Shown here piece by piece: positions 1 to 64,000 of a stretch of 64,000 nt of DNA. The first letter of the stretch is position 1. Every line of letters starts with the position of its first letter. Under the pieces are notes generated by a model. That model worked only from the letters and a program-made list of their open reading frames with translations. It was not told the origin of the DNA and did not search any database. This stretch comes from Pontibacter indicus (GTDB lineage: Bacteria; Bacteroidota; Bacteroidia; Cytophagales; Hymenobacteraceae): contig NZ_FTPP01000001.1 of NCBI RefSeq assembly GCF_900156345.1, positions 744,001 to 808,000 on the forward strand, read 5' to 3'. The position numbers were made by a program, and so were the translations under genes.

Positions 1-1463
1 AATAACGACATACCTACATAGGCGTTGGCGCCGTAAGGCTTGCCCAGGTTGAGCGCCCCACCAATGTTGTCGGAGCCAACGTAAAAGTTCAGGAAACGCA
101 CCATCGCACCCACTGTCAGTACAGAGTAGTTGTTTTGAAGCGCCACGGGCATGGCCACCTCAAACTTTTTGAACTCGGCACGTGGTGTGATGGCAAAAAG
201 CGAATTTTGGCGCATCCCGATTGCATTGCGGCCACGTACGCCCTGGATCAGCGTGGCGTTAGCGTATAGACGGTTAGACAGTCGATAATCTACATTGATG
301 TTGAGGGCAGTAGGCAAAGCGGCTCGAAAAGAAGTCTGCTTCTCGTTTTCACTTACATCCATTTGTCCGTTCAGGTAGTCGAGCATTTCCTCTGTCGTTT
401 CAGCATCCCCTATTTCAGAAAGGTTCACCTCTTTGTTGGTACGCGTCACGTCATAGGCCCATACCAGCTCCGGGTTATTGTAGTGGATGCTACCAATGTC
501 CATCAGCGACACAGCTAACCGGTATTTGTACTTGTTTTGCTCGCGGTCTGTGAACTGCTGTCCGTTGCGTGTAATTTGATAATCCGGGTTGTTGGTACGG
601 TACTCGTAGGTAAAGCCCAGATCGGTGCCCCATCCGCTGCCGGCACTCTTTCCGCCCAGCAGTAAGCCGAGCAGATCGCCGCTTTCGGCTGCATCGAAAT
701 CCGGCATGGCGGCATAACCATAGCGAGCGTGTACTTTATCCAGCTTTACCACATACGCTGCTTCGTCACTGCCCTCTACCATCCTCTCCTCAGCCTGCAG
801 GTCTGTATCTTCGAGGTTCAGGAAAGCGGCTGAGCCACCGTTGAGGCGCTTCAGGGTTATACCTGCTTTTACGAAATGTGGTCCCTGGTCTAACACGACA
901 CGGGCATAGCTCAAACCAAGCTCCGAAAACACATTGGCATTCAGGTTCATGTTGTTGCCGGTATAAGGTTTGTATAGGAAGCTGTCGTCTTCTCCGTCCG
1001 CTACTTTATAAAGACGGGCCACTTCTTCTGACAGGTTATTCGCCTGTGCGGCGGCGCGTACGCGCGTTGTTACCGCTATGCTGTGCAGGGGGCTTAGCTG
1101 CCACGTAAACGCCGGACCTCTGAAGTCAGCACCGGCCATCACGAGCTTTTGTTTGCCATTGAGGTTCTCCTGGATATACTCGCTCTTAAATTCCTCTCCC
1201 TTACGTGCCAGCTTTAATAGCGACATTGGCGCATCGTAGCGCAGGTAGTTGTTTGTAGCTCCAAACTCAGCTGAAAATAAGCTCAGGTAGAACTTATGGC
1301 GCGAGTCGGCAATGGCGGAAGGGTTGGTGTAGAGACTGTTGGTACCGGCAAAATTGCTGCTGGCTATACCTAGCTGTTGTGCCTGTGCTGTTTCAGGCAG
1401 TAAGGTCTGGGCAAACAGACCAAGACCAAGGGCAATTTTAACTGCGTAGATGTTTCGTTTCAT
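1..1463 (-). CDS. DUF5723-type outer-membrane protein, 3' end beyond window
   Basis: An open frame reads from an ATG at 1463 leftward to the window edge without a stop, giving at least 487 residues. It starts MKRNIYAVKIALGLGLF and has a signal peptide ending near ETAQAQ. The mature start (QLGIASSNFAGTNSLYTNPS) and the NPSAIADSRHKFYLSL stretch fit the Bacteroidota DUF5723 family of predicted outer-membrane beta-barrels. Alternating aromatic and polar strands continue to the edge. No enzymatic role is known for the family, so the function is unassigned. It is transcribed in the same direction as the gamma-glutamyltransferase gene upstream, but a terminator separates them. Confidence 0.8.
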   Translation of the reverse strand, partial: MKRNIYAVKIALGLGLFAQTLLPETAQAQQLGIASSNFAGTNSLYTNPSAIADSRHKFYLSLFSAEFGATNNYLRYDAPMSLLKLARKGEEFKSEYIQENLNGKQKLVMAGADFRGPAFTWQLSPLHSIAVTTRVRAAAQANNLSEEVARLYKVADGEDDSFLYKPYTGNNMNLNANVFSELGLSYARVVLDQGPHFVKAGITLKRLNGGSAAFLNLEDTDLQAEERMVEGSDEAAYVVKLDKVHARYGYAAMPDFDAAESGDLLGLLLGGKSAGSGWGTDLGFTYEYRTNNPDYQITRNGQQFTDREQNKYKYRLAVSLMDIGSIHYNNPELVWAYDVTRTNKEVNLSEIGDAETTEEMLDYLNGQMDVSENEKQTSFRAALPTALNINVDYRLSNRLYANATLIQGVRGRNAIGMRQNSLFAITPRAEFKKFEVAMPVALQNNYSVLTVGAMVRFLNFYVGSDNIGGALNLGKPYGANAYVGMSL

Positions 1464-1661
1464 GCAAAGCGAATAAGGGTGGGTGAAAGGAGTGATTATG
1501 CTGTAAATCATAGCCCGGAAAGGCGTACGTAGGTATAGGTATTCGTAAGCGCAACAGGTAGTTGCTTAATTATACATAGAAAAAACAATATTTTTATTGG
1601 AGTGGCGGCAAAGGTAGTATGGCAGATTCGAAGTGCCAATACCTAAGTTTGGGTATTTGGT

Positions 1662-1697
1662 GAAAAAAAAATCCCCTTCAGTCTGAAGGGGATTTTG
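1662..1697 (-). terminator. Rho-independent terminator after gamma-glutamyltransferase
   Basis: An 11-bp perfect stem (ATCCCCTTCAG / CTGAAGGGGAT) with a 2-nt loop lies just after the stop codon at 1720. On the minus strand it is followed by a run of eight or more T residues. Confidence 0.85.
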
Positions 1698-1719
1698 GTC
1701 TGTAGACAGATATGAAAAA

Positions 1720-3606
1720 TTACCAGGCGATGCCGTAGTCTTCGCCGTGGTTGCTGGATCCTCCCCAGAAGCTGCCGTGTTTCCAGTCGAAGAAGACGGC
1801 GTTGATCGGCCCGCTGGTGCGGTCGCCGAAGCTCAGGGTATAGCCCATTTTTTTGAGTTCGTTGCGCACCGAGTCGGGGGTGCTTTCGTTGAGCAGGATG
1901 TGGCCCGGCTTGGGTTTGCGATCATCGGTCTTGGTGCCGCCGAGCGAGAGCCAGAGTTGGTTGGTATTAAAGTTGGCTGCCTCAGCTGCTTTTTGCACGT
2001 TCATGTCAAACTCCACCACATTGAGGAAAAACTGCAGCAGGTTCTGTTCCTGCGTGTCACCGCCCTGCACCGCAAAGGATAGGAAAGGGCGGCCATCTTT
2101 CAGCGCCATGGAAGGTGTGAGCGTGACACGCGGACGTTTGCCCGGCTCCACCACGTTGAAAGGGTTAAGCGTCGGGTCGAGCACAAAGCTCTGCATGCGT
2201 TGGCTCATGCCGATGCCGGTGTTGCCTGCGATAACAGCCGGAAGCCAGCCACCGCTTGGGGTGATGGAAACGATCCAACCTTCCTTGTCTGCCGCCTCGA
2301 TGGTCGTGGTGCCTCGCCAAAGCCGATCCTGGTATTCGGCCTCTTCCTGAATAGAGCCGGTGCGTTGGTCGTGGGTCGGGGCAAAGTTGCGGCGCACGGT
2401 GTCCGGTTCAAAGCCTCTCTTCTTCAGCATTTTCAGGTAGGGGTTCTTCCGGCCTTCAAAAGGGTAGGGGTCACCGGGACCGATGGTGGCGTCATTTTTA
2501 TCCTGCTGGATCAGGCTGGCCCGCTGTTTGGCGTAGGCCTTGCTCAGCAGACCCTTCATCGGCTCTTCCGGTTTGAAGTAGGGATCACCATAGTAGAAGT
2601 CGCGATCGGCAAATGAGAGACTCATGGCCTGGTAGACGGTATGAATGTAGCGGGTGCTGTTGTAGCCCATACTTTTCAGATCGAAGTTCTCGAGGATGTT
2701 GAGCGCCTGCAGCAAGGCGGGGCCCTGCGTCCACTGCTGCAGTTTGTATACCTCCACGCCTTTGTAGTTCACCATCATCGGCTCTTCTTCGATCGGCTTC
2801 CACTTGGCCAGGTCCTGCATCGTGATCAAGCCACCCTGCTCTTTGGAGCCGCGAACAAACTCCTCGGCAATATCGCCTTTGTAGAAACGGTCGTAGGCGG
2901 CCATGATCGCCTCTTTGCGACTCTTGCCCTGCTTGAGGGCGGCCCTTTCGGTTTCTACCAGCTTGGTGAGCGTCTGCAACAAATCCTTTTGTACAAAGAT
3001 TTCACCGGCGTTGGGCGCTTCACGTTCCTCCCCCAGGTGCGTCAGGAACACCTTTTTGCTGTAAGGCCACTGCTTGAGCAGCTCCTTGTTTCTTTCAATG
3101 CTGTTAGCGGTCTGCGCTTCGATCGGGTAGCCGGCTGCCAGCTCCATGGCTGGAGCCAGTACCTCTTCCAAACTCAGGGTGCCGTAGTTAGCCAGCATGT
3201 GCATCAGCCCTCCGGGAGTGCCGGGGGTGGTGGCGGCCAGTGGTCCATTCTCGGGCGGAAAGTTGTAGCCCTTGTCTTTGAAGAAATTGGCTGTCGCACC
3301 GGTAGGAGCCACGCCCATTGCGTTGAGGGCAATCACCTTTTTGGTTTTTGGGTTGTAGATGAGCGCCTGTGTTTCGCCCCCCCAGCTCAGCACGTCCCAC
3401 ATGGTGCAGGTGGCTGCGAGCATGGTACAAGCCGCATCCACGGCGTTGCCGCCTTTTTGAAAAGTCATGGCGCCGGCGGTGGCAGCGAGCGGCTTGCCGG
3501 TAATGGCTACCCAGTTCTTGCCGTGCAGCACCGGCTTCTGGGTCTGCTGCGCCGCCGCCGGTAACAAGGGCAAGGCCAGCAGACAAAGGGAAATGAGTCG
3601 TTTCAT
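1720..3606 (-). CDS. ggt: gamma-glutamyltransferase family protein (Ntn hydrolase), secreted
   Basis: 628 residues with a signal peptide (MKRLISLCLLALPLLPAAAQ), so it acts in the periplasm or at the surface. Family members cleave gamma-glutamyl bonds of glutathione and related peptides after self-cleavage into two subunits. Visible family features are KGGNAVDAA near residue 51, the PGTPGGL block near 128, and the predicted nucleophile region around residues 431-436 (RGTTTIEAAD). The first Thr (about 433) aligns with the catalytic Thr. The usual Thr-Thr-His reads Thr-Thr-Thr here, so substrate preference may differ. The later GIGMSQRMQSF and GKRPRVTLTPSMAL blocks match the small subunit. It appears monocistronic, with its own terminator. 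Confidence 0.88.
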   Translation of the reverse strand: MKRLISLCLLALPLLPAAAQQTQKPVLHGKNWVAITGKPLAATAGAMTFQKGGNAVDAACTMLAATCTMWDVLSWGGETQALIYNPKTKKVIALNAMGVAPTGATANFFKDKGYNFPPENGPLAATTPGTPGGLMHMLANYGTLSLEEVLAPAMELAAGYPIEAQTANSIERNKELLKQWPYSKKVFLTHLGEEREAPNAGEIFVQKDLLQTLTKLVETERAALKQGKSRKEAIMAAYDRFYKGDIAEEFVRGSKEQGGLITMQDLAKWKPIEEEPMMVNYKGVEVYKLQQWTQGPALLQALNILENFDLKSMGYNSTRYIHTVYQAMSLSFADRDFYYGDPYFKPEEPMKGLLSKAYAKQRASLIQQDKNDATIGPGDPYPFEGRKNPYLKMLKKRGFEPDTVRRNFAPTHDQRTGSIQEEAEYQDRLWRGTTTIEAADKEGWIVSITPSGGWLPAVIAGNTGIGMSQRMQSFVLDPTLNPFNVVEPGKRPRVTLTPSMALKDGRPFLSFAVQGGDTQEQNLLQFFLNVVEFDMNVQKAAEAANFNTNQLWLSLGGTKTDDRKPKPGHILLNESTPDSVRNELKKMGYTLSFGDRTSGPINAVFFDWKHGSFWGGSSNHGEDYGIAW

Positions 3607-3909
3607 TTGTTCAGGTTTATGCGATCAATTTAGCGAAAATCGATTAGCAGGCCAATGCCGATCCTTAATTTATGAAGGAAGGTATAGCACTTCTGCGAGA
3701 CGGCCTTCTGCAGAGGGACATACCCGAATGGTCTTGTAGGCTTCGCTTAAATGACTTTCGGGTATACCTCATCGTTTGCCGGAAATAAAAAGCCCCTTCG
3801 GTCATAACCAAAGAGGCTTTGTGTGGCGTGGAGCCTTAGACAGCGCGACAACCAGCATATTCCACGGCATAACTGGCCGGGCTATACCTCCCACAAGTAT
3901 AAGAGGGAC
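3607..3909. other. Intergenic region between ggt and cysN
   Basis: About 300 bases without a convincing gene. It contains the cysN terminator (3786-3820) and three copies of the AGGTATA/TATACCT heptamer (near 3683, 3760 and 3881). Its right-hand part is the likely leader of nothing obvious; the ggt promoter should lie within the first 100 bases, but no clear element is seen. Confidence 0.5.
3786..3820 (-). terminator. Terminator of the cys operon
   Basis: Imperfect hairpin with an AAAGCC/GGCTTT base and G-U pairs in the upper stem. It is followed on the minus strand by five T residues and sits about 90 bases past the cysN stop. Confidence 0.65.
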
Positions 3910-5157
3910 CTACTTGATCATCCCGACGCCAACCGTTGAATTGGTCTGCTCGTCGATGAGGATGAAGGAACCGTTGGCTCTGTTATCGGCGAAGGCATCG
4001 TAGAAAAACTCCTTTGCTGTCTTCAGTTGCACATCGGCAATCTCGTTCAGCTTCAGCTCACTCACTTGTTGGTTGTTTTCCAGCGACACTACATCGATCA
4101 GGTTGGACAGGGCGCTTACTTTCGCTTTGGCTACGTTCACGCCATGTTGCAGCAGGTAGGTGCTTCCGACACGGAGCGGCTTCTTGTCCATCCAGCAGAT
4201 GGTGGCCTCCAGCTCCCGGCTTTGCTGCGGCAACTGACTCAGGGGCACGATCATGTCGCCCCGGCTGATGTCCACGTCGTCTTGCAACAGTACGCTCACG
4301 GATTCTTTGGCCTGCGCTGCTTCTATCTCACGACCGAATTTTTCGATGCGGGCGATGGTGGTTTCCTGACCGCTTGGCAGCACGACCACCCGCTCGCCTT
4401 TGCGTAGCAGCCCGCTGGCTACTTTGCCAGCATAGGCTCTGTAATCGTGGAATTCCTCCGATTTAGGTCGCACCACAAACTGCACCGGGAAACGACTCGG
4501 TTCCTCTGACAAGTGTTGTTCCAAAGGTATAGCCTCCAGCAAACTAAGCAAAGGAGTCTCCTGATACCACGGCATGTGCTCCGAGTGACGCACCAGGTTT
4601 TCGCCGTATAGCGAAGAGATAGGTATAAAGCTAATCTCCTGACCCGCGAAGCGCACCTTTTCGGCAAAGGCCATAAAAGCGGCCTTTATCTCCTCAAATC
4701 TTGTTTGATCGTAATCCACCAAGTCCATCTTGTTCACGCAGACCACTACATTCGGTATACGCAGCAGGCAGGAGATGTAAAAATGGCGGAAAGTTTGCTC
4801 CACCACGCCGTTGCGGGCGTCTACCAGAATCATGGAAACATTGGCGTTGGAGGCGCCCGTTACCATGTTGCGGGTATACTCAAAGTGACCCGGCGTATCG
4901 GCGATGATGAACTTACGGGTGGGAGTGGAGCAGTAGATGTGCGCCACGTCGATCGTGATGCCCTGCTCGCGCTCCGCGATCAGGCCGTCGGTCAGCAGCG
5001 AGAGGTCCACATAGTCGAGGCCCTTCTTTTTGCTGCTCGCCATAATGGCTTCCAGCTTATCAGTGGTGATTGAATTGGTTTCGAACAGGAGCCGGCCGAT
5101 CAGGGTGCTTTTCCCATCGTCCACGCTGCCTGCGGTTGCTATTTTCAGAACGTCCAT
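3910..5157 (-). CDS. cysN: Sulfate adenylyltransferase GTPase subunit CysN
   Basis: 415 residues. CysN is the GTP-hydrolysing partner of CysD in ATP sulfurylase, coupling GTP hydrolysis to adenosine 5'-phosphosulfate (APS) synthesis in the cytoplasm. The translation-factor-type G domain is clear: P-loop GSVDDGKST (10-18), the switch stretch EREQGITIDV (61-70), DTPGH (86-90) and NKMD (141-144). EF-Tu-like beta-barrel domains follow. The protein ends without a fused CysC (APS kinase) domain, consistent with the APS-reductase route in this operon. It starts 3 bases after the cysD stop, so translation is probably coupled. Confidence 0.95.
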   Translation of the reverse strand: MDVLKIATAGSVDDGKSTLIGRLLFETNSITTDKLEAIMASSKKKGLDYVDLSLLTDGLIAEREQGITIDVAHIYCSTPTRKFIIADTPGHFEYTRNMVTGASNANVSMILVDARNGVVEQTFRHFYISCLLRIPNVVVCVNKMDLVDYDQTRFEEIKAAFMAFAEKVRFAGQEISFIPISSLYGENLVRHSEHMPWYQETPLLSLLEAIPLEQHLSEEPSRFPVQFVVRPKSEEFHDYRAYAGKVASGLLRKGERVVVLPSGQETTIARIEKFGREIEAAQAKESVSVLLQDDVDISRGDMIVPLSQLPQQSRELEATICWMDKKPLRVGSTYLLQHGVNVAKAKVSALSNLIDVVSLENNQQVSELKLNEIADVQLKTAKEFFYDAFADNRANGSFILIDEQTNSTVGVGMIK

Positions 5158-5160
5158 ACC

Positions 5161-6066
5161 TTAAAAATATCCTGCTTGCTTTCTTTTTTCCATGGCTGCC
5201 TCAGATCGTTTGTCGTCGATGCGGGCACCTCTTTCTGATACCGTGGCGCTCAGTATTTCGGCAATGATGTCCTCAATGGCAACGGCCGTTGACTCTACGG
5301 CAGCCGTGCATGTCATATCGCCCACGGTCCGGAAGCGGACCATGCGGGTGCTTACCGGTTCGTCCTCCGAAACCGTCATGAAGCTGGAGTAGGGAAGAAT
5401 CTGACCATCTCGCTCAAAGGTCTCGCGCTCGTGCGAGTAGTAGATGGAAGGTATAGCCAGCTCCTCTTCCCGGATGTAGTTCCACACGTCCAGCTCCGTC
5501 CAGTTGCTGATTGGGAAGACGCGCACGTTCTCGCCCATGTTGATTTTGCCGTTCAGCATATCAAAGAGCTCCGGTCGCTGCTTCTTGGCGTCCCACTGGC
5601 CAAAGTCGTTTCTCACCGAGAAGATGCGCTCCTTGGCACGGGCTTTCTCTTCGTCGCGCCGGGCTCCGCCAATGCAGGCGTCAAAGCCGAACTCTTCGAT
5701 GGCGTCCAGCAGCGTGACGGTTTGCAGCACGTTGCGGCTGGCGTATTTTCCGGTCTCTTCTGTTACCTTCTGCTGGTCGATGCTGTCCTGCACATAGCGC
5801 ACGATCAGCTCCAGGCCGAGCTCTTCTACCAGTTCGTCCCGGAAGCGGATGGTTTCTTCAAAATTGTGCCCTGTGTCGACGTGGAGCAGGGGGAAAGGAA
5901 TTCGTGCCGGGTAGAAGGCCTTTTGGGCCAGCCTGACCAGCGTGATGGAGTCTTTGCCGCCTGAGAACAGGAGGACCGGTTTCTCAAACTGGGCGGCCAC
6001 TTCCCGCAGGATGTAGATAGCCTCGTCTTCCAGTTCTCTGGGGAATGCCGTGTTGTGAGTAGCCAT
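5161..6066 (-). CDS. cysD: Sulfate adenylyltransferase catalytic subunit CysD
   Basis: 301 residues from the ATG at 6066, matching the usual length of about 300. A longer frame exists upstream, but it overlaps cysH and lacks family similarity. CysD adenylylates sulfate to APS as the partner of CysN. The PP-loop motif SGGKDS is at 35-40, and HVDTGHNFEET and GGARRDEEKARAKER follow as expected for the family. The C-terminus MEKRKQAGYF is typical. The start codon sits one base after the cysH stop (TAATATG arrangement), indicating tight coupling within the operon. Confidence 0.95.
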   Translation of the reverse strand: MATHNTAFPRELEDEAIYILREVAAQFEKPVLLFSGGKDSITLVRLAQKAFYPARIPFPLLHVDTGHNFEETIRFRDELVEELGLELIVRYVQDSIDQQKVTEETGKYASRNVLQTVTLLDAIEEFGFDACIGGARRDEEKARAKERIFSVRNDFGQWDAKKQRPELFDMLNGKINMGENVRVFPISNWTELDVWNYIREEELAIPSIYYSHERETFERDGQILPYSSFMTVSEDEPVSTRMVRFRTVGDMTCTAAVESTAVAIEDIIAEILSATVSERGARIDDKRSEAAMEKRKQAGYF

Positions 6067-6067
6067 A

Positions 6068-6790
6068 TTAATTTTTTTGGTTGAAGTAATTTGCATGAAG
6101 CCCGCACTCTTTCTGGGTTTGTTCCCACCACCACCTGCCGGCACGCGGTTCCTCGCCTGGCTCAATAGCCCGGGTGCAGGGGGCGCAGCCAATGCTGACA
6201 AAACCCTGGTCGTGCAGCTTGTTATAAGGTACCTGATGCTCCTGCAGGTAAGCGAGCATTTCGTCGAAGGACCAGTTGATGATCGGGTTGAATTTGATGA
6301 TCTGGAAATTCTCGTCCCATTCCAGCAGGTTGAAGCTGCTTCGGTTGGCGCTTTGCCCGGAACGCAGCCCGGTCACCCATACGCTTAATCCCTGCAGCGC
6401 TCTGGTCAGTGGCAGCACCTTCCGCACATGGCAGCAGGCCTTGCGGCTTTCCACAGAATCATAGAAACCGTTGATGCCATCGCGTGAGACGTAAGCCTCT
6501 ACGTCGCTGGCCTGTGGAAAGAAGGGCTCTATTTTGCTTTGGTAGAGTCGCTCCGTTTCGCTCCAAAGGGTGTAGGTTTCCTGGAATAGTCGGCCGGTGT
6601 CGAGGGAGAAAATCCGGACGGGAAGCTTAGCTGAGAAAATAGCGTGGGTGATGACCTGGTCTTCCTGTCCAAGGGCGGTCGAGAAGGCTACGCTGTCAGG
6701 GAATCTGCTGGCCACAAGAGCAAGCGCTTCGGAGAGCGACAGGTCTGCCAGTTCCTCAAGCAGCGACGGGATTTGATTTTTCAAGTTCAT
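6068..6790 (-). CDS. cysH: APS reductase, [4Fe-4S] CysH type
   Basis: 240 residues from the ATG at 6790. It reduces APS to sulfite and AMP using thioredoxin-type electrons. The paired cysteines at 119-120 (KACCHVRK) and at 202 and 205 (GCAPCTRAI) form the iron-sulfur motif that separates APS reductases from PAPS reductases. The C-terminal KECGLH carries the catalytic Cys (about 229). Absence of cysC nearby agrees with direct APS use. The start lies inside the 3' end of the DUF2061 gene (35-base overlap), so the two are co-transcribed. A longer in-frame start at 6868 would add 26 residues with no family match. Confidence 0.93.
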   Translation of the reverse strand: MNLKNQIPSLLEELADLSLSEALALVASRFPDSVAFSTALGQEDQVITHAIFSAKLPVRIFSLDTGRLFQETYTLWSETERLYQSKIEPFFPQASDVEAYVSRDGINGFYDSVESRKACCHVRKVLPLTRALQGLSVWVTGLRSGQSANRSSFNLLEWDENFQIIKFNPIINWSFDEMLAYLQEHQVPYNKLHDQGFVSIGCAPCTRAIEPGEEPRAGRWWWEQTQKECGLHANYFNQKN

Positions 6791-7046
6791 GGGCGTGTTT
6801 TTTAACGGTGAATCTTTCCCAGATTCGTTCGTGCACGTAGTAGAGCAGGATTTTGCTGAAGACTTCAATGGTACCGATCGAGAAAGCCATCTTGAGCTTG
6901 CCGGTGATGAAGTAGGAGATGACGATGGTGTCCAGCGTACCCAGAAAGCGCCAGGAAAATGCCTTGGCGATGCTCTTGAATTTGCTGTCCTTGTTAGGGC
7001 CTTGCTTTCTGTTGAAGGCTTTTCGTAGGTATTGATCTAGTAGCAT
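6756..7046 (-). CDS. DUF2061 small membrane protein in the cys operon
   Basis: 96 residues with the DUF2061 signature: SIAKAFSWRFLGTLDT near 25, then two hydrophobic segments, an EVFSKILLYYVHERIW block, and a charged tail. DUF2061 proteins are small integral membrane proteins often found beside sulfate-assimilation genes in Bacteroidota. Their function is not established; a role in sulfate or sulfite transport, or in anchoring the pathway, is only inference from position. It is the first gene after the Rrf2 regulator, 84 bases downstream, and its end overlaps cysH. Confidence 0.85.
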   Translation of the reverse strand: MLLDQYLRKAFNRKQGPNKDSKFKSIAKAFSWRFLGTLDTIVISYFITGKLKMAFSIGTIEVFSKILLYYVHERIWERFTVKKHAHELEKSNPVAA

Positions 7047-7063
7047 AGGGCTGCTTTGAAATC

Positions 7064-7071
7064 CAAAACTA
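7064..7071 (-). promoter_or_regulatory. Possible -7 element before the DUF2061-cys genes
   Basis: On the minus strand this reads TAGTTTTG, matching the Bacteroidota -7 consensus TAnnTTTG, 18 bases before the DUF2061 start. No well-spaced TTG -33 element is visible. The surrounding AT-rich gap (7047-7130) is where an Rrf2 operator for the cys genes would be expected. Confidence 0.3.
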
Positions 7072-7130
7072 CATAAAACCTACAAACTAAATAGGGTAAT
7101 AGACCAAAAAAAATTTAAAATTATCTATGT

Positions 7131-7571
7131 CTAATATTTAAAGGTCTGTTTGTCAGTGTTTTTAGCAGTCAGATCAGCAAGGGTTTTGTTCTCGACAACA
7201 GCTAGCGTTTGGTCCCTTACCTGGCACATGATGAGGTGCATGTTGCAAGTGGCTTCGTCAGGACAGTCGGAGCACTTCTCATAATAATTCAGGCTCACGC
7301 AGGGTAGCCAGGCGATGGGACCGTTGAGCAGGCGGATGATTTTAGCCAGAGTGATCTCTTCTGGTTTTTTGATAAGGTAATAGCCGCCGCCTTTGCCTTT
7401 TTTACTGCCCAGTATACCTGCTTTTTTCAATTCGAGCAGAATGTTTTCGAGAAATTTGTGCGAGATGTTCTTACTGAATGCGATTTCCTGGATAAGCACA
7501 GCGCCCTTCTCCTGGTTTTCGGCCAGGTAGGAGAGGGCATGAAACGCATATTTTGTCTTTTTCGATAGCAT
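7131..7571 (-). CDS. Rrf2-family transcriptional regulator
   Basis: 146 residues. The N-terminal winged helix (MLSKKTKYAFHALSYLA, then ISHKFLENILLELKKAGILGSKKGKGGGYYL) is characteristic of the Rrf2/IscR/CymR family. Four cysteines at about 91, 100, 103 and 109 could bind a cluster or sense sulfur or redox state, although the spacing is not that of IscR. Being directly upstream of the sulfate-assimilation genes on the same strand, it is probably their regulator, as CymR and other Rrf2 proteins control cysteine synthesis elsewhere. The specific ligand and operator are not evident. Confidence 0.9.
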   Translation of the reverse strand: MLSKKTKYAFHALSYLAENQEKGAVLIQEIAFSKNISHKFLENILLELKKAGILGSKKGKGGGYYLIKKPEEITLAKIIRLLNGPIAWLPCVSLNYYEKCSDCPDEATCNMHLIMCQVRDQTLAVVENKTLADLTAKNTDKQTFKY

Positions 7572-7628
7572 GTATCGTATTATTAATAATAACAGGAGAG
7601 ATCCGCAGGTATGGATCAGGTTGAACTA

Positions 7629-7636
7629 CAAAACTA
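7629..7636 (-). promoter_or_regulatory. Possible -7 element of the Rrf2 gene
   Basis: The minus strand reads TAGTTTTG (TAnnTTTG type) 58 bases before the regulator start, the same octamer as before the DUF2061 gene. A canonical -33 element at the right distance is not seen. Confidence 0.28.
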
Positions 7637-7702
7637 AGAAGTATTTCAATAAGTGCATTTTTAGGGGGAGATTATTAACCTCCTTTCATTCGAATACCTC
7701 CA

Positions 7703-7966
7703 ATGCAGAATAATTTAACTTTGCTGAAACGCGTCGGTAAGACTTCCCGAAAATCAGGAAAGAGCAAGGTCCACAAAACAGCTATTGCCAAACTATATCA
7801 AGCCATGAGTACCAGATCGAGAGACCAACAAAAGAAGCAGCGCCAGAAGGAGTTCAAGGAAAGAAAAGAACATCAGGAAATGCTAAAAGCTGCTGCCAAG
7901 AATGCCAAACGCGGTGCTTCAGAGAATGCTGAGGAAAGTGGTGAGAAGTCCAAAGACGAGGTTTAA
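7703..7966 (+). CDS. Small basic hypothetical protein
   Basis: 87 residues from 7703, or 53 from an internal ATG at 7805. It is rich in Lys, Arg, Gln and Glu and probably helical (RDQQKKQRQKEFKERKEHQ), with an acidic tail; there is no signal peptide. A TAACTTTG octamer of the -7 promoter type at 7716-7723 would favour the shorter start at 7805. No family is recognised. A nucleic-acid-binding role is possible given the charge, but not shown. Confidence 0.5.
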   Translation: MQNNLTLLKRVGKTSRKSGKSKVHKTAIAKLYQAMSTRSRDQQKKQRQKEFKERKEHQEMLKAAAKNAKRGASENAEESGEKSKDEV

Positions 7967-7998
7967 GCTTCTTGTGGTGCCGGATCAAAATTAATAGC

Positions 7999-8335
7999 TT
8001 AGCCTGCAGCCCGCGCATTTTCCTCAATTGGCAGCATCTGCCCGGGAATCATCTTGGCGCTTTCCTTTTCCTGTTCCTAAGTGGTGCCATTCACATCCGC
8101 TCTTCCCTCTAATCCCCCTTTCTATCCGTGTCTCTGCGACTGCCCCAGGAAGTACAGCATTCGCCCGGATGCTGTATTTGCCGAGCTCTATCGAACATGT
8201 TTTTGTAAAGCCGATGATACCCCATCTGGCTGTGGCATTTGGGCTGCGGTTCTCATACCCGAACCTGCCTGCTAATAACGACAGGTTGACGATGACAACG
8301 GCAGAGCCTGTAGTAAACCTTATTACTGGTCAGGC
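7999..8335 (-). pseudogene. Decayed short-chain dehydrogenase/reductase (SDR)
   Basis: Reading leftward from about 8335, one frame gives VIVNLSLLAGRFGYENRSPN followed by ATARWGIIGFTKT and SIELGKYSIRANAVLPGAV. This is unmistakably the central part of a classical SDR (NLSS-AGRFGY, YxxxK, IRVNAILPGAV). The catalytic Tyr is Asn and the catalytic Lys is Arg. An in-frame stop lies just upstream near 8331. About 30-40 residues are missing after the IERGI stretch, and a shifted frame seems to resume with a tail resembling the SDR C-terminus (IPGQMLPIEEN) ending at a stop at 7999-8001. The N-terminal cofactor-binding half is not recognisable. No intact ORF covers it. Confidence 0.75.
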
Positions 8336-8621
8336 TGATCAAGAGTGCACCAAATCATGCAATCCCCTAGGTATACACCTCTCTAAAATTATGCATACAG
8401 GCGCACTTAGCACAGAAATTATCGTATGCTGTTAGCGACCTGAGGCTTCCTCAAAAACTATAGGCCACATGAGTTGTTGAACGGGAAATAGGATGGTCTG
8501 CTTGGCTTCTTGATCGGTAATGGCTGCACTCTGCAGTTCAATCCGGTACAAAGAAATTAAGCTTAACTAGACATAATAGTCCAAACCTGACAAAAATCAG
8601 CACGCAAAAACACAAGCAATT

Positions 8622-11204
8622 ATGCAAATATGCGTCTTTAAAGTAATCACTATAATTCTCTCGCTCTCTTTATTTGCAAATGGTATAAGCCATGCACAGG
8701 AACTAGCAGGATCTGATAGCGTGACTGTTGCCATAGCGCCGGAATATAACCAGGTGAGCAAGTCGCATACCTTCTGGCTCGGGAACAATTACCGGAACCT
8801 ATGGGCAACACCAGTGAAACTGCGGGTGTTTCACCTGGATCAGGAAAAAGGAGGTATGAAGATCCTGAAAAAAGGAGGAGGGATGCAGACCAAGTCACTT
8901 CGCTTAGAGGATTCCACGGGACAGCAGTGGGTGCTTCGGACTGTACAAAAAGACCCGGGCCTGGCGCTGCCTGAAAACCTGCGAGAGACAGTGGCCAGGG
9001 CCATAGTGCAGGATCAGATATCGGCTTCGCATCCCTTTGGCGCTTTGGTAGTGCCGCCCCTGGCCGAGGCACTGGGAATTCCGCATGCCAAACCGGAAAT
9101 TGTATACATGCCGGATAGCCCGGAGTTAGGCGAGTACAGGAACGATTTTGCGAACCAGGTATACCTGTTTGAGGAGCGGGAACCAATAGAAGCTGAGGAC
9201 ACTGATAACACGGAGAAGGTGCTGGAGAAACTGAAGGAGGACCACGATGACCGTGTGGACCAGCAGCTGTTGTTGCGCGCTCGTCTGTTGGACATCGTCA
9301 TTGGCGACTGGGACCGGCATGAGGACCAGTGGCGGTGGGTAGAGCTGGAGGACTCGATAGGAGATTATTACCTGCCTTTTCCCCGCGACCGGGATCAGGT
9401 CTTTTTCACGAATGAAGGGGTGATTCCCAAGATAGGGTCACGCAAATGGATCATGCCCAAGTTTCAGGGTTTCGACGAGAAGATCCGAGACATCAACGGC
9501 TTTAACTTTAACGCCCGCTACTTCGACCGCATGTTTCTCGCCGGGCTGAGTGAAGGCGACTGGCGTGCCGAAATCGCCAACGTGCAGCAAACGCTAACGG
9601 ATGAGCTGATACGGGAGGCCGTACGCCGGATGCCTGCCAATATACAGTCCCTCTCTGGCGAAGAACTGGCGCGGAAAATGATCGCCCGCCGAAACAAGCT
9701 GCAAGAAGAAAGCCTGCATTACTACCGTTTCCTCTCCAAGGAGGTAGACGTGCCGGGCTCTGACAAGCGGGAGTTGTTTGAAGTCAGCTACCAGGAGAAC
9801 GGAAGCATTACGGTCACCGTTTTCAAGATGAAGAAAGATGACAGCAGGGGCAGGCAACTCTACGAACGCACCTTCGACCCAGGAATCACGAATGAGGTGC
9901 GGCTATACGGCAGAGGCGGGGAAGATGTGTTTTCGGTATCAGGCGCAGTGAAATCTCCGATCAAGGTAAGGATGATAGGAGGGAACGAGGCTGACCGGTT
10001 TGTGGTAGCGGATGGTTTTCAGAACCGAAGCAGGCTTCACATCTACGACCGTTCTGATAAAGATAATCAATTCCCGAAGGCATCGACAGCGAAGTTCCAT
10101 CTTGCTGAAGACACCACTATAAATGCGTATGATCCCAAGGCATTTGAGTATAACGTGATCCGGCCGTTGCTCTCCGTTGGCTATAACCTGGATGATGGCG
10201 TACTGCTTGGAGCTGGCTTCCAGTATACTAAACATGGCTTCCGGAAAAAGCCCTTTGCCGCGACGCACAAGTTCATGCTGGGGCATGCCTTAACGACAAA
10301 TGCGACTTTTTTCACCTACTCTGGTTACTTTACCGAGGCACTAGGCAAAAACGACCTGAGTGTAGAGGTAGACGGTAGAGCGCCTAATAACACCAGCAAC
10401 TTTTTTGGCATTGGCAATGAAACGGAGTTTATCGAAATGGGGGATAAGCCCATCCGCTTCTATCGTAGCCGCTATGACTTCATCACCTCCCAGGTTAGGC
10501 TGCACCGCAACCTGAGCAAGCAACTGAAGGGAAGCATCGGACTTATGGCGCAGTACTATAACAGCAGTGCCCGTGATAATGCGGGTCGCTTTCTGATTGC
10601 CTACGAAGAGCAAAGCCTACAAGAGGATGTCTTCACAAGAAGGATGTCAGCAGGGCTTGTCGCCGGTCTTGAACTGGATACACGCAACGATGCTTTCATG
10701 CCAACCAAGGGCGTATACTGGCATACATCACTCCTGGGGGTAGAGCAACTGGATAAGGGCAACAGGTTCGGACAGCTGCGTTCAGAGTTCAGTTTCTATC
10801 TCAACCCGAAGGGCAACAGCAATGTGGCGCTGGCAAACCGCATAGGAGGCGGCGTAACGGTGGGAGACCCTTATTTCTACCAGCTGCTATACCTGGGCGG
10901 GCATCATAACCTGCGGGGATTCCGTAATTTTCGTTTTGCCGGCGAACACCTGCTCTACAACAACCTGGAGCTGCGCCTAAAGCTATTCGACTTTACTTCC
11001 TACCTGTTTCCCGGTTCTGTAGGAGTCGTAGGTTTCAATGACGTGGGCCGGGTGTGGGCAGATAATGAAAAATCGAACACATGGCACACTGGCTACGGAG
11101 GCGGGCTATACCTCATACCTGCTAAACTCGTGCTGTTGCAGGCAGTGGTCGGCTTCTCGGAGGAGGATGTGCTGCCTTATGTTTCGCTGGGCTTCAGGTT
11201 CTAA
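8622..11204 (+). CDS. Kinase-like domain fused to Omp85/surface-antigen beta-barrel
   Basis: 860 residues with an N-terminal signal peptide (to about residue 26). Residues 85-300 resemble an atypical protein-kinase-like fold of the HipA/PI4K/CotH/FAM20 kind: a candidate N-lobe strand with Lys (WVLRTVQK, about 103-110), a catalytic-loop-like IGDWDRHEDQWRW (227-239) and a metal-site-like PRDRDQVFF (254-262). Residues 425-465 carry two Gly-Asp-rich strands (GRGGEDVFSVSG, MIGGNEADRF). The C-terminal half is an Omp85-type barrel with the LGGHHNLRGFRNF motif and a terminal Phe (beta-signal SLGFRF). It should sit in the outer membrane with the kinase-like part in the periplasm. Kinase activity is inference. 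Confidence 0.8.
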   Translation: MQICVFKVITIILSLSLFANGISHAQELAGSDSVTVAIAPEYNQVSKSHTFWLGNNYRNLWATPVKLRVFHLDQEKGGMKILKKGGGMQTKSLRLEDSTGQQWVLRTVQKDPGLALPENLRETVARAIVQDQISASHPFGALVVPPLAEALGIPHAKPEIVYMPDSPELGEYRNDFANQVYLFEEREPIEAEDTDNTEKVLEKLKEDHDDRVDQQLLLRARLLDIVIGDWDRHEDQWRWVELEDSIGDYYLPFPRDRDQVFFTNEGVIPKIGSRKWIMPKFQGFDEKIRDINGFNFNARYFDRMFLAGLSEGDWRAEIANVQQTLTDELIREAVRRMPANIQSLSGEELARKMIARRNKLQEESLHYYRFLSKEVDVPGSDKRELFEVSYQENGSITVTVFKMKKDDSRGRQLYERTFDPGITNEVRLYGRGGEDVFSVSGAVKSPIKVRMIGGNEADRFVVADGFQNRSRLHIYDRSDKDNQFPKASTAKFHLAEDTTINAYDPKAFEYNVIRPLLSVGYNLDDGVLLGAGFQYTKHGFRKKPFAATHKFMLGHALTTNATFFTYSGYFTEALGKNDLSVEVDGRAPNNTSNFFGIGNETEFIEMGDKPIRFYRSRYDFITSQVRLHRNLSKQLKGSIGLMAQYYNSSARDNAGRFLIAYEEQSLQEDVFTRRMSAGLVAGLELDTRNDAFMPTKGVYWHTSLLGVEQLDKGNRFGQLRSEFSFYLNPKGNSNVALANRIGGGVTVGDPYFYQLLYLGGHHNLRGFRNFRFAGEHLLYNNLELRLKLFDFTSYLFPGSVGVVGFNDVGRVWADNEKSNTWHTGYGGGLYLIPAKLVLLQAVVGFSEEDVLPYVSLGFRF

Positions 11205-11344
11205 AGTAAATTGGTCATGCAGTTGCCGGGAATAGCAACTTCTTATCTTTTTGAAGAGATGCAAAAAGTGTGCTTGAATTTTGACCGGGGTGGAATCCCT
11301 GTAGCTGACACTTCTGTAACACCTGAGGAATGATCAAATGGAAT

Positions 11345-11378
11345 AAAAAACCTCTCAGTTTTAGCTGAGAGGTTTTTT
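11345..11378. terminator. Bidirectional terminator between the Omp85 fusion gene and tRNA-Glu
   Basis: Perfect 14-bp stem (AAAAAACCTCTCAG / CTGAGAGGTTTTTT) with a 6-nt loop. It has T-runs on both strands, so it can end transcription of the tRNA on the minus strand and of the upstream gene on the plus strand. Confidence 0.88.
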
Positions 11379-11380
11379 AG

Positions 11381-11452
11381 TAGTCCGTAGGGGAATCGAA
11401 CCCCTGTTGCCAGAATGAAAATCTGGAGTCCTAACCCCTAGACGAACGGACC
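11381..11452 (-). tRNA. tRNA-Glu (anticodon TTC)
   Basis: The minus strand gives a full cloverleaf beginning GGTCCGTTCGTCTAGGGGTT and ending CCCCTACGGACTA. The anticodon loop TTTTCAT has TTC at the anticodon position between CCAGA and TCTGG arms. The T-arm is GGGGTTCGATTCCCC. The 3' CCA is not encoded. Confidence 0.96.
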
Positions 11453-11590
11453 ATTCTGTCGTATTGTGATGCAAATATAGGGGCTAGCTTTTATATTGCA
11501 AACTGTCGTTCATACTTTTTGTTGGCTAAAAGCCCTGTTTTGGGCTAACTGGTTCATTTTTAACCAGAAAATTTTTGTCCTTTCACCACA

Positions 11591-12454
11591 CTAGGCGCTC
11601 AACTGGGGTTCCAATTCAAAATAGGCCTCTAAACTGAACTGGCCAACTGCCGGTGCAATACAGTCTACCTTACTAACAGCTGCCATCACGGCAAGCTTAT
11701 CGTACAGGGTTCTGCTGAGCAACCGCACAAATGGCAGCAGCGTTTCGACATAATCGAAGGGGATCTCAGTGACGCGCCCGTTATAGCTTGCCGCCTCACA
11801 AACTAGCTGCGCCAGTTCCCGACGGGTATAGGTGGCGGGACCGCCCAACTCAATTGTCTGACTAGCGTTGCCGATGCTGGATACGGCAATGCTGGCCACA
11901 TCACCATCATAGATTGGGTTGATCAGGCTGTCGCCCTGGCCTAGCTGCCCGATGTGGCCTCTGCGTGCCATGATTGCCATTCCCTCTAACATCGAAAACA
12001 AGGCAACCGGTTTTAGAATAGTATAAGTGAGCGAACTGTGTCGCAGTGCATTTTCAAAGTCGGCATGTGCCTGGAAGTAAGCCAGCTGCGGAAACCGACC
12101 GGCACCAAAGGCCGACACGTAAATGAACTGCTTCACGCCAGCTTGCTCGGCCTCTTTCAGCAGATGAAGATTTGCCTCGTAATCTATTTCATGAAAAGAA
12201 CCTGCATTCTGGTGGCGCAGGCTTAGATTTTTGCCCATGGCCGATATCACCACATCTATGTCCGTGCAGCACCCCTCTAGTTCATGTGGCCTGGTCGCGT
12301 CGGCAAGTATGAGTTCCTCCGGATCCGGAAATAGGGCTTGTGCCTTTTTCAGATGGCGTGCCAATACACGCACCTCATACCTCTGTAGTTTTAGCTCCCG
12401 GAAAATATGTCTCCCCAGGTGCCCTGTAGCGCCGGCCAGTAGAACTTTTTTCAT
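11591..12454 (-). CDS. NAD(P)-binding atypical SDR (NmrA/YwnB-like)
   Basis: 287 residues. The N-terminus MKKVLLAGATGHLGRHIF holds the Rossmann glycine motif (GATGHLG, 8-14) of atypical short-chain dehydrogenases. YVSAFGAG and FENALRHSSLTYTILKP are typical of the NmrA-like/SDR_a5 group, and the classical YxxxK pair is not kept in its usual form. Members bind NAD(P) and act as redox sensors, chaperones for quinone or flavin proteins, or reductases, so no substrate can be given. It stands alone between tRNA-Glu and the divergent plug-protein gene. Confidence 0.85.
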   Translation of the reverse strand: MKKVLLAGATGHLGRHIFRELKLQRYEVRVLARHLKKAQALFPDPEELILADATRPHELEGCCTDIDVVISAMGKNLSLRHQNAGSFHEIDYEANLHLLKEAEQAGVKQFIYVSAFGAGRFPQLAYFQAHADFENALRHSSLTYTILKPVALFSMLEGMAIMARRGHIGQLGQGDSLINPIYDGDVASIAVSSIGNASQTIELGGPATYTRRELAQLVCEAASYNGRVTEIPFDYVETLLPFVRLLSRTLYDKLAVMAAVSKVDCIAPAVGQFSLEAYFELEPQLSA

Positions 12455-12600
12455 ATAGAAGGGCTATTCGTTTCGCGATAATTTGTATACGTGCTAAGCA
12501 TCTGATCTGCAGTGTATTGCAGGAAAAATACAATGGTGCATTACGTTGTTCCTGTAGCTTTGTTCAAAAATTCCTATCTTCGGCTATGCATTGAGTGGGC

Positions 12601-12608
12601 TATATTTG
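12601..12608 (+). promoter_or_regulatory. Possible -7 element of the T9SS plug gene
   Basis: TATATTTG matches the TAnnTTTG -7 consensus 26 bases upstream of the ATG at 12635. A second match, TAGCTTTG, lies at 12555-12562. No matching -33 TTG is seen at the expected spacing for either. Confidence 0.3.
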
Positions 12609-12634
12609 GCCCCACTTTCAACTGATAAAACTGA

Positions 12635-13957
12635 ATGATGCGCTTAAGTAAGCTAAGTAATGTCCTGGCGCTCGCTTCCATTTGCCTGGGACTGGCGGCC
12701 TGTGTTCCGCTTGAGCAGCAAGGCTATGCCACTACGGGCAGCACCGCACAGCAGCCCATCCGCTACGAGGATTTTGTGTACGACGCCAGCATACGCTCGG
12801 TGCAGTGTTACCGGGGCACCGGTGGGCCGGAGGCTGTACTGGAACCAGCTGTTGTTTCCTTAGGCCAGGAGCAGCCGATTCTGCTTGAATTTGACCGTTT
12901 GAATGCCGGACCGCAACGCCTGGTGGCCAAGCTAGTGCATTGCAATGCCGACTGGACCCCCTCCGGCCTCAATGATGCACAGTTCCTCAACGACTTCAAT
13001 GAGTTCTTTATTACGGATGTGCAGAATTCCATCAACACCCGGGTACCCTATGTGCACTATCGTTTTCGGGTGCCGCGCGTGAAACTGAGCGGAAACTATG
13101 TGCTGCAGGTAAGCGAAGAAGGCGGCAATTTGCTGCTGACCAGACGCATACTCGTGTACCAAAACTTGGTGGCTGTGACAGCCAAACTGGGCGCGCCAAC
13201 TGGTCCTGAGGGCAGAGCCGCCCGCCAGCCTGTTGAATTCAATGTGTTTTACAAAGACTACGCACTGGTAAATCCGTCACAGGATGTGAAAGCGGTGATG
13301 CGCCAGAACCACCGCTGGGACAATGCCAAGGTATACCCGCGGCCAGCCTTTGTGCGTGACGACCAGCGCCGCCTGGAATATGTGTTCTTTGAGGCGAAAG
13401 ATCATTTCCTGGGCTTGAGTGAGTTCCGTTCTTTTGATTCGCGCAGCATCCGTTTCAAGGGATTAGGTATAGAACAGATCAACCTGGAAGCATCGCCCGT
13501 GCACATTAAGCTGCAGCCCGAGCGTAGCCGAGCCGGATTAGCCTACAGCCAGGACCCGGATGCGGACGGCAAGATGCTGTATGGCAACAGGGAGTATGGA
13601 AACTCGGTTGTGAACGCCGACTATACCTGGGTTGATTTTGAATTGAAAACAGGAGAGGAGCAGGGAGAGGTATACCTACAGGGTGGCATGACCGAGTGGC
13701 AACTGAACGATGAAACCCGCATGCGCTATGACCACGAGCAGCAGGCCTACAAAGGCAGGCTACTTCTGAAGCAGGGCTATTATAACTACTACTATGCGCT
13801 AAGGCCTGCCAAAGGGCAGGCACCCGATGCCAGCTATTTTGAGGGCAGCCATTTTGCCACCGGCAACACCTACGATATTCTCATATATTACAGACCGCCC
13901 GGCTCCCGCGCTGACCTGCTGATCGGGTATGAAGAAATCCTGTTCAACAACAAGTAA
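12635..13957 (+). CDS. Type IX secretion system plug protein (DUF5103), lipoprotein
   Basis: 440 residues with a lipoprotein signal (SICLGLAAC, Cys about 23). The body shows the DUF5103 arrangement: a first beta domain (RYEDFVYDASIRSVQCYRG; LVAKLVHCNADWTPSGLND; FITDVQNSINTRVPYVHYRF) and a second half ending in YRPPGSRADLLIGYEEILF. In Flavobacterium the DUF5103 Plug protein closes the periplasmic side of the SprA translocon of the type IX secretion system used for protein export and gliding. By homology this is that protein. It suggests a functional T9SS in the organism, although no other T9SS gene is in the window. Confidence 0.87.
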   Translation: MMRLSKLSNVLALASICLGLAACVPLEQQGYATTGSTAQQPIRYEDFVYDASIRSVQCYRGTGGPEAVLEPAVVSLGQEQPILLEFDRLNAGPQRLVAKLVHCNADWTPSGLNDAQFLNDFNEFFITDVQNSINTRVPYVHYRFRVPRVKLSGNYVLQVSEEGGNLLLTRRILVYQNLVAVTAKLGAPTGPEGRAARQPVEFNVFYKDYALVNPSQDVKAVMRQNHRWDNAKVYPRPAFVRDDQRRLEYVFFEAKDHFLGLSEFRSFDSRSIRFKGLGIEQINLEASPVHIKLQPERSRAGLAYSQDPDADGKMLYGNREYGNSVVNADYTWVDFELKTGEEQGEVYLQGGMTEWQLNDETRMRYDHEQQAYKGRLLLKQGYYNYYYALRPAKGQAPDASYFEGSHFATGNTYDILIYYRPPGSRADLLIGYEEILFNNK

Positions 13958-14132
13958 GGCGCCATCATAAATACCCAGTTTTAGGTATTTCGGAAACTGA
14001 AAAGACGCTATACCTTTGATTATGACAATAGACTGATACGAACTGAGGCCGGCTTACTATAAGCCCGACTTACACGGCTGGCTTCAGTGACTATCAGATT
14101 TTCAAGAGTTTAGGTTTAGCTCCATCGTGAAC

Positions 14133-14160
14133 AAAAAAGGCGGGATCATTCCCGCCTTTT
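14133..14160. terminator. Bidirectional terminator between plug gene and ychF
   Basis: Stem AAAAGGCGGGA / TCCCGCCTTTT with a short loop. T-runs on both strands serve both convergent genes. Confidence 0.85.
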
Positions 14161-14188
14161 GTCTTTTTATGCTAATCAGGTATAAGCA

Positions 14189-15286
14189 CTATACGTTGAA
14201 ACGGAAGTGCATAATGTCGCCGTCCTGTACCACATAGTCCTTGCCTTCTACGGCCATTTTACCGGCTTCTTTAATCTTGGCCTCGGTCTTGTATTCCTGG
14301 TAATCCTTCAGTTTGATCACCTCGGCACGGATAAAGCCTTTCTCGAAGTCAGAGTGGATAACGCCCGCTGCCTGAGGGGCTTTCCAGCCTTTGCCGATCG
14401 TCCAGGCGCGTACTTCTTTTACACCAGCCGTGAAGTAGGTGATCAGGTTGAGCAGGTCGTAAGAGGCGCGGATCAGTTTGTTCAGGCCAGATTCTTTTAG
14501 GCCGTACTCTGCCAGGAACATTTCCTTTTCTTCTGGATCCGTCAGTTCAGCGATCTGTGCTTCGATGGAAGCAGAGATGAGTACCACTTGTGCGTTCTCG
14601 TTCTTCACATGCTCTTCTAGCGCCTTGGAGAATTCGTTGCCTTCCAGCATTGAGTTCTCGTCTACGTTGGCCGCATAGATCACTGGCTTGTCAGTGAGCA
14701 GGTTGAGTTCGCTAACTGTTTCCTTATCTTCTTCAGACGCCTCAAGGCTGCGTGCGTTCAGGCCCTGCTCCAGGTGGTTCTTGTATTTTTCCAGAATCGC
14801 CAGCTCTTTCTTGGCTTTGGCATCACCGGCTTTGGCAGAACGCTGCACTTTCTGCAGCATCTTTTCAATTGACTCCAGGTCCTTGAGTTGCAGCTCGGTG
14901 TCGATGATTTCTTTGTCAGAGATCGGGTCTACTTTGCCGGCTACGTGCACGATGTTCGGGTCTTCGAAGCAACGCACCACGTGGATGATGGCGTCCACTT
15001 CGCGGATGTTGGCCAGGAACTTGTTGCCCAGCCCTTCGCCTTTGCTGGCTCCTTTCACCAGACCGGCAATGTCCACAAACTCGATCACGGTAGGCAATAC
15101 GCGCTGCGGATTTACCAGTTCCTCCAGGATCTGCAGGCGCTCGTCAGGCACCGTGATCACGCCTACGTTAGGTTCGATGGTACAGAAAGGGTAGTTGGCA
15201 GACTCTGCCTTGGCATTCGAAATAGCGTTGAACAAAGTGGACTTGCCCACGTTTGGCAGTCCTACGATTCCGCATCTTAGTCCCAT
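14189..15286 (-). CDS. ychF: YchF/OLA1-type P-loop ATPase
   Basis: 365 residues, the usual family length. Obg-related P-loop GLPNVGKST (9-17), [17 protein letters not shown] switch region, a modified G4 motif (NVDE) that explains the family's ATP preference, and a C-terminal TGS domain ending in [15 protein letters not shown]. YchF binds ribosomes and is linked to oxidative-stress and translation-start control in E. coli; it is a universally conserved cytoplasmic protein. It is flanked by terminators on both sides, so probably monocistronic. Confidence 0.96.
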
Positions 15287-15360
15287 TTATCTTTATCTTG
15301 TTTTATATCAGGGTGCAAAGGTACGAATTTTCGGCAAGTATAGAGTAGGGGGCACGGGTA

Positions 15361-15390
15361 TAAAAAAAGCCCGTGTGGTAAACACGGGCT
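15361..15390 (-). terminator. Terminator of the PUR-protein gene
   Basis: 9-bp stem AGCCCGTGT / ACACGGGCT with a 5-nt loop, followed on the minus strand by seven T residues, 28 bases after the stop at 15419. Confidence 0.85.
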
Positions 15391-15418
15391 CTCGGTCGCT
15401 AAACTAAAAACGGGGAAA

Positions 15419-15775
15419 CTACTCCCACTTCAGTTCTTCATCAAAAGACACCTCGGTAGCAGCCACAGCCACCGGAGCTGCCTCCGTTTCGGTTGGGTTT
15501 TCGAGGGCGGCAAGAGCCTCTTCTGTCAAAAGTTCGGATTTAACGTGATCGATTGTGCCCTGCAAGGCTTCCATGAACTTCACGAAGTCCTCTTTGTAAA
15601 GGAAGATCTTGTGCTTCTCGTAAGAGAATTCATCATCCTTGAACTTGCGTTTGCTCTCTGTGATGGTCACATAGAAGTCATTTGAGCGAGTTGATTTCAC
15701 ATCAAAGAAATACGTTCTCTTCCCTGCTCTTACTCTTTGGGAATAAATTTCTGCTTTGTCGTTGTTCTCTTCCAC
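15419..15775 (-). CDS. DUF3276 PUR-alpha-like nucleic-acid-binding protein
   Basis: 118 residues with one PUR repeat: IYSQRVRAGKRTYFFDVKS, then SNDFYVTITESKRKF, then EKHKIFLYKEDFVKFMEAL. The Ala/Glu/Thr-rich tail looks disordered. Bacterial DUF3276 proteins have the PUR fold of eukaryotic Pur-alpha, and the Borrelia homologue BpuR binds single-stranded nucleic acid. The protein is very common in Bacteroidota, but its target here is unknown. The AT-rich upstream region (15776-15923) is shared with the divergent RlpA gene. Confidence 0.9.
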   Translation of the reverse strand: MEENNDKAEIYSQRVRAGKRTYFFDVKSTRSNDFYVTITESKRKFKDDEFSYEKHKIFLYKEDFVKFMEALQGTIDHVKSELLTEEALAALENPTETEAAPVAVAATEVSFDEELKWE

Positions 15776-15891
15776 CGTGTTATAGACGTTAAATTCAACT
15801 TTCTGAACCTAAAGCTAACATATTGTTCTGATATATAAAAATTTTTGAATTTAAAATTTAGCTCTTTAACAGCGCTATAGAGAATTAATTC

Positions 15892-15899
15892 TATATTTG
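15892..15899 (+). promoter_or_regulatory. Possible -7 element of the RlpA-like gene
   Basis: TATATTTG (TAnnTTTG type) 24 bases before the ATG at 15924, in an AT-rich divergent intergenic region. No clear TTG -33 element is seen. Confidence 0.35.
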
Positions 15900-15923
15900 C
15901 CACCGGACCAAATATAGTATAGT

Positions 15924-16334
15924 ATGAATTTGCTTTCACTTATACTAGTATTTCTCTTTTCTTTCAACACCAGCACGGCGCTGTATAAAGCTGACGGTAA
16001 GGCATCTTACTACGCTGACCGCATGCAGGGACACCGCACAGCCAATGGCGAGCGCTACGACAAAACGCTGCTGACAGCCGCCCATGCCACACTGCCGTTC
16101 AATACTTTTGTGGAGGTAACCAATGTGCGGAACGGTAAAACCGTGGTAGTGCGCATCAACGACCGTATGGCGCCCAGCCGTCACCGCATCATCGACTTGT
16201 CAAGGGCTGCAGCAGCGCAGATTGAGCTGATCCGGGAAGGAGTGGCATCCGTGCAGCTGCACGAAGTTCCGGATGATGGGCAACCCGAAATGGCCACCCT
16301 CGTTTCTGAGATAAAGCCGACCGGAAAGAAATAA
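15924..16334 (+). CDS. RlpA-like double-psi beta-barrel protein
   Basis: 136 residues with an N-terminal signal peptide. The RlpA-type double-psi beta-barrel fills the rest: GKASYYADRMQGHRTANGE, AAHATLPFNTFVEVTNVRNG, VVRINDRMAP and IDLSRAAAAQIELIREG. RlpA proteins bind or cleave glycan strands of peptidoglycan lacking stem peptides; the Asp of RINDR is the usual catalytic residue. There is no SPOR domain, so septal targeting as in Pseudomonas RlpA is not supported. It is followed 13 bases later by a DUF58 gene, likely co-transcribed. Confidence 0.88.
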   Translation: MNLLSLILVFLFSFNTSTALYKADGKASYYADRMQGHRTANGERYDKTLLTAAHATLPFNTFVEVTNVRNGKTVVVRINDRMAPSRHRIIDLSRAAAAQIELIREGVASVQLHEVPDDGQPEMATLVSEIKPTGKK

Positions 16335-16347
16335 GCCCTATACCTGT

Positions 16348-17259
16348 ATGAAAAAGCCACTCACCCTAGCCGATGTTCAGAAATTTGAAAACATGGAATT
16401 TCTGGCCAAGCAGCTGGTAGAGGGTTTTATTACGGGGCTGCACCAATCCCCTTATCATGGCTTTTCAGTGGAGTTTTCGGAGCACCGCCTCTATAACAGC
16501 GGTGAGAGTACCCGCCACATCGACTGGAAGGTATACGCCCGCACCGACAAGCTGTTCATCAAGCGCTTTGAGGAAGAGACGAACCTGCGCTGCCACATCC
16601 TGCTCGACGTTTCCCCTTCCATGTACTATCCGGTGGAGAACCGGGGGAAGCTCACCTTTAGCGTGCTATGCGCGGCTGCGCTGGCTACCTTGCTCCGCAA
16701 GCAACGCGACGCCGTGGGCCTGGTGACCTTTGCCGACTCCATACGCCAGCAAACGCCTGTCAGATCCACGGCCTCTCACCTTCATACCTTGCTATTGCTC
16801 TTGCAGAAGCAGCTGGAAGAAGCGCCAACCCGTGCACAAACCGATGTGGCTTCCGTCATTCACCAGATTGCCCAGCAGATTCCGAAGCGCTCGCTCGTGG
16901 TTATTTTAAGTGACATGCTGGGGCAGCACGAAAACAGCGACGCCATTTTTGCCGCCCTCCAACATCTCAAACACCAGAAACACGAGGTGCTGATTTTTCA
17001 CGTGATGGACCGTCGCACCGAAGAGGATTTTGATTTTACCGAGCGGCCTTATGTGTTCGTGGATGTGGAGACAGGGCAGGAGCTGAAACTGCAACCCTCG
17101 CAGGTGAAAGAACATTATCGCAGCGCCGTGGCCAACTACAAGCGCGAACTCGAGCTTAAGTGCGGCCAGTACAAAATCGACTTCGTGCCCGTGGACATCA
17201 GCGAGCCATTTGACAAGGTGCTGTACAGTTACCTGGTGAAGCGCGCGAAGGTGCGATAG
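16348..17259 (+). CDS. DUF58 domain protein
   Basis: 303 residues. The N-terminal part has the DUF58 signature (GESTRHIDWKVYARTDKLF, residues about 51-69). The rest is a von Willebrand A-like fold with an incomplete metal site, LLDVSPSMYYP in place of DxSxS-type loops, and VVILSDML later. DUF58 proteins usually work with MoxR ATPases in envelope or stress functions, but none is adjacent here. The stop codon is immediately followed by an AGGTATAG heptamer. A second DUF58 gene in the window (30857-31738) sits in a Bat-like set, so the two may serve different complexes. Confidence 0.88.
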   Translation: MKKPLTLADVQKFENMEFLAKQLVEGFITGLHQSPYHGFSVEFSEHRLYNSGESTRHIDWKVYARTDKLFIKRFEEETNLRCHILLDVSPSMYYPVENRGKLTFSVLCAAALATLLRKQRDAVGLVTFADSIRQQTPVRSTASHLHTLLLLLQKQLEEAPTRAQTDVASVIHQIAQQIPKRSLVVILSDMLGQHENSDAIFAALQHLKHQKHEVLIFHVMDRRTEEDFDFTERPYVFVDVETGQELKLQPSQVKEHYRSAVANYKRELELKCGQYKIDFVPVDISEPFDKVLYSYLVKRAKVR

Positions 17260-17268
17260 GTATAGCGT

Positions 17269-17892
17269 TTATTTGGGCGTGTTGTTCAGCGACTGCCACA
17301 GGTATTTGCTGGCGATGGTACGGTAGGGGCGCCAGTTTTCCGCAATTTCGAGCATACGTGCCTTCAACGCTTTGCCGCTTTCCTCCAGACCGTAGTGGCG
17401 CTTCATGGCATTCTGTATACCTAAGTCATCCACTGGCATCACATCCGGTCTTTCCAAAGCAAACATCAGCAGCATTTCCACCGTCCAACGGCCGACTCCT
17501 TTGATCTGCGACAGGTGCTGAATCAGGGCTTCGTCTTCCATCGCATCTATAACGGCATGTTCCAGATTACCGCCTTGCGCAAAAGCCGCTACGTTGCGCA
17601 CATACCCAATCTTCTGAAAGGAAAGCCCAGCACTGCGCAGCTTTTCATCAGCTGATTCCAACACCAGGTGCGGGTGAGGGTAAGTATCCGGGTATAGCTC
17701 CGTGAAGCGTTTGAAAATAGTGGCTGCAGCCTTTACAGAAAGCTGCTGCGACACGATGGAGCTCAGCAATTCAAAGTACAAATCCTCTGACCAGGAAGAG
17801 GTCAATGGCTGGCCCCTGTCTATGATAACAGCCATAATCGGGTCTTTTGCCAGCGTGGCTATGATGTCGGAATCGGGGGATTGAAGCGCCAT
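17269..17892 (-). CDS. AlkA-type DNA-3-methyladenine glycosylase (HhH-GPD)
   Basis: 207 residues forming one HhH-GPD domain. The helix-hairpin-helix LSQIKGVGRWTVEMLLMF (about 127-144) precedes the catalytic aspartate in MPVDDLGI. The N-terminal stretch YFELLSSIVSQQLSVKAAATI is typical for the family. The enzyme should excise alkylated purines from DNA by base excision. It lacks the N-terminal extra domain of E. coli AlkA and has no Fe-S cysteines, so it is neither MutY nor Nth. It ends 10 bases from the convergent DUF58 gene. Confidence 0.9.
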   Translation of the reverse strand: MALQSPDSDIIATLAKDPIMAVIIDRGQPLTSSWSEDLYFELLSSIVSQQLSVKAAATIFKRFTELYPDTYPHPHLVLESADEKLRSAGLSFQKIGYVRNVAAFAQGGNLEHAVIDAMEDEALIQHLSQIKGVGRWTVEMLLMFALERPDVMPVDDLGIQNAMKRHYGLEESGKALKARMLEIAENWRPYRTIASKYLWQSLNNTPK

Positions 17893-17926
17893 AGTTTTAG
17901 GGAGTTGGTGTAGGTATAGGAGAATG

Positions 17927-17960
17927 CCCTGCGCTGTGGGGATTACGCCACAGCGCAGGG
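17927..17960 (-). terminator. Strong hairpin after the threonine aldolase gene
   Basis: Perfect 13-bp stem CCCTGCGCTGTGG / CCACAGCGCAGGG with an 8-nt loop, 9 bases past the stop. There is no T-run on the minus strand, so termination efficiency is uncertain. Confidence 0.55.
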
Positions 17961-17968
17961 TTTGGTAA

Positions 17969-19009
17969 TTAGGCTTCTACTTGTCGCTTGTTGAGTGAGT
18001 GCAGTACCTGGAGCACATGCTGCAGCATCTCCTCGCTCACATCCAGGTGCGTCACAAAGCGCACCATTTGCGGACCGAAGCTGGAGGCCCGTATACCTTG
18101 CTCACCCAAAGCGGCCACAAAATCAGCATCCTTATACCTGTCGTTGAGCTTGAAGATGACGATGTTGGTTTGTACGGGAAGCACAAAGTCTACATAATCC
18201 GCCTCGTTCAAAACGGCCTCCAGCTGCTTGGCTTTTGCGTGATCTTCGGCCAGGCGCTCCACATGATGATCGAGCGCATAGATGCCGGCTGCGGCCAGAT
18301 AACCACCTTGCCGGATGCCGCCACCCAAAACCTTCCGGATACGGCGTGATTTTTTAATGAAGTCTTTCTTGCCAAGCAGCAGCGAGCCTACGGGCGCGCC
18401 GAGTCCTTTGGAGAGGCAGATGGAAATGCTGTCGAAGTATTTTCCGTACTCCTGTGGGTTCTCACCTGAAGCAACCAGCGCATTGAACACGCGGGCTCCG
18501 TCCAGGTGCAGGGCGATGTCGTGGCGCTTGCATACCTCCGAAATGGCCGCGATCTCGGGCAAGGTATAGTAGGAGCCACCTCCTTTGTTGCAGGTGTTCT
18601 CCAGGGCAACCAATCGGGTAGGAGGGTAGTGGATATTGTCCGGACGGATGTGTGCCTCTACCTGCGCAGGCGTCATTTTGCCTCGCTCGCCTTGCACCAG
18701 TGCCACCGACGCCCCGGAGTTGAACATGATACCACCGCCTTCATACTGGTAAATGTGCGCCGTGATGTCGCAGATCACCTCCGTCATGGGTTCGGTGTGG
18801 GCCTTGATGGCGATCTGGTTGGTCATGGTGCCTGATGGGCAGAAAAGGCCGGCTTCCAGCCCGAAGAGGGTGGCAGCTTTCTGCTCCAGCGCGTTTATGG
18901 TCGGGTCTTCTTCGTACACGTCGTCGCCTACCTGGGCGGCAAACATAGCCTGCAGCATGGCCGGGGTGGGCTTGGTCACGGTGTCGGATCGGAGGTCTGT
19001 TATCGTCAT
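17969..19009 (-). CDS. ltaE: Low-specificity L-threonine aldolase
   Basis: 346 residues, the usual size. A PLP fold-type I enzyme that cleaves L-threonine or L-allo-threonine to glycine and acetaldehyde in the cytoplasm. The N-terminal DLRSDTVTKPTPAM, FCPSGTMTNQIAI (57-69), ALHLDGARVFNA (166-177) and the PLP lysine at about 201 (CLSKGLGAPVGS) are all conserved. It is preceded by the divergent small-protein gene at 19089 and has its own strong hairpin downstream. Confidence 0.95.
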   Translation of the reverse strand: MTITDLRSDTVTKPTPAMLQAMFAAQVGDDVYEEDPTINALEQKAATLFGLEAGLFCPSGTMTNQIAIKAHTEPMTEVICDITAHIYQYEGGGIMFNSGASVALVQGERGKMTPAQVEAHIRPDNIHYPPTRLVALENTCNKGGGSYYTLPEIAAISEVCKRHDIALHLDGARVFNALVASGENPQEYGKYFDSISICLSKGLGAPVGSLLLGKKDFIKKSRRIRKVLGGGIRQGGYLAAAGIYALDHHVERLAEDHAKAKQLEAVLNEADYVDFVLPVQTNIVIFKLNDRYKDADFVAALGEQGIRASSFGPQMVRFVTHLDVSEEMLQHVLQVLHSLNKRQVEA

Positions 19010-19055
19010 ATAGAATTTGATGCGGTAAATACTTTACTTTGTAAAAATAATAACT

Positions 19056-19063
19056 TACTTTTG
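19056..19063 (+). promoter_or_regulatory. Possible -7 element of the small conserved gene at 19089
   Basis: TACTTTTG matches TAnnTTTG 25 bases before the ATG. A TTTG at 19038-19041 might be the -33 element, but its 14-base spacing is short. Confidence 0.4.
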
Positions 19064-19088
19064 CCCTTCAAATTTAAATTTTGCAACG

Positions 19089-19271
19089 ATGGGAGTTACT
19101 AGACTTAAAAGAAAAGACCGTAAGAATAAGGCAAGAGCAAACAACAAGGTTGCCAGAATTAAGCAATTGTTGTTGACACCAGTTATCAAGAACGTGGACA
19201 TGGACGAGCTGCGTGCTCAGTTCGGTGAAGCGCCAAAGAACAAGAAGGAAGAAGAAGCTTCTGCTGAGTAG
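19089..19271 (+). CDS. Small conserved basic protein
   Basis: 60 residues starting MGVTRLKRKDRKNKARANNK. It is strongly basic in the first half, with a hydrophobic middle (VARIKQLLLTPVIKNVDMDEL) and an acidic Lys/Glu tail. It has a promoter-like element, an ATG and its own terminator, so it is very probably expressed. Short proteins of this appearance seem common in Cytophagales, but I know no name for them. The charge pattern resembles ribosome- or RNA-associated small proteins; that is inference only. Confidence 0.75.
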   Translation: MGVTRLKRKDRKNKARANNKVARIKQLLLTPVIKNVDMDELRAQFGEAPKNKKEEEASAE

Positions 19272-19298
19272 TCTTATACGGCAAAGTAAAACCATCTG

Positions 19299-19336
19299 CC
19301 TGCCAACGCTGTGAAAGCTTCGGTTGGCGGGTTTTG
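19299..19336 (+). terminator. First terminator of the small basic gene
   Basis: Stem CTGCCAAC / GTTGGCGG (one G-U pair) with a 15-nt loop, followed by GTTTTG, 28 bases past the stop. Confidence 0.6.
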
Positions 19337-19346
19337 AAAAGACTTC

Positions 19347-19380
19347 AAAGTGTGCTTGCACCAGCAGGCACGCTTTTTTT
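19347..19380. terminator. Bidirectional terminator between small gene and phosphodiesterase
   Basis: 12-bp stem AAAGTGTGCTTG / CAGGCACGCTTT with G-U pairs and a T-run on the plus strand. It reaches the stop codon of the convergent phosphodiesterase. Confidence 0.7.
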
Positions 19381-19876
19381 ATGCCCTTTTGCCTAGCTCA
19401 ATCACTTGCAGGTCACGCACCTGGCCATCCTCAATCGAGAAGCGCATCATGGTGCGCACCTGGTGGAAGCCGTGCCGGCCAGCCGCACCCGGGTTCAAAT
19501 GGAGCAGGTTGTTAAGGCTTTTATCCGGCATTACTTTCAGAATGTGCGAATGCCCTGTTATAAAGAGCCCCGGTGGGTTGGTTTTGATTTCCTGCCGGAT
19601 GTCGGGGTGATACTTGCCCGGGTAGCCGCCGATGTGTGTCATCAGCACGTCCAGCCCGTTGGCTTCAAAGCGTAACACTTTGGGGTATAGAACCCGGATG
19701 TCCTGCCCGTCGATGTTGCCGTACACGCCCCGGAGGGGGGCCACCTCGCTGAGCCGCTCTGCTACTTTGGCTGTGCCGAAATCACCGGCATGCCAGATCT
19801 CGTCCCGTCCAGCCAGGTGCCGGAGGATTTGATCATCAACATAGTCGTGCGTATCAGAGAGGAGGCCAATTTTCAT
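19379..19876 (-). CDS. YfcE/MJ0936-type metallophosphodiesterase
   Basis: 165 residues with all metal motifs of the calcineurin-like phosphodiesterase fold: LLSDTHDY (5-12), HAGDFG (29-34), GNIDG (53-57), MTHIGG (79-84) and ITGHSHI (105-111). Family members hydrolyse phosphodiesters such as bis-pNPP in vitro, and natural substrates are poorly known. It lacks a signal peptide, so it is cytoplasmic. It lies head-to-tail with pyrE (57 bases apart) and may be co-transcribed with it. Confidence 0.9.
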   Translation of the reverse strand: MKIGLLSDTHDYVDDQILRHLAGRDEIWHAGDFGTAKVAERLSEVAPLRGVYGNIDGQDIRVLYPKVLRFEANGLDVLMTHIGGYPGKYHPDIRQEIKTNPPGLFITGHSHILKVMPDKSLNNLLHLNPGAAGRHGFHQVRTMMRFSIEDGQVRDLQVIELGKRA

Positions 19877-19932
19877 GCTATACCTTTAAAAAGGATATTG
19901 TCCTTTGTCCAAAAGTCCTTTGTCTCAAAAAT

Positions 19933-20571
19933 CTATACCTTCCAGGTTTCCGGCGATTGGCGCCATTTTGCCAAGGTTGGCAGAGCCGACTCCGGTATGT
20001 AACCATTCTGCATGGCGGCTTCGGTCAGCGCCTGGTAATCGCTCAGGCAGTGCAGGGCTATACCTGCTTCTTCAAAATTCTTCTGTGCCACTGCAAAGCC
20101 ATAGGTGAAAATAGCGGCCATCCCGACCACGTTACCGCCTGCGGAGCGCACGGCCTCTGCCGCTTTCAGCGAGCTGCCGCCTGTCGAGATCAGGTCCTCT
20201 ACCATCACCACTTTCTGGCCCGGGATCAGCTTGCCTTCGATCTGGTTAGCCATGCCATGACTTTTCGGCTGGGGACGTACATAGAGGAAGGGCATTTCGA
20301 GCAGATCGGCCACCAGAGCACCCTGCGCTATACCTGCCGTGGCAACGCCGGCGATGGCTTCGGCCTCCGGAAAGTTCTGTTTGATCATTTCGGCCAATTG
20401 CTGCTTGATGTAGCTGCGAATGTGCGGAAAGGACAGGGTAACGCGGTTGTCGCAGTAAATGGGCGAATTCCAGCCGGAACTCCACTTAAAGGGCTGTTCC
20501 GGTCTCAATTTCACGGCCTCTGTCTCCAACAGAAAAGAGGCAACCTGATGTGCTGTGGTCTGATTATCCAT
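19933..20571 (-). CDS. pyrE: Orotate phosphoribosyltransferase
   Basis: 212 residues from the ATG at 20571, matching the usual 213; the frame is open further upstream but without homology. It transfers phosphoribose from PRPP to orotate in pyrimidine synthesis. The PRPP-binding motif VVMVEDLISTGGS is at 121-133, and KWSSGWNSPIYCDNR and VATAGIAQGAL fit the family. The last codons AAG GTA TAG are formed by a copy of the AGGTATA heptamer, giving the C-terminus KV. Confidence 0.95.
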   Translation of the reverse strand: MDNQTTAHQVASFLLETEAVKLRPEQPFKWSSGWNSPIYCDNRVTLSFPHIRSYIKQQLAEMIKQNFPEAEAIAGVATAGIAQGALVADLLEMPFLYVRPQPKSHGMANQIEGKLIPGQKVVMVEDLISTGGSSLKAAEAVRSAGGNVVGMAAIFTYGFAVAQKNFEEAGIALHCLSDYQALTEAAMQNGYIPESALPTLAKWRQSPETWKV

Positions 20572-20680
20572 GGCCGAATTTAAGAAATATTTCCCCTTTT
20601 TACCGACCTGTATTTTCTTTGCAGCGAAATATTGATTGATTTGTGTAAATTTCAAGCCTGATACACGAGCACCTTTCCCT

Positions 20681-21361
20681 ATGAACGTTTTCATTAACGA
20701 TATTCCGCTTATCATCAAAAAGTCAAACGAGAAGGTATACCGTCATCACTACGACCTGGTGCTCGATGCCGAAAACCACTTCACGTCCAAGAGTCTGGTA
20801 GGCGATGTGCTCATCAAACGGGCCGATCCGCTGTTGATCGACCGCATCGTGCGCCTGATGGAGGTGAAAAAGCTCAAGAAACTCAACTCCCTTACGCTGG
20901 TTGCCAACAAGAAAAAGCAGCTGATAGAGCATCTCAAAGATCAATTCAAGATCGTGAAGGCCGGCGGCGGACTGGTGCTGAAAGACGACAAAATTCTGAT
21001 GATCTACCGCCTTGGCGTTTGGGATTTGCCAAAAGGAAAACTGAACAAAGGCGAAAAGGTACAGGATGGAGCCGTACGCGAGGTAGAGGAGGAGTGCAAC
21101 ATCAAGGTAGAAGTGCTGAGCAAGCTGCCCAAAACCTGGCACTCCTATGCTTTCAAAGGCAAAAAGATTCTCAAGAAAACCAGCTGGTACCTGATGGCTT
21201 GTACCGACGACAGCCTGATGAAGCCGCAAGCAGAGGAGTTTATTGAAGAAGTGCGCTGGATGACGCCGGAAGAAGCCTTTGAAGTGTTACCCAAAGCCTA
21301 TACCTCCATTGCCTTTATTGTGCGGGAATATCTCCAATCTCTGAAATCCGGAAAGGTATAA
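20681..21361 (+). CDS. Nudix hydrolase with N-terminal extension
   Basis: 226 residues from the ATG at 20681. The Nudix box GKLNKGEKVQDGAVREVEEE lies at about 119-138, in a domain from about 92 on. The first 90 residues form a separate conserved-looking extension (MNVFINDIPLIIKK, later VRLMEVKKLKKLNSLTLVAN) of unknown role. Nudix enzymes hydrolyse nucleoside diphosphates linked to another moiety, and the substrate cannot be told. Its last 47 bases overlap the 3' end of coaD on the other strand. The stop is supplied by AAG GTA TAA, an AGGTATA copy. Confidence 0.88.
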   Translation: MNVFINDIPLIIKKSNEKVYRHHYDLVLDAENHFTSKSLVGDVLIKRADPLLIDRIVRLMEVKKLKKLNSLTLVANKKKQLIEHLKDQFKIVKAGGGLVLKDDKILMIYRLGVWDLPKGKLNKGEKVQDGAVREVEEECNIKVEVLSKLPKTWHSYAFKGKKILKKTSWYLMACTDDSLMKPQAEEFIEEVRWMTPEEAFEVLPKAYTSIAFIVREYLQSLKSGKV

Positions 21362-21794
21362 AATCATCTACGTTGCCACCGAAGCGGTGAATCTCGCGGA
21401 TGATGGTCGAGCTGATGGCCGCCAGAGCTGGTGAAGTGATCAGGAATACTGTCTCCAGTTCGGGATTAATATGGCGGTTTGCCTGCGCAATCGTGTTCTC
21501 GTATTCAAAATCGGTGGTGTTGCGCAGGCCGCGCAGTAAAAAAGTGGCCCCCACTTCGCGTGCAAATTCTGCCGTCAGCCCCTTATAAGCCTCTGCGCGA
21601 ATGTGCGGCTGGTCCTTAAATATCCCATTGATCACCTCCACCATTTTGTCCACCGGAATGTAGCGCTGCTTGCTGCTGTTATTGCCGATGGCGATGATGA
21701 TCTCATCAAACATTTTTGAACCGCGCATCACCACGTCCAGGTGGCCATTGGTAAATGGGTCAAACGATCCGGGGAAAATAGCGGTTCTTTTCAT
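21315..21794 (-). CDS. coaD: Pantetheine-phosphate adenylyltransferase
   Basis: 159 residues. It transfers AMP to 4'-phosphopantetheine in coenzyme A synthesis. The nucleotidyltransferase motif reads TNGH (FPGSFDPFTNGHLDVV, 7-22), with LLRGLRNTTDFEYE near 86 and ISSTIIREI near 126. Its 3' end overlaps the convergent Nudix gene by 47 bases. In many Bacteroidota coaD follows rsmD and a DUF3822 gene; here the DUF3822 gene is upstream but no rsmD lies between. Confidence 0.95.
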   Translation of the reverse strand: MKRTAIFPGSFDPFTNGHLDVVMRGSKMFDEIIIAIGNNSSKQRYIPVDKMVEVINGIFKDQPHIRAEAYKGLTAEFAREVGATFLLRGLRNTTDFEYENTIAQANRHINPELETVFLITSPALAAISSTIIREIHRFGGNVDDFIPFRISEIGDIPAQ

Positions 21795-21800
21795 GTTGGA

Positions 21801-21835
21801 GTTAGTGATTGAGTGATTGAGCGAATGAGTGAGTT
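21801..21835. repeat. Left arm of imperfect inverted repeat (GAGTGATT/GAATGAGT type)
   Basis: Low-complexity sequence built of GAGTGATT and GAATGAGTGAG words just upstream of coaD. Its reverse complement recurs imperfectly at 21971-22004, enclosing about 135 bases that hold no gene. Confidence 0.6.
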
Positions 21836-21970
21836 GAGAGAATTGCTGATTGTATATTACTGTTTGTTAGCGAGTATGTTTTTTTCGCTACCTGAGTTGT
21901 AGTGATTAAGTGCCTGCTTAACGAATGTCGTCATGGGCTACCTTATTAGATAATCATGAATGATTTTAAT

Positions 21971-22004
21971 AATCACTAAATCACTCATTCACTCACTCAT
22001 TCGC
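21971..22004. repeat. Right arm of the same imperfect inverted repeat
   Basis: AATCACTAAATCACTCATTC-type sequence, the inverted counterpart of 21801-21835. It supplies the stop codon of the DUF3822 gene (TGA within GAATGAGTGAG on the minus strand). Confidence 0.6.
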
Positions 22005-22884
22005 AAAAGTGTAAGCTGAAGAGTTCGAAGTATCGGTGTTCGAACAGGTCGTCGTATTTGTAGCTGTAGCCTACATCGGCGGGGCGCTTGCCAAACTTGA
22101 CCTGGCGGATGTACTTTTTGAGCATGTTGAAGAGGCCGGAGTCTGGGGTGATGTCGCCCCAGGCAGTAATGGTCTCCTGCTCGGGGTTCATCTTCTGCTC
22201 CTGCATCACAAAAATGACAAAGTAGATGAAGTCCTCCGGGCTCAGGTAATGGAACACGTTGCAGAACTGCAGCCCGTTTTCGTCTACGACGAGCACCGTT
22301 ACGTAATTGCGCTCCACATAAACGTGCATCGTACGACCCGCCTTTCTATCCGATTGGAGCAGCAGGCTCCTGATCAGGGCGCTGGTCTGGTGCATGAAAC
22401 GGACGTTCCGCTCCGGGAAAAGGCTTTGAGCCATGCGGTAAAGCACACCGTCGATGGCGAAAATGTTCACAGCATCCAGTCCGAAGGTGCGGTTATGAAG
22501 AATGACGTGCTGCTGCGGGTCGAGGGTGCTGTGCAGGCGCAGGTAGTCCTCCTGGTGCGCCGGGTCGAAGAGCGTTTCCGGCACGAGCGTGAAAAACTGG
22601 TTGCTGATGCTGATGCGGATGTCCAGCCAGCGCTGTTCCTGCAAGATCGGGCTCTGGTCAGCGATCAGGCGCAATTGCTCGGCAATCTGCAGCGGCGTGA
22701 ACACTGTGATCAGCTCGTAGTCTTCCAGCGCCACAAACTTGTTACGCTCCACATCTACCACGGCCAGGCGCATGGCTTTGGAATTGAGGGCCATGTACAG
22801 GTTGCAGTTGCCAGCCTGCGAAAGCTGAAAAGCCTCATCGTGCAGTTGATATGCCAGCCGAAAGTGCGTGTTGATGGTATTCAA
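21997..22884 (-). CDS. DUF3822 family protein
   Basis: 295 residues without signal peptide or membrane segments. Size, N-terminus (HFRLAYQLHDEAFQLSQAGNC region) and position next to coaD match the Bacteroidota DUF3822 family, which is typically linked to rsmD and coaD. The function is unknown; the alternating strand-helix pattern and the VYVERNYVTVLVVDENGL stretch recall actin/HSP70-like ATPase halves, but this is speculation. The last residues (HFCE) and the stop fall in a low-complexity repeat. Confidence 0.8.
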   Translation of the reverse strand: MNTINTHFRLAYQLHDEAFQLSQAGNCNLYMALNSKAMRLAVVDVERNKFVALEDYELITVFTPLQIAEQLRLIADQSPILQEQRWLDIRISISNQFFTLVPETLFDPAHQEDYLRLHSTLDPQQHVILHNRTFGLDAVNIFAIDGVLYRMAQSLFPERNVRFMHQTSALIRSLLLQSDRKAGRTMHVYVERNYVTVLVVDENGLQFCNVFHYLSPEDFIYFVIFVMQEQKMNPEQETITAWGDITPDSGLFNMLKKYIRQVKFGKRPADVGYSYKYDDLFEHRYFELFSLHFCE

Positions 22885-22949
22885 GGTATAGGAGCTCCGT
22901 GTAATGCTATATTGTGCTATGCAAGTATACTAAAAATATAGTAAAAGGA

Positions 22950-23438
22950 TCATGCCTGCACGAAGCGATGTGGCAATCCGAACAGATCGTCCAGCGAAAA
23001 AAGGTAATGGAGTACGCTGTGCTTGTTTGCCAGCGGAATCTCCCGGATCTGGTTCAAGCTCAGAAAAGCGACTTCTTCGATGAGTTGCTGTCCCTCGCCT
23101 GCTTCCGGGTCCATACCTGTCACCAGTTCACCACCCGTCACTTCCAGCTCAAAGAACAACTCCACGGCTTGTAGCGGCTCTTCCAGAAACTCGTTGACAA
23201 ACAGGAAGCGCTTTACTTTGGACTGCAGACCAGTTTCTTCCAGTACTTCCCGTACCAGGCACGCTTCAACGGTTTCACCATACTGCAGTCCGCCGCCGGG
23301 TGGTGCCCAGAAAGCGTCGTTGTTGAGCGTGGGTTGGTGGCGAACGAGTAAAAGCTTGTCGTCCTGCAGACAAATGCCGCACACGCGCAGCCTTACTTTG
23401 CCGGCATAGGCCTCGGCATTGGGGTTTAGTGTGTTCAT
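22950..23438 (-). CDS. Nudix hydrolase
   Basis: 162 residues. The Nudix box GGLQYGETVEACLVREVLEE begins at about residue 49 and is complete. The N-terminus KVRLRVCGICLQDDKLLLVRH is typical of ADP-ribose or nucleotide-sugar type Nudix proteins, but the substrate is unassigned. It diverges from the thioesterase gene with about 40 bases between starts. Confidence 0.9.
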   Translation of the reverse strand: MNTLNPNAEAYAGKVRLRVCGICLQDDKLLLVRHQPTLNNDAFWAPPGGGLQYGETVEACLVREVLEETGLQSKVKRFLFVNEFLEEPLQAVELFFELEVTGGELVTGMDPEAGEGQQLIEEVAFLSLNQIREIPLANKHSVLHYLFSLDDLFGLPHRFVQA

Positions 23439-23477
23439 GTTTGCGATAGCGAGGTATAGGTGGTAAATTTACGAAAT

Positions 23478-23942
23478 ATGATTCAGAGCTATAACCCCGA
23501 TTTTCGGGCTGATATAAAAGAGAAGCTGGAGCGCCAGGAGTTTATGAAGCTCATGGGCTTTGAGGTAACTAAAATTGAAGAGGGCAGGGTAGAGGGCGAG
23601 CTCCTGCTGGAGCAGAAGCACAAACAGCATAAGGGCTTTGCCCACGGTGGCGTCATCGCCACGCTGGCCGATATTGTGGCGGGTTTCGCTGCCGCGAGCC
23701 TGGTGCCGAAGGGCCACCATGTGGTCACGGCCGAACTTAAGGTGTCCTACTTCCACCCGGGCGTGGGCGACAAACTGCTGGCCAAAGGGTTCGTGCTGAA
23801 GCAGGGCCGCAAGCTCAATTTCTGCGAGGCCGAGGTATACGTGGTGAAAGGAGAGCAGGAACCGCTGCTGATCGCCAAAGCCAGCGCCTCCATGGCCAAC
23901 ATTACACCCGAGGATTTGGAAGGTAGAAAGGTAGAAAGTTAA
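23478..23942 (+). CDS. PaaI-type hotdog thioesterase
   Basis: 154 residues from the ATG at 23478. The hotdog-fold motif HGGVIATLADIVAGFAA (about 55-71) with its catalytic acid is intact, followed by TAELKVSYFHPG. Members hydrolyse acyl-CoA thioesters such as phenylacetyl-CoA, and the substrate is not predictable here. The C-terminal residues (EGRKVES) are encoded by a purine-rich intergenic-type repeat, so the original end of the gene may have been altered. Confidence 0.88.
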   Translation: MIQSYNPDFRADIKEKLERQEFMKLMGFEVTKIEEGRVEGELLLEQKHKQHKGFAHGGVIATLADIVAGFAAASLVPKGHHVVTAELKVSYFHPGVGDKLLAKGFVLKQGRKLNFCEAEVYVVKGEQEPLLIAKASASMANITPEDLEGRKVES

Positions 23943-23946
23943 AAAG
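23919..23946. repeat. Left arm of purine-rich inverted repeat
   Basis: GGTAGAAAGGTAGAAAGTT-type sequence that includes the thioesterase stop. TAGAAAGTTAAAAAG (23932-23946) is repeated exactly, inverted, at 24088-24102. Confidence 0.6.
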
Positions 23947-24087
23947 GTATAATTTGTTAATGTAGAGGTTTCCGACCCGGATGTCATGTTACAAACTATG
24001 ATTTTAGCAGGTTGCGGATCTTCTCTCATTACGCTCAATTTTCTACACCCAAAACTTTCAAACACCTCTAACTTTCTAACTCCTAAA

Positions 24088-24106
24088 CTTTTTAACTTTC
24101 TAACTT
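24088..24106. repeat. Right arm of purine/pyrimidine inverted repeat
   Basis: CTTTTTAACTTTCTAACTT just before the helicase start, the inverted match of 23932-23946. Related CTAACTTTCTAACT words fill 24040-24087 and reappear at 28870-28920. Confidence 0.6.
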
Positions 24107-24111
24107 AAAAT

Positions 24112-25518
24112 ATGCGTCCAGTAGAGGCACTTAGAACAAGTTTTCCGTTTGAGCCTACCCAGGACCAGGCGCGGCTTTTTGCCAAGCTTGACGAATTTAT
24201 AGCGGATACCGTATCCGAAAAATCGGTTTTTCTGCTCAAGGGCTTTGCCGGTACGGGCAAGACCACGGTCGTTACCTCGCTGGTGAAGATTTTGCGCACC
24301 TTCGGGTATAAGTATGTGCTGCTGGCACCAACAGGCCGCGCGGCCAAGGTGATGGCCTCCTACAGCGGTCGCAAGGCTTTTACCATTCACAAAAAAATCT
24401 ATCGGCAGACGGCCAATCCCTATTCCGAAGGGCTTTCCTTCACCCGTATGCCCAACAAGGCGGACAAGACCTTTTACATCGTGGACGAGTCCTCCATGAT
24501 TTCGGATGACAGTGGTTTTGGGCAGAACGGCTTGCTGCAGGACCTGATGGGCTATGTGTTCGAGAACAAGAGCAACAAACTCCTGCTCATCGGCGACACG
24601 GCCCAGCTGCCGCCCGTTAACCAGACCCTGAGCCCGGCGCTCAATGCCGATTACCTGAGAAGCAACTTTCGCTGCCAGGTTCACGAACTCGAGCTGCGTC
24701 AGGTGATGCGCCAGGCGGAAGCATCGGGTATACTTATGAACGCCACCCAACTGCGCAACCAACTGCAGGGCGACAAGCCCGATATTAAGCTGCACACTAA
24801 AGGCTGGCGCGACATCTACCGCATGACGGGCGATAAGCTCGAAGACGGCCTGCGTTATGCTTACGATAAGTTTGGGGTAGAGAATTCTATCGTGATCTGC
24901 CGCTCCAACAAGTCTGCCAACCTCTACAACCAGCACATCCGGCGCCAGATCTTCTTTTCGGAGGACGAAATAGGCGTGGGGGACTACCTGATGATCGTGC
25001 GCAACAACTATTTCTGGCTGCCCAAGGAGTCGAATATCGGTTTCATGGCCAACGGCGATTTTGTGGAGATCACCAAGATCATCCGGTACGAGGACATGTA
25101 CGACATGCGTTTTGCCGATGTACGCGTGCGATTCGTTGACTACCCGGAAGAAGAAGAGCTGGAAGTGAAGATCATGCTCGACACGCTATATACCGATGCG
25201 CCTGCCCTACCTGCTGAGCAGAACAAGAAGCTGTACGACGCGGTGCTGCAGGATTACGCGGACATTAAAAACAAACGGGAGCGCTCCAAGGAGATGAAGC
25301 AGAACCCATACCTGAATGCACTGCAAGTGAAGTTTGCCTACGCGCTCACCTGCCACAAGGCGCAGGGTGGTCAGTGGAAGGCGGTATTCGTGGACCAGGG
25401 ATTTCTGAAGGATGACATGGTGAACGAGGAATTTGCGCGCTGGCTCTATACGGCACTCACCCGCTCGTCTGATGAGCTATACCTGCTGAACTTTAGCAAG
25501 CAACTATTGGTTGACTGA
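24112..25518 (+). CDS. RecD/Dda-like SF1B DNA helicase
   Basis: 468 residues. A superfamily 1 helicase: Walker A GFAGTGKTT (about 44-52), Walker B YIVDESSM, motif III LLIGDTAQLPPV, motif V TCHKAQGGQW and motif VI LYTALTRS. It is a stand-alone single-polypeptide enzyme, too short for RecD2 with its N-terminal extension and closer to T4 Dda-like bacterial helicases. It probably unwinds DNA 5' to 3' in repair or replication restart. The start follows a 70-base pyrimidine-rich repeat tract, which is unusual for a promoter region. Confidence 0.88.
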   Translation: MRPVEALRTSFPFEPTQDQARLFAKLDEFIADTVSEKSVFLLKGFAGTGKTTVVTSLVKILRTFGYKYVLLAPTGRAAKVMASYSGRKAFTIHKKIYRQTANPYSEGLSFTRMPNKADKTFYIVDESSMISDDSGFGQNGLLQDLMGYVFENKSNKLLLIGDTAQLPPVNQTLSPALNADYLRSNFRCQVHELELRQVMRQAEASGILMNATQLRNQLQGDKPDIKLHTKGWRDIYRMTGDKLEDGLRYAYDKFGVENSIVICRSNKSANLYNQHIRRQIFFSEDEIGVGDYLMIVRNNYFWLPKESNIGFMANGDFVEITKIIRYEDMYDMRFADVRVRFVDYPEEEELEVKIMLDTLYTDAPALPAEQNKKLYDAVLQDYADIKNKRERSKEMKQNPYLNALQVKFAYALTCHKAQGGQWKAVFVDQGFLKDDMVNEEFARWLYTALTRSSDELYLLNFSKQLLVD

Positions 25519-25597
25519 TATATTTGGATGTCTTACCAAAACCTTGGAACTTAACAACAGACAAACCGTAACAGCAATAGCTAAACCCTTTATACGT

Positions 25598-26044
25598 ATG
25601 AAAAAATTAATCCTGTCTTTTGCAATGGCGGCGCTGGTAGCCGGTGGTGCCGTAGCACAGCAAGGTCCTGCCAAGCAAACAGCCGCACCGCAGGCACAGG
25701 CCAAATCAGGTCCTGCCATTACATTCAATGCAACGGAGCACAATTTTGGTGACATTGCGCAGGGCGATGTGGTGGAGCATACCTTCACCTTCACTAACAC
25801 AGGTACGCAGCCGCTCATCATCGACCGCGTGGACGTAACATGTGGTTGTACTTCCCCTGACTGGACGAAAGAAGCGGTAATGCCAGGCAAGACTGGCTTT
25901 GTAAAAGCCAAGTATAACAGCGCCGGCCGTATGGGGCAGCAGAAAAAAGCCATCACGGTACACTCGAACACAGGTGAGCCAACCTATGTTTACATCGTCA
26001 CCAACATCAAAGAGAAGTCAGCTTCATCTGCGAAAGCACAGTAA
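25598..26044 (+). CDS. DUF1573 secreted protein
   Basis: 148 residues from the ATG at 25598, chosen because MKKLILSFAMAALVAGGAVAQ forms a clear signal peptide; the upstream frame begins with TTG inside the helicase end. After an Ala/Gln-rich linker comes the DUF1573 (ASH-like immunoglobulin fold) domain with HNFGDIAQGDVVEHTFTFTN and the conserved DVTCGCTSPDW. Such proteins are abundant in Bacteroidota and are periplasmic or surface-located. Their role is unknown. The gene has its own terminator. Confidence 0.9.
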   Translation: MKKLILSFAMAALVAGGAVAQQGPAKQTAAPQAQAKSGPAITFNATEHNFGDIAQGDVVEHTFTFTNTGTQPLIIDRVDVTCGCTSPDWTKEAVMPGKTGFVKAKYNSAGRMGQQKKAITVHSNTGEPTYVYIVTNIKEKSASSAKAQ

Positions 26045-26065
26045 CGTTTGCTATACCTATAAACG

Positions 26066-26098
26066 AAAGGCTCCCGGTTATCTGCCTGGAGCCTTTTT
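26066..26098 (+). terminator. Terminator of the DUF1573 gene
   Basis: 9-bp stem AAAGGCTCC / GGAGCCTTT with a 13-nt loop followed by TTTTTG, 22 bases past the stop. Confidence 0.85.
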
Positions 26099-26119
26099 GC
26101 TTTAGAGCGTTCCTATACC

Positions 26120-26497
26120 TTAAAGCGCTTTCAGAATGGCGTAGAACAAGGCTGCCCATCCTACGATCATGGCCGTTCCGCCGATCGGGGTAATAACACC
26201 CATCCAGGTCACGCCGGTCAGGATCAGGGTATAGAGCGAGCCGGAAAAAATGATGATGCCGATCAGGAAAGCCCAGGCAGCCACCTGCAGGGCCGGATGT
26301 TCTATTTTGAACAGCAGCAGCCCCACCGCCAGCAGCGCCAGGGTATGGTACATCTGGTATTTCACGGCCGTTTCAAAGGTCTCGACGCGGTTGGTGGCAC
26401 GCAGCATGGGGGCCAGGGCGTGCGCCCCGAAGGCTCCAATCATTACACTAAGTGCTCCGAAGGCACTGGCTATTAAGAGTATGGCTTTTTGAGTCAC
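26120..26497 (-). CDS. DUF423 small membrane protein
   Basis: 125 residues with four hydrophobic helices and the DUF423 signature GALSVMIGAFGAHAL (14-28), followed by TAVKYQMYHTLALLAVGL and a conserved GGTAMIVGWAALFY end. It is related to YgdD/YwdK of E. coli and Bacillus. An inner-membrane protein of unknown function. Its TAA stop overlaps a TATACCT heptamer on the plus strand. Confidence 0.9.
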   Translation of the reverse strand: MTQKAILLIASAFGALSVMIGAFGAHALAPMLRATNRVETFETAVKYQMYHTLALLAVGLLLFKIEHPALQVAAWAFLIGIIIFSGSLYTLILTGVTWMGVITPIGGTAMIVGWAALFYAILKAL

Positions 26498-26552
26498 GAG
26501 AAGGTTATGTTTTGGTTATGCAGGCGCTAATTTCCGACATAAATCCACCATT

Positions 26553-27470
26553 TCATAATTCGGGGTATAGGTTTGGGTAATCTGAAATCAATCCGTCTAC
26601 ACCCATCTCTTTCTGCCGCTTCATTTCCGGCAGGTCGTTTATCGTCCAAGGCACTACCTTCATCCCTTTCGCGTGGCAATCCCGTATCAGTTTTGGCGTG
26701 ACGAGCCGGTAATAGGGGCTGTAGATGTCAGGTATAAAGCCCATCGCCTCCAGGTTCTTGTTCAATCCTTTTACATTCTCCACCAAAAGCGATGTTTTGA
26801 TGTGCGGGTACTTCCGGTGAAGCACCTGCAATGTGCGCACGTCAAACGACTGGATGATCACCCATTCCGCTATACCTTTCTCCTCGATCACACCCAATAG
26901 CATGTCTACAAACTCCTCCGGAGCGGGGTGCAGTTTGTTGTCGCCGCTGGGCTTAGACTTGGTTTCAATGTTATAGTATACCTGTGGTAGCTGTTTCTCC
27001 TGCAGGTAGGTCTGCACCGAGTCGATCAGGTCGGAGAGGAGGGGCTTGTAGGTGGCGAGCTTCTCCTGCTGCGGAAACTTAGTGTAGAATTTAGAACCCG
27101 CATCGAATGTACGGATGGTGGCATAGTCCATCTGGTAGAGCACATACCTGCTTTTGTCACTGGACGGAATTTCAAAGCCGTCTGGCAGGAGGTCGTGCTC
27201 AGGATTGATGTAAGGGTCATGGGAGAGCACCACCTGTTTGTCCCGTGTGATGTGCGTGTCCATTTCCAGGGTAGTCACGCCCAGGTCCAGCGCCCGCAGC
27301 ATGGCCGGGATGGTGTTCTCCGGCATCAGCCCGCGGGCGCCCCGGTGGCCCTCCAGATCGAAGGCAGGAAGGTGCTGGGCAGTGTTGTCAGGTATGGCGC
27401 CTTGTTGTGCGGGCATGGTGCAGGAGTATGTCAGGTATAAGAGCAAGGCAAAAAGCAGGTATTTGTGCAT
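26553..27470 (-). CDS. Glycerophosphodiester phosphodiesterase lipoprotein
   Basis: 305 residues with a lipoprotein signal (LLYLTYSC, Cys about 17). The GDPD TIM-barrel motifs are intact: EGHRGARGLMPENT (about 40-53), TLEMDTHITRDKQVVLSHD (66-84) and NIETKSKPSG. It should hydrolyse glycerophosphodiesters from phospholipid turnover to glycerol-3-phosphate and an alcohol in the periplasm. It is similar to periplasmic GlpQ in role but of the shorter bacterial type. No partner transporter is adjacent. Confidence 0.92.
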   Translation of the reverse strand: MHKYLLFALLLYLTYSCTMPAQQGAIPDNTAQHLPAFDLEGHRGARGLMPENTIPAMLRALDLGVTTLEMDTHITRDKQVVLSHDPYINPEHDLLPDGFEIPSSDKSRYVLYQMDYATIRTFDAGSKFYTKFPQQEKLATYKPLLSDLIDSVQTYLQEKQLPQVYYNIETKSKPSGDNKLHPAPEEFVDMLLGVIEEKGIAEWVIIQSFDVRTLQVLHRKYPHIKTSLLVENVKGLNKNLEAMGFIPDIYSPYYRLVTPKLIRDCHAKGMKVVPWTINDLPEMKRQKEMGVDGLISDYPNLYPEL

Positions 27471-27502
27471 GCGAAATTTTTACAGCAAAGTAGGCCAATA
27501 AG

Positions 27503-27527
27503 CAGGTATAACTATACCTTATACCTG
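27503..27527. repeat. Cluster of three AGGTATA/TATACCT heptamers
   Basis: AGGTATA at 27504-27510 and TATACCT at 27513-27519 and 27520-27526, forming a partly self-complementary stretch upstream of the GDPD gene. Confidence 0.7.
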
Positions 27528-27574
27528 TTAAGAAATGGTTAAGCTTTATAACCTGCCTTTTGCCTCGCTGCGAC

Positions 27575-28030
27575 TTACTCGTCCTCGCCTTCGAGTGCTT
27601 CGATCACCTGCTCTTCAAACTCATCCTGGCTATCGTATTGGGTGAACTCCAGGGTTTTATTCTTGTGCTTCAGTTCCTGCACAACGTCCAGTGCCACTAC
27701 CAGCGGCTCCATTTCACGGCCAATCAGGCTGGCGTCCCAGTCCGGACCTAGCAGCAGCTGGTCGCCGTACATACCTACGCACCAGTTTTCCAGAAACTCA
27801 ACCAAGCTAATGGACTCCGATTTGTATTCTTTCCAGTCATCTTCTGCGCAAGCCTCTGCTCCGGCTGCGTCGGACCAGAACAGAATCACTTCCGCGTCCT
27901 CGAACTCGGCTGAGCTGGAAGTAGCCCAGGTATCGTCGTGTGTCAGGCCCCAAACGCGCTCGGTGTCGACAATGCGCTGGATGAATTTTCTGTAATTGGC
28001 TTCCATGTTCTCGTTGGTATGCTCTTGCAT
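27575..28030 (-). CDS. DUF2750 family protein
   Basis: 151 residues from 28030, or 143 from the Met at 28006. The sequence (FIQRIVDTERVWGL, EVILFWSDA, ISLVEFLENWCVGMYGDQLLLGPDWD, GREMEPL) fits DUF2750, a small acidic cytoplasmic protein family of the immunity-protein-like or SMI1-like kind with no assigned function. It lies 41 bases upstream of nothing else on its strand except GDPD, and 41 bases downstream of YggS, with which it may be co-transcribed. Confidence 0.75.
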   Translation of the reverse strand: MQEHTNENMEANYRKFIQRIVDTERVWGLTHDDTWATSSSAEFEDAEVILFWSDAAGAEACAEDDWKEYKSESISLVEFLENWCVGMYGDQLLLGPDWDASLIGREMEPLVVALDVVQELKHKNKTLEFTQYDSQDEFEEQVIEALEGEDE

Positions 28031-28071
28031 GGTGTTGGTTGGTTTAGCGTGAATGATGGTGTAAGGTATAA

Positions 28072-28758
28072 TTATTTGTTGTAATGGCGCGCGCCGAAAA
28101 TGCCGCTGCCTACTCTTATGAAGGTACTGCCTTCTGCCAGAGCAAGTTCCCAGTCGGAAGTCATGCCCATCGAAATTTCTTTAAAGTCGTCGTTAGCAGC
28201 AAAGAAGGTCTCTTTCAGCCTTTCGAAGTAAGCTCGCAGCGTTCGGAACTCGCCCCGGAGTTTCTCTTCATCATCGGTGTTGGTGGCAATGCCCATTACC
28301 CCCGTGATACGAATAAAGTGCATGTTGCGGTACTCCTCGCTCTGCAACAGTGCAACCGCCTCGTCGTAGTTGATGCCGAACTTGGTTTCCTCATCGGCTA
28401 TGTCGAATTGGAGCAGGCAGTTGATGGGCAGGGTGCGGTTAAACTGCTCGGCTCGTTTGTTAATCTCCACCAGCAGCTTCAGGCTGTCGACCGACTGGAT
28501 GGTGTCGATGAACTGGGCGATCTGTTTCACTTTGTTTGTCTGCAGATGCCCGATCAGGTGCCAGGCAATGTCGTGCGGTAGTTGGTCACGTTTCTCGAGC
28601 AGTTCCTGCACTTTGTTCTCCCCGAATAGGCGATGGCCTGCGTCGTAGGCTTCCATGATCTTTTCAGGCGAGTGGGTTTTGGAAACGGCTACCAGGCGGC
28701 AGGGCGTCCCACGCAGCCTCTCGTCAAAAAAACGGATGTTATCAGCAATATCAGACAT
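28072..28758 (-). CDS. YggS/PROSC pyridoxal-phosphate homeostasis protein
   Basis: 228 residues from the ATG at 28758; an upstream Met (28794) adds 12 unrelated residues. PLP-binding alanine-racemase-like barrel with the lysine in LVAVSKTHSPEKI and the GENKVQELLEK, HLIGHLQTNKVK and SMGMTSDWELALAEGST blocks of the family. It keeps free PLP levels in balance and has no enzyme activity known. The hairpin at 28804-28835 lies just upstream. Confidence 0.93.
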   Translation of the reverse strand: MSDIADNIRFFDERLRGTPCRLVAVSKTHSPEKIMEAYDAGHRLFGENKVQELLEKRDQLPHDIAWHLIGHLQTNKVKQIAQFIDTIQSVDSLKLLVEINKRAEQFNRTLPINCLLQFDIADEETKFGINYDEAVALLQSEEYRNMHFIRITGVMGIATNTDDEEKLRGEFRTLRAYFERLKETFFAANDDFKEISMGMTSDWELALAEGSTFIRVGSGIFGARHYNK

Positions 28759-28803
28759 AGTTTTATGTATGGTGTTCAATTCTAGTTCGCGCAATTTGTA
28801 AAG

Positions 28804-28835
28804 CAGGTATAGCTATAAGCCAATTGCTATACCTG
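28804..28835. repeat. Hairpin made of two inverted AGGTATA copies
   Basis: CAGGTATAGC and GCTATACCTG form a perfect 10-bp stem with a 12-nt loop between the BatA-like gene and yggS on the minus strand. There is no T-run. Confidence 0.65.
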
Positions 28836-28866
28836 TAAAGTAGAGCCAGTTTTGAGGTATAGAGAA

Positions 28867-28919
28867 TCTCAACAATTTTCTAACTTTCTAACTTCCGACT
28901 TCTCTAACTCCCAAACTTC
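28867..28919. repeat. Pyrimidine-rich CTAACTTTCTAACTT repeat tract
   Basis: Directly after the stop of the BatA-like gene (minus strand). The same words occur at 24040-24106. On the sense strand it reads as purine-rich GTTAGAAAGTTAG. Confidence 0.6.
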
Positions 28920-29972
28920 CTAGTCTTCCAGCACGTTGGTCATGAAGGTGTTTTTCAGCAGCATCCAGACCACGAGCAGGAACAAGGCCCACTTCAGGTA
29001 TACCTGGTAATAGTCGTAGGTGTCGCGGAAGCGTTTTTCGTTTATCTCTGTTTTCTCGTACTGGTTGATGTTCCGGAAAATCTCCTGCAAAGCATCGCGT
29101 GAGTCGGCTCTGAAAAACTGCCCTTCCCCGGTCTCCGATATCTCACGCAGGCTTTTCTCGTCTAACTGCGTTTCTACTAACAAGGTTTTGCCGTTGGCAT
29201 CCACGTCGTGTGGCACGAGTCCGTCCTTTCCGATCCCGATCGTGTATACCTTGATCTGGTGCGCATAGGCCAGGCGGGCTGCCATGTTCGGGTCCAGACT
29301 GCCGGCTGTGTTCTCTCCGTCGCTGATCAGAATGGCCACCTTGGTTTTGGCACTGGAATCGCGCATACGGTTGATAGCCACGGCCAAAGCGCTGCCAATG
29401 GCGGTGCCGTCATTGGGAATCATGCCGTTCTCGATGGAGCGGATGCTTTCGCGAAGCAGTTCGTAATCGGTGGTGAGCGGAGCCAGGGAGTAGGCGTCGC
29501 CGGCAAAAACCACCAGCCCGATGCGATCAGCCACACGTCCGTTGATGAAATCAATGGCAACGTCTTTGGCTGCTTCAAGCCGGCTTGGCTTGATGTCCTG
29601 CAATTCCATAGAGCCCGACACGTCCATCACCAGCACAATGTCTATCCCTTCGGAGGTTTGCTCTACCTGTTCGTTTATACGCTGCGGGCGGGCCAGGGCC
29701 AGCAACACGAGCATCACAAACAGCATGTACACCACATCCGGCACAAAGCGGAGCAGGCTCGACCACTGCCAGCGCACGGTTCCCTCGAACATGGCCATGT
29801 CCAGCTTACTGCGCGACTTAAGGCGGACCAGACCCTTCAGCATGAACAGCAACGGCACTACCGGCAGGGCGTAGAGCACCATCGGGTAAACCCAGTCAAA
29901 GGAGCGTATCGTGCTCAGGCTAAACCACTCCAGGCTCAGCCAGTCCAGCATGTCATTGCTTATTTCGAGCAT
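28920..29972 (-). CDS. BatA-like von Willebrand A membrane protein
   Basis: 350 residues from the ATG at 29972, which has AGGAA close upstream; an ATG at 29951 right after the preceding stop is an alternative. Two N-terminal hydrophobic segments are followed by a VWA domain with an intact metal site (VMDVSGSMELQD, later TDYELL and SDGENTAGS), and a C-terminal membrane helix (YLKWALFLLVVWMLL). This matches BatA of the Bacteroides aerotolerance operon, a periplasmic VWA domain held in the inner membrane. BatB-E are not found downstream. Confidence 0.85.
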   Translation of the reverse strand: MLEISNDMLDWLSLEWFSLSTIRSFDWVYPMVLYALPVVPLLFMLKGLVRLKSRSKLDMAMFEGTVRWQWSSLLRFVPDVVYMLFVMLVLLALARPQRINEQVEQTSEGIDIVLVMDVSGSMELQDIKPSRLEAAKDVAIDFINGRVADRIGLVVFAGDAYSLAPLTTDYELLRESIRSIENGMIPNDGTAIGSALAVAINRMRDSSAKTKVAILISDGENTAGSLDPNMAARLAYAHQIKVYTIGIGKDGLVPHDVDANGKTLLVETQLDEKSLREISETGEGQFFRADSRDALQEIFRNINQYEKTEINEKRFRDTYDYYQVYLKWALFLLVVWMLLKNTFMTNVLED

Positions 29973-30864
29973 TTCCTGTAATTTCTCGGTGAGTTTTGTA
30001 GCGGCTTCGGGCAAAGCGGCGCAGCATGCTCAGGGCCTGGTTTGTTTCCTGGTCAGACTCTGCTGTCACGTTGCCGTAAATGGCCTTATCGCACAGACGG
30101 AGCGCCACGTTCACTTGTTCATCGTCGTTGTAGTACTCCACAATCTCTTTCGTTGTAAAGGAGTTGATGGCGCTTCTCTCCAGTTTGGTCAGGTAGTTTT
30201 TCCAGAGTGCCACGGCTTTTTCCATACTCGTCGGAACGCCCGTTTTCACGAAGCGGTCCACGTGAGAGTTATACCTGGAGTTGAAATAGAGGTGGTCTTT
30301 GCGCAATCGGTAAAGCTGGTACTTGATCTTGATCGTCTGTCCGAACACCAGCCACACCAGCGCGACAAAAGCCGCAATGGTCACAATCCAGAGTACCAGG
30401 ATCGGCCAGTCGAAGCGCTCTTCCACTTGCAGCAGGTTGGTTTGGGTGCGCAATTGAAGGGTAGGGGACACGTCCTGCACCAGTTGGCGCAACACGACCG
30501 ACCGCTTCGGCGACACAACTTGCAGTGTATCCTTGCCCCGCAGCACAATGGCCGGCAGCTCCAGCGACTGCACTGGCGTGGTGTCGAAGGTGCGCAAGGT
30601 ATAGACGGTGCTGTCTGTGCTGATGCCCGCGCGCGTGCTGGTCGGGTAATACTCCTGCCGCACCAGCTCGAAGGGAGCGAAATTGTAGCTCGAGTCTGGT
30701 AAAATCACCTCCTGAGCAGCCGGGTGCCGGTGTACTAAGGTATAGCGCAAGAGCTCTCCGATGTGCACGGAGTCTTTGCTGAAGCTTCCGGCGGGTGCCA
30801 GCAATTGCTGCCCCTGCGTGCCAACGGAGATCAGGCAAAAAAATAGAAGCAGAACGTTACGCAC
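29953..30864 (-). CDS. Bat-operon-associated membrane protein (DUF4381/BatD-like)
   Basis: 303 residues: signal peptide (MRNVLLLFFCLISVGTQG), a periplasmic beta-rich part of about 130 residues (HIGELLRYTLVHRHPA; LPAIVLRGKDTLQVV), one membrane helix near 155-178 (WPILVLWIVTIAAFVALVWLVF) and a basic cytoplasmic tail. The layout is that of the protein found between DUF58 and BatA genes in Bacteroidota; I recognise it by context more than by motif. It overlaps the DUF58 gene by 8 bases and the BatA-like gene by about 20, so the three form one transcription unit. Confidence 0.75.
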   Translation of the reverse strand: MRNVLLLFFCLISVGTQGQQLLAPAGSFSKDSVHIGELLRYTLVHRHPAAQEVILPDSSYNFAPFELVRQEYYPTSTRAGISTDSTVYTLRTFDTTPVQSLELPAIVLRGKDTLQVVSPKRSVVLRQLVQDVSPTLQLRTQTNLLQVEERFDWPILVLWIVTIAAFVALVWLVFGQTIKIKYQLYRLRKDHLYFNSRYNSHVDRFVKTGVPTSMEKAVALWKNYLTKLERSAINSFTTKEIVEYYNDDEQVNVALRLCDKAIYGNVTAESDQETNQALSMLRRFARSRYKTHREITGNARNKQ

Positions 30865-31738
30865 TTTTCTTGGATGTTCGGTTACGCAGGCGGAAAAGGT
30901 TCACCAGCTGCATCACATAGTCTTCGTTGGCCTGAATAGCCAGGTAGTTGGCCTGGTATTTCTGGCAGATCCGGATCACACGGTCCTGGTTCTGCTTGTA
31001 CTGGGCAAAATAATGCTCCTTGAATTCCGCTCCGGAGGTGTTGAGCCAGATGGTCTTGCCCGTCTCCTTGTCCATTACCGGCACAATGCCCAGGCTTGGC
31101 ATGTTACGCTCGCGCAGGTCCAGCAGCTGAATCACGATCAGGTCGTGGCGCTTTGCCAGCATGGCCAGCTCCCGCTCGTAGTTCACGTCAATAAAGTCAG
31201 AGATGAGCAGGATGATGCTGCGGCGCTTGACAATGTCGAGGGTTAGTTTGATACCTGCGGCAAGGTTGGTCTTCACCGATTTTGGTTTCAGCTCGCTGAG
31301 CGCCTTGATCAAGGTATAGGCTTGCTCAATTCCCTTGGCAGGCTTGATGTATTTTTCTTTCTGATCGCTGAAGCAGATGATGCCGATCTGACTCTGCTGC
31401 CGGGCAGCGGCCAGGGCCAGCACCCCACAGATCTCTTTGCCGACATCTAATTTGTGCTGGCGACCCGTTCCCACGGTCTGCGATGCGCTCACATCCAGCA
31501 TCAGGAAAACAGACTGCTCTTTCTCTTCCCGGTAGGTTTTCACGAAAGTACCCTGTCCCTTGGCCGACACGTGCCAGTCGATGGAGCGCACATCGTCGCC
31601 ATACTGGTAGGCGCGCACGTCATCAAACTCCAGCCCCGTGCCTTTAAAAACGGAGTGGAAGTCGCCCTGCATCTGGGTGTTGATGGCTTTGCGTATGCGT
31701 ATTTCGTACTTGCGCAGCTTTTGAACAAGTTCCTTCAT
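30857..31738 (-). CDS. DUF58 protein of the Bat-like set
   Basis: 293 residues. DUF58 signature DDVRSIDWHVSAKGQGTFVK (about 48-67), then a VWA-like domain with a degenerate metal site (FLMLDVSASQTVG) and ILLISDFIDV. It is the first gene of the DUF58-membrane protein-BatA unit. A MoxR-type ATPase normally precedes it, but here the neighbour upstream is a divergent DUF4296 gene, so MoxR must be elsewhere or absent. Confidence 0.9.
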   Translation of the reverse strand: MKELVQKLRKYEIRIRKAINTQMQGDFHSVFKGTGLEFDDVRAYQYGDDVRSIDWHVSAKGQGTFVKTYREEKEQSVFLMLDVSASQTVGTGRQHKLDVGKEICGVLALAAARQQSQIGIICFSDQKEKYIKPAKGIEQAYTLIKALSELKPKSVKTNLAAGIKLTLDIVKRRSIILLISDFIDVNYERELAMLAKRHDLIVIQLLDLRERNMPSLGIVPVMDKETGKTIWLNTSGAEFKEHYFAQYKQNQDRVIRICQKYQANYLAIQANEDYVMQLVNLFRLRNRTSKKSA

Positions 31739-31797
31739 GGGGTAGGGGCTTTGCCTCAGATTTTAAAATTAGGACATATTCCCGTAATATTACATTC

Positions 31798-32208
31798 GTG
31801 AAACGAATTTTATACCTACTTTCCTTCGTCGCGCTGGCTGGCTGCGGCCAAAAAATCGAAAAGCGACCTGCCGATTTGCTGCCCGAACAGAAAATGGTGC
31901 AGATACTGGCCGACGTGCACATTGCCGAAGCCCGCATCGAAACCAACGTGCTGTACCCGGACACGGCCCTGATGATCTTCAACAAAGAACAGAAGCAGAT
32001 TCTGGAAGCGCACGGCGTAGAGGAAGAGGATTTCCGAAAGACCTACCGCTATTACCTGACCCACGTCGAGCAGATGGACAAGCTCTATGAGGTCATCCTG
32101 GACACGCTGAGCGTGCGCGAAGCCCGACTGCGCGCTTCCGACACGACGGGTGCTGCTCCGCCACAACCGCCGGTGCCCATACTTGAAGGTATGAAACAGG
32201 CGTATTAG
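31798..32208 (+). CDS. DUF4296 lipoprotein
   Basis: 136 residues starting at GTG (31798); this start is needed for the lipoprotein signal KRILYLLSFVALAGC (Cys about 16), and no ATG is available. The DUF4296 body (KMVQILADVHIAEARIE, then FRKTYRYYLTHVEQMDKLYEVILD) is helical. A Bacteroidota-specific family of unknown function, probably anchored to the outer membrane. Confidence 0.87.
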   Translation: MKRILYLLSFVALAGCGQKIEKRPADLLPEQKMVQILADVHIAEARIETNVLYPDTALMIFNKEQKQILEAHGVEEEDFRKTYRYYLTHVEQMDKLYEVILDTLSVREARLRASDTTGAAPPQPPVPILEGMKQAY

Positions 32209-32209
32209 G

Positions 32210-32545
32210 CTAGATCAGTTTGCTGCCGTTTGGCACAGGACCAGCCGGCTGAGCCAGCACAATATCACCGTTTTCGTCTGCAAAGCCTGTCACCAGCACC
32301 TCCGACATATATTTCCCGATCTGCTTGTTTCCCAGATTAGTCACACACAGCACCTGTTTCCCGGGCAGGTCGTTTAAGGTATAGTGCTTGGTTATTTGAG
32401 CGCTCGAGCGTTTCATGCCCATTGGACCCAGATCTATTAGCAGTTTATAGGCTGGCTTGCGTGCTTCCGGAAATTCAGTGGCTTCCACGATGGTGCCCAC
32501 CCGGATATCTGTTTGTTCAAAATGCTGCCATGAAATCGTGGGCAT
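32210..32545 (-). CDS. csaA: CsaA-like tRNA-binding domain protein
   Basis: 111 residues from the ATG at 32545, matching the B. subtilis CsaA length of 110; an ATG at 32566 would add 7. A single EMAP/tRNA-binding OB fold: FEQTDIRVGTIVEATEFPEA, KLLIDLG, SSAQITKHYT, GKQVLCVTNLGNKQIGKYMSEVLVTG. CsaA has chaperone-like and tRNA-binding activities, and its cellular role is not settled. The stop is only 1 base from the convergent DUF4296 stop. Confidence 0.9.
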   Translation of the reverse strand: MPTISWQHFEQTDIRVGTIVEATEFPEARKPAYKLLIDLGPMGMKRSSAQITKHYTLNDLPGKQVLCVTNLGNKQIGKYMSEVLVTGFADENGDIVLAQPAGPVPNGSKLI

Positions 32546-32748
32546 GGCCTGTTCGGAGGTATGCATGGTTCTTCTGTTTTTCTCCCCAAGTTAAGGATTC
32601 TGCTTTAATATAAGACACGCTATACCTGGTCGCTGGCTTCGTCGGTAACATTCACCCTATACCCGCGTATCCTATGCAACTGGCTTTCTTCCCTTTAAAA
32701 AAGCAAAAAGTATAAGTCAGTATAAGCTGTTGCATAAACCCATAAACT

Positions 32749-34290
32749 ATGAAAAGAGAATCCGGAGCTAGTTTACCCGTATGGGTAGAAAATATAGCAA
32801 TGCCTGTTACAAGTCCCCTTCAAGACAATATCAGATGTGATGTGTGCATTGTCGGTGCAGGTATAGCAGGCGTCACCACAGCCTACCTGCTGGCCAAGGA
32901 AGGGCGCGACGTAGTGTTGCTGGAGGCCAAAGAGATAGGCGGTGGCGAGACCAGTCGCACGACGGCCCACCTTTCCAACGCCCTGGACGAGCGCTTTGAT
33001 GAACTGATCCGGCTCTTTGGCGAGGATGGTGCCCGGCTGGCTGCCCAGAGCCACGGCAAGGCGATCGATAAGATCGAGGAGATCATTAAGGATGAAAAAA
33101 TTGACTGCGATTTCACCCGTGTGGACGGCTATCTGTTCGCCACAGACAATAAGCAGCAGGATGACTTGATGAAGGAATTGGAGGCGCTCCAGAAAATTGG
33201 CTGGCTGGATGTGGTTTTGCGGAAACACAGTCCGCTGAGCACTTTGACAGAGTACCCTTGTTTGCAGTACCCTAACCAGGCGCATTTCCATGTTCTGAAA
33301 TATCTGTCTGGCCTAGCCAAGGCATTTTTGGAGGCAGGCGGCCGCATCTTTACCAAAACCAAAATAGAACGCTTCGAAACAGGTCCAGTCGTGTCGGCAA
33401 TATCGAAAGAGGGGCATGCCGTGGCTGCCAACCATTTGGTGGTGACAACTAACACGCCCATCAACGACATGGTGACGATGCACACAAAACAGGCGCCTTA
33501 CCGCACCTATGCCATTGGGCTGGCTGTGCGACAGGGCGAGGTGCCGGATGCATTGTACTGGGACATGGAAGATCCTTATCATTATGTTCGTCTGCTGAAA
33601 GGCAAAACCGGTGGCGAGAACGCGGAAGACCTAGACCTGCTCATAGTAGGAGGGGAGGACCACAAAACGGGGCAGGCAGAGAACTTAAGTCAGCGCTTCG
33701 ACGCACTGGAACGTTGGACCCGCAAGCACTTCCCGATGGCGAAAGAAGTGGTATACCGCTGGTCTGGGCAGGTACTCGAACCGGTGGACGGGCTTGGCTT
33801 TATCGGCCGCAATCCGGGCGACTCCGAGAACGTGTACATCGCCACAGGCGATTCTGGCCATGGCATGACACACAGCACCATTGCCGGCATGCTCATAACT
33901 GATCTGATTCAGGGGAGGCCGAACCCCTGGGAGAAACTCTACGACCCGGCACGAAAGAACACCAAATCGGTAGGCGAGTTTTTGAAGGAAAACCTCAATG
34001 TAGCCGCGCAGTTCAAAGATTTTGTGACACCCGGTGAGGTGAATGACCCGATGGAGGTCCTGCCGGGAACAGGCAAGATCATGCGCAAAGGTATGAGCAA
34101 AGTGGCTGTCTACTGCGATCAGGATGGCGTGCGGCACCAATGCTCGGCCGTGTGCACGCACCTGGGCTGCCTTGTAAACTGGAACGAAGTAGAGCGTTCC
34201 TGGGATTGTCCTTGTCACGGTTCCCGCTTTGATCCCTTTGGCAGGGTGATCACGGGTCCGGCGACCAAAGACCTGGGTCCGGCTGAGTAA
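32749..34290 (+). CDS. FAD-dependent oxidoreductase with C-terminal Rieske domain
   Basis: 513 residues. The N-terminal DAO-type FAD domain has CIVGAGIAGVTTAYLLAKEG (33-52) and the late GDSGHGMTHSTIAGMLI motif. The C-terminal Rieske [2Fe-2S] domain has CTHLGC (about 473-478) and CPCHGSRFD (about 490-498). Such fusions exist in many bacteria. Electrons probably pass from an amine-type or other substrate at FAD to the cluster, but the substrate is unknown. No signal peptide, so cytoplasmic. It has its own terminator and no operon partners. Confidence 0.92.
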   Translation: MKRESGASLPVWVENIAMPVTSPLQDNIRCDVCIVGAGIAGVTTAYLLAKEGRDVVLLEAKEIGGGETSRTTAHLSNALDERFDELIRLFGEDGARLAAQSHGKAIDKIEEIIKDEKIDCDFTRVDGYLFATDNKQQDDLMKELEALQKIGWLDVVLRKHSPLSTLTEYPCLQYPNQAHFHVLKYLSGLAKAFLEAGGRIFTKTKIERFETGPVVSAISKEGHAVAANHLVVTTNTPINDMVTMHTKQAPYRTYAIGLAVRQGEVPDALYWDMEDPYHYVRLLKGKTGGENAEDLDLLIVGGEDHKTGQAENLSQRFDALERWTRKHFPMAKEVVYRWSGQVLEPVDGLGFIGRNPGDSENVYIATGDSGHGMTHSTIAGMLITDLIQGRPNPWEKLYDPARKNTKSVGEFLKENLNVAAQFKDFVTPGEVNDPMEVLPGTGKIMRKGMSKVAVYCDQDGVRHQCSAVCTHLGCLVNWNEVERSWDCPCHGSRFDPFGRVITGPATKDLGPAE

Positions 34291-34307
34291 TTAGCCGATT
34301 ACAAAAG

Positions 34308-34347
34308 AAAAGCCCTGTTTTGTGATGTTACAAAGCAGGGCTTTTTT
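34308..34347 (+). terminator. Terminator of the FAD-Rieske gene
   Basis: 10-bp stem AAAAGCCCTG / CAGGGCTTTT, extended by TTTGT/ACAAA pairs in the upper part, with a following T-run. Confidence 0.85.
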
Positions 34348-34357
34348 GATTTTGGTC

Positions 34358-34945
34358 TTATTTCCAGGCGTCCAGTTCCTTCAGGCGCCGGGATATTCTT
34401 TCATCCCAATCCTGCTGAACCTCGGCATCCAGTCCGTGGCGGGAGGCTTTGTCGAACTGGTCCTGTTCTGCTTTCCAGGCTTTAAAGGCGTTACCGACCG
34501 TGGAGTTCAGGTTGGTTTTCAGGTTGCCGCACGAGGCGCCCAATTCCTGCAACTGGCGACGCAGCAGGCGGGCATGTACTTCTGTGAGGTCAAAATGCAG
34601 TTGCTCATGTGCCAGCAGCTTCTCCGACTTTTTGTTCTTCGACCATGATTCACCGGGAAGGAACACACACTTTACTTCGTAGTAAAATTTATTGTCTTTG
34701 CAGCGGGCATCTACGGCCAGGTTGGCGGCCGTAAGGGCGTGGTGGGGGTTGCTGGACTCGGGTATTCCCCTGAAGTCTTCCCAGTTCAGTTTCCGGGTGG
34801 CAGACCAGGCCAGCTGTTCCGTATTGGAAACGCTGCGGTTGGCTGCGTTCGGAACGTAAATGACAGAGGCCGGCGAACCGGCTGGGGTGGCATGCGGCAA
34901 TAGCAAGCCCACCAGTAGGCTAAGGAGTAGAGTAAAGATAAACAT
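34358..34945 (-). CDS. DUF922 secreted zinc-protease-like protein
   Basis: 195 residues with a signal peptide. ATRKLNWEDFRGIPESSNPH and KLLAHEQLHFDLTEVHARLL are the DUF922 hallmarks; HEQLH (about residues 113-117) is an HExxH zinc site. The family is annotated as predicted secreted Zn-dependent proteases, but activity is not established. It stands alone between a convergent gene and the MATE transporter. Confidence 0.85.
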   Translation of the reverse strand: MFIFTLLLSLLVGLLLPHATPAGSPASVIYVPNAANRSVSNTEQLAWSATRKLNWEDFRGIPESSNPHHALTAANLAVDARCKDNKFYYEVKCVFLPGESWSKNKKSEKLLAHEQLHFDLTEVHARLLRRQLQELGASCGNLKTNLNSTVGNAFKAWKAEQDQFDKASRHGLDAEVQQDWDERISRRLKELDAWK

Positions 34946-35017
34946 TGGCTAAAAGTTTAAAAAGTCTCTATCGGGGCAACAGCGTTACCTGAAAATAGGT
35001 GCCACTATTGCATTTTT

Positions 35018-36358
35018 TTATTTACTAAGCCTGCTGCTTAGCATTTTAAAACGTGAGAATAGTAATATGGCGGCAACAGACAAACCTACCAACAAACCGG
35101 TCCAGACGCCGTGCACACCGAAACCGAGTTTGAAACAGAGGATGTAACCGACCGGCAGACCGATGACCCAATAGGCAATCAGGGAGATAAGCCCCGGTAT
35201 GCGCACATCCTCCAGTCCCCGCAGCACACCCAATCCTACTACCTGCACCCCATCCGAAATCTGGAACAGAGCGGCAATAATAAGCAGGGTGGAGGCCAGC
35301 TCGATCACCAGCGGGTCGTCCAGGTACAGGGAAGGTATGAAATTTTTTCCGGCAATCATAAGCAATCCGCTCAGCATCATGAACAATACCCCCATGATAA
35401 AACTGCTGTTACCAGCCACTTGCATCGACCTGAAGTTGCGCATCCCTTTTTGGTTGCCCACCCGGATTGTGGCTGCCGCTGCAATGCCACTGGCCATCAT
35501 GTATGTGACTGACGCCACGTTAATGGCAATTTGGTGAGCGGCTAGTTCACGCGCGCCCAGCCACCCGATCATAATGGCCGAGAAGCTGAAGGCACCCATT
35601 TCAAACACCATCTGCCCAGATATGGGCAGGCCGAGCCGGAAAATGTGGTACATGTGCACAAAAGAAAGGTGCCGAAAGGTGAGGAAACGGTGAAAAGCCG
35701 CAAAGCGCCTGCCGTACAGCACATAGCCCCCCATCATCAACGCCATCACAACGCGCGAAATCAAGGTAGCCCAGCCTGCCCCGACTAAGCCCATGGGCTC
35801 AAAGCCCAGTTTACCATAAATGAGGATGTAGTTGAGCACCACGTTGAGCGCGTTGGCCACAATGGAAATGTACATGGCCTGCTTGGTGAGCGAAAGCCCT
35901 TCTGCAAACTGCCGGAAACCCTGAAATAGCATCAGCGGCACCATCGACAGAAACAGGATATTGATGTACGGAATGGCCTGTTTAACTACCTCTTCGGGTT
36001 GGTTAAGCCAGGTGATGTAGGGAGAAAGAAAGTAACCGGCGATGAACAGGAGGATGCCCAACAGCAGGTTCGAAAACAAACCATTGAGCAGCAGCAACGA
36101 AATGCGGGTATAGTTGCGCCTGCCGTCCGCAGCAGCAATCAGGGGCGTGATGCTGAACGAGACCCCCATCCCGAACACCATCGTGATCGTGAAGATGCTA
36201 TTGCCCAGCGACGCGGCCGCCAGCGGCACAGTCCCGGTTTGGCCCACCATTACACTGTCGACCACACTCACCAAGATGTGCCCTAACTGGCTGAGTACTA
36301 CAGGGTATGCCAGCAGGAAATTTTTACGGAAGTGGTCTTTATATTCTAATGGTAGCAT
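35018..36358 (-). CDS. MATE-family multidrug/metabolite efflux transporter
   Basis: 446 residues from the ATG at 36358; an earlier Met adds 8 residues. Twelve membrane helices are evident, with the MATE hallmarks FLLAYPVVLSQLGHILVSVVD, SVMVGQTGTVPLAAASLGNS in the first half and a matching second half starting LGLPISGQMVFEMGAFSFSA. It exports organic cations or drugs using an Na+ or H+ gradient (NorM/DinF type), and the substrate is unknown. Confidence 0.93.
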   Translation of the reverse strand: MLPLEYKDHFRKNFLLAYPVVLSQLGHILVSVVDSVMVGQTGTVPLAAASLGNSIFTITMVFGMGVSFSITPLIAAADGRRNYTRISLLLLNGLFSNLLLGILLFIAGYFLSPYITWLNQPEEVVKQAIPYINILFLSMVPLMLFQGFRQFAEGLSLTKQAMYISIVANALNVVLNYILIYGKLGFEPMGLVGAGWATLISRVVMALMMGGYVLYGRRFAAFHRFLTFRHLSFVHMYHIFRLGLPISGQMVFEMGAFSFSAIMIGWLGARELAAHQIAINVASVTYMMASGIAAAATIRVGNQKGMRNFRSMQVAGNSSFIMGVLFMMLSGLLMIAGKNFIPSLYLDDPLVIELASTLLIIAALFQISDGVQVVGLGVLRGLEDVRIPGLISLIAYWVIGLPVGYILCFKLGFGVHGVWTGLLVGLSVAAILLFSRFKMLSSRLSK

Positions 36359-36445
36359 AGGGCGTCGGAAAAAGGACTGCAAAATTAGTACTTTTTCTTT
36401 AGCCTGACACCTGTGAAGTTACATTCGTAAGCGTCTTTGATCGAA

Positions 36446-36547
36446 TCAGGTGGCTTTTTTCACACCGCGGAGCTTATTTAAAATTGCTTTTGCCGGGAAG
36501 GGAAGCAATAGCAATGCAGCGGTCAGTATTATCTTTTTGGTATCCAT
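36446..36547 (-). CDS. Possible 33-residue membrane or secreted peptide
   Basis: An ATG-started frame downstream of egtD reads MDTKKIILTAALLLLPFPAK, then a basic tail with ILNKLRGVKKAT. The Lys-Lys start, hydrophobic core and PAKA-type end look like a signal peptide or a single-pass small membrane protein. It is too short for ordinary gene calling and no homologue is known to me. It lies 31 bases after egtD on the same strand, so it would be co-transcribed. Confidence 0.35.
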   Translation of the reverse strand: MDTKKIILTAALLLLPFPAKAILNKLRGVKKAT

Positions 36548-36577
36548 ATGTGAGAAGGTCGATGTAAATCGGGTAAC

Positions 36578-37585
36578 TTATACTGCCTTAAAAAGCATAT
36601 CAGCAAAGCCGCCTTTTTCGTCGAGGTAGGACGTGACAAACTCAAAGCCAGCCGTGCGGCCCATGTCCGTGGCTTGCTGCAAAGTATACTTGTGCGAGCT
36701 CTCCGTATGGATCGCCTCCCAGGCGGCAAAGGTATAACGCGCCTGCGTAGCCTCCAGGTATACCTCTTGTTCACGCTCACTCACCAGAAAGCTATGCATA
36801 ACGCCCTCTTGCGGATCGTAAAGCGGAAAGTGGCTAAAAGCATCCAGGTCAAAATTGCCGCCTAGTTCCCGGTTGATGCGCTCCAGCAGGTTGAGGTTAA
36901 AGGCCGCCGTGACGCCACTTGCATCGTTGTAGGCAGCCAATATGGTAGCAGGGTCTTTGGTCAGGTCCACTCCGAGTAAAAACAGATCGCCTGGCTGCAG
37001 GTGCTGCCTGATCTGGCGAATAAATTTCTGGCCTTCCTGGCGCTCAAAGTTTCCGATGTTGGAACCCAGAAACAGCACGACTTTTCGCTTAGGCAGGTGC
37101 TGCCCGAGCCACTGCAGGCCGGTAATGTACTCTGCTACAACTGCCTGTACATATATTTCCGGGTAAGTCTGCTGCAGGTCCCGGCTCAGTTCCCGCATGG
37201 CAGCGCCCGAAATATCCAGCGGCACATAATCAAAGTCCTTGCCCTTTTTTGTCAGTTCTCCCAACAGTAGTTTTGTTTTCATGGCATCGCCGGCTCCCAG
37301 ATCCACCAGGTGAAAGAAACCTCCGGCGGCGAACGCTTCGACCATGGCTGCCCGGTGCTGCTGCAGCAGGCTGTACTCGGCCCGCGTGAGGTAATACTCG
37401 GGCAAGGACATGATTTGCTGGAAAAGCCGGCTCCCGTTTGCATCGTAGAAGTAGCGGGAAGATAACTTTTTGGGGCGCTGGCTAAGGCCTTCCGCCACAT
37501 CTTTGGCAAAAGCAGCCCGGTCCTGGCTGCCATCGGTCTTTTGCGAAAGGTCGATCAAAGTATTGGTCGTTGTCTGTAGAAGCAT
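36578..37585 (-). CDS. egtD: L-histidine N(alpha)-methyltransferase EgtD
   Basis: 335 residues from the ATG at 37585, one base after the egtB stop (TAATATG). EgtD trimethylates histidine to hercynine with S-adenosylmethionine, the first step of ergothioneine synthesis. The fold and motifs agree: SSRYFYDANGSRLFQQIMSLPEYYLTRAE region, LVDLGAGDAMKTKLLLG SAM site (about 94-110), LFLGSNIGNFER, and a C-terminal GGFADMLFKAV. The long upstream extension of the frame overlaps egtB and is not part of it. Confidence 0.94.
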   Translation of the reverse strand: MLLQTTTNTLIDLSQKTDGSQDRAAFAKDVAEGLSQRPKKLSSRYFYDANGSRLFQQIMSLPEYYLTRAEYSLLQQHRAAMVEAFAAGGFFHLVDLGAGDAMKTKLLLGELTKKGKDFDYVPLDISGAAMRELSRDLQQTYPEIYVQAVVAEYITGLQWLGQHLPKRKVVLFLGSNIGNFERQEGQKFIRQIRQHLQPGDLFLLGVDLTKDPATILAAYNDASGVTAAFNLNLLERINRELGGNFDLDAFSHFPLYDPQEGVMHSFLVSEREQEVYLEATQARYTFAAWEAIHTESSHKYTLQQATDMGRTAGFEFVTSYLDEKGGFADMLFKAV

Positions 37586-37586
37586 A

Positions 37587-38852
37587 TTATTGTGCCAGTC
37601 GAATTCCGGTGAATTGCCAGCGTTTGTCAGGGTGGAAGAAATTTCGGTAGGTGGTTCGGATGTGGTTTTCAGGCGTGGCGCAGGAACCACCGCGCAGTAC
37701 CATCTGGTTGATCATGAACTTTCCGTTGTACTCGCCCAGCGCCCCAGCCGCAGTCTTGAAGCCCGGGTAAGGGTGATACGCGCTATAGGTCCATTCCCAG
37801 GCATCGCCATAGAGTTGCTGCATACCTTCCGTCTGAGCCGCCCGGCTGGGCTCGTACAAACCAGACTCCTGAAAATTGCCTGCCACGGGCGGGTATACCT
37901 GAGAGGCGGCTTCCCACTCAAATTCTGTCAGGAGGCGCTTGCCAGACCATGCGGCATAGGCATGCGCTTCGTAAAAACTGATGTGGCTGACCGGTTTGTA
38001 CGGGTCCAGCTTTTCCAGGCCGTTCAGGGTAAACTGGTACCATTCGCCGTCCTGCTCCAGCCAATAGAGAGGGGCTTTCAGGTTGGCAGCGCGCACCATG
38101 GCCAGTCCCTCGTCCAGCCAGAAGCGAAAATCACTATATCCGCCATCCTGCATAAACTGCAGGTACTCGGCATTCGTCACCAGCCGGTTCATGATGCTGA
38201 AGTCGGAAAGCAGCACCTCGTGCACCCCCAGCTCGTTGTCAAAGCAAAAGCCCTCCCCTTGAAAACCAATGCGATAAACGCCGCCCGGCACCTCCAAAAA
38301 ATCGGCTTTAACAGGAGTTCTTAACGTCACGCCAGGAGCTGTTTTGTTATAGGCTGGTAAAAGCGGGTTGGTGCTGAGAATGTACTTGATGTCGGTCAGG
38401 AGCAGTTCCTGGTGTTGCTGTTCGTGCTGCAGACCCAGCTCCAGTACAGGCAAAAGCTCTTCCAACTGCTCTTCTTTTATAGTTTCTAGCAGTTCTTCCA
38501 TGCGTTCATTCACATGGCGCCGGTAGGCATACACGTCCCGCAGGGGAGGACGGGTGAGGGTGCTTCGCTCTGCCCGCTGCACCCGGTTGCCCACAGAGTT
38601 GTAGTAGGAGTTGAACAGAAAGGCATAGCTTGGATGAAACACCTTGTAATTTTTCAGGTATGGCCCCAGCACAAACTGCTCAAAAAACCAGGTGGTGTGT
38701 GCCATGTGCCATTTGGGCGGACTCACATCCACCATCGGCTGCACCACGGTGTCTTCGGGCTCCAGCGGCGAGCAGATCTTTTCGGTCTGGGCACGGATCT
38801 GGGCAAATCGCTCACGAAGTGTCTGGCTGATGGGGGCTGTAATCGTCGTCAT
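37587..38852 (-). CDS. egtB: Ergothioneine sulfoxide synthase EgtB
   Basis: 421 residues. A non-heme iron enzyme joining hercynine to a thiol (cysteine or gamma-glutamylcysteine) with O2. The N-terminal DinB-like domain carries the iron ligands H52 (HMAHTTWFFE) and H143-H147-E149 (LQHEQQHQELL). The C-terminal formylglycine-generating-enzyme-like domain follows (GKRLLTEFEWEAA, QLYGDAWEWTYSAY, VLRGGSCATP). There is no egtC or egtE in the window, so a cysteine-using two-gene pathway with an unlinked lyase is possible. The gene diverges from menC. Confidence 0.94.
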   Translation of the reverse strand: MTTITAPISQTLRERFAQIRAQTEKICSPLEPEDTVVQPMVDVSPPKWHMAHTTWFFEQFVLGPYLKNYKVFHPSYAFLFNSYYNSVGNRVQRAERSTLTRPPLRDVYAYRRHVNERMEELLETIKEEQLEELLPVLELGLQHEQQHQELLLTDIKYILSTNPLLPAYNKTAPGVTLRTPVKADFLEVPGGVYRIGFQGEGFCFDNELGVHEVLLSDFSIMNRLVTNAEYLQFMQDGGYSDFRFWLDEGLAMVRAANLKAPLYWLEQDGEWYQFTLNGLEKLDPYKPVSHISFYEAHAYAAWSGKRLLTEFEWEAASQVYPPVAGNFQESGLYEPSRAAQTEGMQQLYGDAWEWTYSAYHPYPGFKTAAGALGEYNGKFMINQMVLRGGSCATPENHIRTTYRNFFHPDKRWQFTGIRLAQ

Positions 38853-38989
38853 GGAGATACGGTGGTTTGCGAAGCGGTATAAAAGGGCTTAATCGGAGCA
38901 TTAAAAATGCTGCAACTGTCGTGTTAACTCTTTTTCTACGTACTTTGTTTTCGATAAGCCGATTTTGGAAAGCCTAATTTTACGCCGCT

Positions 38990-40063
38990 ATGTCCTTGAG
39001 ATTGACCCTTACGCCCCATCAGCTTCAGTTTAAATTCGATGCCCGCACCTCACGCGGAGCCATACGTACGCACCAGGTATACTACCTGCATCTTAGCCAT
39101 ACAGACAATCCGCAAATAATTGGCGTGGGGGAATGCGCACCTCTACCGGGGTTGAGCATCGACGCGCGTCCCGATCTGGAAGCGAAGCTCAGGGAGTTGG
39201 CAGACGATGTAGCAGGGCAGCAATTGGAGATCACCGATTTGCAGCTGCTGCTTCAGGCTGATGAGTTACGGGAATGGCCAGCCATCCGCTTTGCCCTCGA
39301 AACAGCCTTGCTGGATCTACAGCAGGGTGGAAACAAGGTGCTCTACGCGAATGAATTCAGTCAGGGCAGGGCAGGTATACCAATCAATGGTTTGATCTGG
39401 ATGGGAGAGAAGGACTTTATGCAGGAGCAGATCCGAAAAAAACTGGCCGAAGGCTATACCTGTCTAAAGCTGAAAATCGGCAGTCTGGACTTTGCCACCG
39501 AGCTCGACATCCTGCACCAGATACGGGAAGTGGCCGGACCGGAAGACCTGACCATCCGGGTGGATGCCAACGGTGCTTTTGCGCCTGAGGAAGCTTTCAG
39601 AAAATTAGAGCGCCTGGCCAGGTATAGCCTGCACTCCATTGAGCAACCCATCCGGCAGGGGCAGCCCGAGCAGATGCAGCAGCTTTGTGCCTATACCCCG
39701 ATTCCCATTGCCCTCGACGAGGAACTGATCGGTGTGCAGGCAAATGCGCGGCAAGTGGAGTTGCTTGATTTTGTGAAGCCGAAGTACATCATCCTGAAAC
39801 CCACGCTGGTTGGGGGGCTACAAGCGAGTACCGACTGGATCAGGATGGCAGAAGAGCGCAGCATTGGCTGGTGGATGACTTCAGCACTAGAGTCCAATAT
39901 CGGCCTGAACGCCATCAGCCAGTTCACGGCAAATTATCCCATCCGCATGCCGCAGGGCCTCGGTACCGGACAGTTGTACCATAACAACATCGCTTCTCCG
40001 TTGCAGATTGACAAGGGCTTGCTTTGGTACAATGGGGCGGATTGGGGCGAACTGCCAGCATAG
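38990..40063 (+). CDS. menC: o-Succinylbenzoate synthase (enolase superfamily)
   Basis: 357 residues. Enolase-superfamily barrel with the Lys pair LKLKIGSLD (about 156-164), metal ligands in RVDANGAF, SIEQPIRQG and ALDEELIG, and the later lysine in FVKPKYIILKP. It should dehydrate SHCHC to o-succinylbenzoate in menaquinone synthesis, as expected for Bacteroidota. Dipeptide epimerases share the fold, but the motif context fits MenC better. No other men gene is adjacent. Confidence 0.85.
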   Translation: MSLRLTLTPHQLQFKFDARTSRGAIRTHQVYYLHLSHTDNPQIIGVGECAPLPGLSIDARPDLEAKLRELADDVAGQQLEITDLQLLLQADELREWPAIRFALETALLDLQQGGNKVLYANEFSQGRAGIPINGLIWMGEKDFMQEQIRKKLAEGYTCLKLKIGSLDFATELDILHQIREVAGPEDLTIRVDANGAFAPEEAFRKLERLARYSLHSIEQPIRQGQPEQMQQLCAYTPIPIALDEELIGVQANARQVELLDFVKPKYIILKPTLVGGLQASTDWIRMAEERSIGWWMTSALESNIGLNAISQFTANYPIRMPQGLGTGQLYHNNIASPLQIDKGLLWYNGADWGELPA

Positions 40064-40097
40064 GTTATACCTATACCTTAAATTACATTACTCACCA

Positions 40098-40138
40098 AAA
40101 TAAGAGAGGCCTGCAAAAGTTGCAGGCCTCTCTTATTT
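40098..40138. terminator. Bidirectional terminator between menC and the outer-membrane gene
   Basis: Perfect 19-bp stem (AAATAAGAGAGGCCTGCAA and its complement) with a 3-nt loop and A/T-rich ends on both strands. Confidence 0.92.
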
Positions 40139-40153
40139 TATGAATTAGCCGAA

Positions 40154-42940
40154 TTACATACCAGGGCGACCGCCGCGGTACATACCTGGGCCACGCTGCA
40201 TGTTTTCCTCAGGTGCAGGGGCGCCTTTATAGCTGCGGATGTTGTACGAGAATGTCAGCATGAAGAAGCGCTTCAACACTGTCGACTGCACGTCTTCCAC
40301 ATAAGATTCCGTGATGTTGCGACGAACGCTCACATTCTGGTTCATCAGGTCGTTTACGCTCAAGCTGATCTCACCCTGCTTGTCTTTGAAGATCTTCTTG
40401 CCCAGGCTCATGTTCCAAAGCAGGAAGCTGTTGTCCACGCCGGCCGACAGACCTGAGTTGTACTGGTGGTTCAGTTCTGTACGGTATACCAGGTCTTTCC
40501 AGAGGATCCAGTTGTAACGAACATTGGTGTTCTGGTTGAAGAAGTTGTTGTTTTGAGTCGTGCGCAGTGTGTTGGATACGATGTTATAGCTTGAGAAAGA
40601 AGATACTGTAAAGTCAATCTTCTCGCTGATGTTGCTGCTAATGTTGAAGCCAGCGCCCAGGTTGGTGTTGTTCGAGTAGTTTGTCAGCCCATCGATCTTA
40701 CCAGGTATTCTGGAGTAACCCACCGAGCCGTTCAAGTTGAAGTTGGAACTGATGAAGTTAAGCGGCTGTCCGTAGTTGAAGAACGTGCGCACATTGTAGT
40801 AACCGTCCATGTTCTCCGGGCGGCTCAGGCGGGCTCCCGGACGGAACTCGTATCCTTCTGCCACACCTTCCGGAGCACCGGTCGTGTACACGCTGTTGGC
40901 CACGTAGTCGTTGATCATGGAACCGAACAAACCGATGAAGAACACGCGGTTGGTCTCGGCGTTGAAGTTGCGGTAGCGCATGTTGAAACGGGTCTGGTAG
41001 TCCTGGTCCAGGTCGGCGTTACCGATGCGCGCCTGCAATGGGTTAGAGATATCCAGTACTTCCTGCAACTGCTCCACGGACGGCGGGTTGGTGCTGGTTC
41101 TGAGGTTCAAGGTCAGGTTCTGCGACTGGGAGAACTTGTACTCATATTCTGCTGATGGCAGGAAATTGTTGAAGCGCCGCTTCATCGGATCCAGGTCAAC
41201 CGGAAACTGGCTGTCGGTATCGAGGGCGGCAAACTGGTAGCGAGCGTTAAACTGCAATCTGGTTTTGTCGTCACGGTACTGGTAGCTTGGGCCTACGCTC
41301 TGCGAGAGGTAATCGCTTTTGAACGAGCTGCTCAGCGGCATGTTGAAGTTAGCGTACTCACCGGCAGTTTCTACATAGTCGTAGGTTCTGCGGTCTGAGT
41401 CGCGCATCTGGTTCCCGATGCTGTATTCCAACTGCAGGCGTGATTTCTCACCCAGGCGCTGGGAGTAGTTGGTGCTTCCTGACCAGCTGAAGTTCTTGCG
41501 ATCCAGGCGGATGAACTGATCACGCAATACATTGTTGTCCGGGTTCTCAAAATTCTGCGTCTGCTCGTACTGGAAGCCATCACCCTCCACGTTGTTGATG
41601 CTGGTGTTAAAGTTAGTGGTCAGGATACGACCTGAGTCACCGAAGCGCTTCGAGTAGAGGATGTTGTTGTTGAAGTTAAAAGTAGTGTTGTCAGAAGTGG
41701 CGCGGTTCAGGGACTCTGACAGCGTGCCGTTCAGGTCAAAGGTACGGGCGTCTCTTGACGTGAAGCTTTCATCATTCTGCAAACGCAGGCTCGGTGTTAC
41801 GAGCAGGCGGTTGTTGGCGTTGATGTTATACTGCAAACGCATGTTCAGGCGGTGCCCATCCTCGCGGTCTCTGTTGGTTGAATTCTCGGTGTACTGCAGG
41901 CCGGCCTCGTCTGATACGAAGTCGCGGAAGCGGTATTGGTCGTTCACGATGTCGCGGTTGGTGTAGTTGTAGTTGGCGCTCACGTCCATCTTCTTACCCC
42001 ATTTGTCCTGGTAGTTGATGCCGAAGTTGTTTGTGTTGATGATGCCGGTAGGGGAGCCACCGCCCCAGCCGCCTCTACGGCCACGCATGCCACCGCCCGG
42101 TGTTTCACCGATCGAGAAATCGAACATGTTGATGTTGTTGGTCAGGCCCGTCACCGTAATGCGGCGGTCGTTGTTGAAGTAGTTGATAGCCGCGCCCGCC
42201 ATGTAGCGCTCGTCCGTGCCATAACCTGCCGAGATCTTGCCGGTATAGCCCTGGCGACGGTCTTTGCGGGTAATGAAGTTGATCGTTTTCAGGCGGTTGC
42301 CGTCTTCAAAGCCACTGAAGGCAGCCTGGTCGCTCTGCGCGTCAAACACCTGCACGCTTTCTATCATGTCAGACGAAATGTTGCGCATGGCAGAGGTTAC
42401 GTCTTCGCCGGTATAGCGCTTGCCGTCAATCATAACCTGGCGCACTTCTTCGCCTTGCGCCTGGATGCGGCCATCCTGTACCTGCACGCCCGGCATTTTG
42501 GTTACCAGGTCCTCTGCACTGGCATCAGGAGCAGTTTTAAAGGCCTTGGCATTCAGTTGTGTCGTGTCGCCTTTTTGTTCACCAAGCGGTGCACGTCCAA
42601 TGATCTGCACTTCGCTCAAACGGGTGTTTTGTTCCTGCATGGTCAGCACGCCCAAGTTAACAGGCGCTTGCGCCACCTGCACAGGTCTGGTCAGCAGATC
42701 ATGGCCTAGGTAGCGAACTTCCAGGGTATAATTTCCGGAAGGTACCCGCTCAAAACGGAAAGCGCCCTGCACGTCGGTCGTAGTCGTCAGGATCGACTCG
42801 CTGGCGGCGCGTTTCATCACCACGCTGGCCCCCGGCAAGCCACTTTTGTCTGAAGCGCTCTGAACCGTTCCGGATACTGTTTGTGCGTAAACTTGTGAAA
42901 AGCCGATCAGCATGATCAGCAGAGAGAATAACTTTCTCAT
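40154..42940 (-). CDS. TonB-dependent-receptor-like outer-membrane beta-barrel protein
   Basis: 928 residues: signal peptide (to about residue 19), a carboxypeptidase-regulatory-like domain (VSGTVQSASDKSGLPGASV... RFERVPSGNYTLEVRYLG, 22-90), a plug-like domain (EDLVTKMPGVQVQDG; VRQVMIDGKRYTGEDV) and a large barrel of the OMP_b-brl_3 type. A Gly/Arg-rich loop (GGGMRGRRGGWGGG) lies near 285 and the tail is RGPGMYRGGRPGM. It is probably an outer-membrane receptor or channel without a linked SusD partner. The ligand is unknown. Confidence 0.88.
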   Translation of the reverse strand: MRKLFSLLIMLIGFSQVYAQTVSGTVQSASDKSGLPGASVVMKRAASESILTTTTDVQGAFRFERVPSGNYTLEVRYLGHDLLTRPVQVAQAPVNLGVLTMQEQNTRLSEVQIIGRAPLGEQKGDTTQLNAKAFKTAPDASAEDLVTKMPGVQVQDGRIQAQGEEVRQVMIDGKRYTGEDVTSAMRNISSDMIESVQVFDAQSDQAAFSGFEDGNRLKTINFITRKDRRQGYTGKISAGYGTDERYMAGAAINYFNNDRRITVTGLTNNINMFDFSIGETPGGGMRGRRGGWGGGSPTGIINTNNFGINYQDKWGKKMDVSANYNYTNRDIVNDQYRFRDFVSDEAGLQYTENSTNRDREDGHRLNMRLQYNINANNRLLVTPSLRLQNDESFTSRDARTFDLNGTLSESLNRATSDNTTFNFNNNILYSKRFGDSGRILTTNFNTSINNVEGDGFQYEQTQNFENPDNNVLRDQFIRLDRKNFSWSGSTNYSQRLGEKSRLQLEYSIGNQMRDSDRRTYDYVETAGEYANFNMPLSSSFKSDYLSQSVGPSYQYRDDKTRLQFNARYQFAALDTDSQFPVDLDPMKRRFNNFLPSAEYEYKFSQSQNLTLNLRTSTNPPSVEQLQEVLDISNPLQARIGNADLDQDYQTRFNMRYRNFNAETNRVFFIGLFGSMINDYVANSVYTTGAPEGVAEGYEFRPGARLSRPENMDGYYNVRTFFNYGQPLNFISSNFNLNGSVGYSRIPGKIDGLTNYSNNTNLGAGFNISSNISEKIDFTVSSFSSYNIVSNTLRTTQNNNFFNQNTNVRYNWILWKDLVYRTELNHQYNSGLSAGVDNSFLLWNMSLGKKIFKDKQGEISLSVNDLMNQNVSVRRNITESYVEDVQSTVLKRFFMLTFSYNIRSYKGAPAPEENMQRGPGMYRGGRPGM

Positions 42941-43226
42941 TCTAAATGTGTGTAGTAGTAGTGGACTTTAAAGTATAGCTTAACTAGGGTATTACTCTTA
43001 CATGGAGACTGAGGGAGTCCCATTATCTGAAAAGCTTAGAGCGAGGGTAGCCGTGAAGGTTTAACCACCCTTTAAAAATATTTTCAGGGAATATTCCGAT
43101 TAGAGCGCTGGAGGTTGAATTCGTGGGAGTTCTTGCGTGGAGACTATGCTTCGATAGTTTGCCTTTAGTAGGAAGTGTAAAACGACAGGGAGCCTATACC
43201 TGCTTTGTGCCTAAAGTCTGAGCAGC
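42941..43226. other. Intergenic region before the outer-membrane gene
   Basis: Together with the array at 43227-43270 this is a gap of about 340 bases. It should contain the promoter of the minus-strand outer-membrane gene, but no TAnnTTTG element is visible on that strand. One TATACCT copy lies near 43195. Confidence 0.5.
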
Positions 43227-43270
43227 AGGTATAGGTATAGGTATAGGTATAGGTATAGGTATAGGTATAG
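43227..43270. repeat. Tandem AGGTAT array, about 7.3 copies
   Basis: A perfect hexamer array that creates seven overlapping AGGTATA heptamers, the same word scattered all over the window. It lies just downstream of the sirtuin stop (minus strand). Confidence 0.97.
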
Positions 43271-43282
43271 CGGTTGGGAGCC

Positions 43283-43981
43283 CTACAGATATTTCTCTCG
43301 TAACAGCGCCTTCACCTTTTCCATACCTGTGCTGGCCTTTTCTTCGAAGAGGTGTAGATGAGGGCGCGGCCGCACATAGGGAAGGCTAGGGTCCACGACC
43401 AGGATGGGTGCTTCGTCAGGAACCAGGTCCACCAAACCGGCAGCCGGGTATACGACCAGAGAAGTCCCCACCACCAGAAAGATATCGGCCTGTGTGGTTT
43501 CCTCCATTGCCTGTTCCATCATGGGCACGGGCTCGCCGAACCACACAATGTTGGGCCGGAGTTGAGAACCTCGCTCGCATTTGTCGCCCAGATTCAGCTG
43601 CCATCCCGCTATCGGGTAAATCAATTTCGGGTCAAGGGTACTGCGGCTTTCGAACAATTTTCCGTGCAGGTGAATGACATTGGTTGAGCCCGCCCGCTCG
43701 TGCAGGTCGTCCACATTCTGGGTAACGATCCGGACGTCAAAGTCCTGTTCCAACTCAGCCAGAATTTTATGACCAGCATTTGGCTGCACGCTGTGCGCGT
43801 TTTTGCGGCGTTGGTTGTAGAAGTCCAGCACCAGTTCCGGGTTTTTGCGCCACCCCTGCGGCGAGGCCACCTCCATCACATCGTGCCCTTCCCAAAGACC
43901 ATTCGCGTCACGGAAGGTAGCGATGCCACTTTCTGCGCTTATACCTGCCCCGGAGAGCACCACGAGTTTTTTCTTTGCCAT
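43283..43981 (-). CDS. cobB: NAD-dependent protein deacylase (sirtuin), zinc-less type
   Basis: 232 residues. NAD site GAGISAESGIATFRD (11-25), TQNVDDLHERAG (87-98), catalytic His about 106 (HLHGKLFE) and VVGTSLVVYPAAGL are conserved. FYNQRR (Y55, R58) is the residue pair that favours succinyl-lysine in class III sirtuins. The four zinc-binding cysteines are missing: only one Cys is present between HGKLF and LRPNIVWFGE. Removal of acyl groups from lysines is the likely activity, and structural zinc is not expected. Confidence 0.9.
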   Translation of the reverse strand: MAKKKLVVLSGAGISAESGIATFRDANGLWEGHDVMEVASPQGWRKNPELVLDFYNQRRKNAHSVQPNAGHKILAELEQDFDVRIVTQNVDDLHERAGSTNVIHLHGKLFESRSTLDPKLIYPIAGWQLNLGDKCERGSQLRPNIVWFGEPVPMMEQAMEETTQADIFLVVGTSLVVYPAAGLVDLVPDEAPILVVDPSLPYVRPRPHLHLFEEKASTGMEKVKALLREKYL

Positions 43982-44060
43982 ACCTTATTTTTTGAATTAC
44001 TACTGTCTTTTTACTGAAGCCATAGGTGCAGGGTTAAAGCTATACCTATACCTGCAGAAA

Positions 44061-44095
44061 CAGAAAAGCCGCTTCAGGTATAAGCGGCTTTTCTG
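44061..44095. terminator. Bidirectional terminator after topA with AGGTAT in the loop
   Basis: Perfect 14-bp stem CAGAAAAGCCGCTT / AAGCGGCTTTTCTG whose 7-nt loop is CAGGTAT, next to two further TATACCT copies at 44041-44053. Confidence 0.85.
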
Positions 44096-44106
44096 ATCAA
44101 TTGCTG

Positions 44107-46536
44107 TTAAGGTTTTTTAGGAGTAGCCTTCTTAGCCGCCGGTTTTTTGGTAGCGGCTTTCTTCGCTGCAGGCTTTTTAGCCGCTGGTTTTTTCTCGGCT
44201 GTGGCGGGCTCGGCTTTTTTCTTGAATCCGCCGCGGCCTTTCTTTTCCGGGGTCTGCTCGGCCAGGTCCAGGCATTCCTGCAAGGTCAGGTCAGCAGGTT
44301 CTTTTCCTTTCGGGATCTTCACGTTCTTTTTGCCCACTACAATGTAAGGACCATACCTGCCATTAAGCACCTGTACCTCTGGGTTCTCCGGGAACGATTT
44401 GATCAGTTTCTCCGCATCTGCCTTGCGTTTGGCTTCGATCAGGGCAATTGACTCTTCGGCTGTTACCGTCATCGGGTCCATCGTTTTAGGCAGCGAGTAA
44501 AATTTGCTGGCGTGACTGATGTAAGGACCAAAGCGGCCTATGGCAGCCTTCATTTCCTTTTCTTCAAACACTCCCACAATGCGCGGCAGTTTAAACAAAT
44601 CCAATGCATCGTCCAGCGTCAGGCTCTCGATGAACTGGCCTTTGCGCAGGCTGGCGTATACCGGTTTCTCACCGGTGTCCGGATTCTCCTCACCCAACTG
44701 CACGTAAGGACCGAAACGCCCTAATTTGGCCAGAATCTTCTGACCGGACACAGGATCAATACCTACCTCACGTGCACCAGACACATCGGCGCGGTTGATG
44801 TTCTCGCTGTTTTCGATACGGGCGTGGAATTTCTCATAAAACTTCTCCAGCATCTGTTCCCATTCCTGCTGACCTTGCGCAATCTCGTCAAACTCAGCTT
44901 CTACGCGGGCCGTGAACGAGTAATCGATCACGTTCGGGAAGTGCTCTACCAGGAAGTCGTTCACCACCATGGCCATGTCCGTCGGGAAGAGTTTGTTTTT
45001 CTCCGCGCCTGTAATTTCGGTTTTGGTCTGAGCGCTGATCTGGTCATTTTTCAAGGTCAGCACGTTGAACTTACGCTCTTTGCCCTCGCGGCTGTCCTTC
45101 TCCACATAGCCGCGTTTCTGAACCGTGGAGATGGTAGGGGCGTAGGTAGACGGTCGGCCGATACCCATTTCCTCCAGTTTCTTCACCAGGCTCGCCTCAG
45201 TATACCTTGGAGCCGGACGGGAGTAGCGCTGAGTTGCCTGCATCTGGCGCAACCCGAGTGCCTGGCCAATGCTCAGCGGAGGCAGCATACCTTTCACATC
45301 CTCGTCTCCGCCTTCCTCGTCGTCTTTTGACTCGATGTATACCTTCAGGAAACCTTCGAACTTAATCACCTCGCCGGTGGCTACCAGCTTGTCCGGCAGC
45401 GTGGAAATGTCGATGGTTGCGGTTGTCTTCTCGATTTCGGCGTCTGCCATTTGTGAGGCGATGGCACGCTTCCAGATCAGCTCGTACAGGCGCTGCTCGT
45501 TGCGGTCGCTGCTGGCGTTCAGTTGCGAGAAATCCGTCGGACGGATGGCTTCGTGTGCTTCCTGCGCACCCGATGACTTGGTTTTGAAACGACGCGTCTT
45601 CACAAATTTCTCTCCGAAAGAGTTGCGAATCGCATTGGAGGCACCCTGTATCGCTTCGTCAGACAGGTTCAGGGAGTCTGTACGCATGTAGGAGATCTTA
45701 CCGGCCTCGTACAGGCGCTGGGCCACCGTCATGGTCTGGGCTACAGAGAAATACAGCTTGCGGCTGGCTTCCTGCTGAAGGGTAGAGGTCGTGAAAGGAG
45801 GGGCCGGGCTGCGCTTAAGCGGCTTGGTCTCGAGGTTGCCAATGGTATAGCTTGCTCCGATGCAGCGCTGCAGGAAAGCCTGCGCCTCTTCTTCGGTCTT
45901 GAATTTAGTGGGCAATTCGGCATCTAAGGTCTTACCCTGCACATCAAACTGGGCAGTGATCCGGAAAGTAGGCTCGGCATTGAATTTCTCAATCTCGCGC
46001 TCGCGCTCCACCACCAGGCGCACCGCCACCGACTGCACACGACCGGCCGAAAGACCGGTTTTGATCTTCTTCCAGAGCACAGGCGACAACTCGAAACCTA
46101 CCAGGCGGTCCAGCACACGGCGGGCCTGCTGTGCATTCACCAGGTCCATGTCGATGCCGCGCGGTGAGCTGATGGCGTTGAGAATGGCGTTTTTGGTGAT
46201 CTCCCGGAAAACGATGCGGCGTGTTTTGGCTTCGTTCAGGTTCAGGGCCTCGGTCAGGTGCCACGAAATGGCTTCTCCCTCGCGGTCGTCGTCCGATGCG
46301 AGCCAAACGGTTTCAGCTTCCTTTGCCAGTTTTTTTAATTGCGAAACGACATCTTTTTTATCGCTCGATATTACGTAAGTCGGTTTAAACTTATTTTTGA
46401 TATCGATGGCGTTGTTGTCCTTAGGCAGGTCCCGCACATGGCCGAAACTCGATTTCACCACAAAATCTTTTCCCAGATATCCTTCAATCGTTTTGGCCTT
46501 GGCCGGTGACTCGACTATGACTAAATTTTTTATCAT
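44107..46536 (-). CDS. topA: DNA topoisomerase I
   Basis: 809 residues. Type IA topoisomerase relaxing negative supercoils. Toprim motifs IVESPAKAKTI (7-17, catalytic E9) and SDDDREGEA (81-89); active-site Tyr about 283 (ISYMRTDS). Repeated C-terminal GRFGPYVQLGE, GRFGPYISH and GRYGPYIVVGK units replace the four-Cys zinc fingers of E. coli TopA. The last 40 residues or so are a histone-H1-like Lys/Ala/Pro tail (KKPAAKKAATKKPAAKK), probably aiding DNA binding. Confidence 0.96.
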   Translation of the reverse strand: MIKNLVIVESPAKAKTIEGYLGKDFVVKSSFGHVRDLPKDNNAIDIKNKFKPTYVISSDKKDVVSQLKKLAKEAETVWLASDDDREGEAISWHLTEALNLNEAKTRRIVFREITKNAILNAISSPRGIDMDLVNAQQARRVLDRLVGFELSPVLWKKIKTGLSAGRVQSVAVRLVVEREREIEKFNAEPTFRITAQFDVQGKTLDAELPTKFKTEEEAQAFLQRCIGASYTIGNLETKPLKRSPAPPFTTSTLQQEASRKLYFSVAQTMTVAQRLYEAGKISYMRTDSLNLSDEAIQGASNAIRNSFGEKFVKTRRFKTKSSGAQEAHEAIRPTDFSQLNASSDRNEQRLYELIWKRAIASQMADAEIEKTTATIDISTLPDKLVATGEVIKFEGFLKVYIESKDDEEGGDEDVKGMLPPLSIGQALGLRQMQATQRYSRPAPRYTEASLVKKLEEMGIGRPSTYAPTISTVQKRGYVEKDSREGKERKFNVLTLKNDQISAQTKTEITGAEKNKLFPTDMAMVVNDFLVEHFPNVIDYSFTARVEAEFDEIAQGQQEWEQMLEKFYEKFHARIENSENINRADVSGAREVGIDPVSGQKILAKLGRFGPYVQLGEENPDTGEKPVYASLRKGQFIESLTLDDALDLFKLPRIVGVFEEKEMKAAIGRFGPYISHASKFYSLPKTMDPMTVTAEESIALIEAKRKADAEKLIKSFPENPEVQVLNGRYGPYIVVGKKNVKIPKGKEPADLTLQECLDLAEQTPEKKGRGGFKKKAEPATAEKKPAAKKPAAKKAATKKPAAKKATPKKP

Positions 46537-46702
46537 CCTTTATAATTAGGGGCAATTCCTCAGAAATTTGCCCAAAGTTCAAATTTTTTTTCAAACATAT
46601 ACAACCTGAAATTGATAACATAGGTTTAACATGCCAACATTGTTTTGGTGAACAGCCTGTTTTATTAGCTTAACACACTATACGGACCACTTTTGTAATT
46701 CT

Positions 46703-47191
46703 ATGCAACGACTGTTAGTCATTTGCCGCCACGCCGAGCCAAATGATCCTTTCCCACTCCAGCCTGACTTTGAACGCGAACTCACGAAAAACGGGCATCA
46801 TCAGGCGCGTATTACCGGGAAATGGCTCCGCGATACATTTCAGAAGGTAGATGCTATTCTAAGCAGCCCTGCCCCCAGAGCCGGCCTCACGGCTAGGCTG
46901 CTGGCCGAAAAACTTTATTTTGATGAAGAGCAGATCGTCTACGAACCCGATTTCTACAATGCGCGGGAAAATGTGCTTCTCAATGTGCTGGCTAATCTGC
47001 CCGACCACGTGACGCGGGTGCTGCTGGTGGGCCACAACCCTGGTATAACCAGTCTGGCACGTTCGCTTACGGGTGTGCACCTGGGCTACCTGGAGCCCGC
47101 AGGGGCCTATGCCATCAAGCTAGACCTGGACACTTGGCAGGATTTACACCTTAAAAGCGGAAAGTTGGAAAAAGAGTTTACACAACCTTAA
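46703..47191 (+). CDS. sixA: SixA-type histidine phosphatase
   Basis: 162 residues of the histidine phosphatase superfamily: catalytic VICRHAEPND (6-15), LSSPAPRAGLTARLLAE and VLLVGHNPGI, without a capping insertion, as in SixA. SixA removes phosphate from phosphohistidine on HPt domains or PTS proteins. Its place just upstream of a CheA-containing cluster makes an HPt target conceivable, but there is a 98-base gap to parA and the link is inference. Confidence 0.88.
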   Translation: MQRLLVICRHAEPNDPFPLQPDFERELTKNGHHQARITGKWLRDTFQKVDAILSSPAPRAGLTARLLAEKLYFDEEQIVYEPDFYNARENVLLNVLANLPDHVTRVLLVGHNPGITSLARSLTGVHLGYLEPAGAYAIKLDLDTWQDLHLKSGKLEKEFTQP

Positions 47192-47289
47192 TGCCGTAAA
47201 ACGCCCTGCAGAAAATATTTGTCATTTTTTTTTGATAGCTTTAGAAACTCTTATCTTTTCGCACCTTTACCTGATCATCAGAAAGCTGG

Positions 47290-48036
47290 ATGAAAACCAA
47301 AATAGTAGCCGTTATTAACCAAAAAGGCGGCACAGGCAAAACCACCACCACCATCAACCTGGGCAGCGCCCTGAGCAAACTGGGGCATAAGGTCCTGCTG
47401 GTAGACCTCGATCCGCAGAGTAATTTATCCTATAGCCTCGCCGTCTCCTCGCCGGATCATACGCTGGCCGAAGCTTTTTTAGGGACATATGCCTTTAAAG
47501 ATATTCTTGTCGAAAAAGACGGTCTGTGGGTCGCGCCAGGCTCCAATGAACTAGTGGACGTGGAGATCTCATTGGTGGCGCAGCCAGACCGGGAGCAGTT
47601 CCTGAAAACCATGCTGCAGCAGGCCAAAGGCTTTGATTATGTGCTGATTGACTGTCCTCCTTCACTTTCAGTACTAACCCTTAATGCGCTGACTGCGGCC
47701 CACGAAGTACTTATACCTTTGCAAATGGAAGTGCTCACCCTGCAGGGCCTGGACCAGATCATGCAAACGATCCAAAAAGTAAAAAAAGCGTTTAACCCGA
47801 AACTTAAAATTAAAGGCATCGTAGTGGTCATGTTTGATATGCGTCGCAAGCTGAGCCAGGAAGTACTCGCATACCTGCATGAGAACGTCAAAGAGAGGAT
47901 TTTCAAGAGTCAGATCAGACTGAATGTGAAGCTGGCCGAAGCGCCCTCGTTCGGACAAAGCGTGCTTGATTATGACAGCACCTCGAACGGAGCGAAGGAT
48001 TACGCAGCACTCGCCGCCGAATTCAGTCAGGTATAG
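47290..48036 (+). CDS. Orphan ParA-family ATPase
   Basis: 248 residues. Deviant Walker A KGGTGKTTTTINLG (12-25), Walker A' LLVDLDPQSNLS and Walker B DYVLIDCPPSL mark a ParA/Soj-type ATPase. There is no parB or parS-like repeat beside it. The next genes form a chemosensory operon; ParA-type proteins (ParC, PpfA) place chemosensory arrays in other bacteria, so that role is likely here. The C-terminus ends in CAG GTA TAG, an AGGTATA-derived stop. Confidence 0.9.
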   Translation: MKTKIVAVINQKGGTGKTTTTINLGSALSKLGHKVLLVDLDPQSNLSYSLAVSSPDHTLAEAFLGTYAFKDILVEKDGLWVAPGSNELVDVEISLVAQPDREQFLKTMLQQAKGFDYVLIDCPPSLSVLTLNALTAAHEVLIPLQMEVLTLQGLDQIMQTIQKVKKAFNPKLKIKGIVVVMFDMRRKLSQEVLAYLHENVKERIFKSQIRLNVKLAEAPSFGQSVLDYDSTSNGAKDYAALAAEFSQV

Positions 48037-48093
48037 CCGGTGTTTTTAAAAAGTCGCTATTTTTAAGTAAATTGCAATAACATTCCCTTTGTA

Positions 48094-48140
48094 CTGTTCA
48101 GCCGGTCAGCTTTAACTGATGCTGACGAAGGGCCGAACAG
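48094..48140 (+). other. Leader hairpin before the poly-HAMP receptor gene
   Basis: CTGTTC, GCC and GTCAGC pair with GCTGAC, GGC and GAACAG (15 pairs, interrupted by small loops) about 30 bases before the receptor ATG. There is no T-run, so it is a leader structure or weak attenuator rather than a standard terminator. Confidence 0.45.
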
Positions 48141-48168
48141 ATAACAAACCCTATACAACCCTAAACAT

Positions 48169-51100
48169 ATGGCCTTAGGTAAAAATTTGAAGCTGAGCAA
48201 AGACAAGCTCATTAGTGACGTAGAAACCAGCCAACCAGAAAAGACAACTCCGCCGCGCGCAAAAGCGAAACAGCAGGCGCCTGCTGCCACTACTTCCGTG
48301 GCAGAGAAAGCGGAAGCGTCTCCCTTGAAACAGGAAAGCGCCATTGCTACTCCTCCGGTCTCCCGGGCTGAAGCTCCTGATGCTGCCGCCAAGAAGGAGG
48401 CAGGCAATGGAACACTTGCTGTGAAAAGTGCGCCCAACGGAAAGCAAAGCCGCAAGCAGGTGCTGCCTTCCAGCCCGGAGTACATCAGCGAGCAGCTAAA
48501 CAAGGTGTTGTATGCCCTCGATGCCTTTAAAAAAGGCGACATCTCAGTTCGTCTGACAAAACAAAACGATGACATCTTCGCGGAGATCGCCGAAGCCTAC
48601 AACTCGATGGTGGAAATGATCGGTGGTGTAGGTGGGGAGGTGTCCCGTATCTCGAAAGTGGCCGGTGTGGAGGGTAACCTGAAAGCCCGTGCCTCGGCCG
48701 AGAACGCTTCCGGTTTCTGGAAGGACATGATCAATAACATCAACGGTCTGGTAGATTCGATCGCGGTTCCGGTACTGGAAGTAGGCAAGGTACTAAAGAA
48801 CATCTCCCGCGGTAACCTGGATGAGACATTCCAGATTCCAGTGTCCGGTGACTTCAAGGTCATGGCCGAAACCATCAACCGCACAATCGATAACCTGAAC
48901 CTGTTTGCTGGTGAGGTAACGCGTGTGGCACTCGAGGTGGGTACAGAGGGTAAGCTGGGTGGCCAGGCATCAGTACCAAACGTGGCCGGTGTTTGGAAAG
49001 ACCTGACTGATAATGTGAATACGATGGCCAGCAACCTGACCTCACAAATGCGCGACATCTCGAATGTGGCGACGGCGGTGGCGAAAGGTAACCTGGCCCA
49101 GAAAATATCCGTGGATGTGCGCGGTGAGTTTGCCCAGCTGAAGGACAACATGAACCAGATGGTGGACTCGCTCAATATCTTCGCTGACGAAGTAACCCGT
49201 GTGGCCCGTGAGGTAGGTACCGAAGGTCGCCTCGGTGGCCAGGCCAAAGTGCCGAACGTAGGCGGTGTTTGGAAGGACCTAACCGATAACGTGAACACGA
49301 TGGCCAGCAACCTGACCTCTCAGATGCGCGACATTGCGAACGTATCGACAGCGGTGGCGAAAGGCGACCTGACGCAGAAAATCACGGTAAACGTGCGCGG
49401 TGAAATGGCCGAGCTGAAAGATATCATCAACCAGATGGTGGACTCGCTCAACATCTTCGCAGGTGAGGTAACAAGGGTTGCCCGTGAGGTGGGAACAGAA
49501 GGTAAACTAGGCGGACAGGCTGCGGTGCCAAATGTAGAAGGAACCTGGAAAGAACTGACCGACAACGTGAACCTGATGGCCGGTAACCTGACCCTACAGG
49601 TACGTGACATTGCTGAAGTAGCCACCGCAGTGGCGAAAGGCGACCTGACTCAGAAAGTGTCAGTGGACGTGAAAGGGGAGCTGGGTGACTTGAAAGACAT
49701 CCTGAACGAAATGGTGGACCGACTGAATGTGTTTGGCGCGGAAGTAACCCGTGTGGCACGTGAGGTAGGAACAGAAGGTATACTGGGTGGTCAGGCCAAC
49801 GTGCCAAACGTAGCCGGCATCTGGAAGGAGCTCACCGACAATGTGAACTACATGGCCTCCAACCTGACCCTGCAAGTGCGTGACATTGCGAATGTTGCGA
49901 CAGCGGTGGCGAAAGGTGATTTGAGCCAGAAGATCACGGTGAATGTAAAAGGCGAGCTCGCTGACCTGAAGGAGAACCTGAACCAGATGGTGGACTCCCT
50001 CAACATCTTCGCTGACGAAGTAACAAGGGTGGCCCGCGAAGTGGGTACGGAAGGTCGTCTTGGCGGCCAGGCATCGGTGCCAAATGTAGGCGGTGTTTGG
50101 AAGGACCTGACCGACAACGTGAACACCATGGCCTCTAACCTGACCCTGCAGGTACGCGACATTGCCAATGTAGCAACCGCGGTGGCGAAAGGTGATCTGG
50201 CGCAGAAAGTGTCTGTAGATGTGAAAGGTGAGCTGGGTGAGTTGAAGGAAAACATCAACCGCATGGTGGACTCCCTGAACATCTTTGCCGGTGAGGTAAC
50301 CCGTGTGGCGCTTGAAGTGGGTACCGAGGGTAAACTGGGCGGGCAGGCGACTGTACCGAATGTTGGCGGTGTTTGGAAAGACCTGACTGACAATGTAAAC
50401 ACCATGGCCTCTAACCTGACTACGCAGGTACGAGGTATAGCCAAAGTAGCCACTGCTGTGGCGAAGGGTGACCTGAGCCAGAAGATCACGGTAGAGGCCC
50501 GTGGAGAACTCCTTGACTTGAAAGAGAACCTGAACCAAATGGTGGATTCTCTAAACATATTCGGTGACGAAGTAACCCGCGTTGCCCGCGAAGTGGGTAC
50601 CGAAGGGAAACTGGGCGGACAGGCCAACGTGCCGAACGTAGCCGGTACCTGGAAGGATCTAACGGACAACGTAAACTACATGGCTTCTAACCTGACCTCT
50701 CAGGTACGTGATATCGCCAAGGTAGCGACTGCGGTGGCGAAAGGCGACCTGAGCCAAAAAATTACGGTGGAAGCTCGCGGCGAGATCTTAGACCTGAAGG
50801 AGAACCTGAACCAGATGGTGGACTCCCTCAACATCTTCGCTGACGAAGTAACGAGAGTGGCCCGCGAAGTGGGTACGGAAGGACGCCTCGGCGGCCAGGC
50901 CAACGTGCCGAAAGTACGCGGTACCTGGAAGGAACTCACTGACAACGTGAACACCATGGCCTCCAACCTGACGCTGCAGGTACGCGACATCGCCAAAGTA
51001 GCCACTGCCGTAGCGAAAGGCGACCTGACACAGAAAGTGTCTGTGGATGTGAAAGGTGAGCTGAACGAGTTGAAGGAAAACATGAACCGCATGGTGGACT

Positions 51101-52734
51101 CACTCAACGTATTTGCCGGTGAGGTAACACGTGTGGCGCTTGAAGTGGGTACCGAGGGTAAACTGGGTGGCCAAGCCAACGTGCCGAACGTAGGCGGCAC
51201 CTGGAAAGACCTGACTGACAATGTAAACACCATGGCCTCTAACCTGACAACCCAGGTGCGAGGTATAGTACGCGTAGTAACAGCCGTATCAAAAGGTGAC
51301 CTGACGCAGAAACTGACCCTCGAAGCAAGAGGAGAGGTGGCCGAGCTGGCCGACACGATCAACACCATGGTGGTGGACCTGAACCGCCTGGCGGGTGAGG
51401 TTAGCCGTGTGGCAAGAGTAGCGGGTGTGGAAGGAAAACTGACTGAGCGTGCCACTCTGCAAGGTGTAGGCGGCAGCTGGAAAGAACTGGTGGATACCCT
51501 GAACGACTTGCTCGAGTCCATCGTGACGCCGGTACTGGAAGTATCACGCGTGGTGCGTGCCATCTCAGAAGGTGACCTGACCCAGAAAGTAGAAGCCCAT
51601 ACCGCAGGAGACATCCTGGACATGGCCAATGCCCTGAACCTGGCAGTTGACAACCTGAACGCTCTGTTGGGTGAGATCAACGACTCATCGCTGGTAGTGG
51701 GAAGCTCCTCCGAAGAAATGGCTGACAAAGGTCTCGAAATGAACCGCGTAACGCTCGATGTGGCACTTGCCATGCAGCAAATGGCGGAAGGTGCCCAGAA
51801 TCAGGCCCTCAAGACAGACCAGGCCTTCAAGCTGATCGAAGAGATCATGAAAACGACGAAGGACACGGCAGCCCGTGCGGAAGTAGTGAACAAATCCGCT
51901 ACCCTGGGTGAGGAAACTTCGCAATTGGGTCTTAAAACAGTGGCGGAAGTGGTGAAGAACATGGAAGAAATCTCCAGTTCAGCCTCCCTGACCTCTAAAA
52001 CGATTGAGGTACTCAGCGCCCGTTCGCAGGAGATCTCCAAGTCTCTTGGTGTGATCACCGACATTGCCGCGCAGACCAACCTCCTTGCCCTGAACGCAGC
52101 CATTGAGGCGGCCCGTGCCGGCGAAGCAGGACGTGGTTTCGCGGTAGTAGCCGAAGAGATCCGCAAACTGGCCGAAGGATCACGCAAGTCTGCAAACGAG
52201 ATCAACACATTGGTAGAAGACGTGAAAAAAGACACGGCCTCTGCCGCGATGGCGATCTCGACCATGGAAGGCCGCGTGTTAAAAGGAAAGAATGCCACCT
52301 TCGAGGCATCCGGTGCCTTCAAAAACATTGCAGCATCCAGTGGTGAGACGCTCCGTTCAGCCCAGGATATCCTGACAGCCACGGAAGTGCAGAAATCATC
52401 GATCGGTGACGTAGTGAAGTATGTGGAGGAAGTGGTGGCCATTGCCGAGCAAACGGCATCCGGTACACAGCAGGTAGCGAGTACAGCCAAACAGCTGTCT
52501 ACTTCGATGCAGGAACTTACTTCATCTTCTCAGAACCTGAACGACATCGCGGCTGATCTGCAGATCAGTATATCCGCCTTCAAACTGGTGGACGGTAACC
52601 TGGTGTTCAACCACAGCCCGAACAACCGTCGCCTGGCTTCCATGCCAGCCAAACCCAAGCAGAAACAATTGACTGGCAATGCGCGTCTAAGCTCGGTTGG
52701 CTCCAGAAACAGAAACGGCGAGGACAATAACTAA
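48169..52734 (+). CDS. Giant soluble poly-HAMP chemoreceptor (MCP)
   Basis: 1521 residues with no membrane segment. Residues 1-105 are Ala/Lys/Pro-rich and disordered-looking. About 108-1174 consists of roughly 23 HAMP-like units of about 46 residues; nine pairs form near-identical 92-residue repeats beginning [16 protein letters not shown] (276-1103). About 1175-1460 is a methyl-accepting signalling domain with the canonical tip [20 protein letters not shown] (about 1299-1318) and [18 protein letters not shown]. No CheR-binding pentapeptide ends the protein. It should signal to the adjacent CheW/CheA in the cytoplasm. What it senses is unknown, since there is no PAS, GAF or other input domain. 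Confidence 0.95.
48994..51477 (+). repeat. Nine tandem 276-bp repeats encoding HAMP pairs
   Basis: Period 276 bp (92 residues) measured from the codon of W276 through the nine WK[DE]LTDNV units. Copies differ mainly at third positions and a few residue positions, so both recent duplication or conversion and purifying selection are likely. Diverged half-units flank both ends. Confidence 0.95.
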
Positions 52735-52748
52735 ACCGTTGCGGACCG

Positions 52749-53348
52749 ATGAAAGAGAAGACAAATAAGAAAGAGGGGACCGATGCAGCTGAGGCAACCG
52801 TATCCGGACCAGATAAGGCAGCTGAGACTGCCCTAGCTTCCGCTAAAGAGGGTCAGGCCTCACCGGAGGCCGCTAAGGAGGAGATGATCCATCTGATCGT
52901 TTTTAAGCTGGGCGCGGAGGAATACGGCATCAAGATAGACCAGGTGAAAGAGGTGACGGTTACACCAAGTGTGACCCGAATGCCTCGAACACCCGACTTT
53001 ATCAAAGGTGTAGCCAACATCCGGGGCGACATTATCGCCATCATGAACCTGGAGGAGCGTTTTGGTATACGATCCGTTCCATTGGCTAATGACGTGAACC
53101 CGCACATTACTTACACCCTGGTGATAGAAGCCAAGGAATACAGTATCGGTGTGATTGTGCGCGAAGTGCCCCAGTCCCTGAATCTTTCCATGACCAAGAT
53201 CGACAAGACGCCCTCGTTCCTGCAGGACATCAATATCCACGAAAACTACATCGAGGGTATTGCCAAGGTAAACAACCGTCTGATTATTGTACTGGATATG
53301 TACAAAATCCTGACCCAGGACGAGATAAGGGAGTTGAAAAGTAACTAA
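52749..53348 (+). CDS. cheW: CheW coupling protein with N-terminal extension
   Basis: 199 residues. The first 45 are low-complexity and charged; the CheW fold follows (LIVFKLGAEEYGIKIDQVKEV, PDFIKGVANIRGDIIAIMNLEERF, NNRLIIVLDMYKIL). It links receptor tips to CheA. It starts 15 bases after the receptor stop, so it is in the same operon. The extension resembles the disordered N-terminus of the receptor and could be a linker or docking tail. Confidence 0.93.
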   Translation: MKEKTNKKEGTDAAEATVSGPDKAAETALASAKEGQASPEAAKEEMIHLIVFKLGAEEYGIKIDQVKEVTVTPSVTRMPRTPDFIKGVANIRGDIIAIMNLEERFGIRSVPLANDVNPHITYTLVIEAKEYSIGVIVREVPQSLNLSMTKIDKTPSFLQDINIHENYIEGIAKVNNRLIIVLDMYKILTQDEIRELKSN

Positions 53349-53383
53349 AGCAATTCATTCAAATTGAAGCTATACTTTAAAGT

Positions 53384-53746
53384 ATGAAAAGAATACTGAT
53401 TGTAGATGACTCCTTCTACATGCGCACCATGCTCAAAAACATGCTAACAGATGCAGGTTACGAGATAGTTGGAGAGGCGCCGAACGGACAGACAGCGCTG
53501 GAACTGGCAAAAGAAACCAATCCGGACCTGATCACCCTTGATGTGATCTTACCAGACAACACGGGGCTTGATGTGCTGAAGGGCATTAAGGCGGAGCAGC
53601 CGGATATGAAGATCGTGATTGTTAGCGCTGTAGGCCAGGAAGTGATTGTGAATGAAGCGCTTGAAAATGGGGCTCTTTCATATATTGTGAAGCCTTTCTC
53701 TGAAGAGAAGGTGCTGGAAGTGGTGAAGAAAGCCCTGGAAGAATAG
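53384..53746 (+). CDS. cheY: CheY-like single-domain response regulator
   Basis: 120 residues: one receiver domain with D8-D9 (LIVDDSFYMR), phosphoacceptor D53 (LITLDVILPD), S81 and K103 (IVKPF). No output domain. It is the only intact receiver in the cluster and so the likely main phosphate acceptor from CheA. In the absence of flagella its target is unknown; T9SS gliding or another process is possible. Confidence 0.95.
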   Translation: MKRILIVDDSFYMRTMLKNMLTDAGYEIVGEAPNGQTALELAKETNPDLITLDVILPDNTGLDVLKGIKAEQPDMKIVIVSAVGQEVIVNEALENGALSYIVKPFSEEKVLEVVKKALEE

Positions 53747-53800
53747 CTATATTCTGGCTGTAGGAGTACTCATTGTTGGCAATAGGAAAGGAGACGTACT

Positions 53801-54922
53801 TTGAAAGGACAGAATAGTAAGCTTAAGGTGCTTATTGCGGACGGATCAAGTCATGCACGCCTGGTGCTCGAAAGCATCCTCAGCTGCTCACCTGATCTGG
53901 AAGTGGTAGGCCTGGCATCGGGCCAAACGCAAGTGCTCGAAACGTTGCGCCACCGAAAAGCGGACGTTATACTTGCTTCGGCTGATCTTCGGAAGAACGA
54001 GCATTTATTGGTCTTCAAGCAAATCTTCATCGAATGCCCGACACCGATCGTGATGCTGGTTGAAAGAGAGCAGCTTAGTCTTGAACTTTTGAAAGAGGCC
54101 ATCGATCTGGGCGTATACGGGGTGATTTTAAAACCGGGTTCTGGAACAAGGCCCGCCTATAGAACCAAGGCAGAGGAGATTTGCCGGAAAGTGATGGCGG
54201 TGCGGGAAACAGAATACTGGGATCCTGTAAAGCGCCTAAGCTTGCTGGGTGAAGAAATACAGATTTTGCCACAGGCGGAGCATAAGAAGACCCGGAATGC
54301 GACGGCAGACACTATCATCGTCATGGGGGCGTCAACAGGCGGAACACAGGCGGCGGAGCAGATTATCCGGCAATTGGATCCGAAACTGAAGGCTTCTGTT
54401 TTAGTAGCCATTCACTTGCCGCCGAAGTTTACGCACAGTTACGCGCGCAGACTCAAGGGGATGACAGACCTGACAGTGATTGAAGGCCGTACCGGCTTGA
54501 TACCAAAACCCGGCCATGTGATCATAGCCCCTGGAGGTAGAAATATGGTGGTACACAAAGTGATGGGAAATGCCGCTAACCTCAAGATCGGCTTTAGTGA
54601 TGACGACACCGGGCACGATCTGCCGTCAGTTGATCAGCTGATGATGACAGTGGCAGAAAGTGGCGTAAAGCGTGTGATCGGTGTGATACTGACTGGTATG
54701 GGTAAAGACGGCACAGCAGGCGTCCGCGCCATATCGCAGCGCAAAAGAGGGCACGTCATCGCACAGGACGAGGCTTCGTCGGCCATTTTCGGGATGGCCA
54801 AATCAGCCATAGAGAGTGGCAATACCGACATCGTGCTGCCTTTGGCAGAAATAGCCCCATACCTGAACTGGTATGTGGCAGCAGAACAGCAGCAAGTCAG
54901 TACGACTGACGTGAATTCATGA
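53801..54922 (+). CDS. cheB: CheB methylesterase with degenerate receiver domain
   Basis: 373 residues from a TTG start, supported by AAAGGAGA 9 bases upstream. The C-terminal esterase is intact: S178 (VMGASTGGT), H205 (VAIHLPPKF) and D303 (LTGMGKDG), so it should remove methyl groups from, or deamidate, receptor glutamines. The N-terminal receiver (6-130) is degenerate: the acidic pair reads ADG and the phosphoacceptor position is Ser (about 60, ILASADLRK), while K111 remains. Phosphorylation control by CheA is therefore unlikely. It overlaps cheA by 4 bases. Confidence 0.92.
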   Translation: MKGQNSKLKVLIADGSSHARLVLESILSCSPDLEVVGLASGQTQVLETLRHRKADVILASADLRKNEHLLVFKQIFIECPTPIVMLVEREQLSLELLKEAIDLGVYGVILKPGSGTRPAYRTKAEEICRKVMAVRETEYWDPVKRLSLLGEEIQILPQAEHKKTRNATADTIIVMGASTGGTQAAEQIIRQLDPKLKASVLVAIHLPPKFTHSYARRLKGMTDLTVIEGRTGLIPKPGHVIIAPGGRNMVVHKVMGNAANLKIGFSDDDTGHDLPSVDQLMMTVAESGVKRVIGVILTGMGKDGTAGVRAISQRKRGHVIAQDEASSAIFGMAKSAIESGNTDIVLPLAEIAPYLNWYVAAEQQQVSTTDVNS

Positions 54923-56553
54923 AATCGAGAGAGCAGGAGTATAAAGAGATATTTATAGCAGAAGCGCTGGAGTATTTTGATGCCCTAAACAGGCTCATCA
55001 GCGAACTGGAAAAAAAGCCGCAGGACGATCAGGTGCTGGCGGAGATATTCCGTATGCTGCATAACCTGAAGGCGAATGCGAAAGCAATCGGCTATCTCCA
55101 GATCTCCGATGTATCGCACAAACTCGAAACCGCGTTTGGCCTGATCCGCAACAAAGAGCTGAGCTTCAGTGACGAAGTGGTGGGCGTGCTCTTTGATGGC
55201 ATCGACCTGCTCGGTGAGCTGATCAAGAGCATCGACAGCGAGCAGCAGGTTGAGATCGATCCGGTCCTGATCCGCAACCTCGATATCATCGTGGACAGCC
55301 TTTCGGACAGTACCGTGGAACTGGCCAAGGTGCAGAAATTCAGCACCTCCCGCAACCTCACGCTTTCCGACCTGATCTACATCCAGGTGAAGAAGCTGGA
55401 CCACCTCATGAACCTGGTGGGCGAGCTCATCATTGACCGGGACCGTATTCTTTCGCTTAGCCGCGAACTCGACAACGATGAGCTAAAGATGGTGAGTTCG
55501 CATCTGTACCGCATTACAGAGGATCTGCAGTACAGTGTGATGGACGCGCGCCTGGTAAGCATCGGAACGCTGTTCAACAAATTCCCGCGGGTAGTGCGTG
55601 ATATCTCTAGTGCGGAGAAAAAGGAAGTCAACCTGGAGCTGAGTGGTCAAGATATTCAGATTGACCGCAATATTCTGCAGATCATGACGGACTCGTTGTT
55701 GCACCTGGTGCGTAATGCGATCACGCACGGCATCGAGAAGCCGGAGTTGCGCGCAAAGGCTGGTAAACCGAAAGCCGGCTCGTTGCAGCTGTCGGCCCGC
55801 AGCGACCGCGAAAGCGTGATCATCACCCTGACAGACGACGGCAAAGGGATAGATGTCGCCAAAGTGAAAAAGGCTGCTGTTGAACGCCATCTGGTAGCGG
55901 CAGATGTAGCGGACAGTCTTCCGGACTCAGAAGTATACTCTTTCCTGTTTGAGCCCGGCTTTTCGCTGGCCAAGGAGGTAACTGAATTTTCTGGTCGCGG
56001 AGTCGGGCTGGATGTCGTAAAAAATGCGATTGACTCCATTGGGGGCCGCATACGTATAGAGTCAGAAAAAGGAAAAGGCACCTCTTTTATCCTGCAATTG
56101 CCGACTTCGATTGCGGTAAAAGGAGCCCTGTTATTCGAAATAGACAGTATTTTTTATGCCATCCCGTTGATCCACACCGACTCTGTGGTGGCGCTCGACA
56201 AAGACGAACTCCACGAAGTGGGAGAGGTGCTGGTCGCTGACATCAAAGGAGAAACAGTGACGGTCGTATACCTGGACGAGCTCCTGAACATGGAAGAAAG
56301 CCAGATGCGCCTGGGAGACAAAACAAGATTGAAGGGGCAGGTACAGAACATCATTATTGTTTCGTACAACAACCGCAAGCTCGGGCTGATTGTAGACAAG
56401 CTTTACCGGCAGCAGGACATTGTGGTAAAACCCCTGAGCAAACCGCTGGATAGCATTGATTTGTATGGCGGGGTTACGCTGCTAGGCACCGGCAAGGTAT
56501 GCCTGGTGCTGGACGTGCCTGCCATCACGAAGTACTTTGTGAACAAAAGATGA
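54919..56553 (+). CDS. cheA: CheA histidine kinase lacking a P2 domain
   Basis: 544 residues. HPt domain with the phospho-His at about 48 (IFRMLHNLKANAKAIGY, where LKGxA is usual), then a short linker with no P2 (CheY/CheB-binding) domain. Next come the dimerisation helix (KLDHLMNLVGELIIDRDR), the ATPase with N box HLVRNAITHGIE, G1 DDGKGID and G2 FSGRGVGLDVV, and the CheW-like regulatory domain. Its start overlaps the cheB stop (ATGA). It phosphorylates CheY, presumably by direct contact from the HPt domain. Confidence 0.95.
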   Translation: MKSREQEYKEIFIAEALEYFDALNRLISELEKKPQDDQVLAEIFRMLHNLKANAKAIGYLQISDVSHKLETAFGLIRNKELSFSDEVVGVLFDGIDLLGELIKSIDSEQQVEIDPVLIRNLDIIVDSLSDSTVELAKVQKFSTSRNLTLSDLIYIQVKKLDHLMNLVGELIIDRDRILSLSRELDNDELKMVSSHLYRITEDLQYSVMDARLVSIGTLFNKFPRVVRDISSAEKKEVNLELSGQDIQIDRNILQIMTDSLLHLVRNAITHGIEKPELRAKAGKPKAGSLQLSARSDRESVIITLTDDGKGIDVAKVKKAAVERHLVAADVADSLPDSEVYSFLFEPGFSLAKEVTEFSGRGVGLDVVKNAIDSIGGRIRIESEKGKGTSFILQLPTSIAVKGALLFEIDSIFYAIPLIHTDSVVALDKDELHEVGEVLVADIKGETVTVVYLDELLNMEESQMRLGDKTRLKGQVQNIIIVSYNNRKLGLIVDKLYRQQDIVVKPLSKPLDSIDLYGGVTLLGTGKVCLVLDVPAITKYFVNKR

Positions 56554-56565
56554 GGAACAGAGGCG

Positions 56566-57213
56566 ATGGATTACGGAAATTATAACACGATTGACATGAT
56601 GGATACACATGTAACCGAGTTGGAAAAGGATATTATCAAAGAAATCCTGAACATAGGACTGGCTCGTGCCGCCGATTCTTTTGCCACCATTGCCAAAGAT
56701 AAGGTGATGCTCAAGGTGCCCGATGTGCAGCTGATAGAGGTGAAAGAGCTTATTTCGATCATCTCCAAGTATGAAGACTCACACTATATCATTCAGTCCG
56801 ATATAAAAGGTGACTTCAACGGCGCCACGCTAATGCTTTTCTCCGATGAGCACATCAACCTGCTCTCCAACGTTTGCCTGAGTATGCTTAACGTGCAGAA
56901 GGGCGAACTGAATGTGATGCAGGAGTCTCTGCTGCTCGAGATCAGCAACATCATCACCGGCGCGCTGGTTACGCAATTGGCCAATATCCTGAAAAGCAAC
57001 ATCTACGGTTCGCCACCAAAAGCGCCGAAAAGCCACATCGCCAACTCACTGAAGGACATACTGGTTCAGCACCCGCTTTTCCAACCCCTCGTGTTCACCG
57101 TTATCACCAAGTTTCAGCACAATTCAAAAGACGTCGAGCTGCCGCTGCTGCTGTTCTTCGACACGAGCACCTTGATTAAAATGCTCGACATCATCAGAAC
57201 CTTCAAGGTATAA
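56566..57213 (+). CDS. cheC: CheC-type CheY-P phosphatase
   Basis: 215 residues, 12 bases after cheA. Both CheC active-site motifs are present: D22-E26-N29 (KDIIKEILNIGLARAA) and S122-E126-N129 (ESLLLEISNIITGAL). It should dephosphorylate CheY-P and so reset the signal. No cheD is adjacent. The stop is made by AAG GTA TAA, an AGGTATA copy, giving the end FKV. Confidence 0.9.
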   Translation: MDYGNYNTIDMMDTHVTELEKDIIKEILNIGLARAADSFATIAKDKVMLKVPDVQLIEVKELISIISKYEDSHYIIQSDIKGDFNGATLMLFSDEHINLLSNVCLSMLNVQKGELNVMQESLLLEISNIITGALVTQLANILKSNIYGSPPKAPKSHIANSLKDILVQHPLFQPLVFTVITKFQHNSKDVELPLLLFFDTSTLIKMLDIIRTFKV

Positions 57214-57259
57214 ACTGACTTTCTTATACCTGTATCCAAATATTTCAATTAAATAAATC

Positions 57260-57304
57260 GACGAGCTATACCTGCCTGGTCAGTACCAGCAGGTATAGCT
57301 CGTC
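57260..57304 (+). terminator. Terminator of the chemosensory operon built from inverted AGGTATA copies
   Basis: Perfect 15-bp outer stem GACGAGCTATACCTG / CAGGTATAGCTCGTC and an inner 5-bp stem (CTGGT/ACCAG) with a CAGT loop, followed by TGCTTTTTA. Confidence 0.85.
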
Positions 57305-57442
57305 TGCTTTTTAAGCGATTTGAACTTGAATCGTGTCCATACAGAGCCAGGTCCGATGAAGTCAATGAACAGGTGCTTTTGATTATAGCATCAGTTTTCG
57401 TTTTTTTGCGTTTTTATTTTCAAGAAACCGTTAAGTCAATTA

Positions 57443-58774
57443 ATGAACGCTTTAGGAAGACACATTTTAGTTGAGTTTTACGATTGCTCTCCTGAACTGA
57501 TGAACGATGTGATCCACATCGAAAACAGCATGGTAGCCGCCGCCGAGACGGCCGGGGCTACTGTCATCAACAGTACGTTCCATCACTTTTCGCCTTACGG
57601 CGTGTCCGGAGTGGTGGTGATCCAGGAAAGCCATCTGGCCATCCATACCTGGCCTGAGTATGGCTATGCAGCCGTAGATTTGTTTACCTGTGGCGACTCC
57701 GTTGACCCGTGGGTTTCTTACCTCTATCTCAAAGAGGCCTTTCAGTCAGGACACGGCTCTTCGATGGAGCTTCGCCGTGGGCAGTTGAGTCTCCTGAAAC
57801 GCAACGACTTTAACCTGGAGACGCTGCGTGATGCTACTGCCAAAACAATTGAAACGAATGGCGCTATCACGCGAGATGTATGGTTCACCGAGCGCGACGA
57901 GAATATTGCCTTGTCATTGAAGCACACAGGCAATCAGCTTTACAAGAAGGATTCTGAATACCAGAGAGTAGAGGTATACGAAACGCTTGCCTACGGCAAC
58001 ATGCTGACATTGGACGGCATGGTAATGTGCACCCAGAAAGATGAGTACGTGTACCATGAAATGATTACCCATGTGCCCATGTTCAGCAACCGCGCGGCAA
58101 AACGTGCATTGGTGATTGGAGGAGGTGACGGCGGCACGGTGCGCGAATTGTTGCGCCACGAGCAACTGGAGGAAGTTACGCTGGTGGAGATTGACGAACT
58201 AGTGATCGAGGCTTGCAAGCTCCATCTGCCTGAAACGGCTGTGTCGTTCGAAAACCCGCGTCTGAACCTGCTGATTGAGGATGGCATCAAATACATTAAA
58301 GAGTGTGCCGACGAGCATTACGACCTGATCATTGTTGACTCTGCTGATCCGGTTGGCCCAGGTGAAGGCTTGTTTACGGCAGCCTTTTACAAAGAAGTGT
58401 ACCGTTGCCTGACCAAAGACGGTGTGATGATCACGCAGAGCGAATCACCACGCTTCAACTCGGCCGTGTTCGTGGAGATTTACGACACTTACAAAAAGAT
58501 ATTTGGGCAGGATAAGGTATACTGCTACCTGGCAGCTATACCTACGTACCCGACCGGTACATGGAGTTTCTCGTATTCAGCTAAAGGAAATGCCAGTCCT
58601 TTGCAATTCGATGCGGAAGCAGCGGCAGCTTTCTCTAAAAAAGAAAGTCTCAAGTATTATAATGAAGCAGTGCATTCGGCTGCCTTTGCGCTTCCTAACT
58701 TTGTGCGGGAGCTATTAAACACAAAACCTGAACATGTAACTGATGAGTACTCAGCAGAACCAATCAACCAATAG
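57443..58774 (+). CDS. speDE: Fused S-adenosylmethionine decarboxylase / spermidine synthase
   Basis: 443 residues. Residues 1-115 are a prokaryotic SpeD: the self-processing Ser is S63 ([15 protein letters not shown]), with [10 protein letters not shown] nearby, giving a pyruvoyl enzyme that makes decarboxylated SAM. After a linker, about 145-430 is Spe[36 protein letters not shown] (about 213-227) and [16 protein letters not shown]. It joins the aminopropyl group to putrescine to form spermidine. Fusion would channel the intermediate. It overlaps the next gene by 32 bases. Confidence 0.95.
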
Positions 58775-59834
58775 TAAACAGCAGAAAATCGCAACATTCG
58801 ACCCGAACGGGGTGGGCGACGTGAACGGCGGCCTTTTCGGTTTGCCTTTTACGATAGAAGAATCAGAGGTCGTGCTGATACCTGTGCCCTGGGAGGTAAC
58901 GGTTTCGTACAGCGCTGGCACGGCGGCTGGTCCGCAAGCCATCAAAGAGGCTTCCCCGCAGCTCGACCTGTTTGATCCCGCCATTAAAGATGCCTGGAAA
59001 CTAGGTATAGCAATGGAGGAGATTTCTGAAGAGTGGGCAGCCGTAAGCGAAAACCTTCGCCAACGGGCCGAGAACTACATCAACTGGCTGGAGGATGGTA
59101 GTCCGGAAACCGATAGGGCGGAGTTTGAGAACCTGCCGGAAGAAGTAACTGAAAAAGGTGAGGAGTTACTGCACTGGCTGAAGGCAAAGGCAAACCACTA
59201 CCTGGACCAGGGCAAACTGGTTGGCGTAGTGGGCGGCGACCACAGCACCCCACTCGGACTGATGCACGCCCTGGCAGAGCGCCACGAGGAGTACGGCATT
59301 CTGCAGGTCGATGCGCATGCGGATCTGCGCGATGCCTATGAAGGCTTTAAGTACTCTCATGCTTCCATCATGTTCAACGCGCTGCAACTGCCACAGGTCA
59401 AAAAACTGGTGCAGGTAGGTATACGCGACATCTGTCAGGCAGAAGACGAACTGGCCAACCAATCGAATGGACGTGTGGCGATTTTCTACGACAGCGTGCT
59501 GAAGGAGAATATGTACGAAGGCGACAGCTGGAAGAAAGAGTGTAAGAAGATCATCGCCCAGCTGCCCCAGAAGGTATACATCAGCTTCGACATCGACGGC
59601 CTGGACCCGAAGTTATGCCCAGCAACGGGTACACCAGTGCCCGGGGGACTTGAGTTTGAGGAAGCCGTATACCTGATCAAAGCACTTGTGCGCTCTGGCC
59701 GTGAGATCATCGGTTTTGACCTGTGCGAAGTAGCGCCGGGAGACAGCGAGTGGAATGGCAATGTGGGTGCTCGCCTACTCTACAAGCTATGCAACTGGAT
59801 GGCTGTTTCGCAAAATAGACTGGAAGCACAATAG
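58743..59834 (+). CDS. speB: Arginase/agmatinase-family ureohydrolase
   Basis: 363 residues. Binuclear manganese motifs [16 protein letters not shown] and SFDIDGLDP are complete. By operon context with speDE, agmatinase (agmatine to putrescine plus urea) is the best guess. The family also includes arginase and formiminoglutamase, and an insertion of about 50 residues around 100-150 makes it longer than E. coli SpeB. Its ATG lies inside the speDE 3' end, in another frame. Confidence 0.85.
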
Positions 59835-59905
59835 GCTTACCTTTATTCCCGCTTTGCCGTATAGCGTGGTAAGTATAAAATACGATCACTATATATTGAA
59901 AAGAA

Positions 59906-60238
59906 ATGGGAATTATAATTAAGATTCTGCTGTCCGGTGTGGCTGCACTGCTGGCAGCCTACATATTGCCTGGGGTACAGATCGATGGGTTTGTTTCAGC
60001 CTTGATTCTGGCCATTGTGCTGGCTTTGCTCAACCTCATCGTCCGCCCCATACTGGTCATCCTGACCATACCGGTCACGGTACTGACGCTCGGTTTGTTT
60101 TTGCTCGTGATCAACGCCCTGATCATCCTGATGGCCGAATACCTGATACCAGGTTTCCAGGTGGATGGCTTTTTATGGGCGCTCATCTTCAGCCTGGTGC
60201 TATCGCTCATCGAAGCAGTGCTGGATGCGATTTTTTAA
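59906..60238 (+). CDS. Phage-holin-family (PF04020-type) small membrane protein
   Basis: 110 residues with four hydrophobic helices and the conserved YILPGVQIDGF and YLIPGFQVDGF pair that marks this family (YvlD-like). The name phage holin is historical: there are no phage genes nearby, and such proteins are common in bacterial chromosomes. Function unknown, perhaps related to envelope stress. Confidence 0.9.
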   Translation: MGIIIKILLSGVAALLAAYILPGVQIDGFVSALILAIVLALLNLIVRPILVILTIPVTVLTLGLFLLVINALIILMAEYLIPGFQVDGFLWALIFSLVLSLIEAVLDAIF

Positions 60239-60252
60239 ACATCGATCAAAGC

Positions 60253-60295
60253 AAAACAGAAAAGCCTCTGATAATTTCAGAGGCTTTTCTGTTTT
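60253..60295. terminator. Bidirectional terminator
   Basis: Perfect 19-bp stem AAAACAGAAAAGCCTCTGA with its complement and a 5-nt loop. It serves the holin-family gene (plus) and the Cys-rich gene (minus). Confidence 0.92.
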
Positions 60296-60309
60296 CTATA
60301 CCTGCTCTT

Positions 60310-60642
60310 TTAGCGGGCCATCCAGGCTTCACAGGCATCCGCGCATTCACGGCAGGCTTCAGCGCATTTCTGGCAGTGGTCATGATCGTGTTTTCCGCAC
60401 TCATCTGCGCACAGGCGGCAGATCTCGATACACTCTTTCATCACGTGCTTTGCATGGGCCGAATCCCGGGCTACAAAACGGGCGGTCAGGGCGCAGATAT
60501 CGGCGCAGTCACGGTCGAGCATGATGCAACGGACCATCATTTTTACGTCGTCTTCCTGCAGACAGGCAGTGGCGCATGTTTCGCAGGCGGTGATGCATTT
60601 GATCAGCACATGTTCTAAATCGTTTGTTCTTTCAGATTTCAT
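60310..60642 (-). CDS. Four-helix-bundle copper-binding protein (Csp/DUF326-like)
   Basis: 110 residues with 16 cysteines, mostly as CxxxC or CxxC pairs along four helices (KCITACETCATAC, RCIMLDRDCADIC, ECIEICRLCADEC, CQKCAEACRECADAC), plus an HDHDH loop. This fits the Csp copper-storage family, which holds many Cu(I) ions inside the bundle. There is no signal peptide, so it is a cytosolic Csp3-like form. No copper ATPase or regulator is nearby. Confidence 0.9.
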   Translation of the reverse strand: MKSERTNDLEHVLIKCITACETCATACLQEDDVKMMVRCIMLDRDCADICALTARFVARDSAHAKHVMKECIEICRLCADECGKHDHDHCQKCAEACRECADACEAWMAR

Positions 60643-60754
60643 AGTTTTCAGGTTTAATGGTTGCTACTCCTTTAAAGTACGGGTGTGTAGGGGCATTGTT
60701 GGTTAATATGAAACCTATACCTGAAACAGGAACCAAATTCACGCTGATAATGGT

Positions 60755-60762
60755 TAACTTTG
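60755..60762 (+). promoter_or_regulatory. Possible -7 element of recQ
   Basis: TAACTTTG (TAnnTTTG type) 48 bases before the recQ ATG at 60811. No -33 TTG is visible at the right distance. Confidence 0.35.
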
Positions 60763-60810
60763 GGTTTAGGACAGCAATTCCATTTCGCATCGTTACACTT
60801 TCTACAAGGC

Positions 60811-62946
60811 ATGAGTTTAGGTATAAGAGAAGCACGTGAGGCATTAAAACTGTATTTTGGCTATGAGCAGTTCAGGCCCATGCAGGAACAGATCATCACG
60901 AATATTCTAAACAAGAAAGACGTGCTCGTGCTCATGCCGACTGGGGGCGGAAAATCTGTCTGCTACCAGGTGCCAGCCGTAGTTATGCCGGGTCTGTGCG
61001 TGGTGGTGTCACCGCTGATTGCCCTGATGAAAGACCAGGTAGAGGCACTCCTGGCAAACGGTATACCTGCCGCCTTTCTGAACAGCTCACAAACGGCCGA
61101 TGAACAGTACAAGATTGAGGAAAGATGCCTGGCTGGGAACATCAAACTATTGTATGTTTCGCCTGAAAAGCTACTTTCCGCGGGCTTTTTCTCTTTCCTG
61201 AAAAGATTGCAGGTGTCGCTTTTCGCTGTAGATGAAGCGCACTGTATTTCGTCCTGGGGGCATGACTTCCGACCTGAGTATACCCAGTTGCGCGCCCTCA
61301 AGCAGCAGTTCCCGGCTATACCTGTGGTAGCGCTTACTGCCACGGCCGACAAGCTAACGCAAAAAGATATACAGGAGCAGCTTCAACTTCGCCAGCCCGA
61401 GGTGTTCGTTGCCTCCTTCGACCGGCCCAATATCAACCTGACGGTACTGCCTGGGCAAAACCGTTTCAATAAGATAACAGATTTTCTGTCACGTAGACCC
61501 GGCCAGCCCGGTATTATCTACTGCCTGAGCCGCAAGGCTACCGAAAGCCTCGCGGGTAAGCTGCGTGAGAATGGATTCAATGCCACTTTCTACCATGCCG
61601 GTATGTCTGCCCAGCAGCGATCAAAAGCACAGGAGGATTTCCTGCGCGACGATGTGCAGATTGTTTGCGCTACCATCGCTTTTGGTATGGGCATTGATAA
61701 ATCGAACGTGCGCTGGGTGATCCATTACAACCTGCCCAAGAATGTGGAAGGCTACTACCAGGAAATCGGCCGTGCCGGGCGCGACGGAGCCAAATCTGAT
61801 GCACTGCTGTTTTACAGTTTCGCCGATGTAATGAACCTGCGCTCAATGCTGTCGGAAAATGACAAGGCGCAGAACGAACTACAACTCGTTAAACTGGAGC
61901 GGATGCAGCAGTTTGCCGAGGCTACTTTCTGCAGGAGGCGTATTCTGCTGCAGTACTTCGGTGAGCGCATGAGCAAAGACTGCGGAAACTGTGATATCTG
62001 CAGGAATCCACCCAGCCGCTTCGACGGGACCCTGATCGCCCAGAAAGCCTTGTCGGCCATAGCGCGCTCGCAGGAAAAACTGAACATGAGCCTGCTGGTA
62101 GATGTGCTGCGCGGCTCCCGCAATAGTCAGGTAATGGCTGGTGGGTACGACCGCATCAAAACCTACGGAGCAGGGCGCGATATCGGCACCCTGGACTGGC
62201 ACCGTTATCTGCATCAGATGCTCAACGCAGGGCTGGTGGAACTGGCCTACGATCAGAATTATACTTTAAAATTGACCGAGCAAAGCAAGCAGGTCCTTTT
62301 TGAAGGTCGCAAGATTGAATTGGTGAAGTTTGAGGAGTCTAAACAGCAATCCGAAGCGCTACAAAGAGAAAAGCCGAAACGTGAGTTGATCAAGGATGCT
62401 TTGTTTGAGCGTCTCCGTGCTTTGCGTAAGCGTCTGGCCGATGAGCAGAACGTGCCGCCCTATGTCGTGTTCACAGACAGCACGCTGCAGGAAATGGCGG
62501 CGGAGAAACCGTCTAACCGTATCGCGATGCTGGCCATCAGTGGGGTGGGAGCTCAGAAGTTTGAGCGCTATGGGCATGATTTCATAAACGAGATCATCGC
62601 TTTTATGACGGAAGAGCAGGCAAAAGGGAGCGCCATTAAAGGGGCGACGCACCTGGTAACCTGGGAGGCCTACCAACAAGGCCTTAGTCCCGAAGAAATA
62701 GCCAGACGCCGCAATCTGAATCCCGTTACCATTTATTCGCACCTTGCCACTTTGCTAGAGCAGGGTTACGAGGTGCCTGTACACGATTTTGTGTCGAAAC
62801 GAGAATACGAGTCAATAGTAGAGGCAATAGAGCGGCTCGGTACGGATGCAAAGCTGAAGGATTTGTTTGAACACCTGGAAGAACGCTACGAGTACTTCAA
62901 GATCCGACTGTCGGTGGCCATGTACAAGATGCAGTACGCCTGGTAG
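60811..62946 (+). CDS. recQ: ATP-dependent DNA helicase RecQ
   Basis: 711 residues from the ATG at 60811; the frame is open upstream but only through a non-ATG start. Walker A MPTGGGKSVCYQ (about 42-53), DEAH box 141-144, aromatic loop HCISSWGHDFRPEY, motif VI QEIGRAGRDG, then the zinc-binding Cys set (FCRRR ... CGNCDIC), winged-helix RQC and HRDC-like domains. The C-terminal 90 residues add a helix-turn-helix (SPEEIARRRNLNPVTIYSHL) seen in some bacterial RecQ. It unwinds 3' to 5' in recombination repair. Confidence 0.95.
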   Translation: MSLGIREAREALKLYFGYEQFRPMQEQIITNILNKKDVLVLMPTGGGKSVCYQVPAVVMPGLCVVVSPLIALMKDQVEALLANGIPAAFLNSSQTADEQYKIEERCLAGNIKLLYVSPEKLLSAGFFSFLKRLQVSLFAVDEAHCISSWGHDFRPEYTQLRALKQQFPAIPVVALTATADKLTQKDIQEQLQLRQPEVFVASFDRPNINLTVLPGQNRFNKITDFLSRRPGQPGIIYCLSRKATESLAGKLRENGFNATFYHAGMSAQQRSKAQEDFLRDDVQIVCATIAFGMGIDKSNVRWVIHYNLPKNVEGYYQEIGRAGRDGAKSDALLFYSFADVMNLRSMLSENDKAQNELQLVKLERMQQFAEATFCRRRILLQYFGERMSKDCGNCDICRNPPSRFDGTLIAQKALSAIARSQEKLNMSLLVDVLRGSRNSQVMAGGYDRIKTYGAGRDIGTLDWHRYLHQMLNAGLVELAYDQNYTLKLTEQSKQVLFEGRKIELVKFEESKQQSEALQREKPKRELIKDALFERLRALRKRLADEQNVPPYVVFTDSTLQEMAAEKPSNRIAMLAISGVGAQKFERYGHDFINEIIAFMTEEQAKGSAIKGATHLVTWEAYQQGLSPEEIARRRNLNPVTIYSHLATLLEQGYEVPVHDFVSKREYESIVEAIERLGTDAKLKDLFEHLEERYEYFKIRLSVAMYKMQYAW

Positions 62947-62973
62947 TCTTATACCTGTAAGCTCTTATAAAAT

Positions 62974-63008
62974 AAAGAAGGCCGCTCTTTTAAGGGCGGC
63001 CTTCTTTA
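62974..63008. terminator. Bidirectional terminator between recQ and protease
   Basis: Stem AAAGAAGGCCGC / GCGGCCTTCTTT with a short loop, between convergent genes. Confidence 0.88.
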
Positions 63009-63028
63009 GTATTATTGAGGTATAGCAA

Positions 63029-64000
63029 TTACTCAACTGAAGCAATCGGATCCGGCCAGCTGTCTTTGTCGCCGTTCACGATGCCCTGCGAGAAAACTTC
63101 ACCACGAAGCAACAGGATGCCAGCTACGTGAGGGGCTGCAAGCGAAGTACCGCTTCCGGCGCTGCCGATGCCACCGCCAATGCGTGTGGAAGTTACGCTC
63201 ACACCAGGAGCCGTGAAATCAACCGGTGCGCCGTAGTTGGAGCTTGACCAAAAGTTTTGGTAACGGTCCATAGCCGATACAGTGTAAACACCGGTCGCAT
63301 TCACGCGGGCAGGAGAGTTTACAGAGCAGTCAGTTGCGCTGTTACCAGCTGCGATAGCAAAGAGAATGCCTTTGCCAGCCGCTGTAGTCACGGCATTGTC
63401 CAGCGTGCTGGAGATACCGGCGCCTAGGCTCATATTCACCACGTCGCCAGGTTTGCCCATGTTGATCACATAGTTCACGGCACTAATGGCGCGAGAAACA
63501 GTACCATAGCCAGTGTTGTCGAATACACGGAGGGCCACAATGGTTGCATTGGCTGCCACACCCACCATGCCGCTGCCATTGTTTTTGGCGGCAATGATAC
63601 CAGCTACATTGGTGCCGTGACCGAACCCGTCTTCGATAGAGGCATCACCATAAATAAGCGATACGCTGCGCTGGAAGTCCACATTCAGATCAGGGTGATC
63701 TGTATCAACACCTGAGTCGATAACCCATACGGTTTTGCCTGTGCCGTCACCGTAGCCGTTCATGGCAATGTGCCAAGGCAGCGTCTCACCTGCAAGCGGT
63801 GTTATTTTGGTATAAGGGCTCGTCGTAGGCTGCTCCGGCTGCGGCTCAGGGCTAGGCTCTGTAGGAATTGGTTCAGTCGGTGCAGGTTCGGTTGGCGCTG
63901 GCTCTACCGGGGCTGGTTCAGTCGGGGCTGGTTCAGTAGGCGTGGGCTCTGTTGGTGTCGGTTCGGTAGGAGTAGGTTCAGTTGGGGTAGGCTCAGTTGG
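63029..64000 (-). CDS. Subtilisin-like (S8) serine protease, 5' end beyond window
   Basis: The frame is open from the window edge (64000) to the stop at 63029, at least 323 residues; an internal Met at 63763 is not the start. The catalytic triad is complete: Asp in VWVIDSGVDTDHPDL, His in GHGTNVAGI and Ser in GTSLAAPHVAG. Upstream of the domain is a Pro/Thr/Glu repeat linker and the stretch PLAGETLPWHI, like the start of other subtilisins. It is probably secreted; the propeptide and signal lie outside. No C-terminal sorting domain follows the catalytic part. Confidence 0.93.
   Translation of the reverse strand, partial: PTEPTPTEPTPTEPTPTEPTPTEPAPTEPAPVEPAPTEPAPTEPIPTEPSPEPQPEQPTTSPYTKITPLAGETLPWHIAMNGYGDGTGKTVWVIDSGVDTDHPDLNVDFQRSVSLIYGDASIEDGFGHGTNVAGIIAAKNNGSGMVGVAANATIVALRVFDNTGYGTVSRAISAVNYVINMGKPGDVVNMSLGAGISSTLDNAVTTAAGKGILFAIAAGNSATDCSVNSPARVNATGVYTVSAMDRYQNFWSSSNYGAPVDFTAPGVSVTSTRIGGGIGSAGSGTSLAAPHVAGILLLRGEVFSQGIVNGDKDSWPDPIASVE
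63848..64000 (-). repeat. PTEP[TA] tandem repeat linker in the S8 protease
   Basis: About ten consecutive five-residue units (PTEPT or PTEPA, with PVEPA and PIPTEP variants) coded by varied synonymous codons, continuing past the window edge. It is a likely extended, cell-wall-spanning or mobile linker. Confidence 0.85.

Follow-up and report, generated by a model that had tools for sequence, protein, structure and literature searches.

According to the available excerpts of the papers cited, Aer2 of Pseudomonas aeruginosa combines five HAMP units with a haem PAS domain, and opposite signals can come from its different HAMP units (PMC3570549). Group III kinases act in the osmotic response, and their HAMP repeats, nine units in the case of CaNik1p, control output (PMC3848655); as excerpts of two reports describe these kinases, transmembrane regions are not found in them (PMC7643160, PMC3848655). 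In Rhodobacter sphaeroides, PpfA is chromosome-associated and binds the N terminus of TlpT, again as given in excerpts (PMC3964821, PMC10924463). We describe here a chemoreceptor of Pontibacter (Hymenobacteraceae) in which exactly 23 HAMP units precede an intact MCP hairpin, and for which a search of open-licence PMC papers, mostly titles and the starts of abstracts, returned no previous description. The initial annotation of the locus had stated that poly-HAMP proteins elsewhere carry far fewer units. This stands for Aer2 with five and the fungal kinase with nine (PMC3848655, in excerpt), but not for two kinase-like proteins from the same taxonomic order, L178 and L179, which have 25 and 23 units; nor is 23 unique among relatives of the receptor itself, which reach 31.

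The receptor gene (48169..52734; this and all coordinates below are on the forward strand, +) lies in the window, the whole stretch of 64,000 nucleotides analyzed here, and encodes a soluble protein of 1521 amino acids as defined by open reading frame, Pfam and unit anchors. Pfam matched 11 HAMP_2 and 10 HAMP stretches plus one MCPsignal domain (PF00015, E 1e-39). The MCP kinase-control hairpin (residues 1166-1473, 51664..52587) has its tip EAARAGE at residue 1313, with 45/50 tip columns invariant among 28 representatives, and equals the hairpin of PDB 2ch7 in length (291 versus 291 residues) with one compensated 3-residue shift; a 48-residue C-terminal tail follows (52588..52731). No membrane span was found in the whole receptor, where the top 19-residue hydropathy was 1.35, and no input domain, PAS included, was matched in it by Pfam. 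These results bear out the initial annotation, which had read an intact MCP tip and neither a membrane anchor nor a recognized input domain. A Pfam match to ATG17_like (99.4 against a cut-off of 43) was set aside as probably reflecting helical likeness, and Nup49 and other sub-cut-off or coiled-coil matches to the receptor were likewise set aside. In all 39 Pontibacter genomes searched the poly-HAMP receptor is the only MCP and, because the genus has this single MCP, deletion of one gene would remove the entire input side.

Directly upstream of the receptor gene lies a gene for a ParA-like ATPase (47290..48036), whose che-linked group differs from that of the Soj-type ParA also encoded in this genome. 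It is preceded by a gene for a SixA-like phosphohistidine phosphatase (46703..47191, below the NCBIfam cut-off), which is present in 40 of the 41 loci with ParA and in none of the 40 without. Downstream follow genes for CheW (52749..53348), a CheY-like single-domain response regulator (53384..53746), CheB with receiver and methylesterase domains (53801..54922), CheA (54919..56553) and a CheC-like CheY-P phosphatase, also below the NCBIfam cut-off (56566..57213). CheW and CheA genes were found downstream of the receptor in 81/81 loci, and CheB had no match in 24 of the 81. The genome has three CheR-domain matches, of which the two with listed places both lie outside the window, and GldL was present in 18/18 genomes searched.

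The receptor begins with a 17-residue tag (48169..48219), for which a PpfA-like contact with ParA is proposed from their co-occurrence. The motif MALG(K/N/D)N tracks ParA in all 79 judgeable loci of the 81 (41 with both, 38 with neither, none discordant; L091 and L095, cut at a contig end, were left out), a count that does not amount to 79 tests because one joint loss and one distant protein may explain the poly-HAMP clade. Outside the family, 13/13 MCPs with ParA upstream begin MALG[ND]N, in 7 genera and 4 families, with 7 of these cases falling in one genus; the survey comprised 47 outgroup MCP rows, among which L139 and L142 have no N terminus, L122 is broken and L111 has no upstream room. 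The ParA tree was built without L110 and L175, and G104, from the genome search for che-type ParA, was left out of the tag check. Likeness of the tag to the N terminus of ParB is loose (LGKNL versus LGRGL in the genome's own ParB). Relatives without tag and ParA have a longer, basic C-terminal tail. The initial annotation had mentioned neither ParA nor the tag, nor the odd unit counts or the lack of any other MCP. It is quite improbable that the ParA-like gene is an unrelated neighbor, with the tag having a different function, for instance in binding a chaperone or kinase: one tagged genome, G322, whose MCP (L134) starts MALGKNSQKETLA, does have no che-type ParA, but the association of tag and ParA spans several families, and a same-group ParA is encoded elsewhere in the genome for three of the four tagged MCPs without a local one.

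Between tag and hairpin, a low-complexity tail (residues 18-107, 48220..48489) leads into the HAMP rod, in which anchors placed 12 units of type A, every 92 residues from residue 122 to 1134, and 11 of type B, at the same spacing from residue 184 to 1104. The two types alternate strictly, one unit per 46 residues, and profiles made from the units themselves read the rod as an ABAB...A string of 23; the HMM count proposed in the initial annotation gave 21 stretches with Pfam and 23 with these profiles, in agreement with its estimate of about 23. Its nine near-identical pairs with five or so diverged units were also found as described, at residues 248-1075 and with five diverged units. An N-terminal cap, A1-B1-A2 (residues 108-245, 48490..48903), diverged from the core and strongly conserved across species, is followed by the core of 17 units from B2 to B10 (residues 246-1027, 48904..51249, supported by TRF and anchors) and by the last three units, A11-B11-A12 (residues 1028-1165, 51250..51663), which form the joint to the hairpin. 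A HAMP_2 match just N-terminal of the hairpin is also present in PAS-bearing kin. The tandem repeat was reported by TRF as 276 bp x 8.5 with 76% matches, and the units show a helix-gap-helix pattern, with 9trk and 3vol as solved homologous chains. AlphaFold models from the cap to B3 and from A11 to the hairpin were too poor to use (mean pLDDT 44.7 and 54.8), as is perhaps expected for a coiled-coil dimer modeled as a single chain.

An error in repeat number, which the initial annotation had named as a ground for refutation, is unlikely because the longest exact internal repeat in the receptor gene is 62 bp and 23 units also occur in Pontibacter relatives that were assembled separately; collapse or expansion of the array was therefore rejected for the window gene. 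Several draft genomes seem broken within the array and show short open frames there, for example G005, G018, G033, G041 and G050.

Repeat number was compared across relatives, as had also been proposed, in 87 open reading frames; L033, L050, L053 and L099 were excluded by the filter as having no intact frame. Two of the 87 are identical copies (L115 of L076, L117 of L063) and three are not full length (L091 and L095 at contig ends, L122 broken). In the remaining 84 full-length arrays (82 distinct), unit number ranged from 17 to 31 and was always odd, and the 46-residue frame was departed from once, in L116, where a 3-residue indel led to a recount of 21 units. Array length has thus been altered among relatives by pairs of units alone; an odd count would follow automatically, however, were units copied as 276-bp pairs. 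HAMP arrays of around 30 units were reportedly noted by Dunin-Horkawicz and Lupas in 2010. The hairpin tree requires 17 changes of unit number, with few branches well supported. Concerted evolution was not seen in the window protein, where 0/9 core pairs were nearest to a pair of the same protein; in some relatives up to 6/10 pairs were nearest within their own protein. Over 170 pairs from 18 proteins, the nearest pair was in the same protein for 35 and in another species for 125, with 10 ties.

These changes in number bear on the idea that the rod is a spacer, setting the distance from a nucleoid-bound end to the CheA/CheW plate or between two sandwich plates, with the stimulus entering elsewhere, at the N-terminal cap, the hairpin or CheA. 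Variation in unit number and its repeated change on the tree would agree with such a role, as would the two-plate sandwiches formed by cytoplasmic arrays (PMC3964821, in excerpt). In 9/9 tagged outgroup MCPs scanned (of 17), PAS stretches occupy the position of the rod, in tandem arrays of 2 to 13, as if length outweighed the kind of module; such long arrays would fit a need for length, and the spacer reading is therefore given more weight. Even so, we consider it rather unlikely. Core pairs are under purifying selection (median dN 0.15, dS 1.3), which weakens the idea of a pure spacer, and connector residues are near-fixed, seemingly beyond the needs of a coiled coil; across 738 B units, 34/46 positions are fixed at >=95%. 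That the frame was broken only once likewise argues against a spacer, although in the kinase-like L178 and L179 the third unit is followed by a step of 51 residues.

A second possibility, likewise rather unlikely, is that the rod directly senses a physico-chemical condition such as osmolarity, ionic strength or crowding, in the manner of the poly-HAMP part of fungal group III kinases. The receptor repeat shares 71% identity with PDB 9trk ('histidine kinase,Gcn4p') across 157 residues, and by sequence its units form the same 92-residue pairs as in Nik1/group III kinases, whose HAMP repeats control output in the osmotic response (PMC3848655, in excerpt). The idea of the rod as a sensor gains support from this homology and from its occupying the place where tagged kin have PAS domains, but the sensing mechanism of group III kinases is itself described as unsettled (PMC8156855, in excerpt). 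Alternatively, and with as little likelihood, a ligand or a partner protein is bound by the cap A1-B1-A2, while the remaining rod merely relays. Invariant columns number 30/46 in A1 and 36/46 in A2 (28 representatives) versus 20/46 in core unit A3 (23 sequences), in favor of a special role for the cap; B2, however, is conserved equally to B1 (36 each), and because diverged first units also occur in the Nik1-like proteins L178 and L179, the cap may be purely structural.

The reading we favor, and to which we give about an even chance, is a ParA-positioned, PpfA/TlpT-like cytoplasmic array of one receptor type, in which the poly-HAMP rod would sense or relay in line. Receptor dimers would stand as long rods, with CheW and CheA held at the MCP-tip end and the N-terminal tag at the far end binding, on the nucleoid, the ParA-like ATPase encoded in the operon; the array would be placed and divided between daughters as in the PpfA/TlpT system. 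The sole chemotaxis receptor of this soil bacterium is probably attached to its chromosome by way of a partition protein. The 23 alternating units between both ends would form an in-line conformational chain, in which an intracellular condition may act on many B units together or on the conserved cap; A/B packing would shift, and the shift would reach the tip and alter the activity of CheA and then CheY, with the GldL gliding motor perhaps as output. Because A and B would hold opposite states, units could be gained or lost only as BA pairs if output is not to be inverted. Binding to ParA, placement on the nucleoid, opposite states of A and B, a sensing or relaying role of the chain, its stimulus and the final output are what we infer.

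A more encompassing reading, which we judge unlikely, would posit a class of cytoplasmic arrays with one receptor each and take a chain of near-identical, bistable HAMP pairs as itself the sensor, the odd number as a functional parity rule, and the anchoring as swapped once or twice between tag and C-terminal tail. If this were true, rod length would evolve freely in sign-preserving pairs only, and the ParA-binding tag would have been exchanged with a C-terminal tail of basic, histone-like character gripping the nucleoid directly. Two questions meet in this receptor: what poly-HAMP arrays sense, a question also posed by group III kinases, which several fungicides depend on, and by what means a soluble receptor is positioned in the absence of a membrane. 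Natural variants of 17-31 units provide a ready series on the role of length and odd parity.

Compared with known systems, the receptor shares with Aer2 (Pseudomonas aeruginosa, Vibrio) a soluble MCP with consecutive HAMP units, and the Aer2 model is the best NCBIfam match to the whole receptor, far under its cut-off (322.8 versus 1200 bits); it differs in that no PAS match corresponding to the haem PAS domain was found. With fungal and bacterial group III (Nik1-type) kinases it shares 92-residue A/B HAMP pairs in odd counts, but those proteins are histidine kinases with receivers, whereas the output here is an MCP hairpin. FrzCD of the gliding bacterium Myxococcus xanthus, as excerpts describe it, is also a soluble MCP with HAMP before the hairpin and a basic tail, and is bound to the nucleoid, as proposed here for the receptor (PMC12077210, PMC5716589), but it has two HAMP units and binds DNA directly via its N-terminal tail, unlike the ParA-linked tag here and the basic C-terminal tail of ParA-less relatives. 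TlpT/PpfA of Rhodobacter sphaeroides, again as described in excerpts, likewise places a soluble MCP and a ParA-like ATPase in one che operon. TlpT, at 567 aa versus 1521 aa here, is too short for such a rod, and R. sphaeroides also has membrane receptors, in contrast to the single MCP in Pontibacter; where TlpT contacts PpfA, the receptor described here carries its conserved N-terminal tag, a putative correspondence drawn from co-occurrence.

The receptor gene (48169-52734, + strand, 1521 residues) returned 11 HAMP_2 stretches, 10 HAMP stretches, and one MCPsignal stretch in a Pfam scan. Two motif anchors, A (KGDL-like, n = 12) and B (WKDL-like, n = 11), each recurred every 92 residues, and their spacing gave 23 HAMP units in strict A/B alternation with a period of 46 residues. 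Profiles made from the receptor's own units yielded the same string, ABAB...A, with 23 units and no insertions; both approaches thus agree with the initial annotation, which had counted about 23. The nine near-identical pairs and diverged units that it described were also recovered, as nine core pairs share 67 to 89% protein identity and the pair at each end of the array diverges from the core. Nor is a membrane span expected, in keeping with the soluble receptor proposed, because 19-residue hydropathy peaks at only 1.35. Codon comparison of the core pairs (36 comparisons) gave a median dN of 0.15 and dS of 1.3; therefore, the copies are old and under purifying selection. The longest exact internal repeat in the gene was 62 bases. 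Among 28 representatives, invariant columns in the N-terminal cap numbered 30/46 (A1), 36/46 (B1), and 36/46 (A2). B2, at 36/46, was as fixed as cap B1, and core A3 reached only 20/46 in 23 sequences. Across 738 B units, 34 of 46 positions were at least 95% fixed. The kinase-control hairpin is presumably of the 44-heptad class. It equals the hairpin of PDB 2ch7 in length (291 vs 291 residues), although one arm contains a 3-residue shift that is compensated. From helix lengths, we estimate a 23-unit rod of about 55 nm followed by a hairpin of about 22 nm.

Unit number was then compared across relatives. Full-length, in-frame arrays were found in 83 of 87 counted ORFs, and all 83 were odd: 17 units (1 ORF), 19 (2), 21 (43), 23 (20), 25 (5), 27 (2), 29 (8), and 31 (2). 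The other four were two ORFs cut at contig ends, one whose frame is broken, and the 21-unit L116 with its single 3-residue indel. Full-length arrays with an odd number amounted to 84/84, two of which duplicate others. Unit number changes fast, as identical hairpins occur with 19 and with 21 units; a quick hairpin tree, in which 8 of 66 inner branches are well supported and the window receptor groups among Pontibacter rows, required 17 changes. Two readings of the parity remain. It may be mechanical, as A and B would be too unlike for recombination, so that copies are gained or lost as 276-bp pairs. Alternatively, it may be functional: single HAMP units of Aer2 are reported to yield opposite outputs (PMC3570549), and by analogy one added unit would invert the signal. 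The present data do not separate these readings. L122 (G188), a poly-HAMP MCP of another family, has a frame break within its array that may be real or a sequencing error.

The che operon runs on the + strand as SixA-like, ParA-like, receptor, CheW, CheY, CheB, CheA, and CheC-like. CheW, CheY, CheA, and CheC-like genes followed the receptor in conserved order in all 81 loci examined. A CheB match at 1e-8 was absent in 24 of these (L035, L045, L047, L050, L052, L054, and 18 Hymenobacter loci); adaptation through the operon CheB therefore seems dispensable. Three CheR-domain matches were found in the genome, and the two with listed positions lie outside the window. The SixA-like phosphohistidine phosphatase gene (46703-47191, + strand), upstream of ParA, had counterparts in 40/41 ParA-bearing loci vs 0/40 ParA-less loci, and CheA phosphate is a possible target of its product. 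This receptor is the sole MCP of its genome, and a single MCP was present in 39/39 genomes of its genus. One search with residues 1061-1521 matched 61/61 family genomes and 10/38 other genomes of the order. By its motifs, an ORF of 443 aa at 57443-58774 is a putative fusion of AdoMet decarboxylase with spermidine synthase. The motor protein of gliding and type IX secretion, GldL, was encoded in 18/18 genomes. Since the CheY-like domain of PorX is described as binding GldL in Flavobacterium (PMC10951265), gliding is a possible output of the receptor pathway.

To relate the receptor N-terminus to ParA, 81 loci (80 relatives and the window) were compared. The tag M.LGKN(L/M)K..K(D/E)KLI and a ParA ORF were both present in 41 and both absent in 40; with L091 and L095, cut at contig ends, left out, the judgeable loci comprised 41 with both, 38 with neither, and 0 discordant. 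The untagged loci, from Hymenobacter and close kin, form a group (support 87) together with Adhaeribacter and one further genus, both of them tagged, and their state may thus reflect a single joint loss. Outside the family (44 loci, 47 MCP rows), ParA lay upstream of 13 MCPs from 7 genera and 4 families, 7 of them from one genus, and all 13 began with MALG[ND]N. The other 34 rows had a MALG.N start in 4 and no such start in 30 (four incompletely judgeable). No ParA was found within the fetched stretch near the four tagged MCPs. Three of their genomes (G077, G137, and G126) carry a che-type ParA elsewhere; these score 222-240 bits, where other ParAs reach 190 or less, and they cluster with che-linked ParAs (98/95), separate from the Soj group (100/100). 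None was found in the fourth genome, G322. Che-type ParA was also absent from G052, G053, G057, G058, G302, and G188, six genomes whose poly-HAMP receptors lack the tag. The chromosomal ParB starts with a loosely tag-like LGRGL stretch, a resemblance that may serve as a lead only.

Poly-HAMP receptors without tag and ParA had longer, more basic C-terminal tails, with a net charge of at least +10 in 42/42 untagged (40 distinct) vs 2/41 tagged. Could such a tail offer a second route to the nucleoid? FrzCD reportedly binds the nucleoid through a basic tail, although that tail is N-terminal (PMC5716589). As the untagged set consists of Hymenobacter, close kin, and L123 from another family, the pattern represents one or two independent cases. 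The tail is not a general substitute, because none was found in untagged PAS-bearing outgroup receptors. L123 (G302), a 25-unit MCP of a distant family, has a tail of net +25 and lacks both tag and che-type ParA.

Nine of 17 tagged outgroup MCPs (L106, L107, L110, L112, L136, L141, L146, L150, and L151) were scanned with Pfam, and each contained 2 to 13 PAS stretches, one HAMP_2 stretch, and MCPsignal. The rod thus occupies the position of the tandem PAS domains in these kin. This fits a sensory role, and it also fits a preference for long arrays irrespective of the module used. The tagged, ParA-linked L112 (G092; 2131 residues, 13 PAS stretches) is another extreme domain array in this receptor family. 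Overall, we favour a model whose binding, localisation, conformational, and stimulus steps we infer: ParA would place the receptor array, and the rod would sense or relay an internal condition. Structure models of receptor parts were too weak to inform mechanism.

The link between ParA and che operons as such is already known, since ppfA is reported as widespread in them (77/206 species; PMC2829493). In R. sphaeroides, the chromosome-associated ParA-like PpfA is described as binding the N-terminus of the soluble receptor TlpT (PMC3964821, PMC10924463), an arrangement resembled by the ParA-like gene and N-terminal tag of the window locus. For the rod, the top solved-structure match was PDB 9trk ('histidine kinase,Gcn4p'; E 1.8e-82; 71% identity across 157 residues), and by its sequence the repeat is that of Nik1. 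The initial annotation had stated that known poly-HAMP proteins such as Aer2 and fungal group III kinases carry far fewer units, which does not extend to two proteins of the same order: L178 (G064; open frame of 2110 residues) and L179 (G083; 2051 residues), putative hybrid kinases by their receiver-like C-terminal ends, have 25 and 23 units. Both follow A(BA)n, have diverged first units, and contain a step of 51 residues behind unit three. The count of 23 is thus not extraordinary by itself; the unusual part is fusion to an MCP hairpin. In CaNik1p, the nine HAMP domains are described as forming four pairs of 92 residues and one additional unit (PMC3848655); the receptor, with its 23 units, shares this pairing.
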